52,511 nucleotides of DNA, taken from Robiginitomaculum sp. (GTDB taxonomy: Bacteria > Pseudomonadota > Alphaproteobacteria > Caulobacterales > Maricaulaceae). Below the pieces are notes generated by a model. It worked only from the letters and a program-made list of their open reading frames with translations. It made no database searches and had not been told where the DNA came from. Positions 1 to 52,511 of the stretch are shown one piece after another (the first letter of the stretch is position 1; every line of letters starts with the position of its first letter). Both the position numbers and the translations under genes were made by a program. The stretch covers positions 1-52,511 of the forward strand of contig JALWSB010000137.1 of NCBI GenBank assembly GCA_027080345.1. Reading direction: 5' to 3'.

Positions 1-1095
1 TTTCGTCTGGCCAGTAATACCAGCGGCCCGGCCACTTGGCAGGTCGGTGCCTTTTACTATAATTCTGATCTCGTTTTGGGGACGAATCCATTCTTCGTGC
101 CTGAAACCGTGCTGAAACAGTCCAATAATTCCTGGGCTGTGTTTGGTCAGAGCAGCTATGATGTGAACGAGCAACTGACGGTTACCGGCGGTATTCGCTA
201 CACCGAAGACAGCAAAACCCTGACGCCGATCGCGGTTAATCTGCCCACCGATATCGTCAAGGTTTCCGATAATAAGGTCAGCTGGGATGTGAGCGCCAAT
301 TACGCGGCAACGGAGAATGTCAATCTCTATGCCCGCGCCGCGCGTGGTTTCCGTGGCCCCAGTATTCAGGGTCGGAATATAGCCTTCTTCGGTGCACCTT
401 CGGTGGCGCAATCTGAAACCATCAATTCTTATGAAACCGGTTTCAAGTCAGAGCTTGTGGAAAACACCCTGCGGTTTAATGCGGATATTTATTACTATCG
501 TATCAAAAACATGCAGCTGACGGCCATTGGCGGCGGCGGCAATTTCAACACCCTGATCAATGCCAAAAAAGGCGTGGGCAAGGGCTTCGAAGCTGATCTG
601 GAATGGCTGCCAACCGAAGGCCTGACACTCACTGGCGGGTTCAGCTATAATGATACTGAGCTGAAAGACAAAAACCTCAAAACCGTGCCGTGCGGCTCCG
701 GTATTTGTACGGTTCTTGACCCGCTGGATGCGTTGGGTAATGCCATTCTGGATGGCAACCCGTTCCCGCAAGCGCCAAACTATACCGGTAATTTCACCGC
801 CCGTTATTCTACACCCGCTGGTCAGGATGGGGAATTCTACATCTTCACCGATTGGGCCATTCAGGGCAAAACCAACTTCTTCCTCTATAAAGCGGCTGAA
901 TTCCGCTCCAGTGGCAATTTTGAAGGGGGCTTGCGCCTTGGTTATGCGCGTAATGACGGCAAATACGACATTGCCGTATTTGTGCGCAATATCACTGATG
1001 AGAAAAACCTTAAAGGTGGTATTGATTTCAATAACAACACTGGCTTTGTTAATGAGCCGCGCATCTTTGGCATCAGCCTCAGCGTTCATCGCTAA
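1..1095 (+). CDS. TonB-dependent outer-membrane receptor, C-terminal part (5' end outside window)
   Basis: The frame is open from base 1, so the gene starts upstream of the window; 364 C-terminal residues are seen. The sequence is an alternating hydrophobic/polar beta-barrel with typical TonB-receptor phrases: GGIRYTEDSK, an NLYARAARGFRGP strand, SYETGFKSEL, and a final RNITDEKN...EPRIFGISLSVHR strand. The protein would sit in the outer membrane and import a siderophore, cofactor or carbohydrate using TonB-ExbBD energy. The substrate cannot be told because the plug domain is missing. The last residues are VHR rather than the usual terminal aromatic, a mild departure from the barrel end signature. 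A good terminator follows 30 bases after the stop. Family assignment is secure, substrate unknown. Confidence 0.9.
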   Translation, partial: FRLASNTSGPATWQVGAFYYNSDLVLGTNPFFVPETVLKQSNNSWAVFGQSSYDVNEQLTVTGGIRYTEDSKTLTPIAVNLPTDIVKVSDNKVSWDVSANYAATENVNLYARAARGFRGPSIQGRNIAFFGAPSVAQSETINSYETGFKSELVENTLRFNADIYYYRIKNMQLTAIGGGGNFNTLINAKKGVGKGFEADLEWLPTEGLTLTGGFSYNDTELKDKNLKTVPCGSGICTVLDPLDALGNAILDGNPFPQAPNYTGNFTARYSTPAGQDGEFYIFTDWAIQGKTNFFLYKAAEFRSSGNFEGGLRLGYARNDGKYDIAVFVRNITDEKNLKGGIDFNNNTGFVNEPRIFGISLSVHR

Positions 1096-1123
1096 GCGCC
1101 AATTCCATACTGCAAAAAGAAGA

Positions 1124-1152
1124 AGGTTCGGCCATTCGGCCGGACCTTTTTT
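1124..1152 (+). terminator. Rho-independent terminator of the TonB receptor gene
   Basis: A 10-bp stem (AGGTTCGGCC / GGCCGGACCT, one G-T wobble) with an ATTC loop is followed directly by six T. It lies 29 bases after the receptor stop codon. Confidence 0.8.
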
Positions 1153-1217
1153 CTTGCCATCGGGCAAAAACAATGTTCTTATTATGTTCGCACCACTTGT
1201 AATAAGGATGTTTTTTG

Positions 1218-1922
1218 ATGATTGAATTATTTCAGCCGCCACCCGGCTTTAATGTCCCCAACCCCAGCCCGTTTTGCGTCAAGCTGGAGATTTTACTGAA
1301 AATGAGCGGCCTGCCCTATGAGATCACCATTGAGGGCAATCCCAGAAACGGGCCAACCGGTAAAATCCCCTATATCAAGGACGGCGATAAATGCATGGGT
1401 GATTCTGGCCTGATCCAGAATTATCTCGAAGAGCATTACAAAATTGACTTCAATAAAGGCCTTGATGACGAACAAAAAGCTATTTCCCTGGCTTTCACCC
1501 GCCTGATTGACGAGCATTTATACTGGGTTCTGGTTTATGCCCGCTGGATGGAAGACGAAAATTGGAAGCCTCTCAAAAAACGCTTTTTTGGCGGCTTGCC
1601 CTTCCCCATGAATATCCTGATTGCCCGTATGGCCAGAAAAGACCTGGCGCAAAGCCTGCACGGGCATGGCATTGGTCGTCATTCACGTACCGAGATTTAT
1701 GCCATGGGCGCGGCAGACATCAAGGCATGTGCCGATTTTCTGGGTGACAAGGACTTTGCCTTTGGCGCTGAGCCAACGGCGCTGGATGCTACGCTTTACG
1801 GGCATATTGGCGGCATTATCGACCCGCCCTTCCCCTCGCCATTAAAAGATGCGGCGCTTTCGCATGACAATCTGATTGCCTATTGCCAAAGGATGCGGGC
1901 GCGGTTTTTTCCTGATTTGTAA
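1218..1922 (+). CDS. Glutathione S-transferase family protein (Fax/metaxin-like)
   Basis: 234 residues. The N-terminus has a thioredoxin-like GST fold with a PSPFCVKLEILLKMSGLPYE segment, where the SPFC stretch takes the place of the catalytic motif, then GKIPYIKDGDKCMGDSG, the cis-Pro/glutathione-site region. The C-terminal half (DEHLYWVLVYARW, then CADFLGDKDFAFGAEPTALDATLYGHI) is the all-helical domain of the Fax/metaxin branch of GSTs. Likely cytoplasmic; the substrate is unknown and this branch often has no shown transferase activity. The ATG at 1218 is chosen over the TTG one codon before because AAGGA lies about 10 bases upstream. Stands alone between the terminator and the repeat-bearing gap before ndk. 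Confidence 0.85.
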   Translation: MIELFQPPPGFNVPNPSPFCVKLEILLKMSGLPYEITIEGNPRNGPTGKIPYIKDGDKCMGDSGLIQNYLEEHYKIDFNKGLDDEQKAISLAFTRLIDEHLYWVLVYARWMEDENWKPLKKRFFGGLPFPMNILIARMARKDLAQSLHGHGIGRHSRTEIYAMGAADIKACADFLGDKDFAFGAEPTALDATLYGHIGGIIDPPFPSPLKDAALSHDNLIAYCQRMRARFFPDL

Positions 1923-1941
1923 TCCTGTGGCCCGTTAACTG

Positions 1942-1987
1942 GTCATTGCCTGATCCACCGATTTGATCGGAAGATCAGGCAATCCAG
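1942..1987 (+). repeat. Hairpin repeat, single copy
   Basis: GTCA, then an 11-bp perfect stem (ATTGCCTGATC / GATCAGGCAAT) around a 17-base loop, then CCAG. It has the same GTCA...CCAG frame as the other hairpins in the window but a unique stem sequence. Confidence 0.75.
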
Positions 1988-2072
1988 CTAAATATCGACA
2001 TACCTCTCACCTAAGGAGCTTGTCGAAGGATAAATGCCAGCCTGAGGAGCATTAAATGGCATATTTAAAAGC

Positions 2073-2104
2073 GTGTCATTACCCGGTTTATCCGGGTAAT
2101 CCAG
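2073..2104 (+). repeat. Hairpin repeat, single copy (ATTACCCG subtype)
   Basis: GTGTCA, stem ATTACCCGG / CCGGGTAAT, then CCAG. The same stem subtype recurs at 22084, 22359 and 47300. Between this copy and the one at 1942 lies a short stretch with AAGGAGCTTGTCGAAGGAT and CCTGAGGAGC, which resembles another common alphaproteobacterial intergenic motif. No second (inverted) half was found here. Confidence 0.8.
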
Positions 2105-2171
2105 AGCGGCATGTCAATCACACTGTGCGGCGACAAGCGCCTTGCTAGCAATAAAAACCCTCAGGTCAGAA

Positions 2172-2594
2172 TTAGCCAACAATTTCCGCATCAGAGAAGA
2201 AAAACGGGATTTCCCGCGCCGCTGATTCGGGGCTGTCAGAGCCATGGACTGAATTGGCTTCAATGCTTTTCGCATGAAGCTGGCGAATGGTGCCTTGATC
2301 CGCATCGGCTGGATTGGTTGCGCCCATCAATTCACGATAAGCGGCAATGGCGTTGTCACCTTCCAAAACCTGCACGACAACCGGACCGGACGTCATAAAG
2401 GCAACCAGATCGTTAAAAAATGGCCGTTCCTTGTGTTCGCCATAAAACCCTTCGGCCTGTTCCTGGCTCATACGGATACGTTTTTGCGCAATAATGCGAA
2501 GGCCTGCGCCTTCGATCATTGCATTGATAGCACCGGTTAAATTGCGGGCGGTAGCGTCGGGTTTGATGATCGAAAATGTGCGTTGTGTGCTCAT
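2172..2594 (-). CDS. ndk: Nucleoside diphosphate kinase
   Basis: 140 residues, the normal Ndk length. It moves the gamma-phosphate of ATP to other (deoxy)nucleoside diphosphates through a phospho-histidine. The motif SVHGSDS contains the catalytic His117. Lys11 in SIIKPDA, the [14 protein letters not shown] nucleotide-binding segment and the RPFF loop are all in place. The usual FA after GTIR is replaced by QLH, a mild variant. Single gene, divergent from the ABC-F gene across a 158-base gap. Identification is secure. Confidence 0.98.
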
Positions 2595-2752
2595 GGCCGT
2601 TATCCTTGAAATAGGGGAAATATCTGTGTTGGCGCGCCTATAGCAGGGCCGATGCGCCCTGTGAAGGGTGGTTCCTGCGCTCTGTTTTCACAGCGCACGG
2701 TTTCGTTTTGCTGACAAACCGGTTATACGCCCAAATCCACCCATCGGGACCC

Positions 2753-4630
2753 ATGCTCATGCTCCATGTCAACAATCTGGTATGCCGCGTTGAAGGGCGC
2801 TTGTTGATCAACAATGCGACCTTTCGTATTGCGCCGCAAACCCGCATGGGCCTGGTCGGGCGCAATGGCACAGGCAAGTCCACTTTATTGCGCGTGATCA
2901 AGAATGAATTGGAACCGGAATCCGGCGAAGTCAACATCCGCAAGGGGGCGCGGCTTGGGGCCGTTGATCAAGAAGCGCCTGGCGGAGCGCAGCCCATAAT
3001 GGACTTTGTTTTGCAGGCCGATCAGGAACGCGCCGCCCTGTTGGCCGAGGCCGAAACAGCCACAGAGCCGGGCCGCATTGCCGATATTCAGACACGGCTG
3101 GCCGATATTGGTGCGCATTCTGCCGAATCGCGCGCCGGCATCATTCTGGCAGGGTTGGGTTTTACCGCCGATGAGCAAGGCCAGCCATGCGCCAATTTTT
3201 CCGGCGGCTGGCGTATGCGTGCCGCCCTTGCCGCCATGCTGTTTGCCAAGCCGGACCTTCTTTTGCTGGATGAGCCAACCAACTATCTCGATCTGGAAGG
3301 GGCAATCTGGCTGGAAACCCATTTGGCGAAATATCCCGGTGCCGCTTTGGTGGTTTCCCACGACCGGGACCTTTTGAATACGGCCGTGCAAAATATTGCC
3401 CATTTGCAACAGGGTAAAATCCGTCTCTATGAGGGTGGATACGACAATTTTGAACGGCAATTGGCGCAAAAACAACGCCTTGATATGGCCCTGCGCAGCC
3501 GCCAGGAAGACGAGAAAAAACGCTTGCAGGCCTTTGTTGAGCGCTTTCGCTATAAAGCGTCCAAGGCCCGTCAGGCGCAAAGCCGGGTTAAACGGCTGGA
3601 AAAAATGCGGCCCATCGCCACAATTACGGAAAACCCCGTCGCGCCGTTTGACTTGCCCTCGCCCAAACGCCCGCTGGCCCCGCCGATGATCCGTCTGGAA
3701 AATACCGCTGTGGGGTACAGCACGGACAAGCCGGTATTAAGCGGCCTTGATCTTAATATCGCGCCAGATGACCGCATCGCTCTTTTGGGGCGTAATGGCG
3801 AGGGAAAATCCACCTTTGCCAAACTTCTGGCCGGGTATCTGGAGCCGATGCACGGTTATAAACGCCATCACAAGCGCATGCAGATTGGCTATTTCGCCCA
3901 GCACCAATTGGACGTTCTGGACCCGGCTTTGACGCCCTATGAACATGTACGCAACCGCATGGAAGACGCCACCGAAGCGCAGCGCCGGGCGCGTCTGGCG
4001 CGCTTTGGCCTTGGTGTCGTGCATGCAGAAACCAAGACATCGGATCTTTCCGGCGGCGAGAAAGCACGGCTTTTACTCAATCTGATTGCCTTTGAAGGGC
4101 CGCATTTATTGATCCTTGATGAACCAACCAACCATCTGGATATGGACAGCCGGGCCGCACTGGCCGATGCGCTGGACGCCTATGAAGGGGCGGTTTTGCT
4201 GATCAGCCATGACCGTTTTTTGATTGAACGCTCCATCGACACCTTATGGATTGTGCAAAATGGAACGGTCAGCACTTATGAAGGTGATATGGACGATTAT
4301 CGCCGCTTGGTGACCGAAAAAGACCGTAAAAAACCGCTGGCCGAAAAAAGCGATGCGGCGGCTAAAAAACGTCAGGCAAAGGCCAACCGCCGCGAGGCAT
4401 TATCCCCGCTTAAACGCGATATAGAACGGCTGGAGGCAGAGATCGAGCGCTTGAAGGCGGGCATATCCAGCCTTGATGCCGCCCTCGCCGCGCCCGGTCT
4501 TTACGAAAAAGACCCAGCCCGCGCCATCGACTATAATATGAAACGATCGCGCGCCCTGACGCGCATTGACGAGGTTGAAACGCTCTGGCTTGATGCGCAA
4601 ATGCGCTATGAAAAGGCCCGCAACATATAA
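2753..4630 (+). CDS. ABC-F family ATPase (YheS/Uup type)
   Basis: 625 residues with two ABC cassettes and no membrane domain. Cassette 1: Walker A GRNGTGKST (about 36-44), signature NFSGGWRMR, Walker B LLLLDEPTNYLDL. Cassette 2: GRNGEGKST, DLSGGEKARL, LLILDEPTNHLDM. Between them is the charged linker typical of ABC-F (RRQEDEKKRLQAFVERFRYKASKARQAQSR), which in the family reaches into the ribosomal E site. The C-terminal coiled coil is rich in Lys, Arg and Glu. Likely a cytoplasmic ribosome-associated translation factor. Start: two near ATGs at 2753 and 2759; the ribosome site is weak, so the choice is uncertain by two codons. The next gene follows with no gap. Confidence 0.93.
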   Translation: MLMLHVNNLVCRVEGRLLINNATFRIAPQTRMGLVGRNGTGKSTLLRVIKNELEPESGEVNIRKGARLGAVDQEAPGGAQPIMDFVLQADQERAALLAEAETATEPGRIADIQTRLADIGAHSAESRAGIILAGLGFTADEQGQPCANFSGGWRMRAALAAMLFAKPDLLLLDEPTNYLDLEGAIWLETHLAKYPGAALVVSHDRDLLNTAVQNIAHLQQGKIRLYEGGYDNFERQLAQKQRLDMALRSRQEDEKKRLQAFVERFRYKASKARQAQSRVKRLEKMRPIATITENPVAPFDLPSPKRPLAPPMIRLENTAVGYSTDKPVLSGLDLNIAPDDRIALLGRNGEGKSTFAKLLAGYLEPMHGYKRHHKRMQIGYFAQHQLDVLDPALTPYEHVRNRMEDATEAQRRARLARFGLGVVHAETKTSDLSGGEKARLLLNLIAFEGPHLLILDEPTNHLDMDSRAALADALDAYEGAVLLISHDRFLIERSIDTLWIVQNGTVSTYEGDMDDYRRLVTEKDRKKPLAEKSDAAAKKRQAKANRREALSPLKRDIERLEAEIERLKAGISSLDAALAAPGLYEKDPARAIDYNMKRSRALTRIDEVETLWLDAQMRYEKARNI

Positions 4631-6538
4631 TTGGCCGCGCGCGCTCTATCTGTCATACTTGGCTTGTCGACTCGTTGGTTGAAAGGCTTTGGTTTGCTTG
4701 AATTGGATCCGCATACCTTGCGCATGGGCATTATCCTCCTGAGCGTGGTCGTGACGATTGCGCTCTATGCCACAGAGCGTTTTGCCATAGAACTGGTCTC
4801 AACGGCGGTTATCGCATTCTATCTTGTGTTTTTTCATCTTTGGCCTGAACCCCATAGCACCTTTGGAGCCAAGGAGGTCTTGTCGGGCTTTGCCAACCCG
4901 GCGCTGATCGCCGTATTGGCCCTCTTGGTGGTTGGGCAAGGCATGTTTCACACCGGCGCGCTGGAAGGCCCGTCCCGGCGGCTGGTCGCGGCGCACGAAA
5001 AGCACCCGACAATGACCATGGCGGTTTTGTTTGGTTTTGTGATTTTGATCAGCGCCTTTATCAACAACACCCCCGTCGTGGTCATGTTTATCCCGGTTCT
5101 GGTGGCCATTTCCACACGCACCGGATCGGCCCCGTCGGCGGTGATGATGCCCTTGTCCTTTGTTTCCATTCTGGCTGGCATGACCACATTGATCGGCTCG
5201 TCCACCAACCTTCTGGTTGCTGATGTGCTGAAAGAAAAAGAAGGCATTGAGCTTGGCTTTTTTGCCGTCACCCCTTTTGGGTTGATTTTGGCCGGGGCGG
5301 GTTTGCTTTATCTGCTATTTATCGGTCGCCATTTATTGCCGCATCATCATGCCAGGGACACAGCCAAAAGAAGCGGCCAGCAATATCTGGCGCAAATTGA
5401 GCTGCACGCCGGTCATCCGCACCTGGGCGAGCGACCGGTTGCGGGCATGTATGCGCATCTTAATACGGTCACGGTCAGAATGGTACAACGGGGAGATGTA
5501 TCTTTCTTCCCGCCATTTGACGAACGCGCCACCTTGCAAGAAGGCGATATTCTGACCGTTGCGGCAACACGAAAAGCACTGGTGGAATTACTCATCTCGG
5601 ACCCTGAAGTGTTGTCCAGCATGGTGCGTGGCAATAGTGATGAAAACATCGATCCTGCTGATTCCATGGCCATCACCGAGGCGGTTGTTGCCCCGGGCTC
5701 GCGCTATACCGGGCGGTCTTTGGAACAGCTTGACTTTGCCAACAAGACCGGCTGCATCGTTCTTGGGGTGCAGCGCCGCTCGCGCATGCTGCGGCAAAAA
5801 CTCTCGACAATACGGCTTGAAGCGGGTGATGATCTTTTGATATTCGGCACCCGCAAAACCTTGCGTGCCTTGCGCTTTAACAAGGATTTGCTGGTTTTAT
5901 TATGGTCGATGAGCGACATTCCGGATTTGCGCCGCGCCAACCGCGCCCGGTTGATTTTCGGGGCGGTTATTGTCGCGGCGGCCAGCGGCCTCATCCCCAT
6001 TATTGTTGCCGCCTTGATGGGCGCTGTGGCCATGGTCATGAGCGGATGCCTGAATGTCCGTCAAGCCGGGCGGGCGCTGGATTTGCGCATTTACCTTTTG
6101 ATTGCCGCCGCGTTTGCCATGGGGGCCAGCCTGCATGAAACCGGCGCGGCGGCCATGCTGGCCGAAACGGCCGTAAATCTGGCCCTGCCCTACGGCCCTA
6201 TGGCCTTGCTGTTGGGGCTGTTTGCCATTGTCGCCATTTTGACCAATATCCTCTCAAATGCAGCCACGGCTGTTCTTTTTGCGCCGATTGCCGTTGATGC
6301 GGCGGTCAAATTTTCCGACACACCGCAAATGGAACACAAGCTGGCCATTGCAGCCATTTTGACCGTTATTTACGCCGCCAACTGTTCTTTTGCCACGCCA
6401 GTTGCCTATCAAACCAACCTTTTGGTAATGGGGCCGGGGCAGTATAAATTTGTCGATTATTTCAAGGCCGGTGCGCCGCTGGTGGTGATTTTATGGGTGG
6501 TTTTTGCCCTTATTGCCCCGTTTTATTTTCACTTGTGA
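4631..6538 (+). CDS. SLC13/DASS-family permease with two TrkA-C domains
   Basis: Up to 635 residues. The family comprises sodium-coupled di/tricarboxylate or sulfate permeases in the inner membrane. The first transmembrane half carries INNTPVVVMF and GSSTNLL, and the second half repeats SNAATAVLF and TPVAYQTNLLVMGPGQYK, the paired SNT-type substrate motifs of the family. In between lie two soluble RCK_C/TrkA-C domains (VKV-like segments around ERPVAGMYAHLNTVTVRMVQR and SRYTGRSLEQLDFANKTGC), as in YfbS-like permeases. The frame opens with TTG immediately after the ABC-F stop; ATG 4724 (MGIILLSV) is an alternative start that would still leave the first membrane helix. Substrate not determinable; nothing nearby points to sulfate specifically. 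Confidence 0.88.
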   Translation: MAARALSVILGLSTRWLKGFGLLELDPHTLRMGIILLSVVVTIALYATERFAIELVSTAVIAFYLVFFHLWPEPHSTFGAKEVLSGFANPALIAVLALLVVGQGMFHTGALEGPSRRLVAAHEKHPTMTMAVLFGFVILISAFINNTPVVVMFIPVLVAISTRTGSAPSAVMMPLSFVSILAGMTTLIGSSTNLLVADVLKEKEGIELGFFAVTPFGLILAGAGLLYLLFIGRHLLPHHHARDTAKRSGQQYLAQIELHAGHPHLGERPVAGMYAHLNTVTVRMVQRGDVSFFPPFDERATLQEGDILTVAATRKALVELLISDPEVLSSMVRGNSDENIDPADSMAITEAVVAPGSRYTGRSLEQLDFANKTGCIVLGVQRRSRMLRQKLSTIRLEAGDDLLIFGTRKTLRALRFNKDLLVLLWSMSDIPDLRRANRARLIFGAVIVAAASGLIPIIVAALMGAVAMVMSGCLNVRQAGRALDLRIYLLIAAAFAMGASLHETGAAAMLAETAVNLALPYGPMALLLGLFAIVAILTNILSNAATAVLFAPIAVDAAVKFSDTPQMEHKLAIAAILTVIYAANCSFATPVAYQTNLLVMGPGQYKFVDYFKAGAPLVVILWVVFALIAPFYFHL

Positions 6539-6551
6539 TACGCTGCCTATT

Positions 6552-7283
6552 ATGACTCACCCGTTTCCGCTTAAACAGTTACGGTTCTTTCTGACCGCCC
6601 CGGCGCCATGCCCCTATTTACCTGACAGAATGGAACGTAAATTATTCACCCATTTGCATGCCCTTGATGGGCCCGAATTGAATGATTCACTGACCCAGGC
6701 GGGGTTTCGCCGCTCGCAAAATATTGTCTATCGCCCGGCTTGCGAAAACTGTAATGCCTGCCTGTCTTCGCGCATAGATGTGGCGGCGTTTAAACCCAGC
6801 CGTACCCAGCGGCGCATCATGCGTAAAAACAAGGATTTGCACAGAAATATCGAACCAGCTTTGGCCAGCGATGAACACTATGCCCTGCTGCTGCGTTATG
6901 TACGCAGCCGCCATAAAGATGGCGGTATGGATGATATGAGCTATGCCGATTATCTGGGCATGATTGAAGATACGACGGCGCACTGCATGGTGTGTGAATA
7001 TCATGCCCCGGATGGGCGGCTTCTGGCCGTTGCTCTGGTTGACCAATTAACCGACGGGCCATCATTGGTGTACAGTTTTTTCGCACCCAATGAGGCAAAA
7101 CGCTCTTTGGGTGCATTTATTATCCTTGATCATGTGCGCCAGGCACAGAACAATGGACAGGACTATGTGTATCTGGGATATTGGGTCGCAGGCAGCAAGA
7201 AAATGGCCTACAAATCACAATATCGCCCGCTGGAAGTGCTCCGCACAGGCGGTTGGGTCAGACTAGGGGAAGATCAATCATGA
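6552..7283 (+). CDS. bpt: Aspartate/glutamate leucyltransferase (Bpt)
   Basis: 243 residues. It transfers leucine from Leu-tRNA to proteins with N-terminal Asp or Glu, marking them for ClpAP through the N-end rule. Visible family features: N-terminal FFLTAPAPCPYLPDRMERKLFT, the Cys-rich YRPACENCNACLSSRIDV segment (typical CxxC...C of Ate/Bpt), the QRRIMRKNKDL block and the C-terminal GNAT-like half with YVYLGYWVAGSKKMAYKSQYRP. Start ATG 6552 gives the standard N-terminus; its stop overlaps the dctP start by ATGA at 7280. Confidence 0.95.
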   Translation: MTHPFPLKQLRFFLTAPAPCPYLPDRMERKLFTHLHALDGPELNDSLTQAGFRRSQNIVYRPACENCNACLSSRIDVAAFKPSRTQRRIMRKNKDLHRNIEPALASDEHYALLLRYVRSRHKDGGMDDMSYADYLGMIEDTTAHCMVCEYHAPDGRLLAVALVDQLTDGPSLVYSFFAPNEAKRSLGAFIILDHVRQAQNNGQDYVYLGYWVAGSKKMAYKSQYRPLEVLRTGGWVRLGEDQS

Positions 7284-8404
7284 AACGTCGTACACTTTTG
7301 ACCACTGGCGGGCTGGGCCTTGCTGGTGCGCTGGCCTCTTGTGCCAAGCCTGAAGACTCAAAGGCAAAAACCGGCCCGGCCGCCCCGGCGGTTCAGCGAA
7401 AAACAGCGCGCACTTTGCGCATGGTCACCGCCTGGCCCAAAAACTTTCCCGGCCTTGGTACCATGGCCCAGCGCATTGCCGATGACATTGAAACTTTAAG
7501 CGCCGGGTCTTTAAAAATAAAATTTTACGCCGCGGGCGAACTGGTTCCGGCGCATGAGGAATTTGGCGCGGTGTCTTCCGGCGCAGCTGATCTTTATCAT
7601 GCCTCCGAATATTACTGGCAGGGCAAGGCCAAAGGGTTTTCATTTTTTACCGCTGTGCCTTTTGGCATGACGGCCATCGAAACCCTGGCATGGATGCAAC
7701 AAGGTGATGGCAATGCCCTGTGGAACAAGCTGTCGGGTCGCTTTAACCTGATCGCCATGGCCGCCGGTTCAACGGGCCACCAGATGGGCGGCTGGTTCAA
7801 GAAAAAAATCAACACCGTCGACGATTTAAAAGGCCTGATTATTCGCATTCCCGGTCTTGGCGGCGATGTCTATCGCACTTTGGGGGCAACCCCCAAGCTG
7901 TTGGCGGGCGGGGCCATTTACCAGGCTTTGCAATCTGGCGCGATCGACGCCACCGAATGGGTCGGGCCGTGGAATGATATGGCCTTTGGCTTTTATCGCG
8001 AGGCCCCTTATTATTATGGCCCGGGCTTTCACGAACCGGGGTCCATCATGTCCCTTGGCGTCAATCTCGATGTCTGGAAGTCTCTTTCACCGCAAGAACA
8101 AGGGGCCGTTCAGGCCGCCTGCAATGCCGCCATGGCAACCTCATTGGCCGAGTTTTCCTGGCAGAATGCCCAGGCCCTTAAAACCTTGAAAAACGACCAT
8201 GGCGTATCGGTTTTAAACTTTAACGATGATATCTGGCGGGCGCTGGGTAATGCCTCAAAAACGGTTCTGGCCGAAGTCGGGGCCAGTGACCCCGAAACAG
8301 AGGCGATTTATCAAAGCTATAAAAACGCTCTTAAAGATGCGGTTGAGTGGGCGGATATATCCGACAGCGCCTATTTGCGTATTCGTCGCTATGGTCTGGA
8401 TTAA
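7280..8404 (+). CDS. TRAP transporter solute-binding protein, TakP-like lipoprotein
   Basis: 374 residues. N-terminus MKRRTLLTTGGLGLAGALASC carries a twin-arginine-like pair, a hydrophobic core and an LASC lipobox, so it is probably a membrane-anchored periplasmic lipoprotein. The mature part has TAWPKNFPGLGTMAQ, the SGAADLYHASEYYWQGK ligand loop and EWVGPWNDMAFGFYREAPYYYGPG, typical of the DctP branch that binds 2-oxo acids or related carboxylates (TakP). It delivers ligand to the DctQ-DctM permease encoded next; starts and stops overlap along the operon. Start ATG 7280 has GGGGAAG 7 bases upstream. Family secure, exact ligand an inference. Confidence 0.92.
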   Translation: MKRRTLLTTGGLGLAGALASCAKPEDSKAKTGPAAPAVQRKTARTLRMVTAWPKNFPGLGTMAQRIADDIETLSAGSLKIKFYAAGELVPAHEEFGAVSSGAADLYHASEYYWQGKAKGFSFFTAVPFGMTAIETLAWMQQGDGNALWNKLSGRFNLIAMAAGSTGHQMGGWFKKKINTVDDLKGLIIRIPGLGGDVYRTLGATPKLLAGGAIYQALQSGAIDATEWVGPWNDMAFGFYREAPYYYGPGFHEPGSIMSLGVNLDVWKSLSPQEQGAVQAACNAAMATSLAEFSWQNAQALKTLKNDHGVSVLNFNDDIWRALGNASKTVLAEVGASDPETEAIYQSYKNALKDAVEWADISDSAYLRIRRYGLD

Positions 8405-9051
8405 TGCACATTTCGCCCGTTTTTTATTGGCTGGTCTGGTGGATTATCAACCCGCTATTCATCCTCAGCTTTGCCATTCTGATTTTCAACCGCCTCAAGC
8501 GCCCGGCCCCGCTTCTGGTTAACGCCACACGGATGATGATTGGCCTTATAGATTGGGTGAATGTCGGTATTGCCCGCCTCATCCAATGGCTTGGCCTGTT
8601 TATGGTGCTGGTCATGGCCACCCTTGTGATCAGCCGTTATGTGTTCGGGATAAGCCCAATCAAAGCGCAAGAATCGGTGCTTTATATGCACGGGCTGGTG
8701 TTTATGCTGGTCGCGGCGGCAACCTTGCTCAGTGACGGGCATGTGCGGGTCGATATTTTTTACGAAAAAGCCTCCGCGCAGACCCGCGCATGGATCAATA
8801 TTATCGGCACGCTGTTTCTTCTCATGCCGGTCTGCGTTTTGATTTTTTATGGCGGGCGGGATTATGCGGCGCGCGCATGGGCGGTTCATGAAGGCTCGCC
8901 CGAGGCCAGCGGCCTGCACGGGGTCTATCTTCTAAAAACCATTATTCCGATATTCGCCATTATGATGATCGCCCAAGGCTCGGCCCTGGTGGCGCGCGCG
9001 GCCCTCATTCTGACAGGGCAGCCCCTGCCCGCCGCACAGGAGCCGTCCTGA
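8404..9051 (+). CDS. TRAP transporter small permease (DctQ)
   Basis: 215 residues. An integral inner-membrane protein with hydrophobic segments near residues 4-28, 58-80, 95-118, 135-158 and 180-205, and the DctQ-typical VISRYVFG...QESVLYMHGLVFMLVAAATLLSDGHVRVDIFYEK core. The N-terminus has one extra hydrophobic segment compared with a four-helix DctQ. The start ATG shares one base with the dctP stop, and dctM begins 1 base after its stop, so the three are translationally coupled. Confidence 0.9.
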   Translation: MHISPVFYWLVWWIINPLFILSFAILIFNRLKRPAPLLVNATRMMIGLIDWVNVGIARLIQWLGLFMVLVMATLVISRYVFGISPIKAQESVLYMHGLVFMLVAAATLLSDGHVRVDIFYEKASAQTRAWINIIGTLFLLMPVCVLIFYGGRDYAARAWAVHEGSPEASGLHGVYLLKTIIPIFAIMMIAQGSALVARAALILTGQPLPAAQEPS

Positions 9052-9052
9052 C

Positions 9053-10645
9053 ATGGATATTCTGGCCCATCTTGATCTTTTAATGTTTGCCGTGGCCATT
9101 GCGGTGCTGCTTAGTGGCTATCCCGTGGCTTTTGCGCTGGCTGGCACCGCCCTTGGTTTTGCCGCCATTGGTATTTTGACCGGGCATTTTGATGCCGGTC
9201 TGCTTGGGGTTTTTCCAAACCGGATTTATGGCGCGGTGATGACCCGCCAGGTGTTGGTGGCGGTGCCTTTATTCGTCTTTATGGGCGTAATGTTGGAGCG
9301 CTCAAAAATTGCCGAAGATTTGTTGCAAAACATGGGGCATCTTTTTGGCAGTTTGCGCGGCGGGCTGGGGTTTTCTGTTATTATTGTCGGCGCCTTGCTG
9401 GCCGCATCGACCGGTATTGTCGGGGCCACGGTGGTTACCATGGGGCTTCTTTCCTTGCCGACCATGCTGCGTAATGGCTATTCCCCGGCGCTTTCCAGTG
9501 GCGCAATCGCCGCTTCGGGCACGCTGGGCCAGATCATTCCCCCATCCATAGTTCTGGTTCTTCTGGGCGATGTGATGTCGAACGCTTACCAAAAGGCACA
9601 ACTGGATGCCGGTAATTTTTCCCCGCGCACCATCTCCGTTGGCGATCTGTTTGCCGGGGCATTGGTCCCCGGTCTGCTTTTGGTGTTTTTGTATTTGTTG
9701 TGGATGGGCCTTGTGGCGTTTTTTCGCCCCGACGCCGCCCCGGCATTAAAACATGATGACCCGGAGGCAAAAAAGCCGGAATTACGGCGCTTACTGGCGG
9801 CTTTGGCCCCACCCTTGAGCCTGATTATTGCGGTTCTTGGCTCCATTCTTTCGGGCATAGCCGACGCCACCGAGGCCGCATCCGTTGGCGCGCTGGGGGC
9901 CATTCTCCTTGCCGGGTATCGCTTGCCGGCCAAGGATGCGCTTAATCAGCTGGTTCGCAACATTATTATTCTGGGGGCGGCGTCCTTTATTGGTCTTATT
10001 CTTCTGACATTCTTTGTTGATTTGCGCCTTGGGCGGGATGTTATGACCGGCGGACAGCGTCTGGGTATTTTACTGGCCGCCAGTTTGTCGGTGATTGCCA
10101 TTTTAGGCGTCATGTCGGCCCTGTGGCGCTTGTTGCGCTCTGGCGTTCTTTCCAAGGTAACCCATTCAACGGCGCAGATCAGCTCCATGGTTTTTGTCAT
10201 TCTGATCGGGGCCACCCTGTTCAGTCTGGTTTTTCGTGGCCTTGGCGGGGACGACACCATAACCTCCGTCCTCATGCTGACCGGTGGCGGCAAGGCCGGG
10301 GCCATTATATTGGTCATGGTGGTGATGTTTTTTCTTGGTTTCTTTCTGGATTTTATCGAGATTACCTTTGTGGTTGTACCGATCGTCGGGCCGGTTCTGC
10401 TTGGCATGGGGGTTGATCCGATCTGGCTGGGCGTGATGATGGCGATTAATCTGCAAACCAGCTTTTTAACACCGCCCTTTGGTTTTGCGCTTTTTTACTT
10501 GCGCGGCGTGGCCCCCGAAGGCGTAACAACGCGCGATATTTATCGCGGGGTTATGCCCTTTGTCGGCATCCAGATTCTGGCGCTTATTCTGGTGGCGCTG
10601 TTTCCGGTTTTGGCAACGGGCCTGCCAAAACTTCTATATGGCTAG
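9053..10645 (+). CDS. TRAP transporter large permease (DctM)
   Basis: 530 residues, about 100 more than a standard DctM, as in the long DctM group that goes with TakP-like receptors. Family sequences: SGYPVAFALAGTALGF at the N-terminus, RIYGAVMTRQVLVAVPLFVFMGVMLERS, GIVGATVVTMGLLSLPTMLRNGYSPALSSGAIAASGTLGQIIPPSIVLVLLGD, and near the end DFIEITFVVVPIVGPVL and NLQTSFLTPPFGFALFYLRGV. The extra residues lie in the middle, around 210-350. It forms the sodium-dependent channel half with DctQ. It ends 4 bases from the convergent M48 gene. Confidence 0.94.
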   Translation: MDILAHLDLLMFAVAIAVLLSGYPVAFALAGTALGFAAIGILTGHFDAGLLGVFPNRIYGAVMTRQVLVAVPLFVFMGVMLERSKIAEDLLQNMGHLFGSLRGGLGFSVIIVGALLAASTGIVGATVVTMGLLSLPTMLRNGYSPALSSGAIAASGTLGQIIPPSIVLVLLGDVMSNAYQKAQLDAGNFSPRTISVGDLFAGALVPGLLLVFLYLLWMGLVAFFRPDAAPALKHDDPEAKKPELRRLLAALAPPLSLIIAVLGSILSGIADATEAASVGALGAILLAGYRLPAKDALNQLVRNIIILGAASFIGLILLTFFVDLRLGRDVMTGGQRLGILLAASLSVIAILGVMSALWRLLRSGVLSKVTHSTAQISSMVFVILIGATLFSLVFRGLGGDDTITSVLMLTGGGKAGAIILVMVVMFFLGFFLDFIEITFVVVPIVGPVLLGMGVDPIWLGVMMAINLQTSFLTPPFGFALFYLRGVAPEGVTTRDIYRGVMPFVGIQILALILVALFPVLATGLPKLLYG

Positions 10646-10649
10646 ATAT

Positions 10650-11654
10650 TTAGCCCCAGGGGCCGGGCGCACTTTCTTCGGCTTGCACATCTTTTCCGCC
10701 CATCATGACCAGCGCGGCAATCCGCTTTTCCAGCGGCGGGTGCGTTGCCATAAGTCCGGCAAAATTGCGCGGGTGAACCGGGTTTTCAATGAACATGGCT
10801 TTGATATCAGACGGAGTTTGGCCCATGTCCGCATTGGCCGAAATTTTGCGTAAAGCGGCGATCATCGCATCGGGATTATGGGTTAATTCCACTGCCCCCG
10901 CATCGGCCAGAAACTCGCGTTTTCGCGACAAGGCCATACGCACCAGCAAGGAAACCACCCAGGTGATGGCAATAATGGCAAAGGCAATCAAAATAAGCAT
11001 GCCCGCATTGCCGCCGCCAGAGCGCCGGTGGCGGTCATTGCGCGACAAATTCATATAAAACATGTTGCGAAAAAGCATTTGACCAACAAAGGAAAAAATA
11101 CCCGCAAAAATCGCCGCCACCACCATCAGGCGCACATCCCGATTGCGAATATGGGTCAGCTCATGGCCCATGACGGCCTCTATTTCGGCTGTGTCCAGAA
11201 CGTCAATCAGGCCGCGCGTCAACGTTACAGACATCCTGCCCTCACGCAGACCGCTGGCATAGGCATTGCGCACAGGGCTCTCGATAATGCGTAAATCCGG
11301 CACGGACAGCCCGCGCGAAATGCACAGGTTTTCCAATAAATTATAAAGTTCAGGTTCTTCTTTGCGGGTAACTTTTCTGGCCCCGGTGGCCATATCAATC
11401 ATCGTTTGGTAGGAAAACCAGGCAATAACAAACCAGATCCCAGCGGCCATAAAAGCAAAGGGCAACAGACGCGGCAAAGAATATGCGGCCTGCGTCAACG
11501 CTGCGCTGATCGGCACATCAACACCGGTCATGGCGATCCATAAAACCGACAGGCCAAAAAAGAAAAGGATGAGCAAAAAGGGAAATCCCGCCAAAAGCAG
11601 CATGGATTTCAAGTTATTATTCCATATCTGAGTGCGCAGACCATAGGCACCCAT
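10650..11654 (-). CDS. HtpX-like M48 membrane metalloprotease
   Basis: 334 residues. Two N-terminal hydrophobic segments (about 17-42 and 62-82) precede the protease domain. The zinc motif HELTH is at 164-168 (His164, Glu165, His168), and the third ligand is Glu247 in KREFLADAGAVELT. Further hydrophobic segments lie at 177-200 and 217-240. Likely acts in inner-membrane protein quality control. It sits 29 bases behind lemA on the same strand; LemA plus M48 pairs are common in bacteria. The NDRHRRSGGGN stretch between the last membrane segments is low-complexity. Confidence 0.92.
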   Translation of the reverse strand: MGAYGLRTQIWNNNLKSMLLLAGFPFLLILFFFGLSVLWIAMTGVDVPISAALTQAAYSLPRLLPFAFMAAGIWFVIAWFSYQTMIDMATGARKVTRKEEPELYNLLENLCISRGLSVPDLRIIESPVRNAYASGLREGRMSVTLTRGLIDVLDTAEIEAVMGHELTHIRNRDVRLMVVAAIFAGIFSFVGQMLFRNMFYMNLSRNDRHRRSGGGNAGMLILIAFAIIAITWVVSLLVRMALSRKREFLADAGAVELTHNPDAMIAALRKISANADMGQTPSDIKAMFIENPVHPRNFAGLMATHPPLEKRIAALVMMGGKDVQAEESAPGPWG

Positions 11655-11683
11655 CAGGCACGGCCCTCCTGCAAATCAGTGCC

Positions 11684-12238
11684 TCAAAATTCGACCGATG
11701 GCGCTTTGCCCACGGCGGCACGCTCTGCGGCAGCAACTTCAAAGAAATCCTTCTTTTCAAAGCCAAACTGTTTGGCAAACAGGACCGCCGGCAATTGTTC
11801 GCAGGCGGTATTGTATTCGGCCACCGCATTGTTGAAAAACCGCCGCGCCGCGGCAATCTTGTTTTCAAGGTCGGAAAGCTCTGATTGCAATTGCAAAAAA
11901 TTGGTATTGGCTTTCAGATCCGGATAGGCCTCAGCCAAAGCAAACAGGCTTTTCAAGGCCCCGCTCAGCATGTTTTCCGCCGCCGCCTGATCTGTCACCG
12001 TACCGGCATTCATCGCCGCATTACGGGCCTGAATGACCGCTTCGAGGGTGTCTTTTTCGTGTTTGGCATAGCCTTTGACAGTCGCCACAAGGTTGGGGAT
12101 CAAATCATAACGCTGTTTGAGTTGCACATCGATATCCGACCAGGCCTGCCCGCAGGTCTGCCGCAAGGCCACCAGACGGTTGTAAACAATCACCGCATAA
12201 AAAATGACCAGAACAATTAAACCAAGAAATATCAACAT
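11684..12238 (-). CDS. LemA family protein
   Basis: 184 residues. One N-terminal transmembrane segment (MLIFLGLIVLVIFYAVIVYN), followed by the conserved RQTCGQAWSDIDVQLKQRYDLIPNLVATVKGYAKHEKDTLEAV block and a long helical domain ending with YNTACEQLPAVLFAKQFGFEKKDFFE, all typical of LemA. Molecular role is not settled; it is membrane-anchored with the helical domain outside, and it is often cotranscribed with M48 proteases as here. Confidence 0.95.
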   Translation of the reverse strand: MLIFLGLIVLVIFYAVIVYNRLVALRQTCGQAWSDIDVQLKQRYDLIPNLVATVKGYAKHEKDTLEAVIQARNAAMNAGTVTDQAAAENMLSGALKSLFALAEAYPDLKANTNFLQLQSELSDLENKIAAARRFFNNAVAEYNTACEQLPAVLFAKQFGFEKKDFFEVAAAERAAVGKAPSVEF

Positions 12239-12308
12239 GCTGTTTTCTCCATTTCTGTTGGCATCCTACAGCTTTTTTTGCGGCCAATCACTCAAAAAAA
12301 TACGTTTA

Positions 12309-14549
12309 TTACACAAGCGGGCGGCGCGGCCGAAAGCACCCTGAGCGGGGAAAGCCGCGTGGGGCCATGCGCCCGGCCTGGGCGCGTTTGCCAAGCCAGT
12401 TGCGCCAATCCTTACAGCTGACTTTGCGCCCCCCAGGATCGGTCCAGTAAAGCCCCTCATCCTCATTAAACATCGTCAGATCAGCCAGCCCGCCATCTTT
12501 ATAGGCCTGTAATTTGACCCCTTTGCCGCGATTCAGCGTGTTGATTTGCGTCAGTGGATAAACCAGCATTTTGCGGTTCTCCCCGACAACCGCCACCATA
12601 TCGCCGGTCACCGGCAAGCATAACAGCGCCTCGCCGCCCGCCCCCACATTCAACACCTGGCGCCCGCCTTTGGTCATGGCAATGACGTTATCTTCTTCAA
12701 CAATAAAACCATAACCGCTGGTCGAGGCGACAATAAAACGGCGCCCTTCCTGGCGAGTAAACAGCGCCAATGGGTGGTCCGTATCATCGAGATCAATAAG
12801 CAGGCGAATAGGCTCGCCCTGCCCCCGCCCGCCGGGCAGACGATCACAGCCAAGGGTGTAAAACTTGCCATTGGTGGCAAAAAGAACAAGTTTGTCAGTG
12901 GTCAATGCCTGTATAACAAAGGCTTGTTTGTCGCCTTCCTTATATTTGATCGCCTGCGCATCATGGCCATGGCCCTTCAAGGCTCGCACCCAGCCTTTTT
13001 CCGACAGGACAACGGTGATCGGTTCGCGCACCACCAACGCCTCGCTGACCGCATTGGCATCAGCCTTTGACACGGCGCCAAAGCCGCTGCGGCGCTGGCT
13101 TAATGTCTTTTCTTTGGCAAATTGTTCCTTGGTGGACTTTATGTCTTGCGAGATGGCGCGCCATTGTTCCGCTTCATCGGCCTGCAAGGCCAATAAACCG
13201 GTCTGCTCATCGCGCAGCGCCTTGTCCTCGGCCTTCAGCTCCATTTCCTCTAATTTACGTAACGAGCGTAACCGCATATTCAAAATGGCTTCGGCCTGAT
13301 CCTCATTAAGCCCAAAACGCGCCATAAGCTGTTGTTTTGGCTCATCCTCCTCACGGATAATGCGGATCACCTCATCAAGATTAAGGAAGGCAATGAGGTA
13401 ACCCGCCAGAACATTGAGGCGGGTTTCAATTTTACGCAAACGATAGGCCGTACGGCGCAGCAACACATCGCGCCGGTGATCAAGCCAGGCCTGCAAGGCT
13501 TCGCGCAAAGATAAAACCCCCGGCACGCCCTTGGCATCGAGCACGTTCAGATTAAGCGGAATACGCACTTCCAGATCGCTGAGCATGAAGAGCGATTCCA
13601 TAAACACCGCCGGGTCAATTGTGCGGCTGCGTGGCTCCAGCACAAGACGCACATCTTCGGCGGATTCGTCCCGCACATCAGCCAGAAGCGGCAGCTTTTT
13701 ACTTTCAATAAGCTGTGCAAGCTTTTCAATTAGTTTGGTTTTTTGCACCTGATACGGCATTTCCGTAACCACGACCTGCCATTGCCCGCGCGGCAAATCC
13801 TCGCGTGTCCAGCGCGCCCGCAACCGAAACCCGCCGCGTCCCGTGGCATAGGCCTGTTCAATGCTTTCCTTGTCTTCAACAATTTCGCCGCCGGTTGGAA
13901 AATCTGGTCCGGGCATAATGCCAAGCAAGGTACTTATACTGGCCCCTGGGTGGCGAATAAGGTGTCTGGCCGCATCCAGTAATTCCATCACATTGTGGGG
14001 CGGAATGGACGTCGCCATCCCCACCGCAATGCCGTTGGCCCCATTGGCCAAAAGGTTGGGATAGCCAGCCGGCAACACAACCGGTTCATCATCTTCGCCC
14101 GAATAGGTGGCACGAAAGTCAACTGTATCCTGATTAATGCCGTCCAAGAGCAGGCGCGCCGGCAAAGTCAACCGCGATTCGGTATAGCGCATGGCCGCGG
14201 CCCGATCGCCATCAATATTGCCAAAATTGCCCTGTCCGTCGACGAGCGGATAGCGCTGGGCAAAGCTTTGCGCCAGCCGAACCAGCGCATCATAAACCGC
14301 CTGGTCCCCGTGGGGGTGGAACCGGCCAATGACATCGCCAACAACCCGCGCACACTTCTTGAACCCTGAATCCGGATCAAGCTTTAATTCCTGCATGGCA
14401 AAAAGAATACGCCGATGAACCGGTTTCAAACCGTCACGCACATCAGGCAAGGCCCGCTGGGTAATCGTGGACAGGGAATAGGCAAGATAACGGCTGGCCA
14501 GCGCGTTTTCAATTTGCTCTTCAATAATCGTACCGCCGGGCGCATTCAT
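12309..14549 (-). CDS. parC: DNA topoisomerase IV subunit A (ParC)
   Basis: 746 residues. The A subunit of topoisomerase IV, which decatenates daughter chromosomes. The catalytic Tyr122 lies in [10 protein letters not shown], the winged-helix region in [27 protein letters not shown]. The C-terminal domain has beta-pinwheel repeats ([52 protein letters not shown]) but lacks the complete GyrA box, which favours ParC over GyrA. The quinolone-pocket position equivalent to E. coli Ser80 is Gln83 and that of Glu84 is Asp87. A single gene preceded by a 95-base gap. The alternative, a second GyrA, is unlikely because of the ParC-type N-terminus and short C-terminus. Confidence 0.93.
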
Positions 14550-14644
14550 GGCCGCATCTCCACCGAATCAAATGAGTATCGGAGTATAGCGCACACTGGC
14601 AGGAAAACTGCGTTTTCAGCGGTTGGGTTATAGATCGTGTTGAC

Positions 14645-15199
14645 CTAAAGTTCCCACACATCCCGGTCAGCATCTTTTGCGGTCACCGGTGCCGGTTTTG
14701 AATTGGCCTGATGAACCAGTCGCTCAGATGGTTTCTTCACCGGTTTTTTAGGCGGCGGGTTAATGTAAATCATGCGGCCATTCCGGCGCAGGAATTTTCG
14801 CGCATCCTTTTGCACAAAATACATTTTTTTAAGTAATTCCAAAGGCACAATCGGCTTGACCAGAAATTGCGTAGCGCCGCGTTTCATGGCGTCAATCAGG
14901 ACGTCTCTGGAACCATGCCCGGTGACGATAATAACGGGCAGCATGGCGATCTGGTCTTTCGGGTGACAGCGAATAAAATCAAGAAATTCAGCGCCGTTAC
15001 CATCATCCATTTCCCAGTCACACAGGACCACAGAAGGCAGGGTCTTCTCAATGGCTATTCTGGCTTCTTTTGTGGTTTCAAAAGGACAGACCGAAGCACA
15101 GCCCATATCACGCATAAGCGTCGCCAGCATGCTGCGCGTCCGCTGCGAATCATCGATTATGACAACGCTCATGCGTTTTAACGCCGATTGTACGGTCAC
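14645..15199 (-). CDS. CheY-like response regulator with basic, proline-rich tail
   Basis: 184 residues from a GTG start at 15199. The receiver domain covers about 9-130: acidic pair Asp16-Asp17, phospho-acceptor Asp61 in VVLCDWEMDD, Thr in IIVTGHGS and Lys in QFLVKPIVP. No DNA-binding output domain follows; the tail (INPPPKKPVKKPSERLVHQ) is proline- and lysine-rich, so it may act by protein contact. GTG is preferred because AAAGGA lies 6 bases before it; the longer frame to 15238 would add residues without family support, and ATG at MSVVIIDD is a second option. Divergent from nrdJ. The partner kinase is not in the window. Confidence 0.85.
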   Translation of the reverse strand: MTVQSALKRMSVVIIDDSQRTRSMLATLMRDMGCASVCPFETTKEARIAIEKTLPSVVLCDWEMDDGNGAEFLDFIRCHPKDQIAMLPVIIVTGHGSRDVLIDAMKRGATQFLVKPIVPLELLKKMYFVQKDARKFLRRNGRMIYINPPPKKPVKKPSERLVHQANSKPAPVTAKDADRDVWEL

Positions 15200-15426
15200 A
15201 TCACATCCTTTTACGCTCGTTTTCAGAAGCCTAGACAAATCAGGTTAAGAGTTCACCAAAATTTGGAAGAAATCATTTAAAAAATTATTCCTCTGCCAAT
15301 TCAATATGTTCGCCAAATTGCGCCAAAAAGTGCGTCCCGAACCGCTTGCATCAAAACACGCGCAGGCGTAACCCTTGGACATATAAAGCATGGCCAGTAT
15401 GCCCATTTCAAGATCAGGAGCAGGTA

Positions 15427-18400
15427 ATGAAAATCGCCCGGCATTTCACCAAAAAAGACCAGTCGGCCTATGCAAACATCACGTTTAAAACACTGAAAAG
15501 CGAAATACGCGACCCGGATGGCAATGCCATTTTCAAAGCTGATGGAATCGAATCGCCCGAGTCGTGGAGCCAGGTTGCAACCGACATATTGGCGCAAAAA
15601 TACCTGCGCAAAGCGGGCGTGCCGCAAAAAACCACCGCAGTCAAAGAAAAAGGTGTTCCATCATGGCTTCAACGGCGAAAGCCCGCCAAAGGCACTGAAT
15701 TTGGCGCAGAAACCAGCGCCCGGCAGGCGTTTGACAGAATGGCCGGCACCTGGACCTATTGGGGCTGGAAACTTTCCTATTTTACCACTGAATCAGACGC
15801 CCGCGCTTTTTATGATGAAATGCGCTATATGCTGGCCGCACAAATTGCGGCCCCCAATTCCCCGCAATGGTTCAATACCGGCCTGCACTGGGCCTATGGA
15901 TTAAGCGGTCCGGCGCAAGGGCATTATTTTGCTGATCCCAAGAGCGGCGAAGCAAAAAAATCGACCAATGCCTATGAACATCCTCAGCCGCACGCCTGTT
16001 TCATCCAAAGTTTAAGCGATAATCTGGTCAATGAAGGCGGGATTATGGATTTGTGGTCCCGCGAAAGCCGCCTTTTTAAATATGGCTCCGGGTCTGGCAC
16101 CAATTTTTCGACGTTGCGCGGCGCTGGTGAATCCTTGTCCGGTGGCGGCTATTCGTCCGGTCTTTTAAGTTTTTTACGGGTTGGTGACCGGGCCGCCGGC
16201 GCGGTGAAATCCGGCGGCACCACCCGGCGCGCCGCCAAAATGGTAATCGTTGATGCCGACCACCCGGATATTGAAGACTTTGTCAGTTGGAAAATGCGCG
16301 AAGAAGCCAAGGTTGCCGCATTGGTTACCGGATCTCATGTCCTTAAAGAACGGCTGGAGGGTATTATCCGCGCCTGCGTTAATTGCGATGGCCAGGACGA
16401 TGATTGCTTCAACCCCAAAAAAAACGCCGCCCTTTTACGCGAAATTCGCAAAGCCCGCCGCGCACATGTGCCTGATGGGGCCATTGACCAGGCCTTGCGG
16501 CTGGCGCGATTGGGCGATGATAATCTGGATTTACAGGTTTTTGATGCCGATTGGGATTCAGAAGCCTATATGACCGTTTCGGGGCAAAACGCCAACAATT
16601 CTGTCCGCGTTACCGATGCCTTTATGCACGCAGTGGACAATGATGCGGACTGGGACTTGAAAAACCGCACCGATGGCAAGGCCGGTAAAACCATAAAGGC
16701 CCGTGGCCTTTGGCGACAAATTGCCCGCTCTGGCTGGGCCTGCGCTGACCCCGGCCTGCAATTCCACGACACCATAAATGCGTGGAATACGTGCGCGGTT
16801 TCCGGCCAGATCAATGCCTCCAACCCGTGTTCTGAATATATGTTTTTGGACGATACGGCCTGCAACCTTGCCTCGCTTAATCTAAAAACATTCTTGCAGG
16901 ATGATGGCACTTTTGACTGCGCCGCGCTTGAGCACGCCAGCGCCCTGTGGACGCTGGCTCTTGAGATATCGGTCGCCATGGCGCAATACCCGTCAAAAGC
17001 CATTGCCGCGCGCTCCCATGCGTTCCGCACGCTGGGTCTTGGCTTTGCCAATCTCGGCGGTCTTTTGATGTCCTCTGGCCTGTCTTATGATTCTGATGAA
17101 GGGCGCGCCACGGCCGCCGCCATCAGCGCAATTTTGAGCGCCAGCGCCTATAAAATGTCGGCGCAGATTGCCGCGCAAATGGGCCCATTCAGTGCCTATA
17201 ACGACAATAAAGCGCCCATGTTGCGGGTTATCAGTAACCACCGTCAGGCAGCCAAAGGCAAAACCGCACTGGACGATTTTGATGGCCTGTCCTACGCGCC
17301 TTTGCCCCTGAATGCCGCCAAATGCCCTTTCAAAAATCTTGCAACGCGCGCTGGCGCACTATGGGATGAGGTGCTGGCAGCGGGAAAAGAGCACGGTTTT
17401 CGCAATGCGCAAGTCAGCGTTGTTGCGCCAACGGGTACGATCGGGCTGGTCATGGATTGCGATACGACCGGCATTGAGCCGGATTTTGCCCTCGTTAAAT
17501 TCAAAAAACTGGCCGGCGGCGGATATTTCAAAATCATCAACCGTTCGGTGCCCGCCGCCTTGAAAAAGCTGGGGTATAATGATGCCCAGATTGCCGATAT
17601 TTCTGATTATGCCATTGGCCATGGCACGCTTGAAAATGCACCGGCCATCAACTGGCAAAGCCTGAAAGCCAAGGGGTTTACCGAACACGAAATCTCGCTC
17701 ATCGAAGCCACCCTTTCAGAAACTTTTGATCTGCGTTTTGCGTTCAATCAATGGACGCTTGGCAAGGAATTTTGCATCGATGCCCTTGGTATTGCGGCGG
17801 AGCAGCTTGATGCGCCATCGCTTAACATACTGCAGGCCATGGGCTTTAGTGAGGACGATATAGAGGCCGCCAATATATATTGCTGCGGGGCGATGAGCCT
17901 TGAAGGGGCGCCGCATTTAAAACCTGAACACCTTGATGTTTTTGATTGCGCCACCCCGTGCGGCCGCCTTGGCACCCGGTATTTAAGCGTGGATGCGCAT
18001 TTACACATGATGGCCGCCGTACAGCCGTTTATTTCCGGTGCCATATCAAAAACCATCAATATGCCTGCCGATGCCAGCATTGAAGATTGCCAATCGGCCT
18101 ACCATGCCGCCTGGACATTGGGCCTGAAAGCCGTGGCGCTATACCGCGATGGCTCAAAGCTGTCGCAACCTCTCAACTCCGCGCTTTTCGAGGACGAAGA
18201 GATCGAGGCCATGGAAGAAGCCGCCAGCGCACCTTCGGCGACGCGCACCCGTGTTATGGCTGAAAAAGTCGTTGAAAAAGTCATCGAGCGGGTCGTTGAA
18301 ATCCCGGCCCAGCGCAAACGTCTGCCCGATCGGCGCAAAGGTTATATCCAGAAATCCACCGTTGGCGGCCACAAGGTTTACCTGCACACGGGCGAATTTG

Positions 18401-19083
18401 ATGACGGGACGCTGGGTGAAATATTCCTTGATATGCACAAGGAAGGGGCCGCCTTTCGCAGTCTGATGAATAATTTTGCCATCGCCATTTCCATTGGCCT
18501 GCAATACGGCGTGCCGCTCGAAGAATTTGTTGAAGCCTATATTTTCACGCGCTTTGAACCGGCTGGCATTGTCACCGGCAATGATTCTATCAAAAATGCC
18601 ACCTCCATATTGGACTATATTTTCAGGGAACTGGCTGTCTCCTATCTTGATCGTGAAGACCTGGCGCACATTGTGCGTGGATCAGAAGAGTTGGGTAAAG
18701 GTGTCGCCGAGGATGATGCGGTGCGTGAAATGCCCGCCAGCGATTATATCTCCAAAGGGTTTGCCCGGGGGCACTTGCCGGAAAACGTTATTCTGTTGAG
18801 CCGTTCAGACAGCGAAGAGGAAACCGCCCAAGAAGAGCTGGACGAAGATGCCGTAGAGGAAGTTAGCGCCAAAACCCAGGCAGAAAACTGGCAGGACGGC
18901 CGCAACCCCCACCCCCAATATGGCAAAGCAACGACCAGTAAACCCATGCCCGATGTGCGCCGCCAATCAAAGGCCCGCGGCTATACCGGCGATGCCTGCC
19001 CAGAATGCGGCCATTTCACCCTTGTGCGTAATGGCACATGCCTGAAATGCGATGTCTGCGGGGCCACAACCGGCTGTTCATAA
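15427..19083 (+). CDS. nrdJ: Adenosylcobalamin-dependent ribonucleoside-diphosphate reductase, class II
   Basis: 1218 residues, the usual size of alphaproteobacterial NrdJ. It makes deoxyribonucleotides with a B12-generated radical, with or without oxygen. Key sequences: the NPCSEY motif with Cys468 (active-site region), [11 protein letters not shown] insert near 318-328, [21 protein letters not shown], and the C-terminal Cys cluster CPECGHF...[13 protein letters not shown] (1191-1217), which is a zinc-ribbon-like or redox-relay tail. A Lys/Glu-rich linker ([14 protein letters not shown]) joins the barrel to the C-terminal domain. Start ATG 15427 has an AGGAG about 7 bases before it. No class I or III reductase is in the window. 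Divergent from the response regulator over 227 bases in which I see neither a B12 riboswitch nor a clear NrdR box. Confidence 0.97.
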
Positions 19084-19141
19084 TATCCTTACCGCTTTGT
19101 GCTTTGCTGCTGCGCAGAAAACATCAATTGCGGAAATAGCG

Positions 19142-19633
19142 ATGAAGAATGTAAGTTTAGCCTTTCTTTTTGTAATTTTTCTTGTTCCTGCCTCTGCTAT
19201 GGCACAAAACGCCACGCAGATAGACGCGGTGCGTAACGGGGCCAAATCCTGTGTGAAATGCAACCTTTTTCAGGCCGAACTTTCTTATCTTAACCTGCCC
19301 AACCGTAATTTTTCCGGTGCCCGGCTGCGCCAGGCCGATCTTAGCCTTTCGACCATGAATCACAGCCGTTTTTCCCATGCCAACCTGTCTGTAGCCAATT
19401 TGTTTGGTGCCCGTTTCACCCGCGCAAATTTCAACGCAGCCAATTTACGCCGGGCCAGCATGGTCGGCACCTATCTGGGTTATGCGGATTTTACCGGCGC
19501 AGACTTGCACGGGGCGTGCCTCTCCGGGGCCAATTTGACTGGCGCGGTGATCAAACAAAGTCAGCTTGATACCGCCTGCGGTGATGCCAGCACAATCCTG
19601 CCCGCCGGCCTGACCATCCCGGTCTGTCAATAA
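19142..19633 (+). CDS. Exported pentapeptide-repeat protein
   Basis: 163 residues. A signal peptide (MKNVSLAFLFVIFLVPASAMAQ) predicts export with cleavage after AMA. Then follows SCVKCNLFQAELSYLNL and about 18 pentapeptide repeats of the A(D/N)LxX kind (GARLRQADLSLSTMNHSRFSHANLSVANLFGARF...ADLHGACLSGANLTGAVI), which form a right-handed quadrilateral beta-helix. The CVKC pair before the repeats and a C-terminal Cys could form disulfides in the periplasm. Function unknown; exported pentapeptide proteins are common in marine alphaproteobacteria. ATG 19142 is chosen because it starts the signal peptide. Convergent with the VirD4-like gene, 9 bases apart. Confidence 0.87.
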   Translation: MKNVSLAFLFVIFLVPASAMAQNATQIDAVRNGAKSCVKCNLFQAELSYLNLPNRNFSGARLRQADLSLSTMNHSRFSHANLSVANLFGARFTRANFNAANLRRASMVGTYLGYADFTGADLHGACLSGANLTGAVIKQSQLDTACGDASTILPAGLTIPVCQ

Positions 19634-19642
19634 ATCAAGCGC

Positions 19643-21112
19643 TTATTTTTCGGCAAAATGATCCAGCAAATCCCTGATGATCTGTTCATCGGTGCGCGCC
19701 ACATCCTCTTCCCGCAAATAAACATTATCAAGTCGCTTTACAGGGTTGTTTTTTATGACTTCTGGTGGTGCTTCCTGATACATGGGATTAGGGTCGAATT
19801 TCCCTGAAAATGCCGGGTCAGTCAGATAATTCGGGCGGCGCGCAACAAAGGCATCATCGCCGGCCATTTGCACCAGCATTTCATCATTATCAAGATCGAG
19901 AATCTGCCCCGGATTAAGAAGCTCAAACAAATGCGCAATACTGCGCGCCGCGCTCATATTCGGCGCGCCGAAGGTTTGCACAACCCGGCAATTATTGATC
20001 AGGCTGCGCCAACTGTCCGGGTAGGCATGGACAAGCTGGTCCACATCCTGCCAAAAGCTCCAGGTTTGCAGGCCATAGCCGCGCAACAGCGTAATAGCCT
20101 GACGCAAAGGCGGGAATTGCCCAAGCTGCGCCGCTTCATCCAATAATAACATGGTCGGGTTTTTCACCCTGTTTTTGCGTCGCATGATTGATTTCAAAAG
20201 CACACCAACCCAAAGCCGTAAAAGTGCGCTATGGCTTTCCAGCATATAAGGCGGCAATACCAGATATATCGTCATCGGTTTGCCACTGGTAATATCATCA
20301 AGAGAAAAATCAGACGTCGATGTGGCCTCGGAAACAAGGTCGCCACGGACGAAATCGACCATATCCTGCGCCACACTGACAATCCCGGAAAGGGTTTCGC
20401 GGGCGCGCATATTGAAGGCGGGCGCGGCGGCGCGGGCTTCGGGGTGTGGCGAGTCTTTCAAATGTTCATAAAGTGAATTATCCCCCTCGCCCAGGCTGTG
20501 ATTGATGGCCTTGCGCACACTGGCCAATGTGCGTTGTTTTTTATCTCCATTTGACACCACATCAAGAATAAGGGCCGTCAAAAGGTGGCGGCCGCGATTA
20601 TGCCAATAGGCGTTTTTTTCGTCAGATTTCAAATGTGATGACAACATGTCGGCAATCGCCATGGCGTCATCGACACACATTGGCGAGGTTGGATCGACAA
20701 AATCGAGCGGATTTAGCCGGGATGTTTTGCCCTTGACCACGCCCATAGGGTCAATCACATGAACTGTCTGGCCCATTTCCTCGCGGCGGCGGCGGGTAAT
20801 GGCGGCATTTTCGCCTTTGGGGTCAATCACAATCATCGGGCCGGGAAACGTCAAGAGCGCAGGGATAATACAGCCAACGCCCTTCCCCGCCCCGGTTGCG
20901 GCTATGGTCATCAAATGCCCCTCGCCGGAAAACAATATCGGGTCAACAATATTTTCATTCTTGCTGGAGGTTTTATCGCCAAAGGCAAAGCCAATGGGCT
21001 GCCGCTTGTGCTCTTGCGACATGGACCAACCCACGAGCAGGCCATTGCCATCAATTTGCGGTGGCAGGGTCGGGCTTTGTGCCGTTGCCATATAGGCTTG
21101 TTTAAGGCTCAT
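19643..21112 (-). CDS. VirD4/TraG-like type IV coupling ATPase, soluble orphan
   Basis: 489 residues. P-loop ATPase of the TraG/VirD4 group: Walker A TGAGKGVG (73-80), MIVIDPKGENAA after the first strand, Walker B PTMLLLDEAAQLG, then LRQAITLLRGYGLQTWSFWQD and NNCRVVQTFGAPNMSAARSIAHLF. Ordinary coupling proteins carry two N-terminal membrane helices; none is present here, the N-terminus being polar. No relaxase, mating-pair or T4SS gene is nearby, so a transfer role is doubtful. Start ATG 21112 has a strong AAGGAGG before it and overlaps the upstream gene by ATGA, so the two form an operon. Its job is probably unrelated to classical conjugation or it is a remnant of a mobile element; the intact frame favours function. 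Confidence 0.88.
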   Translation of the reverse strand: MSLKQAYMATAQSPTLPPQIDGNGLLVGWSMSQEHKRQPIGFAFGDKTSSKNENIVDPILFSGEGHLMTIAATGAGKGVGCIIPALLTFPGPMIVIDPKGENAAITRRRREEMGQTVHVIDPMGVVKGKTSRLNPLDFVDPTSPMCVDDAMAIADMLSSHLKSDEKNAYWHNRGRHLLTALILDVVSNGDKKQRTLASVRKAINHSLGEGDNSLYEHLKDSPHPEARAAAPAFNMRARETLSGIVSVAQDMVDFVRGDLVSEATSTSDFSLDDITSGKPMTIYLVLPPYMLESHSALLRLWVGVLLKSIMRRKNRVKNPTMLLLDEAAQLGQFPPLRQAITLLRGYGLQTWSFWQDVDQLVHAYPDSWRSLINNCRVVQTFGAPNMSAARSIAHLFELLNPGQILDLDNDEMLVQMAGDDAFVARRPNYLTDPAFSGKFDPNPMYQEAPPEVIKNNPVKRLDNVYLREEDVARTDEQIIRDLLDHFAEK

Positions 21113-21891
21113 TCCGCCCCTCCTTTTTCATAAAAATATTTAACATTTTCATGCACTTGCCAGACACCTTTGCAAACAAGATCATCTGCCGTACCATGTT
21201 TTGCGAGTGGCAGCGCCTCCTCATCTTCCATTTCCAGCACCCCTTCACTATCCAGCAGAAATGTCGCCCGAAAAAACTTGTGGCCATATAAAACATTGGC
21301 GGCCAGCGCCCACTTGTCTTTTTCTTTTTTTGCGCTCATTGGTGCCAGCGTATCGATTTTTACATTGTCAAAAACACGTCTAAGCTGGTGCATGTCCCCA
21401 ATCACCTGAAACGGCCCATAATCGGCGCAAATAATCCAGCAATGCAGTTTCAGATATGCCAGCGCCTGCTGAGACGTTTTAATAGTAAAGCCTTCTGCGG
21501 CATTTATCGCATGGATGCTTTCAGCCTTGTTTGGCACGGAATAGACGTGATCGGGAAATACCAAAAATCCCGCATGACCAATATTGCCAACAACATCACG
21601 AACAACCGCATCGACATATATTGCCTTACGGGCATAGAAAGACACTGATACACCGCGCAAAGCCAGTGCAGAATGCATGAGTGGCCAGGGTGTAATATTG
21701 CCGCTGCGGCTCAAAGACAGGGTAATTTTTGCCAGCAATACAGCGGCACTAAAACCCTCAATAGGTTTCCAATCCCCAACGAACGGCAGCAAAGCCTCAT
21801 CCAGCAAGGACATATCAAGCTTTTGCTGCAACAGATTATAAAAAGCCGATTTTGCATTAAAAACCGGCGTGGTTATTTTTGTTCCGTCCAT
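21109..21891 (-). CDS. Hypothetical protein, operon partner of the VirD4-like ATPase
   Basis: 260 residues; I do not recognise the family. No signal peptide or clear transmembrane segment; mixed alpha/beta composition with VWQVHENVKYFYEKGG at the C-terminus and a cysteine-containing YLKLHCWIICADYG segment near the middle. It overlaps the downstream VirD4-like gene by four bases, which suggests a joint function, for instance substrate or adaptor for the ATPase. By eye the gene is richer in A+T than its neighbours, which may indicate transfer. Start ATG 21891 has no strong ribosome site; a later start (MSLLDEALLPF) is possible. Confidence 0.7.
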   Translation of the reverse strand: MDGTKITTPVFNAKSAFYNLLQQKLDMSLLDEALLPFVGDWKPIEGFSAAVLLAKITLSLSRSGNITPWPLMHSALALRGVSVSFYARKAIYVDAVVRDVVGNIGHAGFLVFPDHVYSVPNKAESIHAINAAEGFTIKTSQQALAYLKLHCWIICADYGPFQVIGDMHQLRRVFDNVKIDTLAPMSAKKEKDKWALAANVLYGHKFFRATFLLDSEGVLEMEDEEALPLAKHGTADDLVCKGVWQVHENVKYFYEKGGAE

Positions 21892-22033
21892 GATGCTATA
21901 TTTTTAGCCCTGCCAGCACGTTGCAGACCATCTGCAAAACCGTCTTCCCGAAAATGATTATTTTTGAAAGGAAGAAGAAAAACAAGTGTTTTCTCCAAAG
22001 GGCGCATCAAAAAAGGGTGATCACCCATATGTC

Positions 22034-22135
22034 GAGGCTTCGCCTCGCACCTCACTATGAGGTATTGGCTTTTTCCCCAACGGGTCATTACCCGATACCC
22101 GCCTTCGCGGGCACAAGCTTATTCGGGTAATCCAG
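22034..22135 (+). repeat. Composite repeat: double hairpin module plus ATTACCCG hairpin
   Basis: Starts with two small hairpins, GAGGC-TTC-GCCTC and ACCTC-ACTAT-GAGGT, then a TTTTTCCCCAACG stretch, then GTCATTACCCG...CGGGTAATCCAG, whose long loop contains a third hairpin (CCCGC-CTTC-GCGGG). A diverged copy of the whole arrangement lies at 36871-36954. Confidence 0.75.
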
Positions 22136-22146
22136 TCCCCCTTTTT

Positions 22147-22221
22147 CGTCACCCTCCGGTTTAACCGGAGGGTCCATAGGGCGCTTCACCATGGATCCTC
22201 CGAATCTGTCGGAGGATGACG
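22147..22221 (+). repeat. Paired hairpin repeat (CCTCCGG subtype)
   Basis: Left half CGTCA + ACCCTCCGG / CCGGAGGGT + CCA (22147-22176); right half TGG + ATCCTCCG / CGGAGGAT + GACG (22192-22221), inverted relative to the left half. Confidence 0.85.
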
Positions 22222-22261
22222 AGGGGATAGCCGGAAAATGACGAGAAAAACCAACAACAAC

Positions 22262-22290
22262 GTGTCATCCCGGGATACGCCGGGATCCAT
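22262..22290 (+). repeat. Hairpin repeat, single copy (ATCCCGG subtype)
   Basis: GTGTCA, stem ATCCCGG / CCGGGAT around GATACG, then CCAT. A weak, degraded right half ending in GTGACAC may follow near 22308-22350. Confidence 0.7.
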
Positions 22291-22358
22291 AGGGCATAAT
22301 GACGTCACTATAGGCCCCGGATAAGGCTAACGCCTTTGCGCAGGTGACACCGTGTTTT

Positions 22359-22386
22359 GTCATTACCCGGCTTGTCCGCGTAATCC
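22359..22386 (+). repeat. Hairpin repeat, single copy with one stem mismatch
   Basis: GTCA, stem ATTACCCGG / CCGCGTAAT (one mismatch), then CC. Same subtype as the copies at 2073 and 47300. Confidence 0.7.
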
Positions 22387-22452
22387 TGACTGGCGTAACA
22401 ATAATACCGCCGTGCGCGGATGAATGCCTCAAGATGGGTTGCGGCCGGAGCT

Positions 22453-22929
22453 TTAGCCCCGTGAGCGTAAAATGCGTCCCTGTTCGCGTTTCCAGTCGCG
22501 GGTTTTATCGACCATGCGCTTGTCATGCAATTTTTTGCCCACAGCTATGGCGATTTCCAGTTTAACAAAGCCGCGTGCATTGAAATAAAGCCGCAAGGGC
22601 ACAATTGTCCGTCCCTGGCGCTGGGTTGCGGTGGCCAGTTTGGCCACTTCCCTTTTGTGCAAGAGCAATTTTCGGGGCCGCGTTGGTTCATGGTTCTGGC
22701 GGTTGGCCGCCGCAAATATCGGAATATTAGCGTTAATCAACTCAACGGTTTCATCGCGTACGGAAACATACGACTCGGCAATCGTAGCCCGCCCATCGCG
22801 CAAAGCCTTGACCTCGCTGCCGACAAGCATAATGCCCGCCTCCATCGTCTCTTCGATATGATAATCATGGCGCGCGCGGCGATTATCCGCGACAACTTTT
22901 TTTGTTGATGTCGTTTTTTTAGCGCTCAT
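22453..22929 (-). CDS. smpB: SsrA-binding protein SmpB
   Basis: 158 residues, normal length. Binds tmRNA and brings it to stalled ribosomes. Conserved blocks: [40 protein letters not shown], the [15 protein letters not shown] segment and the C-terminal [25 protein letters not shown]...[11 protein letters not shown] tail that enters the decoding centre. A lysine/threonine-rich N-terminal extension ([11 protein letters not shown]) precedes it. Overlaps dapA by ATGA, so the two are cotranscribed with dapA first, an arrangement seen in many alphaproteobacteria. Confidence 0.98.
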
Positions 22930-23804
22930 GAGCCTTTACCCCCGGCCAATCCTTCCAGCGCCGTTTTTACGGCAGCTTTGGCCTGGGCATTGGCTTCGAC
23001 CAGGGGCAGACGCGGCGATGGACCCATTTTCCCCATTAAGGAAAGCGCATATTTTGCCGGGGCCGGGCTGGCATCGATAAATAACGCCCGGTGCAAAGGT
23101 TGCAGACGTTGATTAATTGATTTGGCCGCCTCAAACCGCCCGTCCCGCAAGGCATTTTGCATAGCGGCACATAGCGCCGGCGCCACATTTGAGGTCACAG
23201 ATATACACCCTTTTCCCCCATGCGCAGCAAACCCCAAGGCAGAAAAATCATCACCAGAGAGCTGAATAAAATCATCACCACAGTGGGCGCGCTGATCCGC
23301 CACACGCCCCATATCACCGGTCGCGTCCTTAACCCCGACAATCATCTCATGGCGCGCCAGACGCCCCATGGTCTGAGTGGAAATATCAACCACTGTGCGC
23401 CCCGGAACATTATAAAGAATAACTGGCAGGCCTTCATCGGCGATAGCACAAAAATGTGCGTACAGGCCCTCTTGTGAAGGCTTGTTGTAATAAGGCGCAC
23501 ACACAAGAACCGCATCAGCACCATTTTCTTTGGCCGCTCTGGTCATAGCTTGTGCATGGGCCGTCACGTTTGACCCAGCCCCGGCAATCACGGGAATTTG
23601 GCCATTCGCCTCTTCGACGCAGATTTCGATCAGCCGGGCATGCTCGGCGGCGCTCAAGACGGGCGCTTCCCCGGTCGTGCCGCACGGCACCAAGCCATGC
23701 GTGCCTTGCGCAATCTGCCATTTTACAAACGCCCGAAAGGCCATTTCATCGACCCGTCCATCTTTGAACGGTGTCACCAGGGCGGTTATTGATCCACTAA
23801 ACAT
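22926..23804 (-). CDS. dapA: 4-hydroxy-tetrahydrodipicolinate synthase
   Basis: 292 residues. Condenses pyruvate with aspartate semialdehyde in the lysine and meso-diaminopimelate pathway. Schiff-base Lys159 in GVKDATGD, the proton-relay Tyr131 in [10 protein letters not shown], the GTTGE loop (42-46) and YYNKPSQEG are in place; TIM-barrel length is normal. First gene of the dapA-smpB operon, divergent from slt. Family members include other pyruvate aldolases, but the DapA-specific residues and the smpB neighbour support this call. Confidence 0.96.
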
Positions 23805-23901
23805 TTTTTGCTCGATTTTTTAGAAAAACCACTTTTGCGCTTTCAATACGGGTAAACCGCTGTTTCGCCAAGACTGGATTTAGTGCCTATTGATATTTAC
23901 G

Positions 23902-23910
23902 TGTTATAAT
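23902..23910 (+). promoter_or_regulatory. Extended -10 promoter of slt
   Basis: TGTTATAAT fits the extended -10 consensus (TGnTATAAT) perfectly and lies 32 bases before the slt start. No good -35 is seen 16-18 bases upstream, which is common with an extended -10. Confidence 0.5.
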
Positions 23911-23942
23911 ACGCATATCGGAACAATCGGGAATGTTATTTA

Positions 23943-25991
23943 ATGCTTTTGCGTCTCGTTTTTATCTGCTTTTTTGCCTGTACGCTTGCCCCTTCGGGCT
24001 TTGCGGCCACGGCTATACCTTCAAAAAAGCCGACAATTGAGGCCATGCCAGGCTTTCAAAACGCCGAAGAATACGCACATTTTCGCCGCGCCATGCGGGC
24101 CCTTGACAATAAAAAATGGGACGAGGCGCGAAGCTATGCGGCCGGTGTTTCCTATATCGCTGCCAAGGATCTGATTTTATGGCGTCTGGCCATAGAAGAT
24201 AAGGACATCCCGTTTTTTGAACTTAAACAAGCCGTCGAAACGCTTGAAGGCTGGCCGCGCTTTGCCCGTATTCGTTCAAATGCAGAAAAACTTATATCTG
24301 ATTCAGGGCTGACCGAGCAGAATATCGTAAAATATTTTGACAAATGGCTGCCGGTTAGTGGCGAAGGCCGCGTTGCCTATGCCAAAGCGCTCAAAGCCAT
24401 TAATCAGGATAATGAGGCCAAAAGCGTCTTGAAACAGGCCTGGACCACCAATTGGCTCCCCCCGGAAACGGAAAAAGAAGCCCGCACATTGTATGAGGAC
24501 CTGTTCAGTGAGGCCGATTATGCGGCCCGCGCCGATGCCATGATATGGAGCCGCAACCGCTCGTCTGTTCGGCGCGTACTTCCCTATTTGCACGGCGATA
24601 ACCGGGTGCTGATGAACGCACGGTATAAATTCATGAGCGGCGGGCGCAATCTTGATTCGGTCATGCGCAAAGTGCCTGAACGCCTGCAACAGGATCCGGG
24701 GCTTATTTATGAACGCGCCCGGTGGCGACGACGGCGGGGTTTGACAGAAGGCGCAACAGAGCTGGCCCTGCACTTTCCGCAAGGGCACCGTAATTCTCTG
24801 GCGGCCCGGAAAATATGGCTGGAACGCCATCTTCTGGCCCGCCAAGCCATAAAAGATGGTGATTTCAAAACCGCCTACGCGCTTGCGGCCGGGCATGGCA
24901 TGACCAAAGGCGGCGCCTTTGCCGATGGGGAATGGTTGTCGGGCTGGCTGGCGCTGCAAAAACTGAATGATCCGATTTTGGCAGCATCGCATTTCACTCG
25001 CCTGCGCGATGGTGTGACAAGACCAGTCTCACTGGCTCGGGCTTATTACTGGCTTGGGCGTGCGCAAATTGCCATGAATGACACCGAGTTGGCCACTGGT
25101 TCCTGGCAAAAAGCGGCCCGGTTTGATTTTACCTATTATGGCCAACTTGCCGCTGAAGCCCTGGGCCAGCCCATGCTGAATCTGGGTAAAGACCCACAAC
25201 CGACCGCCGAACAAAGAACGAATTTTTCCAATAATATTCTGGTTCAGGCCTTAAAGCTGATTGGCAGACAGGGCGACAATCACCTGTTTCGGACATTTTC
25301 CTATTACCTTGATGACATTCTGCCCAATGCAACGGACCATGTCATGCTGGCCCGGCTGGCGCGCGACATGGGCCAACCGCGCCCGGCTTTGCGCGCCGCC
25401 AAGGCCGCCTTATGGCGAGGAGAGGTATTGCCGGACAGCACCTGGCCGGTGCTTGTTTTGCCGGAGCACACCTTGGTTGAACCGGCGCTTATTCTGGCCC
25501 TGTCCAGACAGGAAAGCGAAATGGACCCCCGCGCCGTCAGCTCTGTCGGGGCTTATGGCCTGATGCAGTTGATGCCGACAACGGCGCGGCACACGGCCCG
25601 CCTTGTCAAAAAGCCCTATAACAAATACCGCCTTCTGGACGATCCCGATTATAACATGGCCCTTGGCAGCCGTCATTTACGTGATTTGATTGATTATTAT
25701 GATGGCTCCTACATTCTTTCCATTGCCGCCTATAATGCGGGCAAGCATCGCATTAATCGATGGATCGAGAGCTATGGCGACCCGCGCAAAGATGCCAACC
25801 CGGTTGACTGGGTGGAAAGCATTCCTTTCACTGAGACCCGCAATTATGTGCAACGGGTTATGGAGAATATTCAGGTTTACCGCCAGAGGCTGGCGGGCAA
25901 GCCTTTCGCCCTGAACATTGGTTATGATCTGGCGCGGGGGCGTATGTCCGCATCACAAATCACGCAAGCGGCCGAAGACAGCCAGCCATAA
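23943..25991 (+). CDS. slt: Soluble lytic murein transglycosylase (Slt)
   Basis: 682 residues. Cleaves peptidoglycan between MurNAc and GlcNAc, leaving 1,6-anhydro ends. Signal peptide at 1-21 (MLLRLVFICFFACTLAPSGFA). Residues about 40-480 form the helical superhelix of Slt70-like enzymes. The catalytic SLT domain follows: ALILALSRQESEMDPRAVSSVGAYGLMQLMP with catalytic Glu524, then NMALGSRHLRDLIDYYDGSYILSIAAYNAG. Periplasmic. The gene ends right against the convergent dehydratase gene. Adjacent dapA makes another cell-wall precursor, a modest contextual link. Confidence 0.95.
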   Translation: MLLRLVFICFFACTLAPSGFAATAIPSKKPTIEAMPGFQNAEEYAHFRRAMRALDNKKWDEARSYAAGVSYIAAKDLILWRLAIEDKDIPFFELKQAVETLEGWPRFARIRSNAEKLISDSGLTEQNIVKYFDKWLPVSGEGRVAYAKALKAINQDNEAKSVLKQAWTTNWLPPETEKEARTLYEDLFSEADYAARADAMIWSRNRSSVRRVLPYLHGDNRVLMNARYKFMSGGRNLDSVMRKVPERLQQDPGLIYERARWRRRRGLTEGATELALHFPQGHRNSLAARKIWLERHLLARQAIKDGDFKTAYALAAGHGMTKGGAFADGEWLSGWLALQKLNDPILAASHFTRLRDGVTRPVSLARAYYWLGRAQIAMNDTELATGSWQKAARFDFTYYGQLAAEALGQPMLNLGKDPQPTAEQRTNFSNNILVQALKLIGRQGDNHLFRTFSYYLDDILPNATDHVMLARLARDMGQPRPALRAAKAALWRGEVLPDSTWPVLVLPEHTLVEPALILALSRQESEMDPRAVSSVGAYGLMQLMPTTARHTARLVKKPYNKYRLLDDPDYNMALGSRHLRDLIDYYDGSYILSIAAYNAGKHRINRWIESYGDPRKDANPVDWVESIPFTETRNYVQRVMENIQVYRQRLAGKPFALNIGYDLARGRMSASQITQAAEDSQP

Positions 25992-26975
25992 TCAAGCGGC
26001 AATAATGCGTGCATAAAGCGCCGGATCGACATTGCCGCCGGTCGCAACAACACATAAAGGGCCGCTGCCGGGGATTTTGCCCTGCAAGGCCGCCGCCAGC
26101 GATACCGCGCCGCCCGGCTCAATCACCACTTTGAGGTAGAGAAAGGCAAAGCGCATGGCCGCCATGACCTCACTGTCACTGACGCTCAAGCCCGCGCTGA
26201 CCAACCGATTATTGATGGAAAATGGCATGGCACCGGGCATGGAAGTCATAATGGCGTCGCAAATAGAGTCTGCGCCCGGATCATTGGCCACCCGCTTACC
26301 GGCATCAAACGAGCGTTTATGGTCGTCAAAACCTTCCGGCTCAACGGTATATATTTTTGTATCCGGGCTTAACCCATGCATGGCCAGTGAGATACCCGCC
26401 ATCAACCCGCCGCCGCCAGCCCCACAAGCCAGCGCCTCAAGCACAACGCCCGCTTCTTCGCATTGCGCCGCAATTTCAAGCCCGACACTGCCCTGCCCGG
26501 CAATAATATTAGGGTCATCATAGGATGGGATAAGCAGGGCATTACGTTCCACCGCCAGATCGCGGGCTATCTCTTCGCGATTCTCTTTCAGACGATCATA
26601 AAACACCACATCGGCCCCAAGATAGCGCACCCCTTCGGTTTTTATCTTTGGCGCATCTTTGGGCATGACGATAACCGCGCGCAAGCCCGCCTCCGCCGCT
26701 GCGGCGGCAATGCCTTGCGCATGATTGCCCGATGAAAAAGCGACAACGCCGCCAGGGTAATCCGCGCCCTTGACGCGCATAATGGTATTGCTGGCCCCAC
26801 GATATTTGAACGAGCCGGTTTTTTGTAAACACTCGGCCTTTACAAACACCGGCCGTCCCGCCGCTTCATCGAGCCGCGCATGCCGCAATAGCGGTGTTTT
26901 GACGACGCGATCCTTGATCATCGCATAGCCAGCAAGAACATCATCAAACCGCGGGGGTGCAAGTGTTTTGGACAT
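25992..26975 (-). CDS. Threonine/serine dehydratase, PLP fold type II
   Basis: 327 residues. PLP-dependent deamination of threonine (or serine) to 2-oxobutyrate (or pyruvate). PLP Lys57 in KTGSFKYRGA, SSGNHAQGIA for the substrate carboxylate, the glycine-rich ACGAGGGGLMAGI phosphate loop, and VVATGGNVD at the end. There is no C-terminal ACT domain, so it is the catabolic/TdcB or serine-racemase-like kind rather than biosynthetic IlvA. ATG 26975 is chosen over an upstream ATG at 26990 for fit to the family. It is the last gene of the minus-strand block and its link to acyl-CoA breakdown is unclear. Confidence 0.9.
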   Translation of the reverse strand: MSKTLAPPRFDDVLAGYAMIKDRVVKTPLLRHARLDEAAGRPVFVKAECLQKTGSFKYRGASNTIMRVKGADYPGGVVAFSSGNHAQGIAAAAAEAGLRAVIVMPKDAPKIKTEGVRYLGADVVFYDRLKENREEIARDLAVERNALLIPSYDDPNIIAGQGSVGLEIAAQCEEAGVVLEALACGAGGGGLMAGISLAMHGLSPDTKIYTVEPEGFDDHKRSFDAGKRVANDPGADSICDAIMTSMPGAMPFSINNRLVSAGLSVSDSEVMAAMRFAFLYLKVVIEPGGAVSLAAALQGKIPGSGPLCVVATGGNVDPALYARIIAA

Positions 26976-26993
26976 ACCGTTATCTCTCAAAAA

Positions 26994-27971
26994 TCAATCA
27001 GTTACGAGCACCAGCTTGCCTTTGGCTTTGCGCTGCGCCAAATCATCAAAGCCTGTCATAAAGTCTGACAAAGCTATGCGTTTGGTCACCGTTGCGCGGA
27101 TTTTTCCTTCTTTGTAAAAGGAAAAAATCTCTTTCATATTGCCAACATGGGCACCCGGATCGCGCATCGCCCAAGCCCCCCAAAATACGCCGACAAGTGA
27201 TGCGGTTTTTAAAAGCACAAGGTTGAGCGGTATTTTGGGAATCTCCCCGGCGGCAAAACCAACTACCAGATAACGTCCGTTCCAACCAATGGCGCGCAAG
27301 GCCGGTTCGGCATATTTGCCGCCAACCGGATCGTAAATAACATCCGCGCCCTTGCCGCCTGTGGCCTCTTTAATGGCGCTTTTAAGATCGTCCTTTTCGT
27401 AATTAATGCCGATGGATGCGCCGTGATCTTTAGCCAAGGCCAGTTTTTCGTCCGTGCTGGCGGCGGCGATAACCGTTGCGCCCATCGCCTTGCCAAGTTC
27501 AACCGCCGCAAGGCCTACGCCCCCCGCCGCACCCAGCACCACAAGGGTTTCACCCGCCTGCAAATTGGCGCGTTGTTTCAAGGCATAATAGGAGGTGCCA
27601 TAGGTGGTGGTAATACCAGCACCAATAGCAAAATCCATGCTTTCGGGCAGGCGCGCCAGAGCTTGTTCCGGCACCACCATTTTTTCGGCAAAGGCCCCAT
27701 TCATGGTGTAGGCGATAACCCGATCCCCAATGGCGAAATTGCTAACGCCTGCGCCCAGTGCAGACACTGTGCCGGCGCATTCATTACCTGGCACAAACGG
27801 TGTTGGCGGCTTCATCTGATACAGCCCCTGCACCAGCAAGACATCAGGAAAATTCAAACCGGCCGCCTTGACATCAATAACCACCTGGCCCGGACCGGGT
27901 ACAGGATCATCCATCTCGTCCAAAGTCAGGTCGTGATAATCACCATATTCTTTGCAAACAACTGCTTTCAT
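26994..27971 (-). CDS. Zinc-free NADPH:quinone oxidoreductase family (MDR)
   Basis: 325 residues. Medium-chain reductase without the structural-zinc cysteines. GroES-like N-terminal domain, then Rossmann domain with LVVLGAAGGVGLAAVELGKAMGATVIAA (GxxGxxG-type, NADP-binding) and KGADVIYDPVGG. PFVPGNECAGTVSALG marks the quinone-oxidoreductase/crotonyl-reductase side of the family. It probably reduces an enone, enoyl-thioester or quinone. Overlaps the next SDR by four bases (ATGA), so it works in the same acyl-CoA operon. Confidence 0.9.
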   Translation of the reverse strand: MKAVVCKEYGDYHDLTLDEMDDPVPGPGQVVIDVKAAGLNFPDVLLVQGLYQMKPPTPFVPGNECAGTVSALGAGVSNFAIGDRVIAYTMNGAFAEKMVVPEQALARLPESMDFAIGAGITTTYGTSYYALKQRANLQAGETLVVLGAAGGVGLAAVELGKAMGATVIAAASTDEKLALAKDHGASIGINYEKDDLKSAIKEATGGKGADVIYDPVGGKYAEPALRAIGWNGRYLVVGFAAGEIPKIPLNLVLLKTASLVGVFWGAWAMRDPGAHVGNMKEIFSFYKEGKIRATVTKRIALSDFMTGFDDLAQRKAKGKLVLVTD

Positions 27972-28891
27972 CGTTTCAAATCCAGTCCCAGGGCCTTGCT
28001 GGCCTCTTCAAGGAATTTCATCGATTGCTGGCCGCCCATAGTGTATTCCTCGGCCCCATCCGGGTTGATAATCGCATCCCAGTTGGCGGCGACATTTTCC
28101 GGTGTTTGCTCATCCGGTTTTAGATAAACACCTTTGGTTTCGGTAATGCGCGCACAGGCAAAGCCACCAGCGCCGGCGGCCAGGATTGTGCGCCGTGGCC
28201 CGTCTTCGCTAACCAGATACATCAGGCCTGCCGATACCGATTCCGGGGTCATAACGTCCAAAACCTCTTGCGGCATTAAATCCTCGGTCATACGCGTTCC
28301 GGCCACCGGCGAGAGCGCATTGACGCGAATATCATATTTGGCCCCTTCCAGATGCAATGTGTTCATAAAGCCGACTAAGCCCAGTTTGGCCGCGCCATAG
28401 TTGGACTGGCCAAAATTACCATAAAGCCCCGAGGACGAGGTAGTCATGGCGATCCGGCCATAACCCTGTTCGCGCATGATTTCCCACACCGCCTTGGTAC
28501 AATTGACCGACCCCATCAAATGCACATCGATAACCGCCTGAAAATTTTTCAGTTCCATTTTGGCAAAAGTTTTATCGCGCAAAATACCGGCATTATTGAC
28601 CAGAATATCCACCCGGCCCCATTTGTCCTTGGCGGTTGCAATCATGTCCGTAACCTCATCATAATTGGTTACATTGGCCCCATTGGCGATGGCCTCGCCG
28701 CCCGCCGTCTTGATCTCTTCGACCACAGTTTGCGCGGCGCTTAACGAACCACCAGTGCCATCACGCGCGCCGCCCAGATCGTTGACCACTACCTTGGCCC
28801 CGCGTGCCGCCAGACCCATTGCGTGGCTGCGCCCAAGGCCATTGCCCGCGCCGGTTACAATGGCAACCCGGTTATCAAATCGAATACTCAT
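27968..28891 (-). CDS. SDR dehydrogenase, MFE-2-like (3R)-hydroxyacyl-CoA dehydrogenase
   Basis: 307 residues. Short-chain dehydrogenase with TGAGNGLGRSHA cofactor motif near residue 13, NNAG, and SNYGAAKLG (Tyr-x3-Lys). The VNDLGGARDGTGGS stretch and the long C-terminus (KPDEQTPENVAANWDAIINPDGAEEYTMGGQQS) match the dehydrogenase unit of peroxisomal multifunctional enzyme type 2 (HSD17B4). It would oxidise (3R)-hydroxyacyl-CoA to 3-ketoacyl-CoA. The hydratase unit is encoded separately just upstream (MaoC gene). The gap between them contains a paired hairpin repeat. Confidence 0.9.
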   Translation of the reverse strand: MSIRFDNRVAIVTGAGNGLGRSHAMGLAARGAKVVVNDLGGARDGTGGSLSAAQTVVEEIKTAGGEAIANGANVTNYDEVTDMIATAKDKWGRVDILVNNAGILRDKTFAKMELKNFQAVIDVHLMGSVNCTKAVWEIMREQGYGRIAMTTSSSGLYGNFGQSNYGAAKLGLVGFMNTLHLEGAKYDIRVNALSPVAGTRMTEDLMPQEVLDVMTPESVSAGLMYLVSEDGPRRTILAAGAGGFACARITETKGVYLKPDEQTPENVAANWDAIINPDGAEEYTMGGQQSMKFLEEASKALGLDLKR

Positions 28892-28925
28892 GTTCTTTCC
28901 TTACCTTGTTATATTTATTTTTTAT

Positions 28926-28994
28926 CGTCATACCGGCGAAAGCCGGTATCCAGAGCAGAAAAACAACTGGATTCCGATTTGCATCGGAATGATG
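28926..28994 (+). repeat. Paired hairpin repeat (ATACCGGC / ATTCCGAT stems)
   Basis: Left CGTCA + ATACCGGC / GCCGGTAT + CCAG (28926-28953); right CTGG + ATTCCGAT / ATCGGAAT + GATG (28967-28994). The two halves have different stems but mirrored flanks. It fills most of the gap between the SDR and MaoC genes. Confidence 0.88.
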
Positions 28995-29000
28995 TATGTC

Positions 29001-29462
29001 CTACCCCGTAAAACTCATGGCCAGCCATTCAGCGACCAAAGCGGGCTTGCCCGCCCCTTCAATCTCAATACTGACCGTATAGGTAACCAAAAATTGGCCG
29101 GGATTTTTCTCCACCACGTCTTTGATTGTGGCGGCGGCGCGAATTTTTGAGTTAACGGCCACCGGCGTGAGAAACCGCAAGCTGTTAAAGCCATAATTGA
29201 CCCCCATCATCACGTTTTCAGGAATAATGGTCAGATCCTTCATCAGGTACGGCAACATGGACAGCGTCAAAAATCCATGGGCAATGGTGCCGCCAAAAGG
29301 CGTTTTGGCTGCTGCATCCGGGTCAATATGAATAAACTGGTGATCCAGCGTTGCATCGGCAAAGGCATTGATGCGGTCCTGATCAATCTGGAACCAGTCA
29401 GAATGCCCCAAATCCTTGCCCTTGGAGGCCAGAAGCTCTTCTTTTGAAACGATATTTACCAT
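29001..29462 (-). CDS. MaoC-like (R)-specific enoyl-CoA hydratase
   Basis: 153 residues, single hot-dog domain. The hydratase-2 motif is FADATLDHQFIHIDPDAA with Asp40 and His45, followed by TPFGGTIAHGFLTLSM. It hydrates trans-2-enoyl-CoA to (3R)-hydroxyacyl-CoA. Together with the adjacent MFE-2-like SDR it makes a split version of MFE-2. A role in another hydratase-like reaction (NodN-like branch) cannot be excluded. Confidence 0.88.
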   Translation of the reverse strand: MVNIVSKEELLASKGKDLGHSDWFQIDQDRINAFADATLDHQFIHIDPDAAAKTPFGGTIAHGFLTLSMLPYLMKDLTIIPENVMMGVNYGFNSLRFLTPVAVNSKIRAAATIKDVVEKNPGQFLVTYTVSIEIEGAGKPALVAEWLAMSFTG

Positions 29463-29474
29463 TGGTCTTCCTTT

Positions 29475-30260
29475 TCATGGTTTGGCGGACATGCCGCCAT
29501 CGAGCGGTATGACTGCCCCGCTTATAAAAGCCCCGGCCCGGCTGCACAAATATTGCAAAACCCCGGCGACATCTTCTGGCTCGCCCAAACGGCCCAAAGG
29601 CACATCGGCGCGCGCCAAAGCGGCCAGTTCTTCATTCTCGGTGACAAAGGCCATCATGCGCGAGGGAAATGGCCCCGGCGCAATAGCATTGACGGTGATA
29701 TGGCGCGCCGCCAATTCATGCGAGAGGATTTTGGTCAAATGGTGCACAGCAGCCTTGGATGCCGCGTAAGAATAGGCATTATTACCCACCGCGCGGGTGC
29801 CAACAACCGAACCAACATTAACAATCCGCGCCGGATCGTCCGCCCGCGCCGCAGCCTCCAGCATTGGCAACAGGGCCTGCGTCAGCATAAACACCCCCGT
29901 CACATTCACGTTCATGATTTTATCCCAGCCAGAGCGGGGAAATTCGCCCAAAGGCGCGCCCCATGTGGCCCCGGCATTATTCATCAAAATATCGAGTTTT
30001 GCCGTGCGCGCTGCGACTTCGCGCACCGCCGCATCAACACCGTCCTGATGCGATAGATCGGCGGCAAACCCATGCGCGCAGTCGCGCCCCGTTTCGTCGT
30101 TAATGGCCTTGGCGGCGCCCTCACAAACCGCACCTTTACGCGAAGCAATCAAAACTGTACACTCGGCGGCCGCAAAGGCCCGCGACGCCATCAGGCCAAT
30201 GCCCGACGCGCCACCTGTAACCAGAACTGTTTTTCCTTTTATATCAAAAAGATCAGCCAT
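29475..30260 (-). CDS. SDR family oxidoreductase
   Basis: 261 residues from ATG 30260 (MADLFDIKGK). Classical SDR: TGGASGIGL cofactor motif near residue 15, NNAGATWGAP, SYAASKAAVHHLTKIL with the catalytic Tyr and Lys, and GPFPSRM in the NADP lid. Typical of 3-oxoacyl or 2,4-dienoyl/hydroxyacyl-CoA conversions, with exact substrate unknown. The frame continues further upstream but without family similarity. The gap to the acyl-CoA dehydrogenase gene is 4 bases, and MaoC follows 12 bases later, all in one operon. Confidence 0.88.
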   Translation of the reverse strand: MADLFDIKGKTVLVTGGASGIGLMASRAFAAAECTVLIASRKGAVCEGAAKAINDETGRDCAHGFAADLSHQDGVDAAVREVAARTAKLDILMNNAGATWGAPLGEFPRSGWDKIMNVNVTGVFMLTQALLPMLEAAARADDPARIVNVGSVVGTRAVGNNAYSYAASKAAVHHLTKILSHELAARHITVNAIAPGPFPSRMMAFVTENEELAALARADVPLGRLGEPEDVAGVLQYLCSRAGAFISGAVIPLDGGMSAKP

Positions 30261-30264
30261 AGTT

Positions 30265-31500
30265 TTAAACCTTCTGATTGACATAATGGCGCAATTCCTG
30301 ACGCGCCACCTGCATCCGGTGCACCGCATCCGGGCCATCGGCAAACCGCAAGGTGCGCAGGGCCGTCCACATGCCCGCCAACGGCGTATCCTGACTGACC
30401 CCAAAACCGCCGTGCATCTGAATGGCTTCGTCCACCACCTGCAGGGCCACGGATGGGGCCGCCACCTTGATCATGGAAATCCAGGTCTGCGCCTCTTTGA
30501 CGCCGCGCGTATCCATCATCCAGGCCGCTTTCAGGCACAAAAGGCGGGTTTGCTCAATTTCTATGCGGCAATTGGCGATAATGTCGTAATTGGCCCCCAG
30601 TTTCGCCAGCGGACGGCCAAAGGCGGTGCGGCTGACCGAGCGTTTACAAAGTAATTCCAGCGCCCGCTCCGCCTGACCAATAGCGCGCATACAATGGTGA
30701 ATGCGGCCCGGGCCAAGCCGCCCTTGTGCCACCTCAAAACCGCGCCCCGGCCCGGCAATTATATGATCTTCTGGCACTTTTACGTCGGTAAAGCGCAAAT
30801 GCAAATGGCCATGTGGTGCGTCATCTGCCCCGAATATCTGCATCGCCCGCACTTTTTCAATGCCGGGCGTGTCCGCCGGTACCAAAATCATCGAGTGTTG
30901 CGCATGGCGCGGCGCGTCAGGGTTGGTTTTGGCCATGACAACATAGATTTCACAGCGCGGATCGCCAGCCCCGGAGGACCAGACTTTTTCGCCATTCATC
31001 ACCCATTGGCCATCTTTCAAGACCGCCGGCATGGAGATATTGGTAGCATCCGATGAGGCCACATTGGGTTCGGTCATCACATAGGCCGAGCGGATTTTGC
31101 CCTCAAGCAAGGGTTTTAGCCATTTGTCTTTTTGCTCTTGCGTTCCATAACGCTCGATCACTTCCATATTGCCCGTATCCGGGGCGGCGCAGTTAAACAC
31201 TTCCGGGGCCAGATGTGACCAGCCCATTTCCTCGGCCAGATGGGCATATTCCACGATGGAAAGACCATAACCACGTTCTGAATCGGTTAGCCAGAAATTC
31301 CACAAGCCCTGCTTTTTTGCCTTGTCTTTCAGACTTTCACGAATTTCTTCCTGGCGCGGGGTAAACACAAACCGTTCGCCGCCGGGCGCGGTGCCTACTT
31401 GCGCGAAATATTCCTCTTCCAGAGGCATGATGTCATTGCGCACCATGGCGCGCACCTGCTCAAGCAGCGGCTGCACCTTTTTTGAAATTCCCAAATCCAT
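30265..31500 (-). CDS. Acyl-CoA dehydrogenase, ACAD10/11-like
   Basis: 411 residues. FAD acyl-CoA dehydrogenase fold with YVMTEPNVASSDATNI and NGEKVWSSGAGDPRCEI. The C-terminal catalytic segment reads MHGGFGVSQDTPLAGMW...LRFADGPDAVH, with Asp371 where most family members have Glu. GVSQDxPLAxMW...ADGPD is a signature of the ACAD10/ACAD11/LvaC group. In that group the dehydrogenase works with an APH-like kinase on 4-hydroxyacyl-CoA; a stand-alone kinase of that type is in the same block (34105-35163). Start ATG 31500 has AGAGGA upstream. The neighbouring acyl-CoA dehydrogenase stops 2 bases before it. Confidence 0.92.
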   Translation of the reverse strand: MDLGISKKVQPLLEQVRAMVRNDIMPLEEEYFAQVGTAPGGERFVFTPRQEEIRESLKDKAKKQGLWNFWLTDSERGYGLSIVEYAHLAEEMGWSHLAPEVFNCAAPDTGNMEVIERYGTQEQKDKWLKPLLEGKIRSAYVMTEPNVASSDATNISMPAVLKDGQWVMNGEKVWSSGAGDPRCEIYVVMAKTNPDAPRHAQHSMILVPADTPGIEKVRAMQIFGADDAPHGHLHLRFTDVKVPEDHIIAGPGRGFEVAQGRLGPGRIHHCMRAIGQAERALELLCKRSVSRTAFGRPLAKLGANYDIIANCRIEIEQTRLLCLKAAWMMDTRGVKEAQTWISMIKVAAPSVALQVVDEAIQMHGGFGVSQDTPLAGMWTALRTLRFADGPDAVHRMQVARQELRHYVNQKV

Positions 31501-31502
31501 AA

Positions 31503-32639
31503 TCAAAATCCTCTTAAAACCGCCAACCTGTTGGCATTAAATGCATAATCACCCAAAAGCTCCTGGGCGGCGCGGATGCGCTTCATATAAAACCCGATGT
31601 CATATTCATCTGTCATGCCGATACCGCCGTGCATTTGTACCGCTTCATTGGCCGCCAACACACCGACTTCCCCGGCTTTGGCCTTGGCCAATGCGGCCCC
31701 TGCCCCGGCCATTTGCGGCGCCTCGGCAAACATTTGCAAGGCCTTTAACACGGCCGATTTCACCAGCTCGATTTCGGAATAAAGATGCGCGGCGCGATGT
31801 TGCAAACCCTGGAATGCGCCGACATGGGTGCCAAACTGCTTGCGCTCTTTGATATAGTCCATGGTCATATCAAAGCTTTGCTCGGACGCCCCCAGCATTT
31901 CGGCGGCAAGGCCGGTGCGGCCAACATTCAAGACCCGTTCAAGAAGCGCAAAGCCATCATCCAACGTGCCAATCAAGGCATCACCGGCGACATCAACATC
32001 CTTGAAGTCTGCATGCGCGTAATTACGCGAATCCAGTAATTTGGTGCGTGTTGACGAGAGGCCCGCCGCCTCCTTTTCCACGATAAAAAGCGAAATGCCG
32101 GCCTCGTCGCCCGCCTCACCGGAAGTGCGCGCCGCGACGATCAGGGCATCGGCGTCAAACCCATCAATAATATAGGATTTTTCGCCATTCAGCCGATAAC
32201 CATTGCCATGTGCTTTGGCGCTGAGCGTGGTTTGCGCCGGGTCATGCTTAACCCCTTCATCCACCGCCAGGGCGATAATGGTTTTCCCACTGGCGATTCC
32301 GGGCAGCCATTTTTGCTTTTGCTCTTCATTGCCTTCACGTAGCGCCGTCACCGCCATCATGGCGGTGCTGATAAACGGCGAGGCGGTCAGATTGCGGCCC
32401 ATTTCCTGGGCAATCAGCCCCGCGCCAACCATGCCATAATCTATGCCGCCATACTCTTCGGGCACCAAAATACCGGTCCAGCCCATTTGCGCCATCTCTT
32501 CCCAAAGGCTGCGTGACCAGCCCAAAGGATCGTCCGCATCGCGCAGTTTTCGTAAAGCCGCGACTGGTGCTTTTTCGGCCAGAAAGCCTTTGGCCGCATC
32601 GCGCAACATTTGTTCTTCTTCGTTTAATACCAATGCCAT
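31503..32639 (-). CDS. Acyl-CoA dehydrogenase (second)
   Basis: 378 residues. FAD-dependent alpha,beta-dehydrogenation of acyl-CoA. EEYGGIDYGMVGAGLIAQEMGR in the N-terminal helical domain, VGRTGLAAEMLGASEQSFDMTMDYIKERKQFG in the C-terminal domain, and the catalytic Glu in HGGIGMTDEYDIGFYMKRIRAAQ. It is immediately upstream of the ACAD11-like gene. Adjacent pairs of acyl-CoA dehydrogenase genes sometimes encode heterotetramers, as in steroid side-chain degradation, but both copies here keep an acidic catalytic residue, so this need not be such a case. Confidence 0.93.
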   Translation of the reverse strand: MALVLNEEEQMLRDAAKGFLAEKAPVAALRKLRDADDPLGWSRSLWEEMAQMGWTGILVPEEYGGIDYGMVGAGLIAQEMGRNLTASPFISTAMMAVTALREGNEEQKQKWLPGIASGKTIIALAVDEGVKHDPAQTTLSAKAHGNGYRLNGEKSYIIDGFDADALIVAARTSGEAGDEAGISLFIVEKEAAGLSSTRTKLLDSRNYAHADFKDVDVAGDALIGTLDDGFALLERVLNVGRTGLAAEMLGASEQSFDMTMDYIKERKQFGTHVGAFQGLQHRAAHLYSEIELVKSAVLKALQMFAEAPQMAGAGAALAKAKAGEVGVLAANEAVQMHGGIGMTDEYDIGFYMKRIRAAQELLGDYAFNANRLAVLRGF

Positions 32640-32682
32640 TTATTCAGTCCCTAAAATCCAGTATATAAATCATATGACTGCG

Positions 32683-32761
32683 CGTCATTCCGGCGAAAGC
32701 CGGAATCCAGTTTTCATTACGAAAACCAAAGAGCTGGACCCCGGTTTCCATCGGGGTGACG
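32683..32761 (+). repeat. Paired hairpin repeat (ATTCCGGC / ACCCCGG stems)
   Basis: Left CGTCA + ATTCCGGC-GAAA-GCCGGAAT + CCAG; right CTGG + ACCCCG / CGGGGT + GACG. It lies between two tandem acyl-CoA dehydrogenase genes. Confidence 0.88.
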
Positions 32762-32789
32762 GCAAAATATATTTCCCTTCCTCATCTTC

Positions 32790-33980
32790 CTAACTGGCCG
32801 GAAGGCCCAAAATCCGTTTGGAAATAATGTTCAACTGCACTTCTGATGTGCCCCCTTCGATTGAATTGGCTTTGGTGCGCAGCCAGGCGCGGGGCAAGGC
32901 ACCATCTTGCGAGGCATCGCCCTCCCATTCCAGCGCGGCGTGACCTTTCGAGGCCATCATCAATTCAAACCGGCGCTTGTTCAGCTCCGTGCCATAATAT
33001 TTCAGCATGGACGAGCGCGCGCCAATGCCCTGCCCGGCCTTGGCCTCGTCTTTCATCCGCTCCATAGTCAGCAAAAACGCCCAACCGTCGATTTCGGCCC
33101 GCGCCAGATCGGCCCGCAAGGCGCTGTCGGCAAGGCGGCCTTGCGCATCGGTGCCAAGGCTGTCCACGGCAATCTGGCCAATAGAGCGCCCGCCAAAGGC
33201 CCCGCCGCCACCTGAATCGCCAATCATGGCGCGTTCATGGGTGAGAAGGTATTTGGCAATATCCCAGCCCTTGTTGAGCGTGCCAACAAGGTTTTCCTTG
33301 GGCACTTTGACCTGATCAAAAAAGGTTTCGCAAAACGGCGAGCGGCCGGAAATCAGAGTGATCGGCTTGGTGCTCACACCCTCGCTTTGCATATCAAAAA
33401 GAATAAAGGAAATGCCGTTATGCTTGGGAGCCTCACGGTCAGTGCGCACCAGACAGAATATCCAGTCGGATTTATCGGCATAAGATGTCCAGATTTTTTG
33501 ACCGGTAATCTCGTAATGATCACCCTTGTCCTCGCAGCGGGTTTGCAATGAGGCCAAATCTGAGCCGGCGCCAGGCTCTGAATAGCCTTGGCACCAGCGA
33601 ATTTCCCCGCGCACAATGGGTGGCAAATAGTGTTTTTTCTGTTCTTCGGAACCATATTTAAGAAGCGCCGGGCCAAGCATCCATATACCAAAGCTCATCA
33701 ACGGGCTGCGCGCCTTGATCGCGGCCATTTCGCTTTTGAGGATTTTGGCCTCCTCGCGGTTTAAGCCCCCGCCGCCATATTCTTTTGGCCATTCCGGGGC
33801 GGTCCAGCCTTTTGCGCCCATCCGCTCCAGCCAGAGCTTTTGTTCATCACAGGAAAATTTAAAATTACGCCCGCCCCAACAGGCATCATCTTCCGAGCGC
33901 ATGGGTTTGCGCATTTCCGCCGGGCAGTTTTCTTCCAGCCAGGCGCGTGTGTCCGCGCGGAAAGTGTCTAAATCATTCAA
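32790..33980 (-). CDS. Acyl-CoA dehydrogenase (third), TTG start
   Basis: 396 residues. YSEPGAGSDLASLQT and GQKIWTSYADKSDWIF are FAD/substrate-binding blocks, and LRTKANSIEGGTSEVQLNIISKRILGLP closes the protein as in the FadE26/FadE17-like branch, where the catalytic residue sits elsewhere than in straight-chain enzymes. No ATG is found at the family start; TTG 33980 is preferred because GGAG lies 8 bases before it, giving MNDLDTFRADTRAWLEE. Starts further upstream would add a nonconserved stretch. Belongs to the same minus-strand block but is flanked by hairpin repeats on both sides. Confidence 0.9.
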   Translation of the reverse strand: MNDLDTFRADTRAWLEENCPAEMRKPMRSEDDACWGGRNFKFSCDEQKLWLERMGAKGWTAPEWPKEYGGGGLNREEAKILKSEMAAIKARSPLMSFGIWMLGPALLKYGSEEQKKHYLPPIVRGEIRWCQGYSEPGAGSDLASLQTRCEDKGDHYEITGQKIWTSYADKSDWIFCLVRTDREAPKHNGISFILFDMQSEGVSTKPITLISGRSPFCETFFDQVKVPKENLVGTLNKGWDIAKYLLTHERAMIGDSGGGGAFGGRSIGQIAVDSLGTDAQGRLADSALRADLARAEIDGWAFLLTMERMKDEAKAGQGIGARSSMLKYYGTELNKRRFELMMASKGHAALEWEGDASQDGALPRAWLRTKANSIEGGTSEVQLNIISKRILGLPAS

Positions 33981-34012
33981 AATGAATTCTCCATCCAAGA
34001 ACCAACATATCG

Positions 34013-34081
34013 CGTCATTCCGGCGCAAGCCGGAATCCAGATTTGAGTCACCGCTGGATGCCGGTTTTCACCGGCATGACG
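34013..34081 (+). repeat. Paired hairpin repeat (ATTCCGGC / ATGCCGG stems)
   Basis: Left CGTCA + ATTCCGGC-GCAA-GCCGGAAT + CCAG; right CTGG + ATGCCGG / CCGGCAT + GACG. It lies between the third acyl-CoA dehydrogenase gene and the kinase gene. Confidence 0.88.
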
Positions 34082-34104
34082 CCCAAGAGTGTTGCAAATC
34101 ACCC

Positions 34105-35163
34105 TCATGTCTTTTCAATCACAAAGCGGCAATACTGACCAAGGCCATTAACCCCATCAGCAAAATTGGCAAAGGCCGCATTTTCGGTCTGCCCGTGATA
34201 AAAGCGATAGTAAATCTGTTGCAAAATAACCGCCAGCCGCCAAATCCCATAGGCATAATAAAACGAAAAATTACTGACATCACGACCGGTTTTTTGTGCG
34301 TAATATTCAAGCACTTGTGCGCGGCTCATCATGCCCGGTGCCCAGCTTGGCTGGCGCGCCAGCGCACGCATTGACGGCGGGTCCCCCGCCTCGGTCCAAT
34401 AAGCCAGTGTGTTACCCAAATCCATCAACGGATCGCCAAGGGCGGAAATTTCCCAATCCAGAACGGCGCGAATTTCAAACGGGTTTTTGGCATCCAAAAT
34501 CATATTGTCGATGCGAAAATCACCGTGCAAGATCGCCGGGGCATGCTCGACGGAAGGGATATTGTCTTTCAACCAGGCCCGCACATCGTCAAACGCATCA
34601 ACATCAGGGGTGCGCGCGCGATCATAACGGCGGTCCCAGCCCATGATCTGACGCTCAACATAACCTTCAGGCTTGCCAAAATCGCCAAGGCCAACGGCCT
34701 TGTAATCAATGGCATGAAGGTCAATCAATTTATCGAAAAAAGCGGCACATAATTGGCGGCCTTGCGCCGCGCCCCAGTTCCATTCAGCCGGGATATCGCC
34801 CTTGATCAGAACCCCTTCAACCCGCTCCATTACATAAAATGGCGCGCCGATAATGCTGTCATCATCGGTATAATAATACGTTTTTGGCACCGCATAAACA
34901 TCTTTCAAAGCATTCATAATGCGGTATTCACGGCCCATATCATGCCCGGATTTTGGCTTGGAGCCAGCCGGTGGCCGCCGCAACACCAAAGACCGCCCCG
35001 GATAATCCACGGCGTAGGTCAAATTTGACGCACCCGATGGATATTGGCGTATCACTGGCGTGCCGCTCAAGCCAGCAATGTGCGTTTTGAGACACGCATC
35101 AACGGCGGCGGCGTCCAGTTCTTCGCCTTTACGGACTTCTATCGAGGCATTTTGCGCGCTCAA
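34105..35163 (-). CDS. APH-like kinase of the ACAD10/11 (LvaA-type) group
   Basis: 352 residues. Aminoglycoside-phosphotransferase fold: nucleotide-binding GASNLTYAVDYPGRSLVLRRPP (44-65), catalytic loop HGDFRIDN (213-220) and the metal Asp in LDWE (Asp236). The opening IRQYPSGASNLTY and the DPLMDLGNTLAYWTEAGD segment match the stand-alone counterpart of the kinase domain of human ACAD10/11 and of bacterial LvaA, which phosphorylates 4-hydroxyacyl-CoA. It overlaps the SDR gene upstream by four bases and lies in the acyl-CoA block, so antibiotic resistance is very unlikely. The substrate is inferred from family and context. Confidence 0.87.
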   Translation of the reverse strand: MSAQNASIEVRKGEELDAAAVDACLKTHIAGLSGTPVIRQYPSGASNLTYAVDYPGRSLVLRRPPAGSKPKSGHDMGREYRIMNALKDVYAVPKTYYYTDDDSIIGAPFYVMERVEGVLIKGDIPAEWNWGAAQGRQLCAAFFDKLIDLHAIDYKAVGLGDFGKPEGYVERQIMGWDRRYDRARTPDVDAFDDVRAWLKDNIPSVEHAPAILHGDFRIDNMILDAKNPFEIRAVLDWEISALGDPLMDLGNTLAYWTEAGDPPSMRALARQPSWAPGMMSRAQVLEYYAQKTGRDVSNFSFYYAYGIWRLAVILQQIYYRFYHGQTENAAFANFADGVNGLGQYCRFVIEKT

Positions 35164-35927
35164 AGCAAATACCCCCCATCGACAACAATCTCTGCCCCTG
35201 TGGTATATGATGCCGCGTCAGAAGCAAAATAAAGCGCCGCCCCGACCATTTCATCGGGCTGGGCCATGCGGTTCATCGGCACATTTTCATTCAAAAGGGC
35301 CTTAAGACCCTCCTCATCGGCCTTGAACACGGCGGTCATTTTAGTGTCGGTAAAGCCCGGCAATATGGCATTAACGCGAATGTTATCGCGGGCATTTTCC
35401 TTGGCCAACGCCTTGGTCATATTGACCAGAGCCGCTTTGGTCATGGAATAAACCGCCTGATTAAGCCCCGGCTGCACCGCATTGATCGAAGCGATATTGA
35501 CGATAGACCCGCCGCCATTTTCTTTCATCAGGGGGATGGCCTGTGCGCAAAAGAAAAATGGCCCTTTAAGATTGACCTCAATGGTTTTGTCAAAGGCCCC
35601 GTCGGGCGTATCCACCGCCGGCCCGAAAAAGGGGTTGGTGCCGGCATTATTGATCAGAATATCCAGCCGCCCGTGTTTTTCCCTGACATGCGCGATCGCC
35701 GCCGTAATTTCGTTCATATGCCCGGCATGACAGGTCAGCGCTTCGGCGCTGCCGCCCTTATCACCAATGCTTTTGGCAATGGCCGTGCAGCCGTCCAGCT
35801 TGCGACTGGCGCACAAAACATGCGCGCCGCGTGCCGCCAGACCGTGCGCAATCGCCGCGCCTATACCGCGTGATGCCCCATTCACAAAGGCAATTTTTCC
35901 TGTAAGATCAAAATCGTAACGTGACAT
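35160..35927 (-). CDS. SDR family oxidoreductase (third)
   Basis: 255 residues. NGASRGIGAAIAHGL near residue 17 as the NAD(P) motif, with the usual TG replaced by VNG; NNAGTNPFFGP; Ser and Tyr-x3-Lys in VYSMTKAALVNMTKAL; GAEIVVDGGYLL at the end as in classical FabG-like SDRs. First gene of the minus-strand acyl-CoA operon and translationally coupled to the kinase gene. It could supply or use the hydroxy group that the kinase phosphorylates; this is inference. Divergent from the DUF2189 gene. Confidence 0.9.
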   Translation of the reverse strand: MSRYDFDLTGKIAFVNGASRGIGAAIAHGLAARGAHVLCASRKLDGCTAIAKSIGDKGGSAEALTCHAGHMNEITAAIAHVREKHGRLDILINNAGTNPFFGPAVDTPDGAFDKTIEVNLKGPFFFCAQAIPLMKENGGGSIVNIASINAVQPGLNQAVYSMTKAALVNMTKALAKENARDNIRVNAILPGFTDTKMTAVFKADEEGLKALLNENVPMNRMAQPDEMVGAALYFASDAASYTTGAEIVVDGGYLL

Positions 35928-36043
35928 TTAAACCCCTTGGTAAACCCTTTGCCGGGCGGTTAACATTGTTCACTTTAGACAGAACCCATTCGGCTGCAAG
36001 TTTTTTGCTGTCACAATCATCAAAAGAAACACGGGAGGCACAC

Positions 36044-36844
36044 ATGGACGAGAAAACAAAAACGAAGCCGGATGATGTAACGCATATGGAAAAACTGGTG
36101 CTCAGAGCGCCCCATATGTCCTCGCCCATGCGCTGGGTCAGCGCCGGTTATGACGATGTCCTGCGCCATCCGCTTTATTCGCTGGGCTATGGTTTTGTGT
36201 TTACCATTGGCGGGCTTTTAATGATGTATGTCCTGTTCAAGCTGGGCTGGGCGGCGTTGATACCTGCCGCTGCGGGCGGCTTTTTAATGCTGGCCCCGCT
36301 TCTGGCTGTTGGTCTTTATGCTATTTCGCGCCGGGATGAAGAAGGCAAACCCCTGGACCCCAGCGTCATTGTCCCGCGCCGTTTTGCCGAGCCGCGCCAA
36401 CTTGCCTATGTCGGTCTGGCGCTGATGCTGGCTTTTATTATCTGGATGCAAATTGCGCTTTTATTATTTGCCCTTTTCTCCAACGGTCATACATTGGCTT
36501 TACAGGATTTCAGTGTTTACGTTTTAAGCACCAAAGCGGGCCTGAGCATGGCCGCAATAGGTACCGCTATTGGCCTTTTTATTTCTCTCTTTGTGTTTTC
36601 CATAAGCGCCCTTTCGGTCCCCATATTGCTCGAACATCATGTCGATGCCATCACCGCCATATCGGCCAGCGTGCGCATGGTGTTAAGCCACCCCGGCCCC
36701 ATGCTGGTCTGGGCGTGGCTGATCGTCCTTTATTCGGCCTTTGGTCTGGCTTTTGCCTTTTTGGGGCTGATTTTTGTTTTCCCGATCATGGGTCACGCTA
36801 CCTGGCACGCTTACCGCGAAATGGTCGGCCCGGTTGAAGAATAA
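36044..36844 (+). CDS. DUF2189 multi-pass membrane protein
   Basis: 266 residues. Soluble N-terminus, then about six hydrophobic segments (near 48-68, 73-97, 128-153, 173-198, 203-220, 228-256). The motif MRWVSAGYDDVLRHPLYSLGYG and the RRDEEGKPLDP loop are typical of DUF2189, a family of alphaproteobacterial inner-membrane proteins without a settled function. Start ATG 36044 has a strong GGGAGG 6 bases before it; the frame extends upstream without family sequence. Confidence 0.87.
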   Translation: MDEKTKTKPDDVTHMEKLVLRAPHMSSPMRWVSAGYDDVLRHPLYSLGYGFVFTIGGLLMMYVLFKLGWAALIPAAAGGFLMLAPLLAVGLYAISRRDEEGKPLDPSVIVPRRFAEPRQLAYVGLALMLAFIIWMQIALLLFALFSNGHTLALQDFSVYVLSTKAGLSMAAIGTAIGLFISLFVFSISALSVPILLEHHVDAITAISASVRMVLSHPGPMLVWAWLIVLYSAFGLAFAFLGLIFVFPIMGHATWHAYREMVGPVEE

Positions 36845-36870
36845 AGCTTGGATGCGGCGTTCTATATTTC

Positions 36871-37029
36871 AAGGCATCGCCTCACTACGCGCCTCACTAT
36901 GAGGTGCCAGGTTTGTTCCCAACGTATATCACCCGGCTTGTACGGGGAATCCAGAACGGCATAACAACCTGTGCCGCCATACGAGGAAAAACTTCCCAAG
37001 ATGAATTCCGGCCCAAAGCCGGAATGACG
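36871..37029 (+). repeat. Composite repeat plus paired hairpin, second copy
   Basis: The first part (36871-36954) repeats the module at 22034: GGCATCGCCTC, CGCCTCACTATGAGGTG, TTTGTTCCCAACG, then an eroded ATCACCCGG...GGAATCCAG hairpin. The right half GAATTCCGGC / GCCGGAAT + GACGC lies at 37003-37030. Together with the unique bases around it, this is all I see in the 298-base gap between the DUF2189 gene and the amidotransferase-like gene. Confidence 0.72.
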
Positions 37030-37142
37030 CGCAGATTCACCGTTATTCTCAACGCCAAAATCAAAGATCAAAACCTGAATCCGCAAGTGAGTTGATGAGG
37101 TTTGCAATAATGCATCACCCCCACGCTGAGGTAATATTGCCC

Positions 37143-37838
37143 TTACCGCATCCAACCGGTGCGTTGTATCAGCCCGGTCATGATCGGCACCAGCGCGTCT
37201 TCGATATCTGTTTTTATGTCCCGTAAGGCGGCGAAGGCGGCTTTGGTATCGCCAATGGGGCCTTCTTCAAATTCCATAATCAGATCTTCGGCCATAGCCA
37301 GTTTGAAGCCCGGATGGCCGCTAAAGCCAAAGGCGTTATCGCCGATTTGAAAGAGCGCCGGATGGCCGTCTTCATCTTCTGCCAATACGCGGGCATAAGC
37401 GGGCGGCACGGGCCGGTCGCGCATATAGATGACATGGGGGTAAGTGGCCGGCAAATAGCCGTTAAGGGCCGTGTCATCGACGCGTGTTGCCGTGCCGACG
37501 GCGAAGGTCAGCGGCGTTTTTTCCACCGTTCCATCGGCGGCGAGACTCAATATCTGCGCGCCCAGCCCGATGGCCAGAATCGGCGTGCCGGTCATCAGGG
37601 CGGCGCGGGTCAGGGCGATCTCATCGGCCAAGGTGGGCACATCGCGTTCCCCGGCGCTGCCCCAGGGGCCGCCGCCCAACAGCACCAACCCGTCCCCCAG
37701 CGCATTCATGTCGGGCGGCTTGCCGCTTTCGGTAAACGGGCGTGCATAATTAAAACGGATTTGCCGCCCCTCCAAATGGTCTTCCATCAGGCCAAGATAT
37801 TCGGCGGATGTGTGCTGAATGACAGAAAGATTTTTCAT
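37143..37838 (-). CDS. lipX: Class I glutamine amidotransferase-like protein lacking the nucleophile Cys (LipX-like)
   Basis: 231 residues from ATG 37838 (MKNLSVIQHT). GATase-1 fold: DGLVLLGGGPWG, GTPILAIGLGAQILSLAADG, and C-terminal AFGFSGHPGF. The nucleophile elbow, normally GxCxGH, reads AIGLGA, so the catalytic Cys is Gly91 and the following His is Ala. The catalytic His175 is present but the Glu of HPE is missing. It should therefore not hydrolyse glutamine; a binding or structural role is likely. It is divergent from the radical-SAM gene across 92 bases. Amidotransferase-like genes recur in sHdr-linked lipoate clusters; I recall the name LipX for them, with moderate certainty. Confidence 0.8.
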   Translation of the reverse strand: MKNLSVIQHTSAEYLGLMEDHLEGRQIRFNYARPFTESGKPPDMNALGDGLVLLGGGPWGSAGERDVPTLADEIALTRAALMTGTPILAIGLGAQILSLAADGTVEKTPLTFAVGTATRVDDTALNGYLPATYPHVIYMRDRPVPPAYARVLAEDEDGHPALFQIGDNAFGFSGHPGFKLAMAEDLIMEFEEGPIGDTKAAFAALRDIKTDIEDALVPIMTGLIQRTGWMR

Positions 37839-37930
37839 GAAAAAGGCAAACCTCTTGCGATAGGGCGCTGATGCTGGCAGACTGTATATTAGAAAAGTCG
37901 CATATTGGCCACAGCCTGCGAGGGAAGTTG

Positions 37931-38965
37931 ATGAACTGGCACCACAACCTGTTGCAAATCGAAGCGCTTGAAGATGCGGATCTGGACGCCGCGCTGATTG
38001 CCGATTTTGAAAAAAACGCGGCGCAGGTGATGGACCGCTCCATTCGCTTTTCGACACCGACATTCAAAGAATACGAATCATCCGAGCTTTCGGGCTGCGG
38101 CAAGAACTCTTTTCCGGCGTTTTCCATAACCGCCGGGGGCTGCGCGCTGAATTGCGATCATTGCCAGAAAAAAATACTGGAGCCGATGATCCCGGCGGTC
38201 AAGCCCGAACATCTCGACCAAAAAGTGCGCGATATGGTGCTGTTACAAAACCTGCAAGGGTTTTTGCTGTCCGGCGGATCGAACAAACATAATGAGATAA
38301 AATACGAGCGCTATTTGCCGGTGGTGGAAAAGTTAAAGCATGATTTTCCGCACCTTCAGGTGGCCATTCATACCGCGCTTCTGGACGAAGCGGCGGCGCG
38401 GCGCATGGAGGCGGCAGGCGTTGATTCGGCGATGATGGATGTTATCGGCGCGCAAGAAACTATCAATGAGGTTTACAAGCTGGACCGCCCGGTGGCTGAT
38501 TTTGAAGCCACACTGGCCGCCCTGACGTCGACCAGGCTGAAAGTCACACCGCATATTGTCGTGGGCCTGCATTATGGGGAGATTTTGGGCGAGGCGAACG
38601 CCCTCGATATTGTCAGCCGCTATGATGTACACGCTTTGGTGCTGGTGGTGATCATGCCGTTTTATGCCAAGCCGGGCACGTTCAAAACCCCCTCGACATC
38701 GGATGTTGGGCGAATATTTTTGGAGGCGCGCAACCGCCTGCCTGACAAACAGGTGCTTCTTGGCTGCGCCCGTCCGCCGGGCATGCACAAGCGCATTACC
38801 GATGCCTATGCGGTGATGGCCGGGCTGGATGGCATTGCCTTTCCCGCCGACGGGGCGGTGGCCACCTGCGCCGCCATTGGCCGCCCGTTCAGCCAGGAAC
38901 ACGCCTGCTGCGCCATTAAAATTGGCGGCGGCAAAGCGGCCATGTCATCGTCGTGCGCGGCATGA
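37931..38965 (+). CDS. lipS1: Radical SAM protein, LipS1-type lipoyl synthase component
   Basis: 344 residues. The radical-SAM cluster motif CALNCDHC uses Cys71, Cys75 and Cys78 (CxxxCxxC), and ITAGGCALNCDHCQKK, LLSGGSNKHNEIKYE and IVVGLHYGE follow the TIM-barrel order. Extra cysteines at Cys56 and in the tail (HACCAIKIGG...SSSCAA) could hold an auxiliary cluster, as needed by a sulfur-inserting enzyme. With LipS2 it is expected to insert the two sulfur atoms into octanoyl groups, replacing LipA. ATG 37931 is chosen over the upstream in-frame ATG because of GAGGGAAG just before it. Whether this is LipS1 or LipS2 rests on gene order and is less sure than the function. Confidence 0.82.
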   Translation: MNWHHNLLQIEALEDADLDAALIADFEKNAAQVMDRSIRFSTPTFKEYESSELSGCGKNSFPAFSITAGGCALNCDHCQKKILEPMIPAVKPEHLDQKVRDMVLLQNLQGFLLSGGSNKHNEIKYERYLPVVEKLKHDFPHLQVAIHTALLDEAAARRMEAAGVDSAMMDVIGAQETINEVYKLDRPVADFEATLAALTSTRLKVTPHIVVGLHYGEILGEANALDIVSRYDVHALVLVVIMPFYAKPGTFKTPSTSDVGRIFLEARNRLPDKQVLLGCARPPGMHKRITDAYAVMAGLDGIAFPADGAVATCAAIGRPFSQEHACCAIKIGGGKAAMSSSCAA

Positions 38966-38990
38966 GCGGACCTGAGGCAATGTTTACGGT

Positions 38991-39058
38991 GGCATTCCGG
39001 CGCAAGTCGGAATCCAGCTTCTGCGTTGCTCTGGATACCGGCTTTCGCCGGTATGACG
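38991..39058 (+). repeat. Paired hairpin repeat between lipS1 and lipT
   Basis: Left CATTCCGGC / GTCGGAAT + CCAG (left GTCA eroded to GGCA); right CTGG + ATACCGGC / GCCGGTAT + GACG. The lipT ribosome-binding site (GGAGG) starts a few bases after it. Confidence 0.85.
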
Positions 39059-39083
39059 TTTTGCTGGAGGCGAGTAGATCGCT

Positions 39084-40154
39084 ATGACCGACCGCACCCC
39101 CGACATTCTTGTTCTGGGCCTTGGTCCGGCGGGGGCGTGCGCGGCAAAGGCGGCGGCGCAGGCCGGGTGTAATGTGATGGCGCTGGAGCGTAAAAAACAA
39201 CCCGGCGCGCCGGTGCAATGCGCTGAATTCGTGCCCGCATTGATTGGGGCGCAGGTCGAAGGTCTCAAAGCCAATACGGTGCAGGATATTACCAGCATGA
39301 TAACGCAGGTCGAGGGCGAGGCCCCGGACCTTATGGCCGATTTTCCCGGGCGGATGATTGACCGTGCCCGCTTCGATGCGGCGCTGGCGCAAGCGGCGCA
39401 AAAAGCGGGCGCATCTTGCCTTTTTGGGCATAATATTCGCGCGGTTGAGCCGGGCGGCGCTGTGATACTGGCCAGCGGCGAGACGATCACGCCCAAAGTC
39501 ATTATCGGGGCCGATGGGCCGCATTCGCTGGCTGGTCGGGCCATTGGCGCGATCAATAAAGAGATATTGGAAACGCGCCAGATCTGCGTGCCTTTGCGCA
39601 AACCTTTTGAATCCACGGACATTTTCCTGAAAGCCGACATTCGCGGCGGCTATGGCTGGCTGTTTCCCAAAGGAGATGTGGCCAATCTTGGTGTCGGGGT
39701 GATGGCGGCAGACAAAGGAGCCTTAAAACCCGTTCTTGAGACGCTGCACGCGGCGCTGATCAAAGACGGGCGCATTGGCAAAGATGTTATCGGCCACACT
39801 GGCGGGGCGATACCGGCGGGGGGCATGGTGATGCCGCATGGGATGCTGGGCGCAACGCTGGTGCTGTTGGCGGGCGATGCGGCAGGTCTGACCAACCCGG
39901 TTACCGGAGCCGGGATCAATGCCGCCGTTATGTCGGGTCATCTGGCCGGCGAGGCGGCAGCGGATTGGCTGGACGGGGATGCGGACGCACCGGAAAATTA
40001 CCATCAGGATTTAAAAGATCTGTTCGGGGCCTCTTTGGCGCGGGCCTTAAAGCGGCGGCGCGAGATATTGCATAGCTATGACAATGAAAATACGCCAACG
40101 CCGGCCCAATTACGCGCCGGCTGGATTGCCTATTCAGACTATTGGGCCGCATGA
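39084..40154 (+). CDS. lipT: FAD-dependent oxidoreductase, geranylgeranyl-reductase family (LipT-like)
   Basis: 356 residues. N-terminal FAD motif LVLGLGPAGACAAKAAAQAG, a QCAEFVPALIG flavin contact segment, and the second FAD motif LLAGDAAGLTNPVTGAGINAAVMSGHLAG near 265. The family spans geranylgeranyl reductases and related flavoproteins. Genes of this type sit between the two LipS genes in sHdr-linked lipoate clusters and are thought to support LipS1/LipS2 by supplying electrons; I recall the name LipT. A chlorophyll or archaeal lipid role is not supported by the context. Start ATG 39084 is preceded by GGAGG. Confidence 0.83.
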   Translation: MTDRTPDILVLGLGPAGACAAKAAAQAGCNVMALERKKQPGAPVQCAEFVPALIGAQVEGLKANTVQDITSMITQVEGEAPDLMADFPGRMIDRARFDAALAQAAQKAGASCLFGHNIRAVEPGGAVILASGETITPKVIIGADGPHSLAGRAIGAINKEILETRQICVPLRKPFESTDIFLKADIRGGYGWLFPKGDVANLGVGVMAADKGALKPVLETLHAALIKDGRIGKDVIGHTGGAIPAGGMVMPHGMLGATLVLLAGDAAGLTNPVTGAGINAAVMSGHLAGEAAADWLDGDADAPENYHQDLKDLFGASLARALKRRREILHSYDNENTPTPAQLRAGWIAYSDYWAA

Positions 40155-40186
40155 TATATGTGTACACGATTTGGGAGTGAAACGAG

Positions 40187-41479
40187 ATGAGCTGTTTGAA
40201 ACCTGAAAATGCCACGCCGGGAAAAACCGGACCGGGTGGGCTTGATTTCAACCCTTTCGAGGTAATGGAGCCGCGCAGCCCCGTATTGCCGCCCAAAGAG
40301 GCACGCAATGGTGGCCGGGTCAAAGCCGCTGATGCGCGCCCGGCGGGGCTGTATCTTCCCAATAACAATATCCAGACGCCGAATATGACCTCGCCGGAAT
40401 ATGTTCAGCTTTCCACGGCGGCGGCGCTGACCCTTGGCATTATGCCCGGTAAAATGCACCGTTGTGGCTGCACCCGCTGTTTGAATCTTCTTCTGACTTA
40501 TCCAGAAGGCTGCCGGGCCAATTGCGCCTATTGCGGGCTGGCGCGCCACCGCGAGGCGGAGCGCGATTATGCCGATCGCAATTTTATTCGTGTCGACTGG
40601 CCCAGCGTGCCGATGGACCAGATTGTTGATATTGTCGCGCAGGATCCGGAAAATTCGCCGTTTCATCGCATGTGCATTTCAATGATTACGCACCCAAGGT
40701 CAGACGATGATACGGTAACGGTGCTGAAAAACTGGACCTCCAAAATTGACCCGGCGACGATTCCCATCTCGATCCTTTCCAACCCGACCACCATGGGCCG
40801 CGCCAATGTTCAGGAATTGCGCGATCTAGGGGCGGATATTTTCACCGTGGCGCTGGATGCGGCCACACCGGCATTATTTGATCGCACCCGTGGCAAGGGC
40901 GTGCAATCACCGCACACCTGGAAAAAATACTGGGAGGTTTTGCTCGACGCACGCGACATCTTTGGCAAGGAAAAATTTGGCGCGCATATTATTGTCGGTA
41001 TGGGCGAAACCGAATTTGAAATTTTGCAATTGGTCGAACAATTGGTCGAAATGGGCGGGCACAGCCACATGTTTTGCTTCTACCCGGAAAAAGGCTCGCT
41101 GATGGATCATTTGCCGGCCACGCCGCGCGACCAGTGGCGACGGGTGCAGTTGGGCCGCTATTTGCTCGATTATTGCGGGGCCAAGGTCAAACACATGAAA
41201 TTTGACAGCGAAGGCCGGGTGATCGATTTTGGCCTGCCCAGGGCCGAACTGGACATGATTATTGACACTGGCATTGCCTTTCGTACATCGGGCTGTCCGG
41301 GTAAATTTGCCGAAGATATTTCGGCCTGTGATCGCCCTTATGGTGACAGCCCGCCTTCTGACATCGCCTCTTATCCCTTTGCCCCAGCGGATGTGGATTT
41401 GCGGCGTATCCGTGCGCAACTGGACATGCAGAAACCGGGCGAAACATACGAAGAGGGCGACGATCTGGAAGACTATTGA
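40187..41479 (+). CDS. lipS2: Radical SAM protein, LipS2-type lipoyl synthase component (BioB-like)
   Basis: 430 residues. Radical-SAM motif CRANCAYC with Cys109, Cys113 and Cys116. A second cysteine set just upstream (HRCGCTRC, Cys93/95/98) and SGCPGKFAEDISACDRP near the C-terminus could bind an auxiliary iron-sulfur cluster that donates sulfur. The barrel is biotin-synthase-like (RVDWPSVPMDQIVD, CISMITHPRSDDDT, FTVALDAATPALFDRTRGKG). Together with LipS1 it is the expected two-protein lipoyl synthase. The sequence is too different from single-chain LipA (which has CxxxxxC and RSSY) to be LipA. The assignment to LipS2 rather than LipS1 follows gene order. Confidence 0.82.
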   Translation: MSCLKPENATPGKTGPGGLDFNPFEVMEPRSPVLPPKEARNGGRVKAADARPAGLYLPNNNIQTPNMTSPEYVQLSTAAALTLGIMPGKMHRCGCTRCLNLLLTYPEGCRANCAYCGLARHREAERDYADRNFIRVDWPSVPMDQIVDIVAQDPENSPFHRMCISMITHPRSDDDTVTVLKNWTSKIDPATIPISILSNPTTMGRANVQELRDLGADIFTVALDAATPALFDRTRGKGVQSPHTWKKYWEVLLDARDIFGKEKFGAHIIVGMGETEFEILQLVEQLVEMGGHSHMFCFYPEKGSLMDHLPATPRDQWRRVQLGRYLLDYCGAKVKHMKFDSEGRVIDFGLPRAELDMIIDTGIAFRTSGCPGKFAEDISACDRPYGDSPPSDIASYPFAPADVDLRRIRAQLDMQKPGETYEEGDDLEDY

Positions 41480-41499
41480 ATATAGATGCAATATTATTT

Positions 41500-41616
41500 C
41501 GTCACCCTCCGGCTTGATTTATTTCGTCACCCTCCGGCTTGACCGGAGGGTCCATCTCCCAGGAATCCTGATGACTTGTTTTCCTGTGGGTCCTCCGGTC
41601 AAGCCGGAGGACGGCG
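41500..41616 (+). repeat. Paired hairpin repeat with partial tandem duplication, lipS2-sLpl gap
   Basis: A truncated left half (41500-41517) is followed 7 bases later by a full one (41525-41554, ACCCTCCGG / CCGGAGGGT). The right half (41587-41616) contains the exact 19-bp reverse complement of the left core CCTCCGGCTTGACCGGAGG. This is the largest inverted repeat seen in the window and is located inside the lipoate cluster, about 50 bases before the ligase start. Confidence 0.88.
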
Positions 41617-41664
41617 AGGAAGGGGATGCGTTCAAAAGAGAATACGCACAAGGATCGCTCCGCC

Positions 41665-42738
41665 ATGACTAAACCCCGCTTTCGCGTCATTGATACCGGC
41701 CTGCGCACCGGGCGGCAGAATATTGCCTTTGATCAGGCGATGATTGATGCGCACCTGGCGGGTGAAATCCCTGACACCATTCGTTTTATTCATTTTAAAC
41801 CGGTAGCGCTTTTGGGTCGGCATCAGGCGTTGAGCCAGGAAATACGCCAGCAAGAATGCGCGGCGCGGGGCATTGAGGTCGGGCGGCGTATCACCGGCGG
41901 CGGGGCGATTTATCTCGATGAAGGGCAATTGGGCTGGGCGCTGGTCATGCGGCGGCGCACGTTGTCACTGGGTGATTTGGCAAACACCGCCACGGCCATT
42001 TGCAAGGCAGCCGCGGCGGGTCTTTCCTCTCTTGGCATTGAGGCACGCTTTCGTCCGCGCAATGATATTGAGGTAGCGGGGCGTAAAATATCGGGTACGG
42101 GCGGTTTTTTTGATGGCGATACGCTGATTTACCAGGGCACGGTGCTGGTCGATTTAAATACGGAAAAAATGTTTGCCGCGCTCAATGTTGCCCGGGAGAA
42201 ATTGGCACGCAAAGACATTGATGACGCGGCGGACCGGGTAACGTGTTTGCGCGCTTTGCTGGGGGATAAAACCCCGGATATGCCGACTTTGGAAGCGGCT
42301 TTGGTGCGCGGCTTTGCCGATCATTTGGGGCTTGATCCGTACTGGGGAGAAGTCCTGGACGCCGAAGAACGGCGCGCCGCAGAGCTTTATGATGAAGAGA
42401 TCGGCACGGATGAATTTGTTGCCGAGATTGACGATCCGGCGCGCGAGACGGGGGTGCTCAGCGGAACCCATACGGGAACTGGCGGCACGGTAAACGCCTT
42501 TGTGCGCCTTGAAGGGGCGCGCAATGAACGCTTGCGTGAGGTGTTGCTGACGGGGGATTTTTTTGTCACCCCGCCGCGTATTATTTACGATCTGGAGGCC
42601 TCTTTGCGGCGTGTGCCGGTGGCCGGGGTTATGGCGCATGTTACCGGGTTTTTTGATGCCGCCAATGTCGGTATGTTGAGCGCCGCGCCGCAAGATTTTG
42701 CCAAGGCGATTTTACAGGCTGTTACGCCGGAAAAATAA
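41665..42738 (+). CDS. Lipoate/octanoate-protein ligase, fused sLpl(AB) type
   Basis: 357 residues from ATG 41665 (MTKPRFRVID), with AAGGA before it. N-terminal LplA/LipB catalytic domain: HFKPVALLGRHQALSQEI, the lipoyl-AMP site RRITGGGAIYLDEGQLGWAL (74-93), and catalytic Lys141 in AGRKISGTGGFFDGDTLIYQGTVLVD. The C-terminal part (about 240-357, ETGVLSGTHTGTGGTVNAFVRLEGARNERLREVLLTGDFF) is the accessory LplB-like domain. This fused type is the one linked to sHdr clusters, where it loads octanoate onto the lipoate-binding protein before LipS1/LipS2 add sulfur. Symbol left blank because slpl naming varies. Confidence 0.9.
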   Translation: MTKPRFRVIDTGLRTGRQNIAFDQAMIDAHLAGEIPDTIRFIHFKPVALLGRHQALSQEIRQQECAARGIEVGRRITGGGAIYLDEGQLGWALVMRRRTLSLGDLANTATAICKAAAAGLSSLGIEARFRPRNDIEVAGRKISGTGGFFDGDTLIYQGTVLVDLNTEKMFAALNVAREKLARKDIDDAADRVTCLRALLGDKTPDMPTLEAALVRGFADHLGLDPYWGEVLDAEERRAAELYDEEIGTDEFVAEIDDPARETGVLSGTHTGTGGTVNAFVRLEGARNERLREVLLTGDFFVTPPRIIYDLEASLRRVPVAGVMAHVTGFFDAANVGMLSAAPQDFAKAILQAVTPEK

Positions 42739-42816
42739 CTGATCACATCTGCGTGTGCCCCTGCACAAATATGAAACATGCCCGTATACTGGAGAAAATA
42801 CCAAGGGGCATTGGGC

Positions 42817-44046
42817 ATGCGACTTCTTTCAACACTTCTCAGCAAACTGATTACGCGGGGCACATTACGGGTGCGCGACCATAAGGGGCGCATCCATGTG
42901 TTTGCCGGTGCGCCGACCGAGCCGGTGGCAACCATCCATATTCACGATCCACGGGTTTATAACAAACTGGTTTTCAAGCCAGAAGTGGCGGCGGCGGAAA
43001 GCTATATGGACGGGACGTTGAGCTTTGAAGAGGGGACCGATCTTTTGGGCTTTCTTACCTTGATGGTAATGAACACCAAAAACATGCAAAAACACCCGAT
43101 CCAAAACCTCGTCAAAAAGGTGCGCAAAGGGTTAAAGCGGGTGCACGAGTTTAACCCGATTGCCAAATCGCGCGAAAATGCATCGCATCATTATGATCTG
43201 ACCGAAGAGCTTTACCGCATGTTTCTTGATGAAGACATGCAGTATTCATGCGGTTATTTCGTCAATCCTGAAACCGATACGCTGGAAGCGGCACAGATCG
43301 CCAAAAAGCGCCGCATTGCCGCCAAGCTGGACTTGCAAGACGGGATGGATGTTTTGGATATTGGCTGTGGCTGGGGCGGCATGGGGCTGTATCTGGCGCA
43401 GGTCGCCGACGTAAAGGTCACCGGCATTGCCCTGGCCAAAGAGCAATTGCGCGTCGCCAATGCGCGGGCCAAAGAAATGGGTTTGGCGGACCGGGCAAAG
43501 TTCGACTATCAGGATTACCGCGAGGTGACGCAAAAATTTGATCGCATCGTTTCGGTCGGCATGATCGAGCATGTCGGGGCACAGCATCTGGATGAATATT
43601 TTGGCGCTATCAAGGCGCTGCTCAAACCCGGCGGGCGGGCGCTTGTTCATTCAATTGGCCGGCAAAATCCGCCCGGTACAACCAATGCTTTTATCCGTAA
43701 ATATATTTTTCCCGGCGGGTATTCGCCCTCTATTTCCGAAGCCTTTGCCTCGGTCGAGCGGGTTGGTCTGTGGGTTGCTGATTGCGAGGTCTGGCGGCTA
43801 CACTATCATTACACCATCATGCATTGGCGCGAACGCTTTTTGGCCCATTGGGACGAGGCACAAAAGCTCTATGATGAGCGCTTCTGCCGTATGTGGGAAT
43901 TTTATCTGACCGCTGTCGCGCTTGGCTTTAAGTACGGCACCAATATGAATTTCCATCTGATTTTATCGGGTGCGCGTGATGATGTGCCGATTACGCGCGA
44001 CTTTATTGGCAAGAATGAGCGGGCCTTGAAAAAACGCGGGCTTTAA
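42817..44046 (+). CDS. Cyclopropane-fatty-acyl-phospholipid synthase family methyltransferase
   Basis: 409 residues. SAM-dependent methyltransferase: motif I VLDIGCGWGGMGLYLA (179-194), GIALAKEQLRVANARAKEMGL, VSVGMIEHVG, and the bicarbonate/active-site region HSIGRQNPP and FPGGYSPSISEAFASVE. The N-terminal domain SHHYDLTEELYRMFLDEDMQYSCGYF (around 123-148) matches CFA synthases. It would add a methylene bridge to unsaturated acyl chains of membrane phospholipids. ATG 42817 with AAGGGG upstream is preferred to ATG 42778. Position between the lip and sHdr genes may be chance. Confidence 0.93.
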   Translation: MRLLSTLLSKLITRGTLRVRDHKGRIHVFAGAPTEPVATIHIHDPRVYNKLVFKPEVAAAESYMDGTLSFEEGTDLLGFLTLMVMNTKNMQKHPIQNLVKKVRKGLKRVHEFNPIAKSRENASHHYDLTEELYRMFLDEDMQYSCGYFVNPETDTLEAAQIAKKRRIAAKLDLQDGMDVLDIGCGWGGMGLYLAQVADVKVTGIALAKEQLRVANARAKEMGLADRAKFDYQDYREVTQKFDRIVSVGMIEHVGAQHLDEYFGAIKALLKPGGRALVHSIGRQNPPGTTNAFIRKYIFPGGYSPSISEAFASVERVGLWVADCEVWRLHYHYTIMHWRERFLAHWDEAQKLYDERFCRMWEFYLTAVALGFKYGTNMNFHLILSGARDDVPITRDFIGKNERALKKRGL

Positions 44047-44048
44047 TT

Positions 44049-44624
44049 TTAAGCGTGTCCGGCATTGATGGACAGCCGCGTCGGGTCAACGCCGATACTG
44101 GCCAGCGCCCGTTCCCATTTGGTGTCGTGCTGGTCATCAAAAACCAGATCTTCGCTGGCATCGCAGACCAGCCAGGCGTTTTCCTGCATTTCATCTTCGA
44201 TCTGCCCGGCCCCCCAATTGGCAAAGCCCAGCGCCAGGGCGGAATGGCGGGGCGCGTCTTGCGAATTAAGCGCCACAAGAATATCCCGCGATGCGGTCAG
44301 GCCGATAGTGTCAGAGACCGGCAGAGTGGTTTGCGATGAGGCATAATCCAGACTGTGCAGAACAAAGCCCCGCTCGCGCTCAATCGGGCCACCATAAAGT
44401 ACCGGACTGTCAGGTGTGCTGATATTGCTTTCAATACCCATTTGCTCAAGAAGGTCAGGCAGGCGCAGGCTTTCCAGCGGGTGATTGACCACCAGCCCCA
44501 TGGTTTGTTCATCGGAATGCCCGCAGACATAAACCAGAGAATGGGCAAAGCGCGGGTCACGCATGCCCGGCGCGGCAATCAACAGCTTGCCGTTCAGATA
44601 CCCCTTGTGTGACAGTCTTTCCAT
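44049..44624 (-). CDS. YqgE/AlgH family protein
   Basis: 191 residues. The conserved opening SHKGYLNGKLLIAAPGMRDPRFAHSLVYVCGHSDEQTMGLVVNHP and the YGGPIERERGFVLHS block are diagnostic for this family. Family function is not firmly settled; alginate and redox-related roles have been suggested. The next gene is a peroxiredoxin encoded divergently, and YqgE genes often sit beside such genes. The convergent CFA synthase ends 2 bases away. Confidence 0.95.
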   Translation of the reverse strand: MERLSHKGYLNGKLLIAAPGMRDPRFAHSLVYVCGHSDEQTMGLVVNHPLESLRLPDLLEQMGIESNISTPDSPVLYGGPIERERGFVLHSLDYASSQTTLPVSDTIGLTASRDILVALNSQDAPRHSALALGFANWGAGQIEDEMQENAWLVCDASEDLVFDDQHDTKWERALASIGVDPTRLSINAGHA

Positions 44625-44663
44625 AAAAGGTATTTTGGTGTTTTGGTGCGATTTGGCAAGGGT

Positions 44664-44688
44664 AAAGCGCTTTTTCGCTTTCTTTTTT
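44664..44688 (+). terminator. Terminator-like hairpin ahead of the peroxiredoxin gene
   Basis: AAAGCG-CTTTTT-CGCTTT followed by C and six T reads as a weak terminator toward the plus strand, though no plus-strand gene lies just upstream. It may be an attenuator-like leader element or chance. A second palindrome, CCATTC-GTATA-GAATGG, follows at 44691-44707. Confidence 0.3.
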
Positions 44689-44729
44689 CACCATTCGTAT
44701 AGAATGGCCACAGAAAAAAGGAGAATCAC

Positions 44730-45212
44730 ATGACGATTAAAGTTGGAGATACGCTGCCCGAAGCTACATTCATGACATGGGGCGAAGGCGGACCGGAGCA
44801 GGTCAGCACGGACGATGTTTTTGCCGGCAAGACGGTGGCGGTATTTTCGGTGCCCGGCGCCTTTACCCCCACATGCAGCGCCCAGCATTTGCCCGGCTTT
44901 GTCGAGCAGGCAGACGCCCTCAAAGCCAAAGGCGTGGATACCATTGCCTGCACGGCGGTCAATGATATATTCGTCATGCATGCGTGGGAAGAAAATCAAA
45001 AATCCGGCGGCGCAGTAACCATGCTGTCTGATGGCAATGGAGATTTCGTTAAATCTTTAGGCCTGCAAATGGATGGCACCGGTTTTGGCATGGGAATTCG
45101 TGGGCAACGCTTTTCACTACTTGTAAAAGATGGTAAGGTTACCCATATAAACATAGAGGAGCCGGGAGAGTTTCGCGTATCATCTGCGCAATACTTGCTT
45201 GACCAGCTTTGA
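44730..45212 (+). CDS. Peroxiredoxin, Prx5 subfamily
   Basis: 160 residues. Reduces hydrogen peroxide and organic hydroperoxides. Peroxidatic Cys49 in VPGAFTPTCSAQHLPGF; a second Cys74 in TIACTAVND is not at the usual Prx5 resolving position, so the resolving mechanism may be 1-Cys or via glutathione/glutaredoxin. SVPGAFTPTCS is the typical AhpC-TSA/redoxin block. Start ATG 44730 has AGGAG 6 bases upstream. Divergent from the yqgE-type gene. Confidence 0.94.
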   Translation: MTIKVGDTLPEATFMTWGEGGPEQVSTDDVFAGKTVAVFSVPGAFTPTCSAQHLPGFVEQADALKAKGVDTIACTAVNDIFVMHAWEENQKSGGAVTMLSDGNGDFVKSLGLQMDGTGFGMGIRGQRFSLLVKDGKVTHINIEEPGEFRVSSAQYLLDQL

Positions 45213-45255
45213 TATAATCTATCCTGTCCGTGCCTGGGGGCAATAGACAGGGCCG

Positions 45256-45280
45256 GGATGATCGCATCCGTCGATCATCC
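45256..45280 (+). other. Perfect 9-bp hairpin in the leader of the Band-7/NfeD operon
   Basis: GGATGATCG-CATCCGT-CGATCATCC, a perfect 9-bp stem with a 7-base loop, lies 17 bases before the Band-7 start codon. No T-run follows, so it is not a terminator. A CCTGTC...GACAGG stem (45223-45251) precedes it. Confidence 0.6.
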
Positions 45281-45297
45281 GCCCAATGGAGAAAAAT

Positions 45298-46227
45298 ATG
45301 GTTGAGATAGCAATTGGAGTCATCGTACTCCTTGTGGTTCTGTTTGGCTTTAATGCATTCAAAACGGTCGATCAGGGCATGGAATTCACCGTGCAGCGCT
45401 TTGGCCGCTACATCAAAACCTTAAAGCCGGGCTTTCACATCATTATCCCGTTTATTGACAGTATCGGCTTCAAGATGAACATGCGCGAGCGGGTGATTGA
45501 TATTCCCAATCAGGAAGTGATCACCAAGGATAACGCCATGGTTAGCGTTGATGCGGTGGTGTTTGTGCAGACCATGGATGCGGCCCGCGCCGCCTATGAA
45601 GTCGACAACATTGATTTTGCTGTGGTCAATCTGTGCCTGACCAATATTCGTACTGTGGTTGGTGGCATGGATCTTGACGAAGTGTTGTCGCGTCGCGATG
45701 AGATCAATGCCATGCTGCTTGGTGTCATTGACAAGGCAACCAATCCGTGGGGGCTGAAGGTCACCCGGATTGAGATTCGCGATCTGACCCCGCCGGCCGA
45801 TATTACGGCGGCGATGACCAAGCAAATGAAAGCTGAGCGGGAAAAGCGCGCTGAGATCCTGATCGCCGAAGGTGAAAAGCAATCGGCTATTTTGCGTTCC
45901 GAGGGTGAAAAGCGCGCCGCTATTCTTGACGCCGAAGGGCGCAAAGAGGCCGCCTATCGTGACGCCGAGGCGCGTGAGCGTCAGGCGCAGGCCGAAGCGG
46001 CAGCCACTGCCATGGTGTCCGAAGCGATTGCCAAGGGCGATGTACAGGCGATCAACTACTTTATCGCCCAGAAATATGTCGCTGCGTTTGGCAAGCTGGC
46101 CGAATCGAAACAGCAAAAAACCGTTATTATTCCAGCAGAGCTTTCGACACTGGCTTCTACCGTGGGTGGGCTTGGCTCGATCATCAAGGCGGCAGGCCTT
46201 TCCAAAGATGGCGAGGTCAAATCATGA
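45298..46227 (+). CDS. SPFH/Band-7 membrane protein (QmcA-like)
   Basis: 309 residues. One N-terminal membrane helix (MVEIAIGVIVLLVVLFGFNAF), then a stomatin/SPFH domain with FTVQRFGRYIKTLKPGFHIIIPFIDSIG and MRERVIDIPNQEVITKDNAMVSVDAVVF, and a long Ala/Glu/Arg-rich coiled coil (about 170-245, repeated GEKxxxI units) that drives oligomerisation. Likely a membrane microdomain scaffold involved in protein quality control together with the following NfeD. ATG 45298 is chosen over ATG 45286 because GGAGA is correctly spaced before the former. Overlaps nfeD by ATGA. Confidence 0.94.
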   Translation: MVEIAIGVIVLLVVLFGFNAFKTVDQGMEFTVQRFGRYIKTLKPGFHIIIPFIDSIGFKMNMRERVIDIPNQEVITKDNAMVSVDAVVFVQTMDAARAAYEVDNIDFAVVNLCLTNIRTVVGGMDLDEVLSRRDEINAMLLGVIDKATNPWGLKVTRIEIRDLTPPADITAAMTKQMKAEREKRAEILIAEGEKQSAILRSEGEKRAAILDAEGRKEAAYRDAEARERQAQAEAAATAMVSEAIAKGDVQAINYFIAQKYVAAFGKLAESKQQKTVIIPAELSTLASTVGGLGSIIKAAGLSKDGEVKS

Positions 46228-46688
46228 GCGCGCTATATGATGTGCTGATGCAGATGAATGGCTGGCACTGGCTGATTTTTGCCTCCGCTCTTTTGGTGCT
46301 GGAGCTTCTGACTGGCGGCACAACCTATGTTTTGTGGCCCGCAGCCGCCGCCTTCGTTATTGCCCTTGTCAACTTTGTTTTGCCCCTTGGTTGGCAGGTT
46401 GAATGGGCATCGTTTGCGCTTCTTACCCTGGTGCTTACCGTGGCGGGCAGTGCCTATATACGGCCGCTTTTGAACAAAGGCGGGCTGGACGACATCAATG
46501 ACCGGGCCGCCCGACTGATCGGGCAGACGGCGGAAGTGGCCGCGACATTCAGCAATGGCGAAGGCCGGGTGCGGCTTGGCGACACTGAATGGCAGGCGAC
46601 CAGCCAGGACGGCACAAATCTGAAAAAAGGCCATAAGGTGGTGATTAAGGCCGTTGACGGGGTAACCTTGACGGTGGCCCCGGCATAA
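46224..46688 (+). CDS. NfeD family membrane protein
   Basis: 154 residues. Hydrophobic N-terminal half with about three transmembrane segments (around 12-30, 36-54, 59-80) and a C-terminal OB-fold beta-domain, LIGQTAEVAATFSNGEGRVRLGDTEWQATSQDGTNLKKGHKVVIKAVDGVTLTV, as in short NfeD1b proteins that pair with stomatin homologues. Coupled to the Band-7 gene by an ATGA overlap. A terminator follows the stop. Confidence 0.93.
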   Translation: MSALYDVLMQMNGWHWLIFASALLVLELLTGGTTYVLWPAAAAFVIALVNFVLPLGWQVEWASFALLTLVLTVAGSAYIRPLLNKGGLDDINDRAARLIGQTAEVAATFSNGEGRVRLGDTEWQATSQDGTNLKKGHKVVIKAVDGVTLTVAPA

Positions 46689-46710
46689 CACTTGTTTTTG
46701 CGTACTTTTA

Positions 46711-46741
46711 AAGGCGGCTTCGATGGCGGGGCCGCCTTTTT
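46711..46741 (+). terminator. Rho-independent terminator after nfeD
   Basis: AAGGCGGC...GCCGCCTT, an 8-bp stem with a 12-base loop, followed by five T. It overlaps the rnhA stop codon on the other strand, so it may serve both convergent genes. Confidence 0.75.
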
Positions 46742-47186
46742 ATTTACAGCGCCAATTATCCATGCCCTGGCGGGCCAGTTCGTCAGCGCGTTCATTTTCC
46801 GGGTGACCCGCATGGCCCTTGACCCATTGCCAGTCAATGTCATGGCGCCCCGCCGCCTCATCAAGGGCGCGCCAGAGATCTTCGTTTTTGACGGGTTTTT
46901 TGGCGGCGGTTTTCCAGCCGCGTTTTTTCCACCCGGGCAGCCATTTGGTAATGCCATCACGTACATAGACAGAATCGGTCACCAGTTTGACGGTGCAGGG
47001 GCGTTTTAAGGTATTGAGCGCCTCAATCGCGGCCATGAGTTCCATACGGTTATTGGTGGTGTCGTCCGCTCCGCCGCAAATCTCGCGCGCCGTGCCATTC
47101 CATTCAAGAAGCGCGCCCCAGCCGCCCGGTCCGGGATTGCCCGAACAGGCCCCGTCCGTGTGGATAATAACCTTGTTTTTCGGCAA
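46740..47186 (-). CDS. rnhA: Ribonuclease HI, TTG start
   Basis: 148 residues from TTG 47186 ([12 protein letters not shown]). Cleaves RNA in RNA-DNA hybrids. Active-site residues Asp11 (HTDGAC), Glu49 (NNRMEL), Asp71 (VTDSVYV) and Asp135 (ERADEL) are all present, with His125 in [12 protein letters not shown] is chosen because GGAGG lies 6-7 bases upstream, and the family N-terminus begins just here; the longer ORF to 47288 adds unrelated residues. Confidence 0.95.
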
Positions 47187-47299
47187 AATATGCCTCCACC
47201 TTACGATCTGCACAGATGTAATAGCGGCATTGCTGCGTCTGTCAAAGCACTTCGGGGCACGAGAGGCGACACACTTTAGGCGTCCCAAACCACCTCAAA

Positions 47300-47375
47300 G
47301 TGTCATTACCCGACTTGTTCGGGTAATCCAGCGCAAAAGAAAAACTGGATCACCCGGATTACCTGAGTGATGACA
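47300..47375 (+). repeat. Paired hairpin repeat (ATTACCCG subtype)
   Basis: Left GTGTCA + ATTACCCGA / TCGGGTAAT + CCAG (47300-47331); right CTGG + ATCACCCGG, a partly mismatched return arm ending in GTGATGACAC (47345-47375). A run of nine G (47381-47389) follows directly. Confidence 0.85.
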
Positions 47376-47398
47376 CGTCTGGGGGGGGGTAACACCCC

Positions 47399-48154
47399 CT
47401 ACTCCACCAGTGTGGCCAGGGTATCGTGGTGGGCGCTGATCAGTTCGCGCAGGTAAAAGCCTATGCTGTTGTCATCCGCAAAACCGGCGTCTTTGGCCGC
47501 CTTCAAGGTCGCCCCCTCGGGCAGGTCCGGGCGGGCGGCGAAGGCTTGTAAATTTTTGTAGGCCCCAATGGTGAAAACATCGACATCGGTGCCCATATCC
47601 CCCACAAATATGAGATTGCCGCGCCGCTTTGTGGCTTGCAGGTATTTGTTTTCCATTTCGCGTTGGTCAACCAGTTTATAGGCCATATCCGGCGCAGAAT
47701 CGAACATCTCGATATGGAAGAATTTGGCGTCCTTGATGTGTGCAGAGACAATTTCCCATGAGGGTCCATAGGCGAACAATTCGGCGCGATATGCCAATCG
47801 GCCCGTACGGTCCGGCGGCAATAGCGTGCCACGGCGGAACCAGCTTCGCCGGGTCTCGGTTTCGGCGTCCATCCGCTCCTTGGCGAAAAACGCGCTGTAA
47901 CTTTTAATCGGCTCGAGCAGCATTAAATCCCATTGGTCGCCTTGTGAATGACGCATGATCAACGGGTCGGTGCGCCGCGAATCTTCATAAAACCCGAGCC
48001 CCTTTAATTCAGTCAGATCATGGATCAGCGCTTTAAGTTGGCCCGGTGCGGCACGCATCGTGGTGACCAGATATAACTGGTCGCGCACCGGTTCAGTGGC
48101 CGATACGCCGGTGGCCGATAATATAAAGAATGAAATAAAAATAAAACGAGTCAT
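47399..48154 (-). CDS. Exported protein of unknown function, divergent from the sHdr operon
   Basis: 251 residues. N-terminal signal peptide MTRFIFISFFILSATGVSATE. The mature part starts DQLYLVTTMRAAPGQLKALIHDLTELK, an arrangement that resembles a dimeric alpha-beta barrel (NIPSNAP/ABM-like), and a similar unit may recur near KFFHIEMFDSAPDMAYKLVDQREMENKYLQ, so it could contain two such domains; the family itself I do not recognise. A GGGGGTGTTACCCCC hairpin sits right after its stop codon. Divergent from dsrE, 248 bases apart, with a promoter palindrome in between. Confidence 0.75.
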   Translation of the reverse strand: MTRFIFISFFILSATGVSATEPVRDQLYLVTTMRAAPGQLKALIHDLTELKGLGFYEDSRRTDPLIMRHSQGDQWDLMLLEPIKSYSAFFAKERMDAETETRRSWFRRGTLLPPDRTGRLAYRAELFAYGPSWEIVSAHIKDAKFFHIEMFDSAPDMAYKLVDQREMENKYLQATKRRGNLIFVGDMGTDVDVFTIGAYKNLQAFAARPDLPEGATLKAAKDAGFADDNSIGFYLRELISAHHDTLATLVE

Positions 48155-48271
48155 CGTAAAAATCCCTCATATATAAACTTTCCCAACCGTTATAGAGGGC
48201 CGCCGATAAGGCGCAAGGTCATTGTAAAACAACAAAAAAGACAGCCACACCAAAAAGGTGTATAATCGTGC

Positions 48272-48300
48272 TTGCATTAATTAGAATGTTCTAATATTCT
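48272..48300 (+). promoter_or_regulatory. Putative promoter of the dsrE-sHdr operon
   Basis: TTGCAT (48272-48277), a 17-base spacer, then TATTCT (48295-48300): a reasonable sigma-70-type promoter with weak -10. Two other TATAAT boxes (48261-48266 and 48331-48336) lack a -35. About 100 bases of leader precede dsrE. Confidence 0.5.
48280..48295. promoter_or_regulatory. Palindromic operator candidate in the sHdr promoter spacer
   Basis: ATTAGAA-TG-TTCTAAT, a perfect 7-2-7 palindrome placed in the -35/-10 spacer and touching the -10. A dimeric repressor bound here would block RNA polymerase. sHdr operons in relatives are controlled by ArsR-type repressors (sHdrR, SoxR); whether such a protein binds here is inference. 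No regulator gene is seen in the window. Confidence 0.55.
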
Positions 48301-48402
48301 ATCCGTAATGAGGCATGATGTCGCAAGGGGTATAATCCTTCGAAGAGCATCGCCCGAACAAGGCACCGCACAAAGGCGGGCCGCCAGAGGGAGAAATAAA
48401 AA

Positions 48403-48780
48403 ATGGCTGAAAAGCTGCTTATTGTTATGGCCAATTCCGATCCGCGCAATGGCGAGGAACTGGGTGCCCCGATTTTTCAGGCCACCGTTGCCGCCGCCAT
48501 GGAGTATGAGGTTGAGGTGATTTGCACAGCAACCTCAGGCATTTTGATGAAAAAGGGCGAAGCGGAAAAGCTGTTCGTCAAGAAGGGCTCGCCCAAGAGC
48601 GTTTATGAATTTATCAAGGACGCCCACGACGCCGGTGTGAAGTTTTATTGCTGCTCACCCAATCTGGACCTTTTCGACATGACCACCGATGACCTCATCC
48701 CCGAATGCGAAGGCATTGTCGGCGGGGCCTATCTCGTCGAAGAGGTCATGGAAGAAGATATTCAGGTTTTGACGTATTAA
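48403..48780 (+). CDS. DsrE-family sulfur transferase (DsrE3 type)
   Basis: 125 residues. The DsrE/F fold: LLIVMANSDPRNGEELGAPIFQATVAAAMEYEVEVICT, then GVKFYCCSPNLDLFDMTTDDLIPECEGIVGGAYL. A pair of adjacent cysteines, Cys83-Cys84, lies in the sulfur-binding position. As I recall, the Hyphomicrobium DsrE3C carries its essential cysteines at the same two numbers. It would relay persulfide sulfur from a rhodanese/TusA to the sHdr complex in the cytoplasm. First gene of the operon with GGGAG before the ATG; the next gene starts 21 bases later. Confidence 0.88.
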   Translation: MAEKLLIVMANSDPRNGEELGAPIFQATVAAAMEYEVEVICTATSGILMKKGEAEKLFVKKGSPKSVYEFIKDAHDAGVKFYCCSPNLDLFDMTTDDLIPECEGIVGGAYLVEEVMEEDIQVLTY

Positions 48781-48801
48781 GCCACCCACAGGGAATTGAT
48801 C

Positions 48802-49548
48802 ATGGCGCATTCAGCAACTTCACGGGTTCAGGAATATATTGGCGATCCTCTTTCGGATACGCCGGCCCTGCCCCTGGAGAAAATGGAAGAGATATTCGCC
48901 GACATCCAGTCGGATTTGCGTTTTGACCACCAGTTAAACGGGTGTCTGAATTGCGGGATTTGCACCGCCACCTGCCCGGCGGCGCATTATTATGATTTCT
49001 CCCCGCGCGAGATTGTCCAATTGTTGTGGACCGAAAATCTTGATGGCATTTATGATGCCATGCAGGAAAAAATATGGGCCTGCGCCCAATGCTATACCTG
49101 CGCGGCGCGCTGTCCGTTTGGCAACTCGCCGGGCGGGCTGGTTATGCTGATGCGCGAAACCGCCATCAAACATGGCATGGAAAGCGCCAAGAATGTTTTG
49201 CGCCCGTTTTCGCGGGTGATGCTGAAACTGATTTCCACAGGCAACCAATTATCCCCCGACATGATCAACCCGGACCATTTTGCCGATTGGGGACCGAATA
49301 TTTCCAAGGTCAAAGCGCCGTTAAAACTCTTGCGCAGGGCCATTCCCATGCCGACCCTGAACACCACGGAAACGGCCTGGGAAGTGAATTTGAAGACTTC
49401 TGTCGAGCTTTATACCATTTGGGAAGAAACCGGCGTTTTGGACCAGTTGGAAACTGTGGATGAAAACCTGTTCGACGTGATTTTGGATATTATGGACGAA
49501 AAACGCGAAGACTGGGAAGACTGGCAGGATGAACAGGACGACGATTGA
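48802..49548 (+). CDS. hdrC1: Heterodisulfide reductase-like subunit HdrC1 (sHdr)
   Basis: 248 residues. Two [4Fe-4S] motifs: CLNCGICTATCP (Cys48, 51, 54, 58) and CAQCYTCAARCP (Cys94, 97, 100, 104). The rest is helical with an acidic tail (EDWEDWQDEQDDD). It links electron flow between HdrA flavin and HdrB1 in the sulfur-oxidizing Hdr-like complex. It is cytoplasmic; no membrane helix. ATG 48802 is used in preference to the TTG two codons before; AGGGA precedes it. Gene order dsrE-hdrC1-hdrB1-hdrA matches sHdr operons of sulfur oxidizers and not methanogen Hdr. Confidence 0.93.
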   Translation: MAHSATSRVQEYIGDPLSDTPALPLEKMEEIFADIQSDLRFDHQLNGCLNCGICTATCPAAHYYDFSPREIVQLLWTENLDGIYDAMQEKIWACAQCYTCAARCPFGNSPGGLVMLMRETAIKHGMESAKNVLRPFSRVMLKLISTGNQLSPDMINPDHFADWGPNISKVKAPLKLLRRAIPMPTLNTTETAWEVNLKTSVELYTIWEETGVLDQLETVDENLFDVILDIMDEKREDWEDWQDEQDDD

Positions 49549-49571
49549 TCGTCCGCAACAAGGAGACCATT

Positions 49572-50933
49572 ATGGCCACCAAAGACAAAGATGATGGCGC
49601 GCATTTAACCGGCCACGGGGCCGAATGGCGCGATGCGAATTTAAGCCGCGAAGACGCGCTGGTCGCCACCTCATGGGTTGAGCAAAAAATCAACAAACGC
49701 TCCATGCTGACCAATAAGGACCGGGTGCATGACATCCGGGACGTCATGTGGCAGTTGGAAAAAGAAGGCGAGATCAAGGTTCACCGGGTGACCGACGAGC
49801 ACGAACCGGTGATCGCCAAAACCCTGTATGGCTGGGACAAAAAAATCCCCACCACCCAGCTTTGGCACCATAAATCATGTGGCCAGTGCGGCAATATCCC
49901 CGGCTATCCGGCCTCATTGCTGTGGCTGATGAACAAAATGGACATCCGCTATCTGGACGAAACCGACCAGACCTCCTGCACCGCCTGGAATTATCATGGC
50001 TCAGGCATTGGCAATATTGAAAGTCTGGCGGCGGTATTTTTACGCAATTTCCACCAGGCCTATGTCTCAGCCAAAGCCGAAGGCAAGCCCGAAGGCTATT
50101 ACTATCCTTTGGTGCATTGCGGCACCTCATTTGGCAATTACAAGGAAGTGCGCGAATTTTTGCTGCTCTCATCCGAGCTGCGCGACCGGGTGAAGAAGAT
50201 CCTGGGCAAGCTGGACCGTCTCGTGGATGGCAAATTGTTGATCCCCGAAGAGGTGGTGCACTATTCGGAATGGGTGCACGTCATGCGCAACCGTATTAAA
50301 GAGCATCAGGTGATTGATTGCTCAAACGTACGCGCCACCATCCACCCGGCCTGCCATGTTTATAAAATGATCCCGCAGGATGTGATTTATGATGATGATG
50401 TGCTGAATGGCGACCGGGTTGCGGTGTCTACCGGCATTATTCAGGCCATGGGCGCGCAGGTTATTGATTATTCAACATGGTATGATTGCTGCGGCTTTGG
50501 CTTTCGCCACATTATTTCCGAACGTGAATTCACCCGCTCCTTTTCCATTGACCGCAAAATCAAGGTGGCCGTCGAAGAGGCCAAATCCGATGTCATGATT
50601 GGTCATGACACCGGGTGCATCACCACGCTGGACAAAAGCCAGTGGATCGGCAAGGCCGAAGGCAAGGATTTTGAATTGCCGGTGCTTGCCGATGTGCAAT
50701 TTGCCGCTCTGGTGTGCGGCGCGCACCCTTACAAAATTGTTCAATCGCACTGGCATGCCTCGGCGACCGACAAGCTGCTTGACAAGCTGGGCATCGACTG
50801 GCGCGCCAAAAAAGCCGAATTTGAAGGCTATCTCAAACAGATTGAGAGCGGCGGCGAACAAGAAAATCTTTATGACCCGCGCAGGCGTATAACCGGCGGG
50901 CCTGGCTTCCACAAAACAGAGCAGATCACATGA
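49572..50933 (+). CDS. hdrB1: Heterodisulfide reductase-like subunit HdrB1 (sHdr)
   Basis: 453 residues. Two CCG-type domains. The second is intact in part: Cys261 (HPACHVYK), Cys306-Cys307 (DCCGFGFRH) and Cys349 (DTGCITTL), sites for a non-cubane iron-sulfur cluster. The first is degenerate: Cys103 and Cys106 (SCGQCGN), a single Cys136 (TSCTAW) where CC is expected, and Cys183 (VHCGTS). In HdrB such domains carry the active cluster pair that handles the disulfide or sulfur substrate. ATG 49572 has AAGGAGA before it; the stop overlaps hdrA by ATGA. The N-terminal 90 residues form a charged extension. Confidence 0.93.
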   Translation: MATKDKDDGAHLTGHGAEWRDANLSREDALVATSWVEQKINKRSMLTNKDRVHDIRDVMWQLEKEGEIKVHRVTDEHEPVIAKTLYGWDKKIPTTQLWHHKSCGQCGNIPGYPASLLWLMNKMDIRYLDETDQTSCTAWNYHGSGIGNIESLAAVFLRNFHQAYVSAKAEGKPEGYYYPLVHCGTSFGNYKEVREFLLLSSELRDRVKKILGKLDRLVDGKLLIPEEVVHYSEWVHVMRNRIKEHQVIDCSNVRATIHPACHVYKMIPQDVIYDDDVLNGDRVAVSTGIIQAMGAQVIDYSTWYDCCGFGFRHIISEREFTRSFSIDRKIKVAVEEAKSDVMIGHDTGCITTLDKSQWIGKAEGKDFELPVLADVQFAALVCGAHPYKIVQSHWHASATDKLLDKLGIDWRAKKAEFEGYLKQIESGGEQENLYDPRRRITGGPGFHKTEQIT

Positions 50934-51982
50934 GCACCAAACCAATTTTGATTGTTGGTGGTGGCCCCGCCGGGCTTGCCGCCGCCCACAGCCTGGCCAG
51001 TGTTGGCCAGAAATGCATCCTTGTGGAGAAGAAAGACAGCCTTGGCGGCACACCGATTCATTCGGGCTATGCCAAGCTGGTGCCGTCGGGCGAATGGGCC
51101 AAGGACGCCATTGGCAGCATGGTCGACCGGGTGACCGGCAACAAGCTGATCACCATCAAAACCGGCACCACGGTCAGTGAATTTTCCGGCGAGCCGGGCA
51201 ATTTCAAGGTCAAATATTCCACGGGCAAGGGCGATAGTGTTGCCGCCGCCGTTTTGTGTACCGGATTCACCCATTTTGACAGCATCAACAAACCCGAATG
51301 GGGCTTTGGCACCTTCCCCGACGTGGTGACCACCACGCAGGTCGAACAGATGATTTCATCCGGTCAGGGGGTGCGGCGCCCCTCCAATGGTGAAAAGCCC
51401 AAACGGGTGGCGATTTTGTTGTGCGTTGGCTCGCGTGACCGCCAGATCGGCCGCGAATGGTGTTCCAAAATCTGCTGTTCCGTATCCGCCAATCTGGCCA
51501 TGGAAATTCGCGAGGAACTGCCAGATTGCCACGTTTACGTCTATTATATGGACATTCGCACCTTTGGCCTTTTGGAAACCAAATATTACTGGAAAAGCCA
51601 GGAAGAGTTCAAAGTCAAATACATCAAGGCGCGTATTGCCGAGGTCACTTCGGACGGTGACAAGGTTATCGTCAAAGGCGAAGATACATTGGTCAAACGG
51701 CCGATCACCATCCCGTTTGATATGGTGGTGCACGCGGTCGGCATGGACCCGAATGTGGACAATATGCTGCTGTCATCAATTTTTGACGTTGATCTGGAGC
51801 CACATGGCTTTATTGATCGCCAGAATTCTTACGGCGGCATGGGAGCCAGCTCCCGCGAAGGCGTGTTTGTTGCCGGTTCGGCCACAGGCCCGGAAACCAT
51901 TGACGATTCCATTGCCCAAGGTCAGGCCGCCGCGTTTAGCGCGCTGGCCATTGCCAATGGCCAATTGGCGGCAGCGGAGTAA
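50930..51982 (+). CDS. hdrA: Heterodisulfide reductase-like subunit HdrA (sHdr)
   Basis: 350 residues, far shorter than methanogen HdrA, as is normal for sHdrA. FAD motif LIVGGGPAGLAAAHSLASVGQK near residue 7, and an iron-sulfur site formed by Cys165 (LLCVGSRDR), Cys178, Cys182 and Cys183 (EWCSKICCS). A C-terminal NAD(P)/FAD segment ends with GVFVAGSATGPETIDDSIAQGQAAAFSAL. It would pass electrons from sulfur oxidation to NAD+ or another acceptor. Overlaps hdrB1. After its stop comes a 214-base gap with a paired hairpin repeat. Confidence 0.94.
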   Translation: MSTKPILIVGGGPAGLAAAHSLASVGQKCILVEKKDSLGGTPIHSGYAKLVPSGEWAKDAIGSMVDRVTGNKLITIKTGTTVSEFSGEPGNFKVKYSTGKGDSVAAAVLCTGFTHFDSINKPEWGFGTFPDVVTTTQVEQMISSGQGVRRPSNGEKPKRVAILLCVGSRDRQIGREWCSKICCSVSANLAMEIREELPDCHVYVYYMDIRTFGLLETKYYWKSQEEFKVKYIKARIAEVTSDGDKVIVKGEDTLVKRPITIPFDMVVHAVGMDPNVDNMLLSSIFDVDLEPHGFIDRQNSYGGMGASSREGVFVAGSATGPETIDDSIAQGQAAAFSALAIANGQLAAAE

Positions 51983-52043
51983 AGCGGTTGGAACGGTTTG
52001 TCCCAGATACAGGCATGCGATCGCCGCGATTTTCTTCCAAGGC

Positions 52044-52136
52044 GTGTCACCCCGGAAATTTCAATAGAAAGTATCCGGGGCCCATGGTGAATATTCACCG
52101 CCCAATGGATCCCGGGTCTAACGCCCGGGATGACAC
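52044..52136 (+). repeat. Paired hairpin repeat (ACCCCGG / ATCCCGGG stems), hdrA-hyp gap
   Basis: Left GTGTCA + ACCCCGG...ATCCGGGG, long loop, + CCCATGG; right TGG + ATCCCGGG-TCTAACG-CCCGGGAT + GACAC (52106-52136). The outer flanks GTGTCA and TGACAC mirror each other. Confidence 0.85.
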
Positions 52137-52196
52137 CGGTATTGATAGTCTTGATAACACCGCTGCGGATTTCATTAATGGGGGTATGAATTAACG

Positions 52197-52511
52197 ATGC
52201 TGTCCTTTTTGAACAAAGCAAAAAAGGACGCCGCACCAGCGGTCGAAGACGCACGCCCGCAACTTGAATTATCCGGCCCGGTCCTGCAACAGGCGCTGCA
52301 AAGCGCCATTAAGGGGTGCGAGCATCTGGGCGGTATTGAACGTTATATTGATGCGCTAAAACTCAAATCCACCCTGTTTCGCGAGGCCTTGTGCGATGGG
52401 GCCTGCGAAACCATGACGGTGGAAACATTTGGCGGCCTTTGTGCCTTTATGTCGACGGTGCGCCGCCGTGTTGCGCCCTATCTGGAACCGGCTGAATTTG
52501 CCGCTCTGAAA
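52197..52511 (+). CDS. Conserved sHdr-operon protein of unknown function, N-terminal part
   Basis: The 105 codons in the window run without a stop to the right edge, so the gene is cut there. The sequence starts MLSFLNKAKKDAAPAV and continues with helical, cysteine-containing stretches (IKGCEHLGG, EALCDGACETMTVETFGG). Position right after hdrA matches the hypothetical gene that stands between hdrA and hdrC2 in sHdr operons; I identify it by context, not by a named domain. GGGGGT lies about 13 bases before the ATG, an overlong spacing, so initiation may be weak or start elsewhere. The next genes are outside the window. Confidence 0.65.
   Translation, partial: MLSFLNKAKKDAAPAVEDARPQLELSGPVLQQALQSAIKGCEHLGGIERYIDALKLKSTLFREALCDGACETMTVETFGGLCAFMSTVRRRVAPYLEPAEFAALK

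Follow-up and report, generated by a model that had tools for sequence, protein, structure and literature searches.

Type I sHdr-LbpA systems are known from Hyphomicrobium denitrificans. LbpA and sLpl(AB) are required in this bacterium, as described in passages of PMC6067878 and PMC10332631, and published work names sulfite as its sHdr product. For Thioalkalivibrio genes, PMC10332631 describes co-expression in E. coli, with LbpA modification read on native gels. The presence of sHdr in marine heterotrophs is already on record in a portion of PMC12345210. The stretch of DNA analyzed here (the window) is one complete contig (C137) of 52,511 bases from a Robiginitomaculum-like MAG, which comprises 202 contigs and is 82% complete with 4% contamination. 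Analysis of the window revealed what is, with high confidence, the 5' portion of an sHdr-LbpA system of type I, accompanied by dedicated lipoate machinery for its LbpA. As an operon, it adds one example to a kind already known.

The window ends within an sHdr operon of the type I order dsrE3-hdrC1-hdrB1-hdrA-hyp, in which hyp corresponds to sHdrH. A sequence-only reading had placed these five genes here and described the operon as cut at the right edge. The list of open reading frames (ORFs) confirmed all five at the claimed positions on the plus strand, and the right edge proved to be the end of the contig. The genes are as follows.

48403..48780, plus strand: dsrE3, sulfurtransferase with tandem Cys83-Cys84 (ORF; DrsE_2, 1.8e-12)
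48802..49548, plus strand: hdrC1, with two 4Fe-4S motifs (ORF; several 4Fe-4S models)
49572..50933, plus strand: hdrB1, proposed catalytic subunit with an atypical cysteine pattern (CCG domain, 1e-6; NCBIfam HdrB, 5.6e-32, below cut-off)
50930..51982, plus strand: hdrA, short FAD/Fe-S subunit of 350 amino acids (Pyr_redox_2, 8e-17; 6tjr, E = 1e-176)
52197..52511, plus strand: shdrH ("hyp"), first 105 codons, open at the contig end (75% identical to residues 1 to 105 of the 292-amino-acid L039 protein)

The hdrC1 gene starts with ATG at 48802 (alternative TTG upstream at 48796) and hdrB1 with ATG at 49572 (alternative TTG at 49545); hdrA overlaps hdrB1 by 4 bases. Genes hdrC1, hdrB1, hdrA, and H, the last cut at 105 codons, thus lie in one cluster, as defined for type I. 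The Fe-S and FAD motifs and the short HdrA noted from the sequence were borne out by the family matches (4Fe-4S, CCG, and Pyr_redox_2) and by the HdrA length. The DsrE3 motif C[CS]SPN was present in 68 of 71 relatives, and both CxxCxxCxxxCP motifs of HdrC1 were kept in all 70 relatives that were long enough. For sHdrH, Foldseek gave no match below E 0.78, and the best VIA row was 3knt (Z 5.7, rmsd 4.6, 163 aligned).

Comparison of HdrA with solved structures revealed 6tjr as the best match (76.1% identity over 339 residues), followed by methanogen-type HdrA at about 3e-55. Since the NCBIfam matches bear the names of methanogen HdrC, HdrB, and HdrA models, a methanogen-type or electron-bifurcating HdrABC system was considered. 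These matches are all far under their cut-offs, the HdrA models giving 187 to 222 bits against cut-offs of 1100 to 1400 and having lengths of 762 to 777 against the 350 amino acids found here. HdrA scored 590 bits to 6tjr versus 191 for methanogen-type HdrA, and the hdr genes are linked to lbpA and lip genes (see below). A methanogen-type Hdr was rejected in a comparison that rests on scores, and its probability is negligible. The sHdr assignment of the operon was supported by the identity of HdrA to 6tjr and by the presence of most predicted partners in the same MAG.

In addition to the operon, the window contains lipX and the genes lipS1-lipT-lipS2-slpl(AB) at 37,143 to 42,738, approximately 6 to 11 kb upstream, which the sequence-only reading had not reported. 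The possibility that lip genes are missing from the genome was rejected with their location at 37 to 43 kb of the window.

37143..37838, minus strand: lipX, class I glutamine-amidotransferase family member without the catalytic Cys (82% identical to L041 lipX; GATase, 5e-6)
37931..38965, plus strand: lipS1, radical SAM lipoyl synthase (NCBIfam LipS1, 1.8e-55, 188 bits versus cut-off 230; 89% identical to L041)
39084..40154, plus strand: lipT, FAD oxidoreductase (GG-red-SF above cut-off; 71% identical to L041)
40187..41479, plus strand: lipS2, radical SAM lipoyl synthase (NCBIfam LipS2, 4.6e-53, 181 bits versus cut-off 270; 86% identical to L041)
41665..42738, plus strand: slpl(AB), lipoate-protein ligase (LplA-B_cat, 6.9e-44; 81% identical to L041)

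The lipS1, lipS2, and slpl(AB) genes expected of a type I system are thus present, with NCBIfam scores of LipS1 and LipS2 below the model cut-offs. In LipX, the nucleophile position was occupied by Gly in 57 and by Glu in 1 of 58 aligned rows, and the pattern C.G.Q was found in 0 of 56; the cysteine that defines class I glutamine amidotransferases is absent.

The sHdr-related genes of the MAG are spread over three contigs, the window (C137), C31, and C185; the link of the latter two to the window comes solely from binning and from synteny in relatives. C31 breaks off inside hdrB2, which is followed by shdrI and lbpA, and by synteny with relatives it would continue the operon of the window. The lysine of the C31 LbpA lies within ESGKW, as in all 62 relatives that were long enough. 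A GcvH-like LbpA with a lipoyl-lysine position, predicted from its sequence, thus adjoins the hdr genes as in type I; a separate GCV_H match, stronger than that of LbpA, is located on C87. For sHdrI, Foldseek gave E 0.34, and comparison with the HEPN fold gave 3o10 as the best VIA row (Z 12.9, rmsd 2.9, 116 aligned), a range in which helical bundles can reach Z 13 without kinship. C185 carries tusA-dsrE2, which together with DsrE3 of the window provides the TusA and DsrE-type sulfurtransferases of a type I system. No hdrC2 was seen in the MAG, whose completeness is 82%; its expected place is a gap of approximately 1.7 kb, and all 13 Robiginitomaculum relatives have the gene. Relatives encode HdrC2 and HdrB2 as separate proteins; of the two separate genes that follow H in type I, the MAG itself shows hdrB2, cut on C31. 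A type II cluster would carry a fused hdrB3 together with etfAB; the separate HdrC2 and HdrB2 of relatives and the order hdrB2-shdrI-lbpA on C31, where the start of hdrB2 is not seen, speak against this type.

The earlier expectation that tusA, hdrC2, hdrB2, and lbpA would lie just beyond the window therefore held for the cut hdrB2 and for lbpA, by synteny, and failed for tusA, which a genome search of the kind then proposed located next to dsrE2 on C185; hdrC2 falls into the gap. The finding named in advance as speaking against the sHdr reading, a genome with neither hdrC2/hdrB2 nor a lipoate-binding protein, did not occur, as C31 carries hdrB2 and lbpA. The fragmentation of the MAG into 202 contigs and its 4% contamination could also mean that C31 and C185 are mis-binned and that the genome has a remnant operon only, and the lip genes are indeed separated from dsrE3 by 5.7 kb with other genes in between. 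Against this, the break of C31 falls within hdrB2 and that of the window within hyp, the named genes have open frames, and the HdrB2 fragment of C31 shares 97% identity with its counterpart in L040, a MAG of Robiginitomaculum (92% with that of L039). Mis-binning is accordingly judged very improbable, and the type I system divided over three contigs is retained.

At the related loci of other genomes, whichever core genes were present shared one order and one strand (80 of 80 loci), and the arrangement is therefore not due to chance. Core genes were absent only where a locus ended, with no more than 149 bases remaining; HdrC2 was found in 74 and HdrB2 in 69 of the 80 loci at 50 bits or more, every miss again falling at the end of a locus. 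The HdrA tree places the window sequence together with 13 others whose titles name Robiginitomaculum (support, 0.98). HdrA is carried by 10 of 11 sampled genomes of this uncultured marine genus.

C185 also contains an HDAC-type gene; outside Robiginitomaculum, 23 of the 28 informative loci have such a gene immediately before lipS1. Residues H139, H140, D174, D176, H178, D259, and Y298 of the C185 protein were kept in 32 of 32 aligned rows, and the catalytic positions (HDLP numbering) in 66 of 66 rows of a further alignment. We take these to be the His-His pair, the Asp/His/Asp zinc ligands, and the Tyr of an HDAC-type active site; at the sequence level, the protein has the residues of a Zn-dependent HDAC-type deacylase. 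The best solved match was HDLP, the histone-deacetylase-like protein of Aquifex aeolicus (1c3p/1c3r; E = 3e-68). HDLP-like HDACs are not restricted to genomes with sHdr: among 190 genomes sampled from the class, a relative at E <= 1e-40 occurred in 35, of which only 4 had HdrA.

In a first HDAC tree (83 sequences, 11 of them sHdr-free), the sHdr-free sequences were nested inside those from sHdr genomes. A second tree (103 sequences, 30 sHdr-free) revealed a clade of 66 sequences from sHdr genomes with a support of 0.98. For a third tree, 18 more sHdr-genome sequences, absent from the initial loci lists, and 1 sHdr-free sequence were added and near-duplicates were removed, leaving 97 distinct sequences; 55 distinct sHdr-genome sequences formed a clade without any sHdr-free member but with weak support (0.64), and six (L180, L217, L231, L232, L233, and L235), three of them second copies, were placed among 30 sHdr-free ones. 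The support of the clade depends on sampling, and the odds for a role of the HDAC-type protein in the pathway are lowered because of this variation.

The HDAC-type gene could belong to the pathway and have been missed so far. Tentatively, and with the balance of probability against it, its product could be a dedicated sHdr-LbpA component, a zinc-dependent amidase that would strip the LbpA lysine of lipoate, or of octanoate left there by mistake, or would free lipoate for re-use by sLpl(AB). If this is true, the protein would specifically erase protein lipoylation without being related to sirtuins, and a role would be suggested for HDLP-like deacylases such as that of Aquifex. Part of PMC5596343 names sirtuins and Lpa as bacterial lipoamidases, and Aquifex also possesses an LbpA, aq_402, according to a passage of PMC6067878. 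Text searches of the literature revealed no connection of HDAC or HDLP with either sHdr or lipoate assembly, and papers outside the search may mention one. The word "deacetylase" is absent from the main texts of PMC11582611, PMC12423496, PMC10332631, and PMC6067878, and "hdlp" in the main text of the last refers to HdLplA, a ligase. The gene offers a testable lead on the editing or recycling of LbpA lipoate, a step for which these searches found no description, and on the function of this branch of bacterial HDAC relatives.

Based on gene content, gene order, and motif conservation, a mechanism can be proposed in which TusA, DsrE2, and DsrE3 would hand sulfane sulfur to the sHdr complex. LbpA, with a lipoyl-lysine made by sLpl(AB), LipS2, LipS1, and LipT, would shuttle sulfur between active sites, while HdrB1/HdrB2 and the Fe-S/FAD subunits HdrC1, HdrC2, and HdrA would draw off electrons and release sulfite. 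The gene content suggests that the organism oxidizes sulfur. With SoxB as the sole sox marker at the model cut-off, no match was found in this genome or in any of 99 sampled genomes of the family, 16 of which have HdrA. The same model matched in 15 of 49 sHdr genomes of a wider set; five of the 49 belong to Robiginitomaculum or its neighbor genus, and none of these five has a SoxB match. PF04143 (SoxT family) gave no match in this genome and exceeded the cut-off in one (G027) of the 16 HdrA-positive family genomes. Thiosulfate, suggested earlier as a possible donor, is not supported by this distribution of SoxB; the donor would probably be something else than thiosulfate that is handled by a Sox system with SoxB. 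The analysis adds an uncultured marine genus to the sHdr carriers and shows sHdr there without a SoxB match.

A true sHdr complex could also serve persulfide or sulfide clearance instead of energy-yielding oxidation. The lack of SoxB above cut-off in all 16 HdrA-positive family genomes is consistent with this, and 34 of the 49 sHdr genomes are likewise without it. However, the complete cofactor machinery is retained, other donors (sulfide by SQR, polysulfide, or organosulfur) could supply oxidation, and sHdr transcripts rise upon sulfide addition in mostly heterotrophic Bohai Sea communities, as stated in part of PMC12345210. Clearance is therefore considered unlikely, and sulfur oxidation is the preferred reading.

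Comparison with known systems places the type I sHdr-LbpA system of H. denitrificans closest, the window HdrA being 76% identical to 6tjr. In contrast to that system, this genome has neither SoxB nor a PF04143 match, and its tusA-dsrE2 and HDAC-type genes are on another contig. HDLP of A. aeolicus shares the catalytic residues of the HDAC-type protein at 38% identity and falls outside both the sHdr group and the other bacterial group in the second and third HDAC trees. In many sHdr loci of other MAGs, the tusA-dsrE2, HDAC, lip, and shdr genes form a single stretch, whereas they occupy three contigs here. The operon order in these other MAGs (by record title, Woeseiaceae, Lysobacterales, Hyphomicrobiales, and others) is the same as in the window.

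Analysis of the right end of the window revealed the sHdr (sulfur-oxidising Hdr-like) operon that a sequence-only reading had named, with dsrE3, hdrC1, hdrB1, hdrA and a gene labelled hyp all present in the same orientation:

48403-48780, forward strand, DsrE3
48802-49548, forward strand, HdrC1
49572-50933, forward strand, HdrB1
50930-51982, forward strand, HdrA (350 aa)
from 52197, forward strand, hyp (sHdrH), initial 105 codons

The deduced HdrA protein was 76.1% identical across 339 residues (590 bits) to the solved structure 6tjr, which we take to be the H. denitrificans protein; the second-best solved structure, a methanogen-type HdrA, scored 191 bits. Among the matches listed, from which very near records are possibly missing, the closest named HdrA relatives were MAGs titled Robiginitomaculum sp. 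(82 to 96% identity). In the HdrA tree, the window sequence and 13 sequences titled Robiginitomaculum formed one group (support, 0.98). A 251-aa protein with no Pfam or NCBIfam match is encoded next to dsrE3 on its upstream side (47399-48154, reverse strand); a copy in the same position (64% identical) was found only in L047 among 80 loci of other genomes.

The MAG (2.24 Mb, 202 contigs) is a draft assembly with 81.7% completeness and 4.0% contamination. Since the window is an entire contig (C137; 52,511 bases), the operon is cut where the assembly of this contig stops. The partner genes had been expected just beyond this edge: hdrB2 (cut) and lbpA were indeed found on contig C31 of the same MAG, but tusA lies on a separate contig, C185, beside dsrE2. 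C31 breaks off within HdrB2, leaving a 176-residue fragment that corresponds to residues 136 to 311 of HdrB2 from the comparison locus L039 (92% identity) and is 97% identical to its counterpart in L040. The fragment is followed by a 141-aa protein and by the lipoylated carrier LbpA (145 aa; GCV_H, 4e-29), whose lysine lies within ESGKW; C87, another contig of this MAG, bears a separate and stronger GCV_H match. Judged by the spacing in L039, C137 and C31 are about 1.73 kb apart, and hdrC2 should lie in this gap between the remainder of hyp and the beginning of hdrB2. Genes named by eye as cbb3-oxidase parts or assembly factors (ccoP, ccoG, fixH, and a copper ATPase) are located on C31 about 2.5 to 8 kb past lbpA (L119:458-5810). 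On C185, the adjoining tusA and dsrE2 genes are flanked by a histone-deacetylase-domain gene and a FadL/OMPP1-type porin gene (L120:187-1518). The latter, with matches in 15 of the 80 related loci, is perhaps the lipY gene presented in passages of PMC10332631 as a putative fatty acid transporter.

In all 80 loci, the core genes present followed the order dsrE3-hdrC1-hdrB1-hdrA-H-hdrC2-hdrB2-I-lbpA on a single strand (dsrE3 in 71 loci, hdrC1 in 74, hdrB1 in 78, hdrA in 80, H in 80, hdrC2 in 74, hdrB2 in 69, I in 64, and lbpA in 63), and wherever a gene was missing, it was at an end of the locus where no more than 149 bases remained. Passages of PMC11582611 define type I sHdr through the core genes shdrC1B1AHC2B2. 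Among relatives of sufficient length, conservation extended to both Fe-S motifs of HdrC1 (70/70), CVGSR of HdrA (79/79), the first CCG motif of HdrB2 (64/64), and ESGKW of LbpA (62/62). None of 73 HdrB1 rows fitted either of two simple CCG patterns, and none of 64 HdrB2 rows fitted the strict double CCG pattern, the second motif being more widely spaced by eye.

The names sHdrH for hyp and sHdrI for the 141-aa protein (L119:8823-9248), assigned here by position, belong to proteins that are described in passages of PMC11582611 as having unknown function. Cysteines C73, C127, and C128 of sHdrI were invariant in 65 of 65 rows. Its predicted structure (pLDDT 88), a helical and putatively HEPN-like fold, best matched HEPN domains (Z score, 12.9; rmsd, 2.9; 116 aligned residues). 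An R-x4-H stretch (R78, H83) resembles the HEPN motif, and H83 occurred in 52 of 65 rows. A search of solved structures with the sHdrH model (pLDDT 84, fair confidence) gave no convincing match.

The window also carries lipoate-assembly genes:

37143-37838, reverse strand, lipX
37931-38965, lipS1
39084-40154, lipT
40187-41479, lipS2
41665-42738, slpl(AB) (LplA-B_cat, 6.9e-44)

These genes were 71 to 89% identical to their counterparts in the comparison locus L041; the LipS1 (1.8e-55) and LipS2 (4.6e-53) models matched below their cut-offs. According to passages of PMC10332631, lip machinery of this kind modifies LbpA in sulfur oxidisers. Although LipX is a member of the class I amidotransferase family, a cysteine occupied the nucleophile position, as judged by motif, in 0 of 58 rows, so that the label "putative glutamine amidotransferase" used in passages of PMC10332631 needs care. 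The 5.7 kb between the lip genes and dsrE3 contain cfa, algH, a peroxiredoxin gene, an SPFH protein gene, nfeD, and rnhA, named by eye, plus a gene that matched no Pfam or NCBIfam model. The cfa (cyclopropane-fatty-acid-synthase-like) gene, at 42778-44046, adjoins slpl(AB) both here and in L041, and is near the histone-deacetylase-like (HDAC-type) gene in L135 to L138. A second slpl(AB)-like gene, encoded on the opposite strand, precedes lipS1 in L061 and L062.

The HDAC-type gene of this MAG (L120:2583-3713) has counterparts in related loci such as L051, L073, and L103. Among 44 loci with lipS1, 34 extend 1.5 kb or more beyond its 5' end; an HDAC-family gene occurs in 26 of these 34. Without the six Robiginitomaculum loci, the count was 25 of 28, and in 23 of the 28 the gene immediately preceded lipS1 in the same orientation (10 to 162 bases between match ends). 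The Robiginitomaculum genes are less close to the lip genes: the neighbours are dsrE2-tusA in this MAG, cfa and slpl(AB) in L135 and L137, cfa in L136 and L138, and none of these in L139. Whole-genome searches detected the gene at E < 1e-90 in 45 of 49 sHdr genomes, the exceptions being those of L060, L098, L108, and L115. In the family sample, it was detected at E < 1e-130 in 11 of 16 HdrA-positive versus 0 of 83 HdrA-negative genomes. One of the 11 (Robiginitomaculum MAG G089, C159:5337-6422) has two in-frame stops, reflecting gene decay or an assembly error. An exclusive link to sHdr was rejected: in the class sample, relatives at E up to 1e-40 occurred in 31 of 186 HdrA-negative and 4 of 4 HdrA-positive genomes.

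In a tree of 97 distinct sequences, 55 HDACs from sHdr genomes formed one clade with no sHdr-free member (support, 0.64; 0.98 in a smaller, earlier tree). The other group comprised 30 sHdr-free and 6 sHdr-genome sequences, three of these six being second copies; the histone-deacetylase-like protein HDLP of Aquifex and one further sHdr-free sequence fell outside both. A clade copy was present in 43 of the 45 HDAC-bearing sHdr genomes (exceptions, G119 and G145). Gene order and HDAC grouping may be due in part to whole-cluster transfer between lineages, so the loci are not independent. In the earlier tree's set, catalytic residues were kept in 66 of 66 rows, and six positions differed fairly consistently between the two groups. 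The HDAC-type gene precedes the lip genes, its product has an intact active site, and the pathway acylates a lysine; together these features suggest a putative role on the lipoyl- or octanoyl-lysine of LbpA. Rival possibilities are a deacetylase regulating a pathway enzyme, an amidase freeing lipoate for the ligase, and a passenger gene; passages of PMC5596343 name the sirtuins CobB and SrtN and enterococcal Lpa as bacterial lipoamidases. Among the papers searched, none linked HDAC or HDLP to sHdr or lipoate assembly. The HDAC-type gene is a possible overlooked sHdr component.

HdrA was detected at E < 1e-190 in 16 of 99 sampled family genomes (10 of 11 in the own genus, 6 of 9 in one other genus, and 0 of 79 in the rest); the search tally of 56 includes weak FAD-domain matches. 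No family genome (0/99) had SoxB above the cut-off of TIGR04486 (550 bits; top weak match, 112 bits), giving no support to the earlier suggestion that the organism perhaps oxidises thiosulfate. The same model found SoxB in 15 of the 49 sHdr genomes, which were hand-picked from the 80 loci with most near-identical Robiginitomaculum and short loci omitted, and in 0 of the 5 among them from Robiginitomaculum or the neighbour genus, as assigned by title or identical HDAC coordinates. Thiosulfate oxidation via a SoxB-containing Sox system is therefore unlikely here, although the MAG is incomplete. Passages of PMC11582611 state that SoxT seldom accompanies type I sHdr. For Bohai Sea sediments, passages of PMC12345210 report 329 proteobacterial MAGs with sHdr, in mostly heterotrophic communities, and thiosulfate as no major intermediate. 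The sHdr system found here is of a kind already known; the find adds an sHdr lineage that lacks SoxB and carries a conserved HDAC-type gene.
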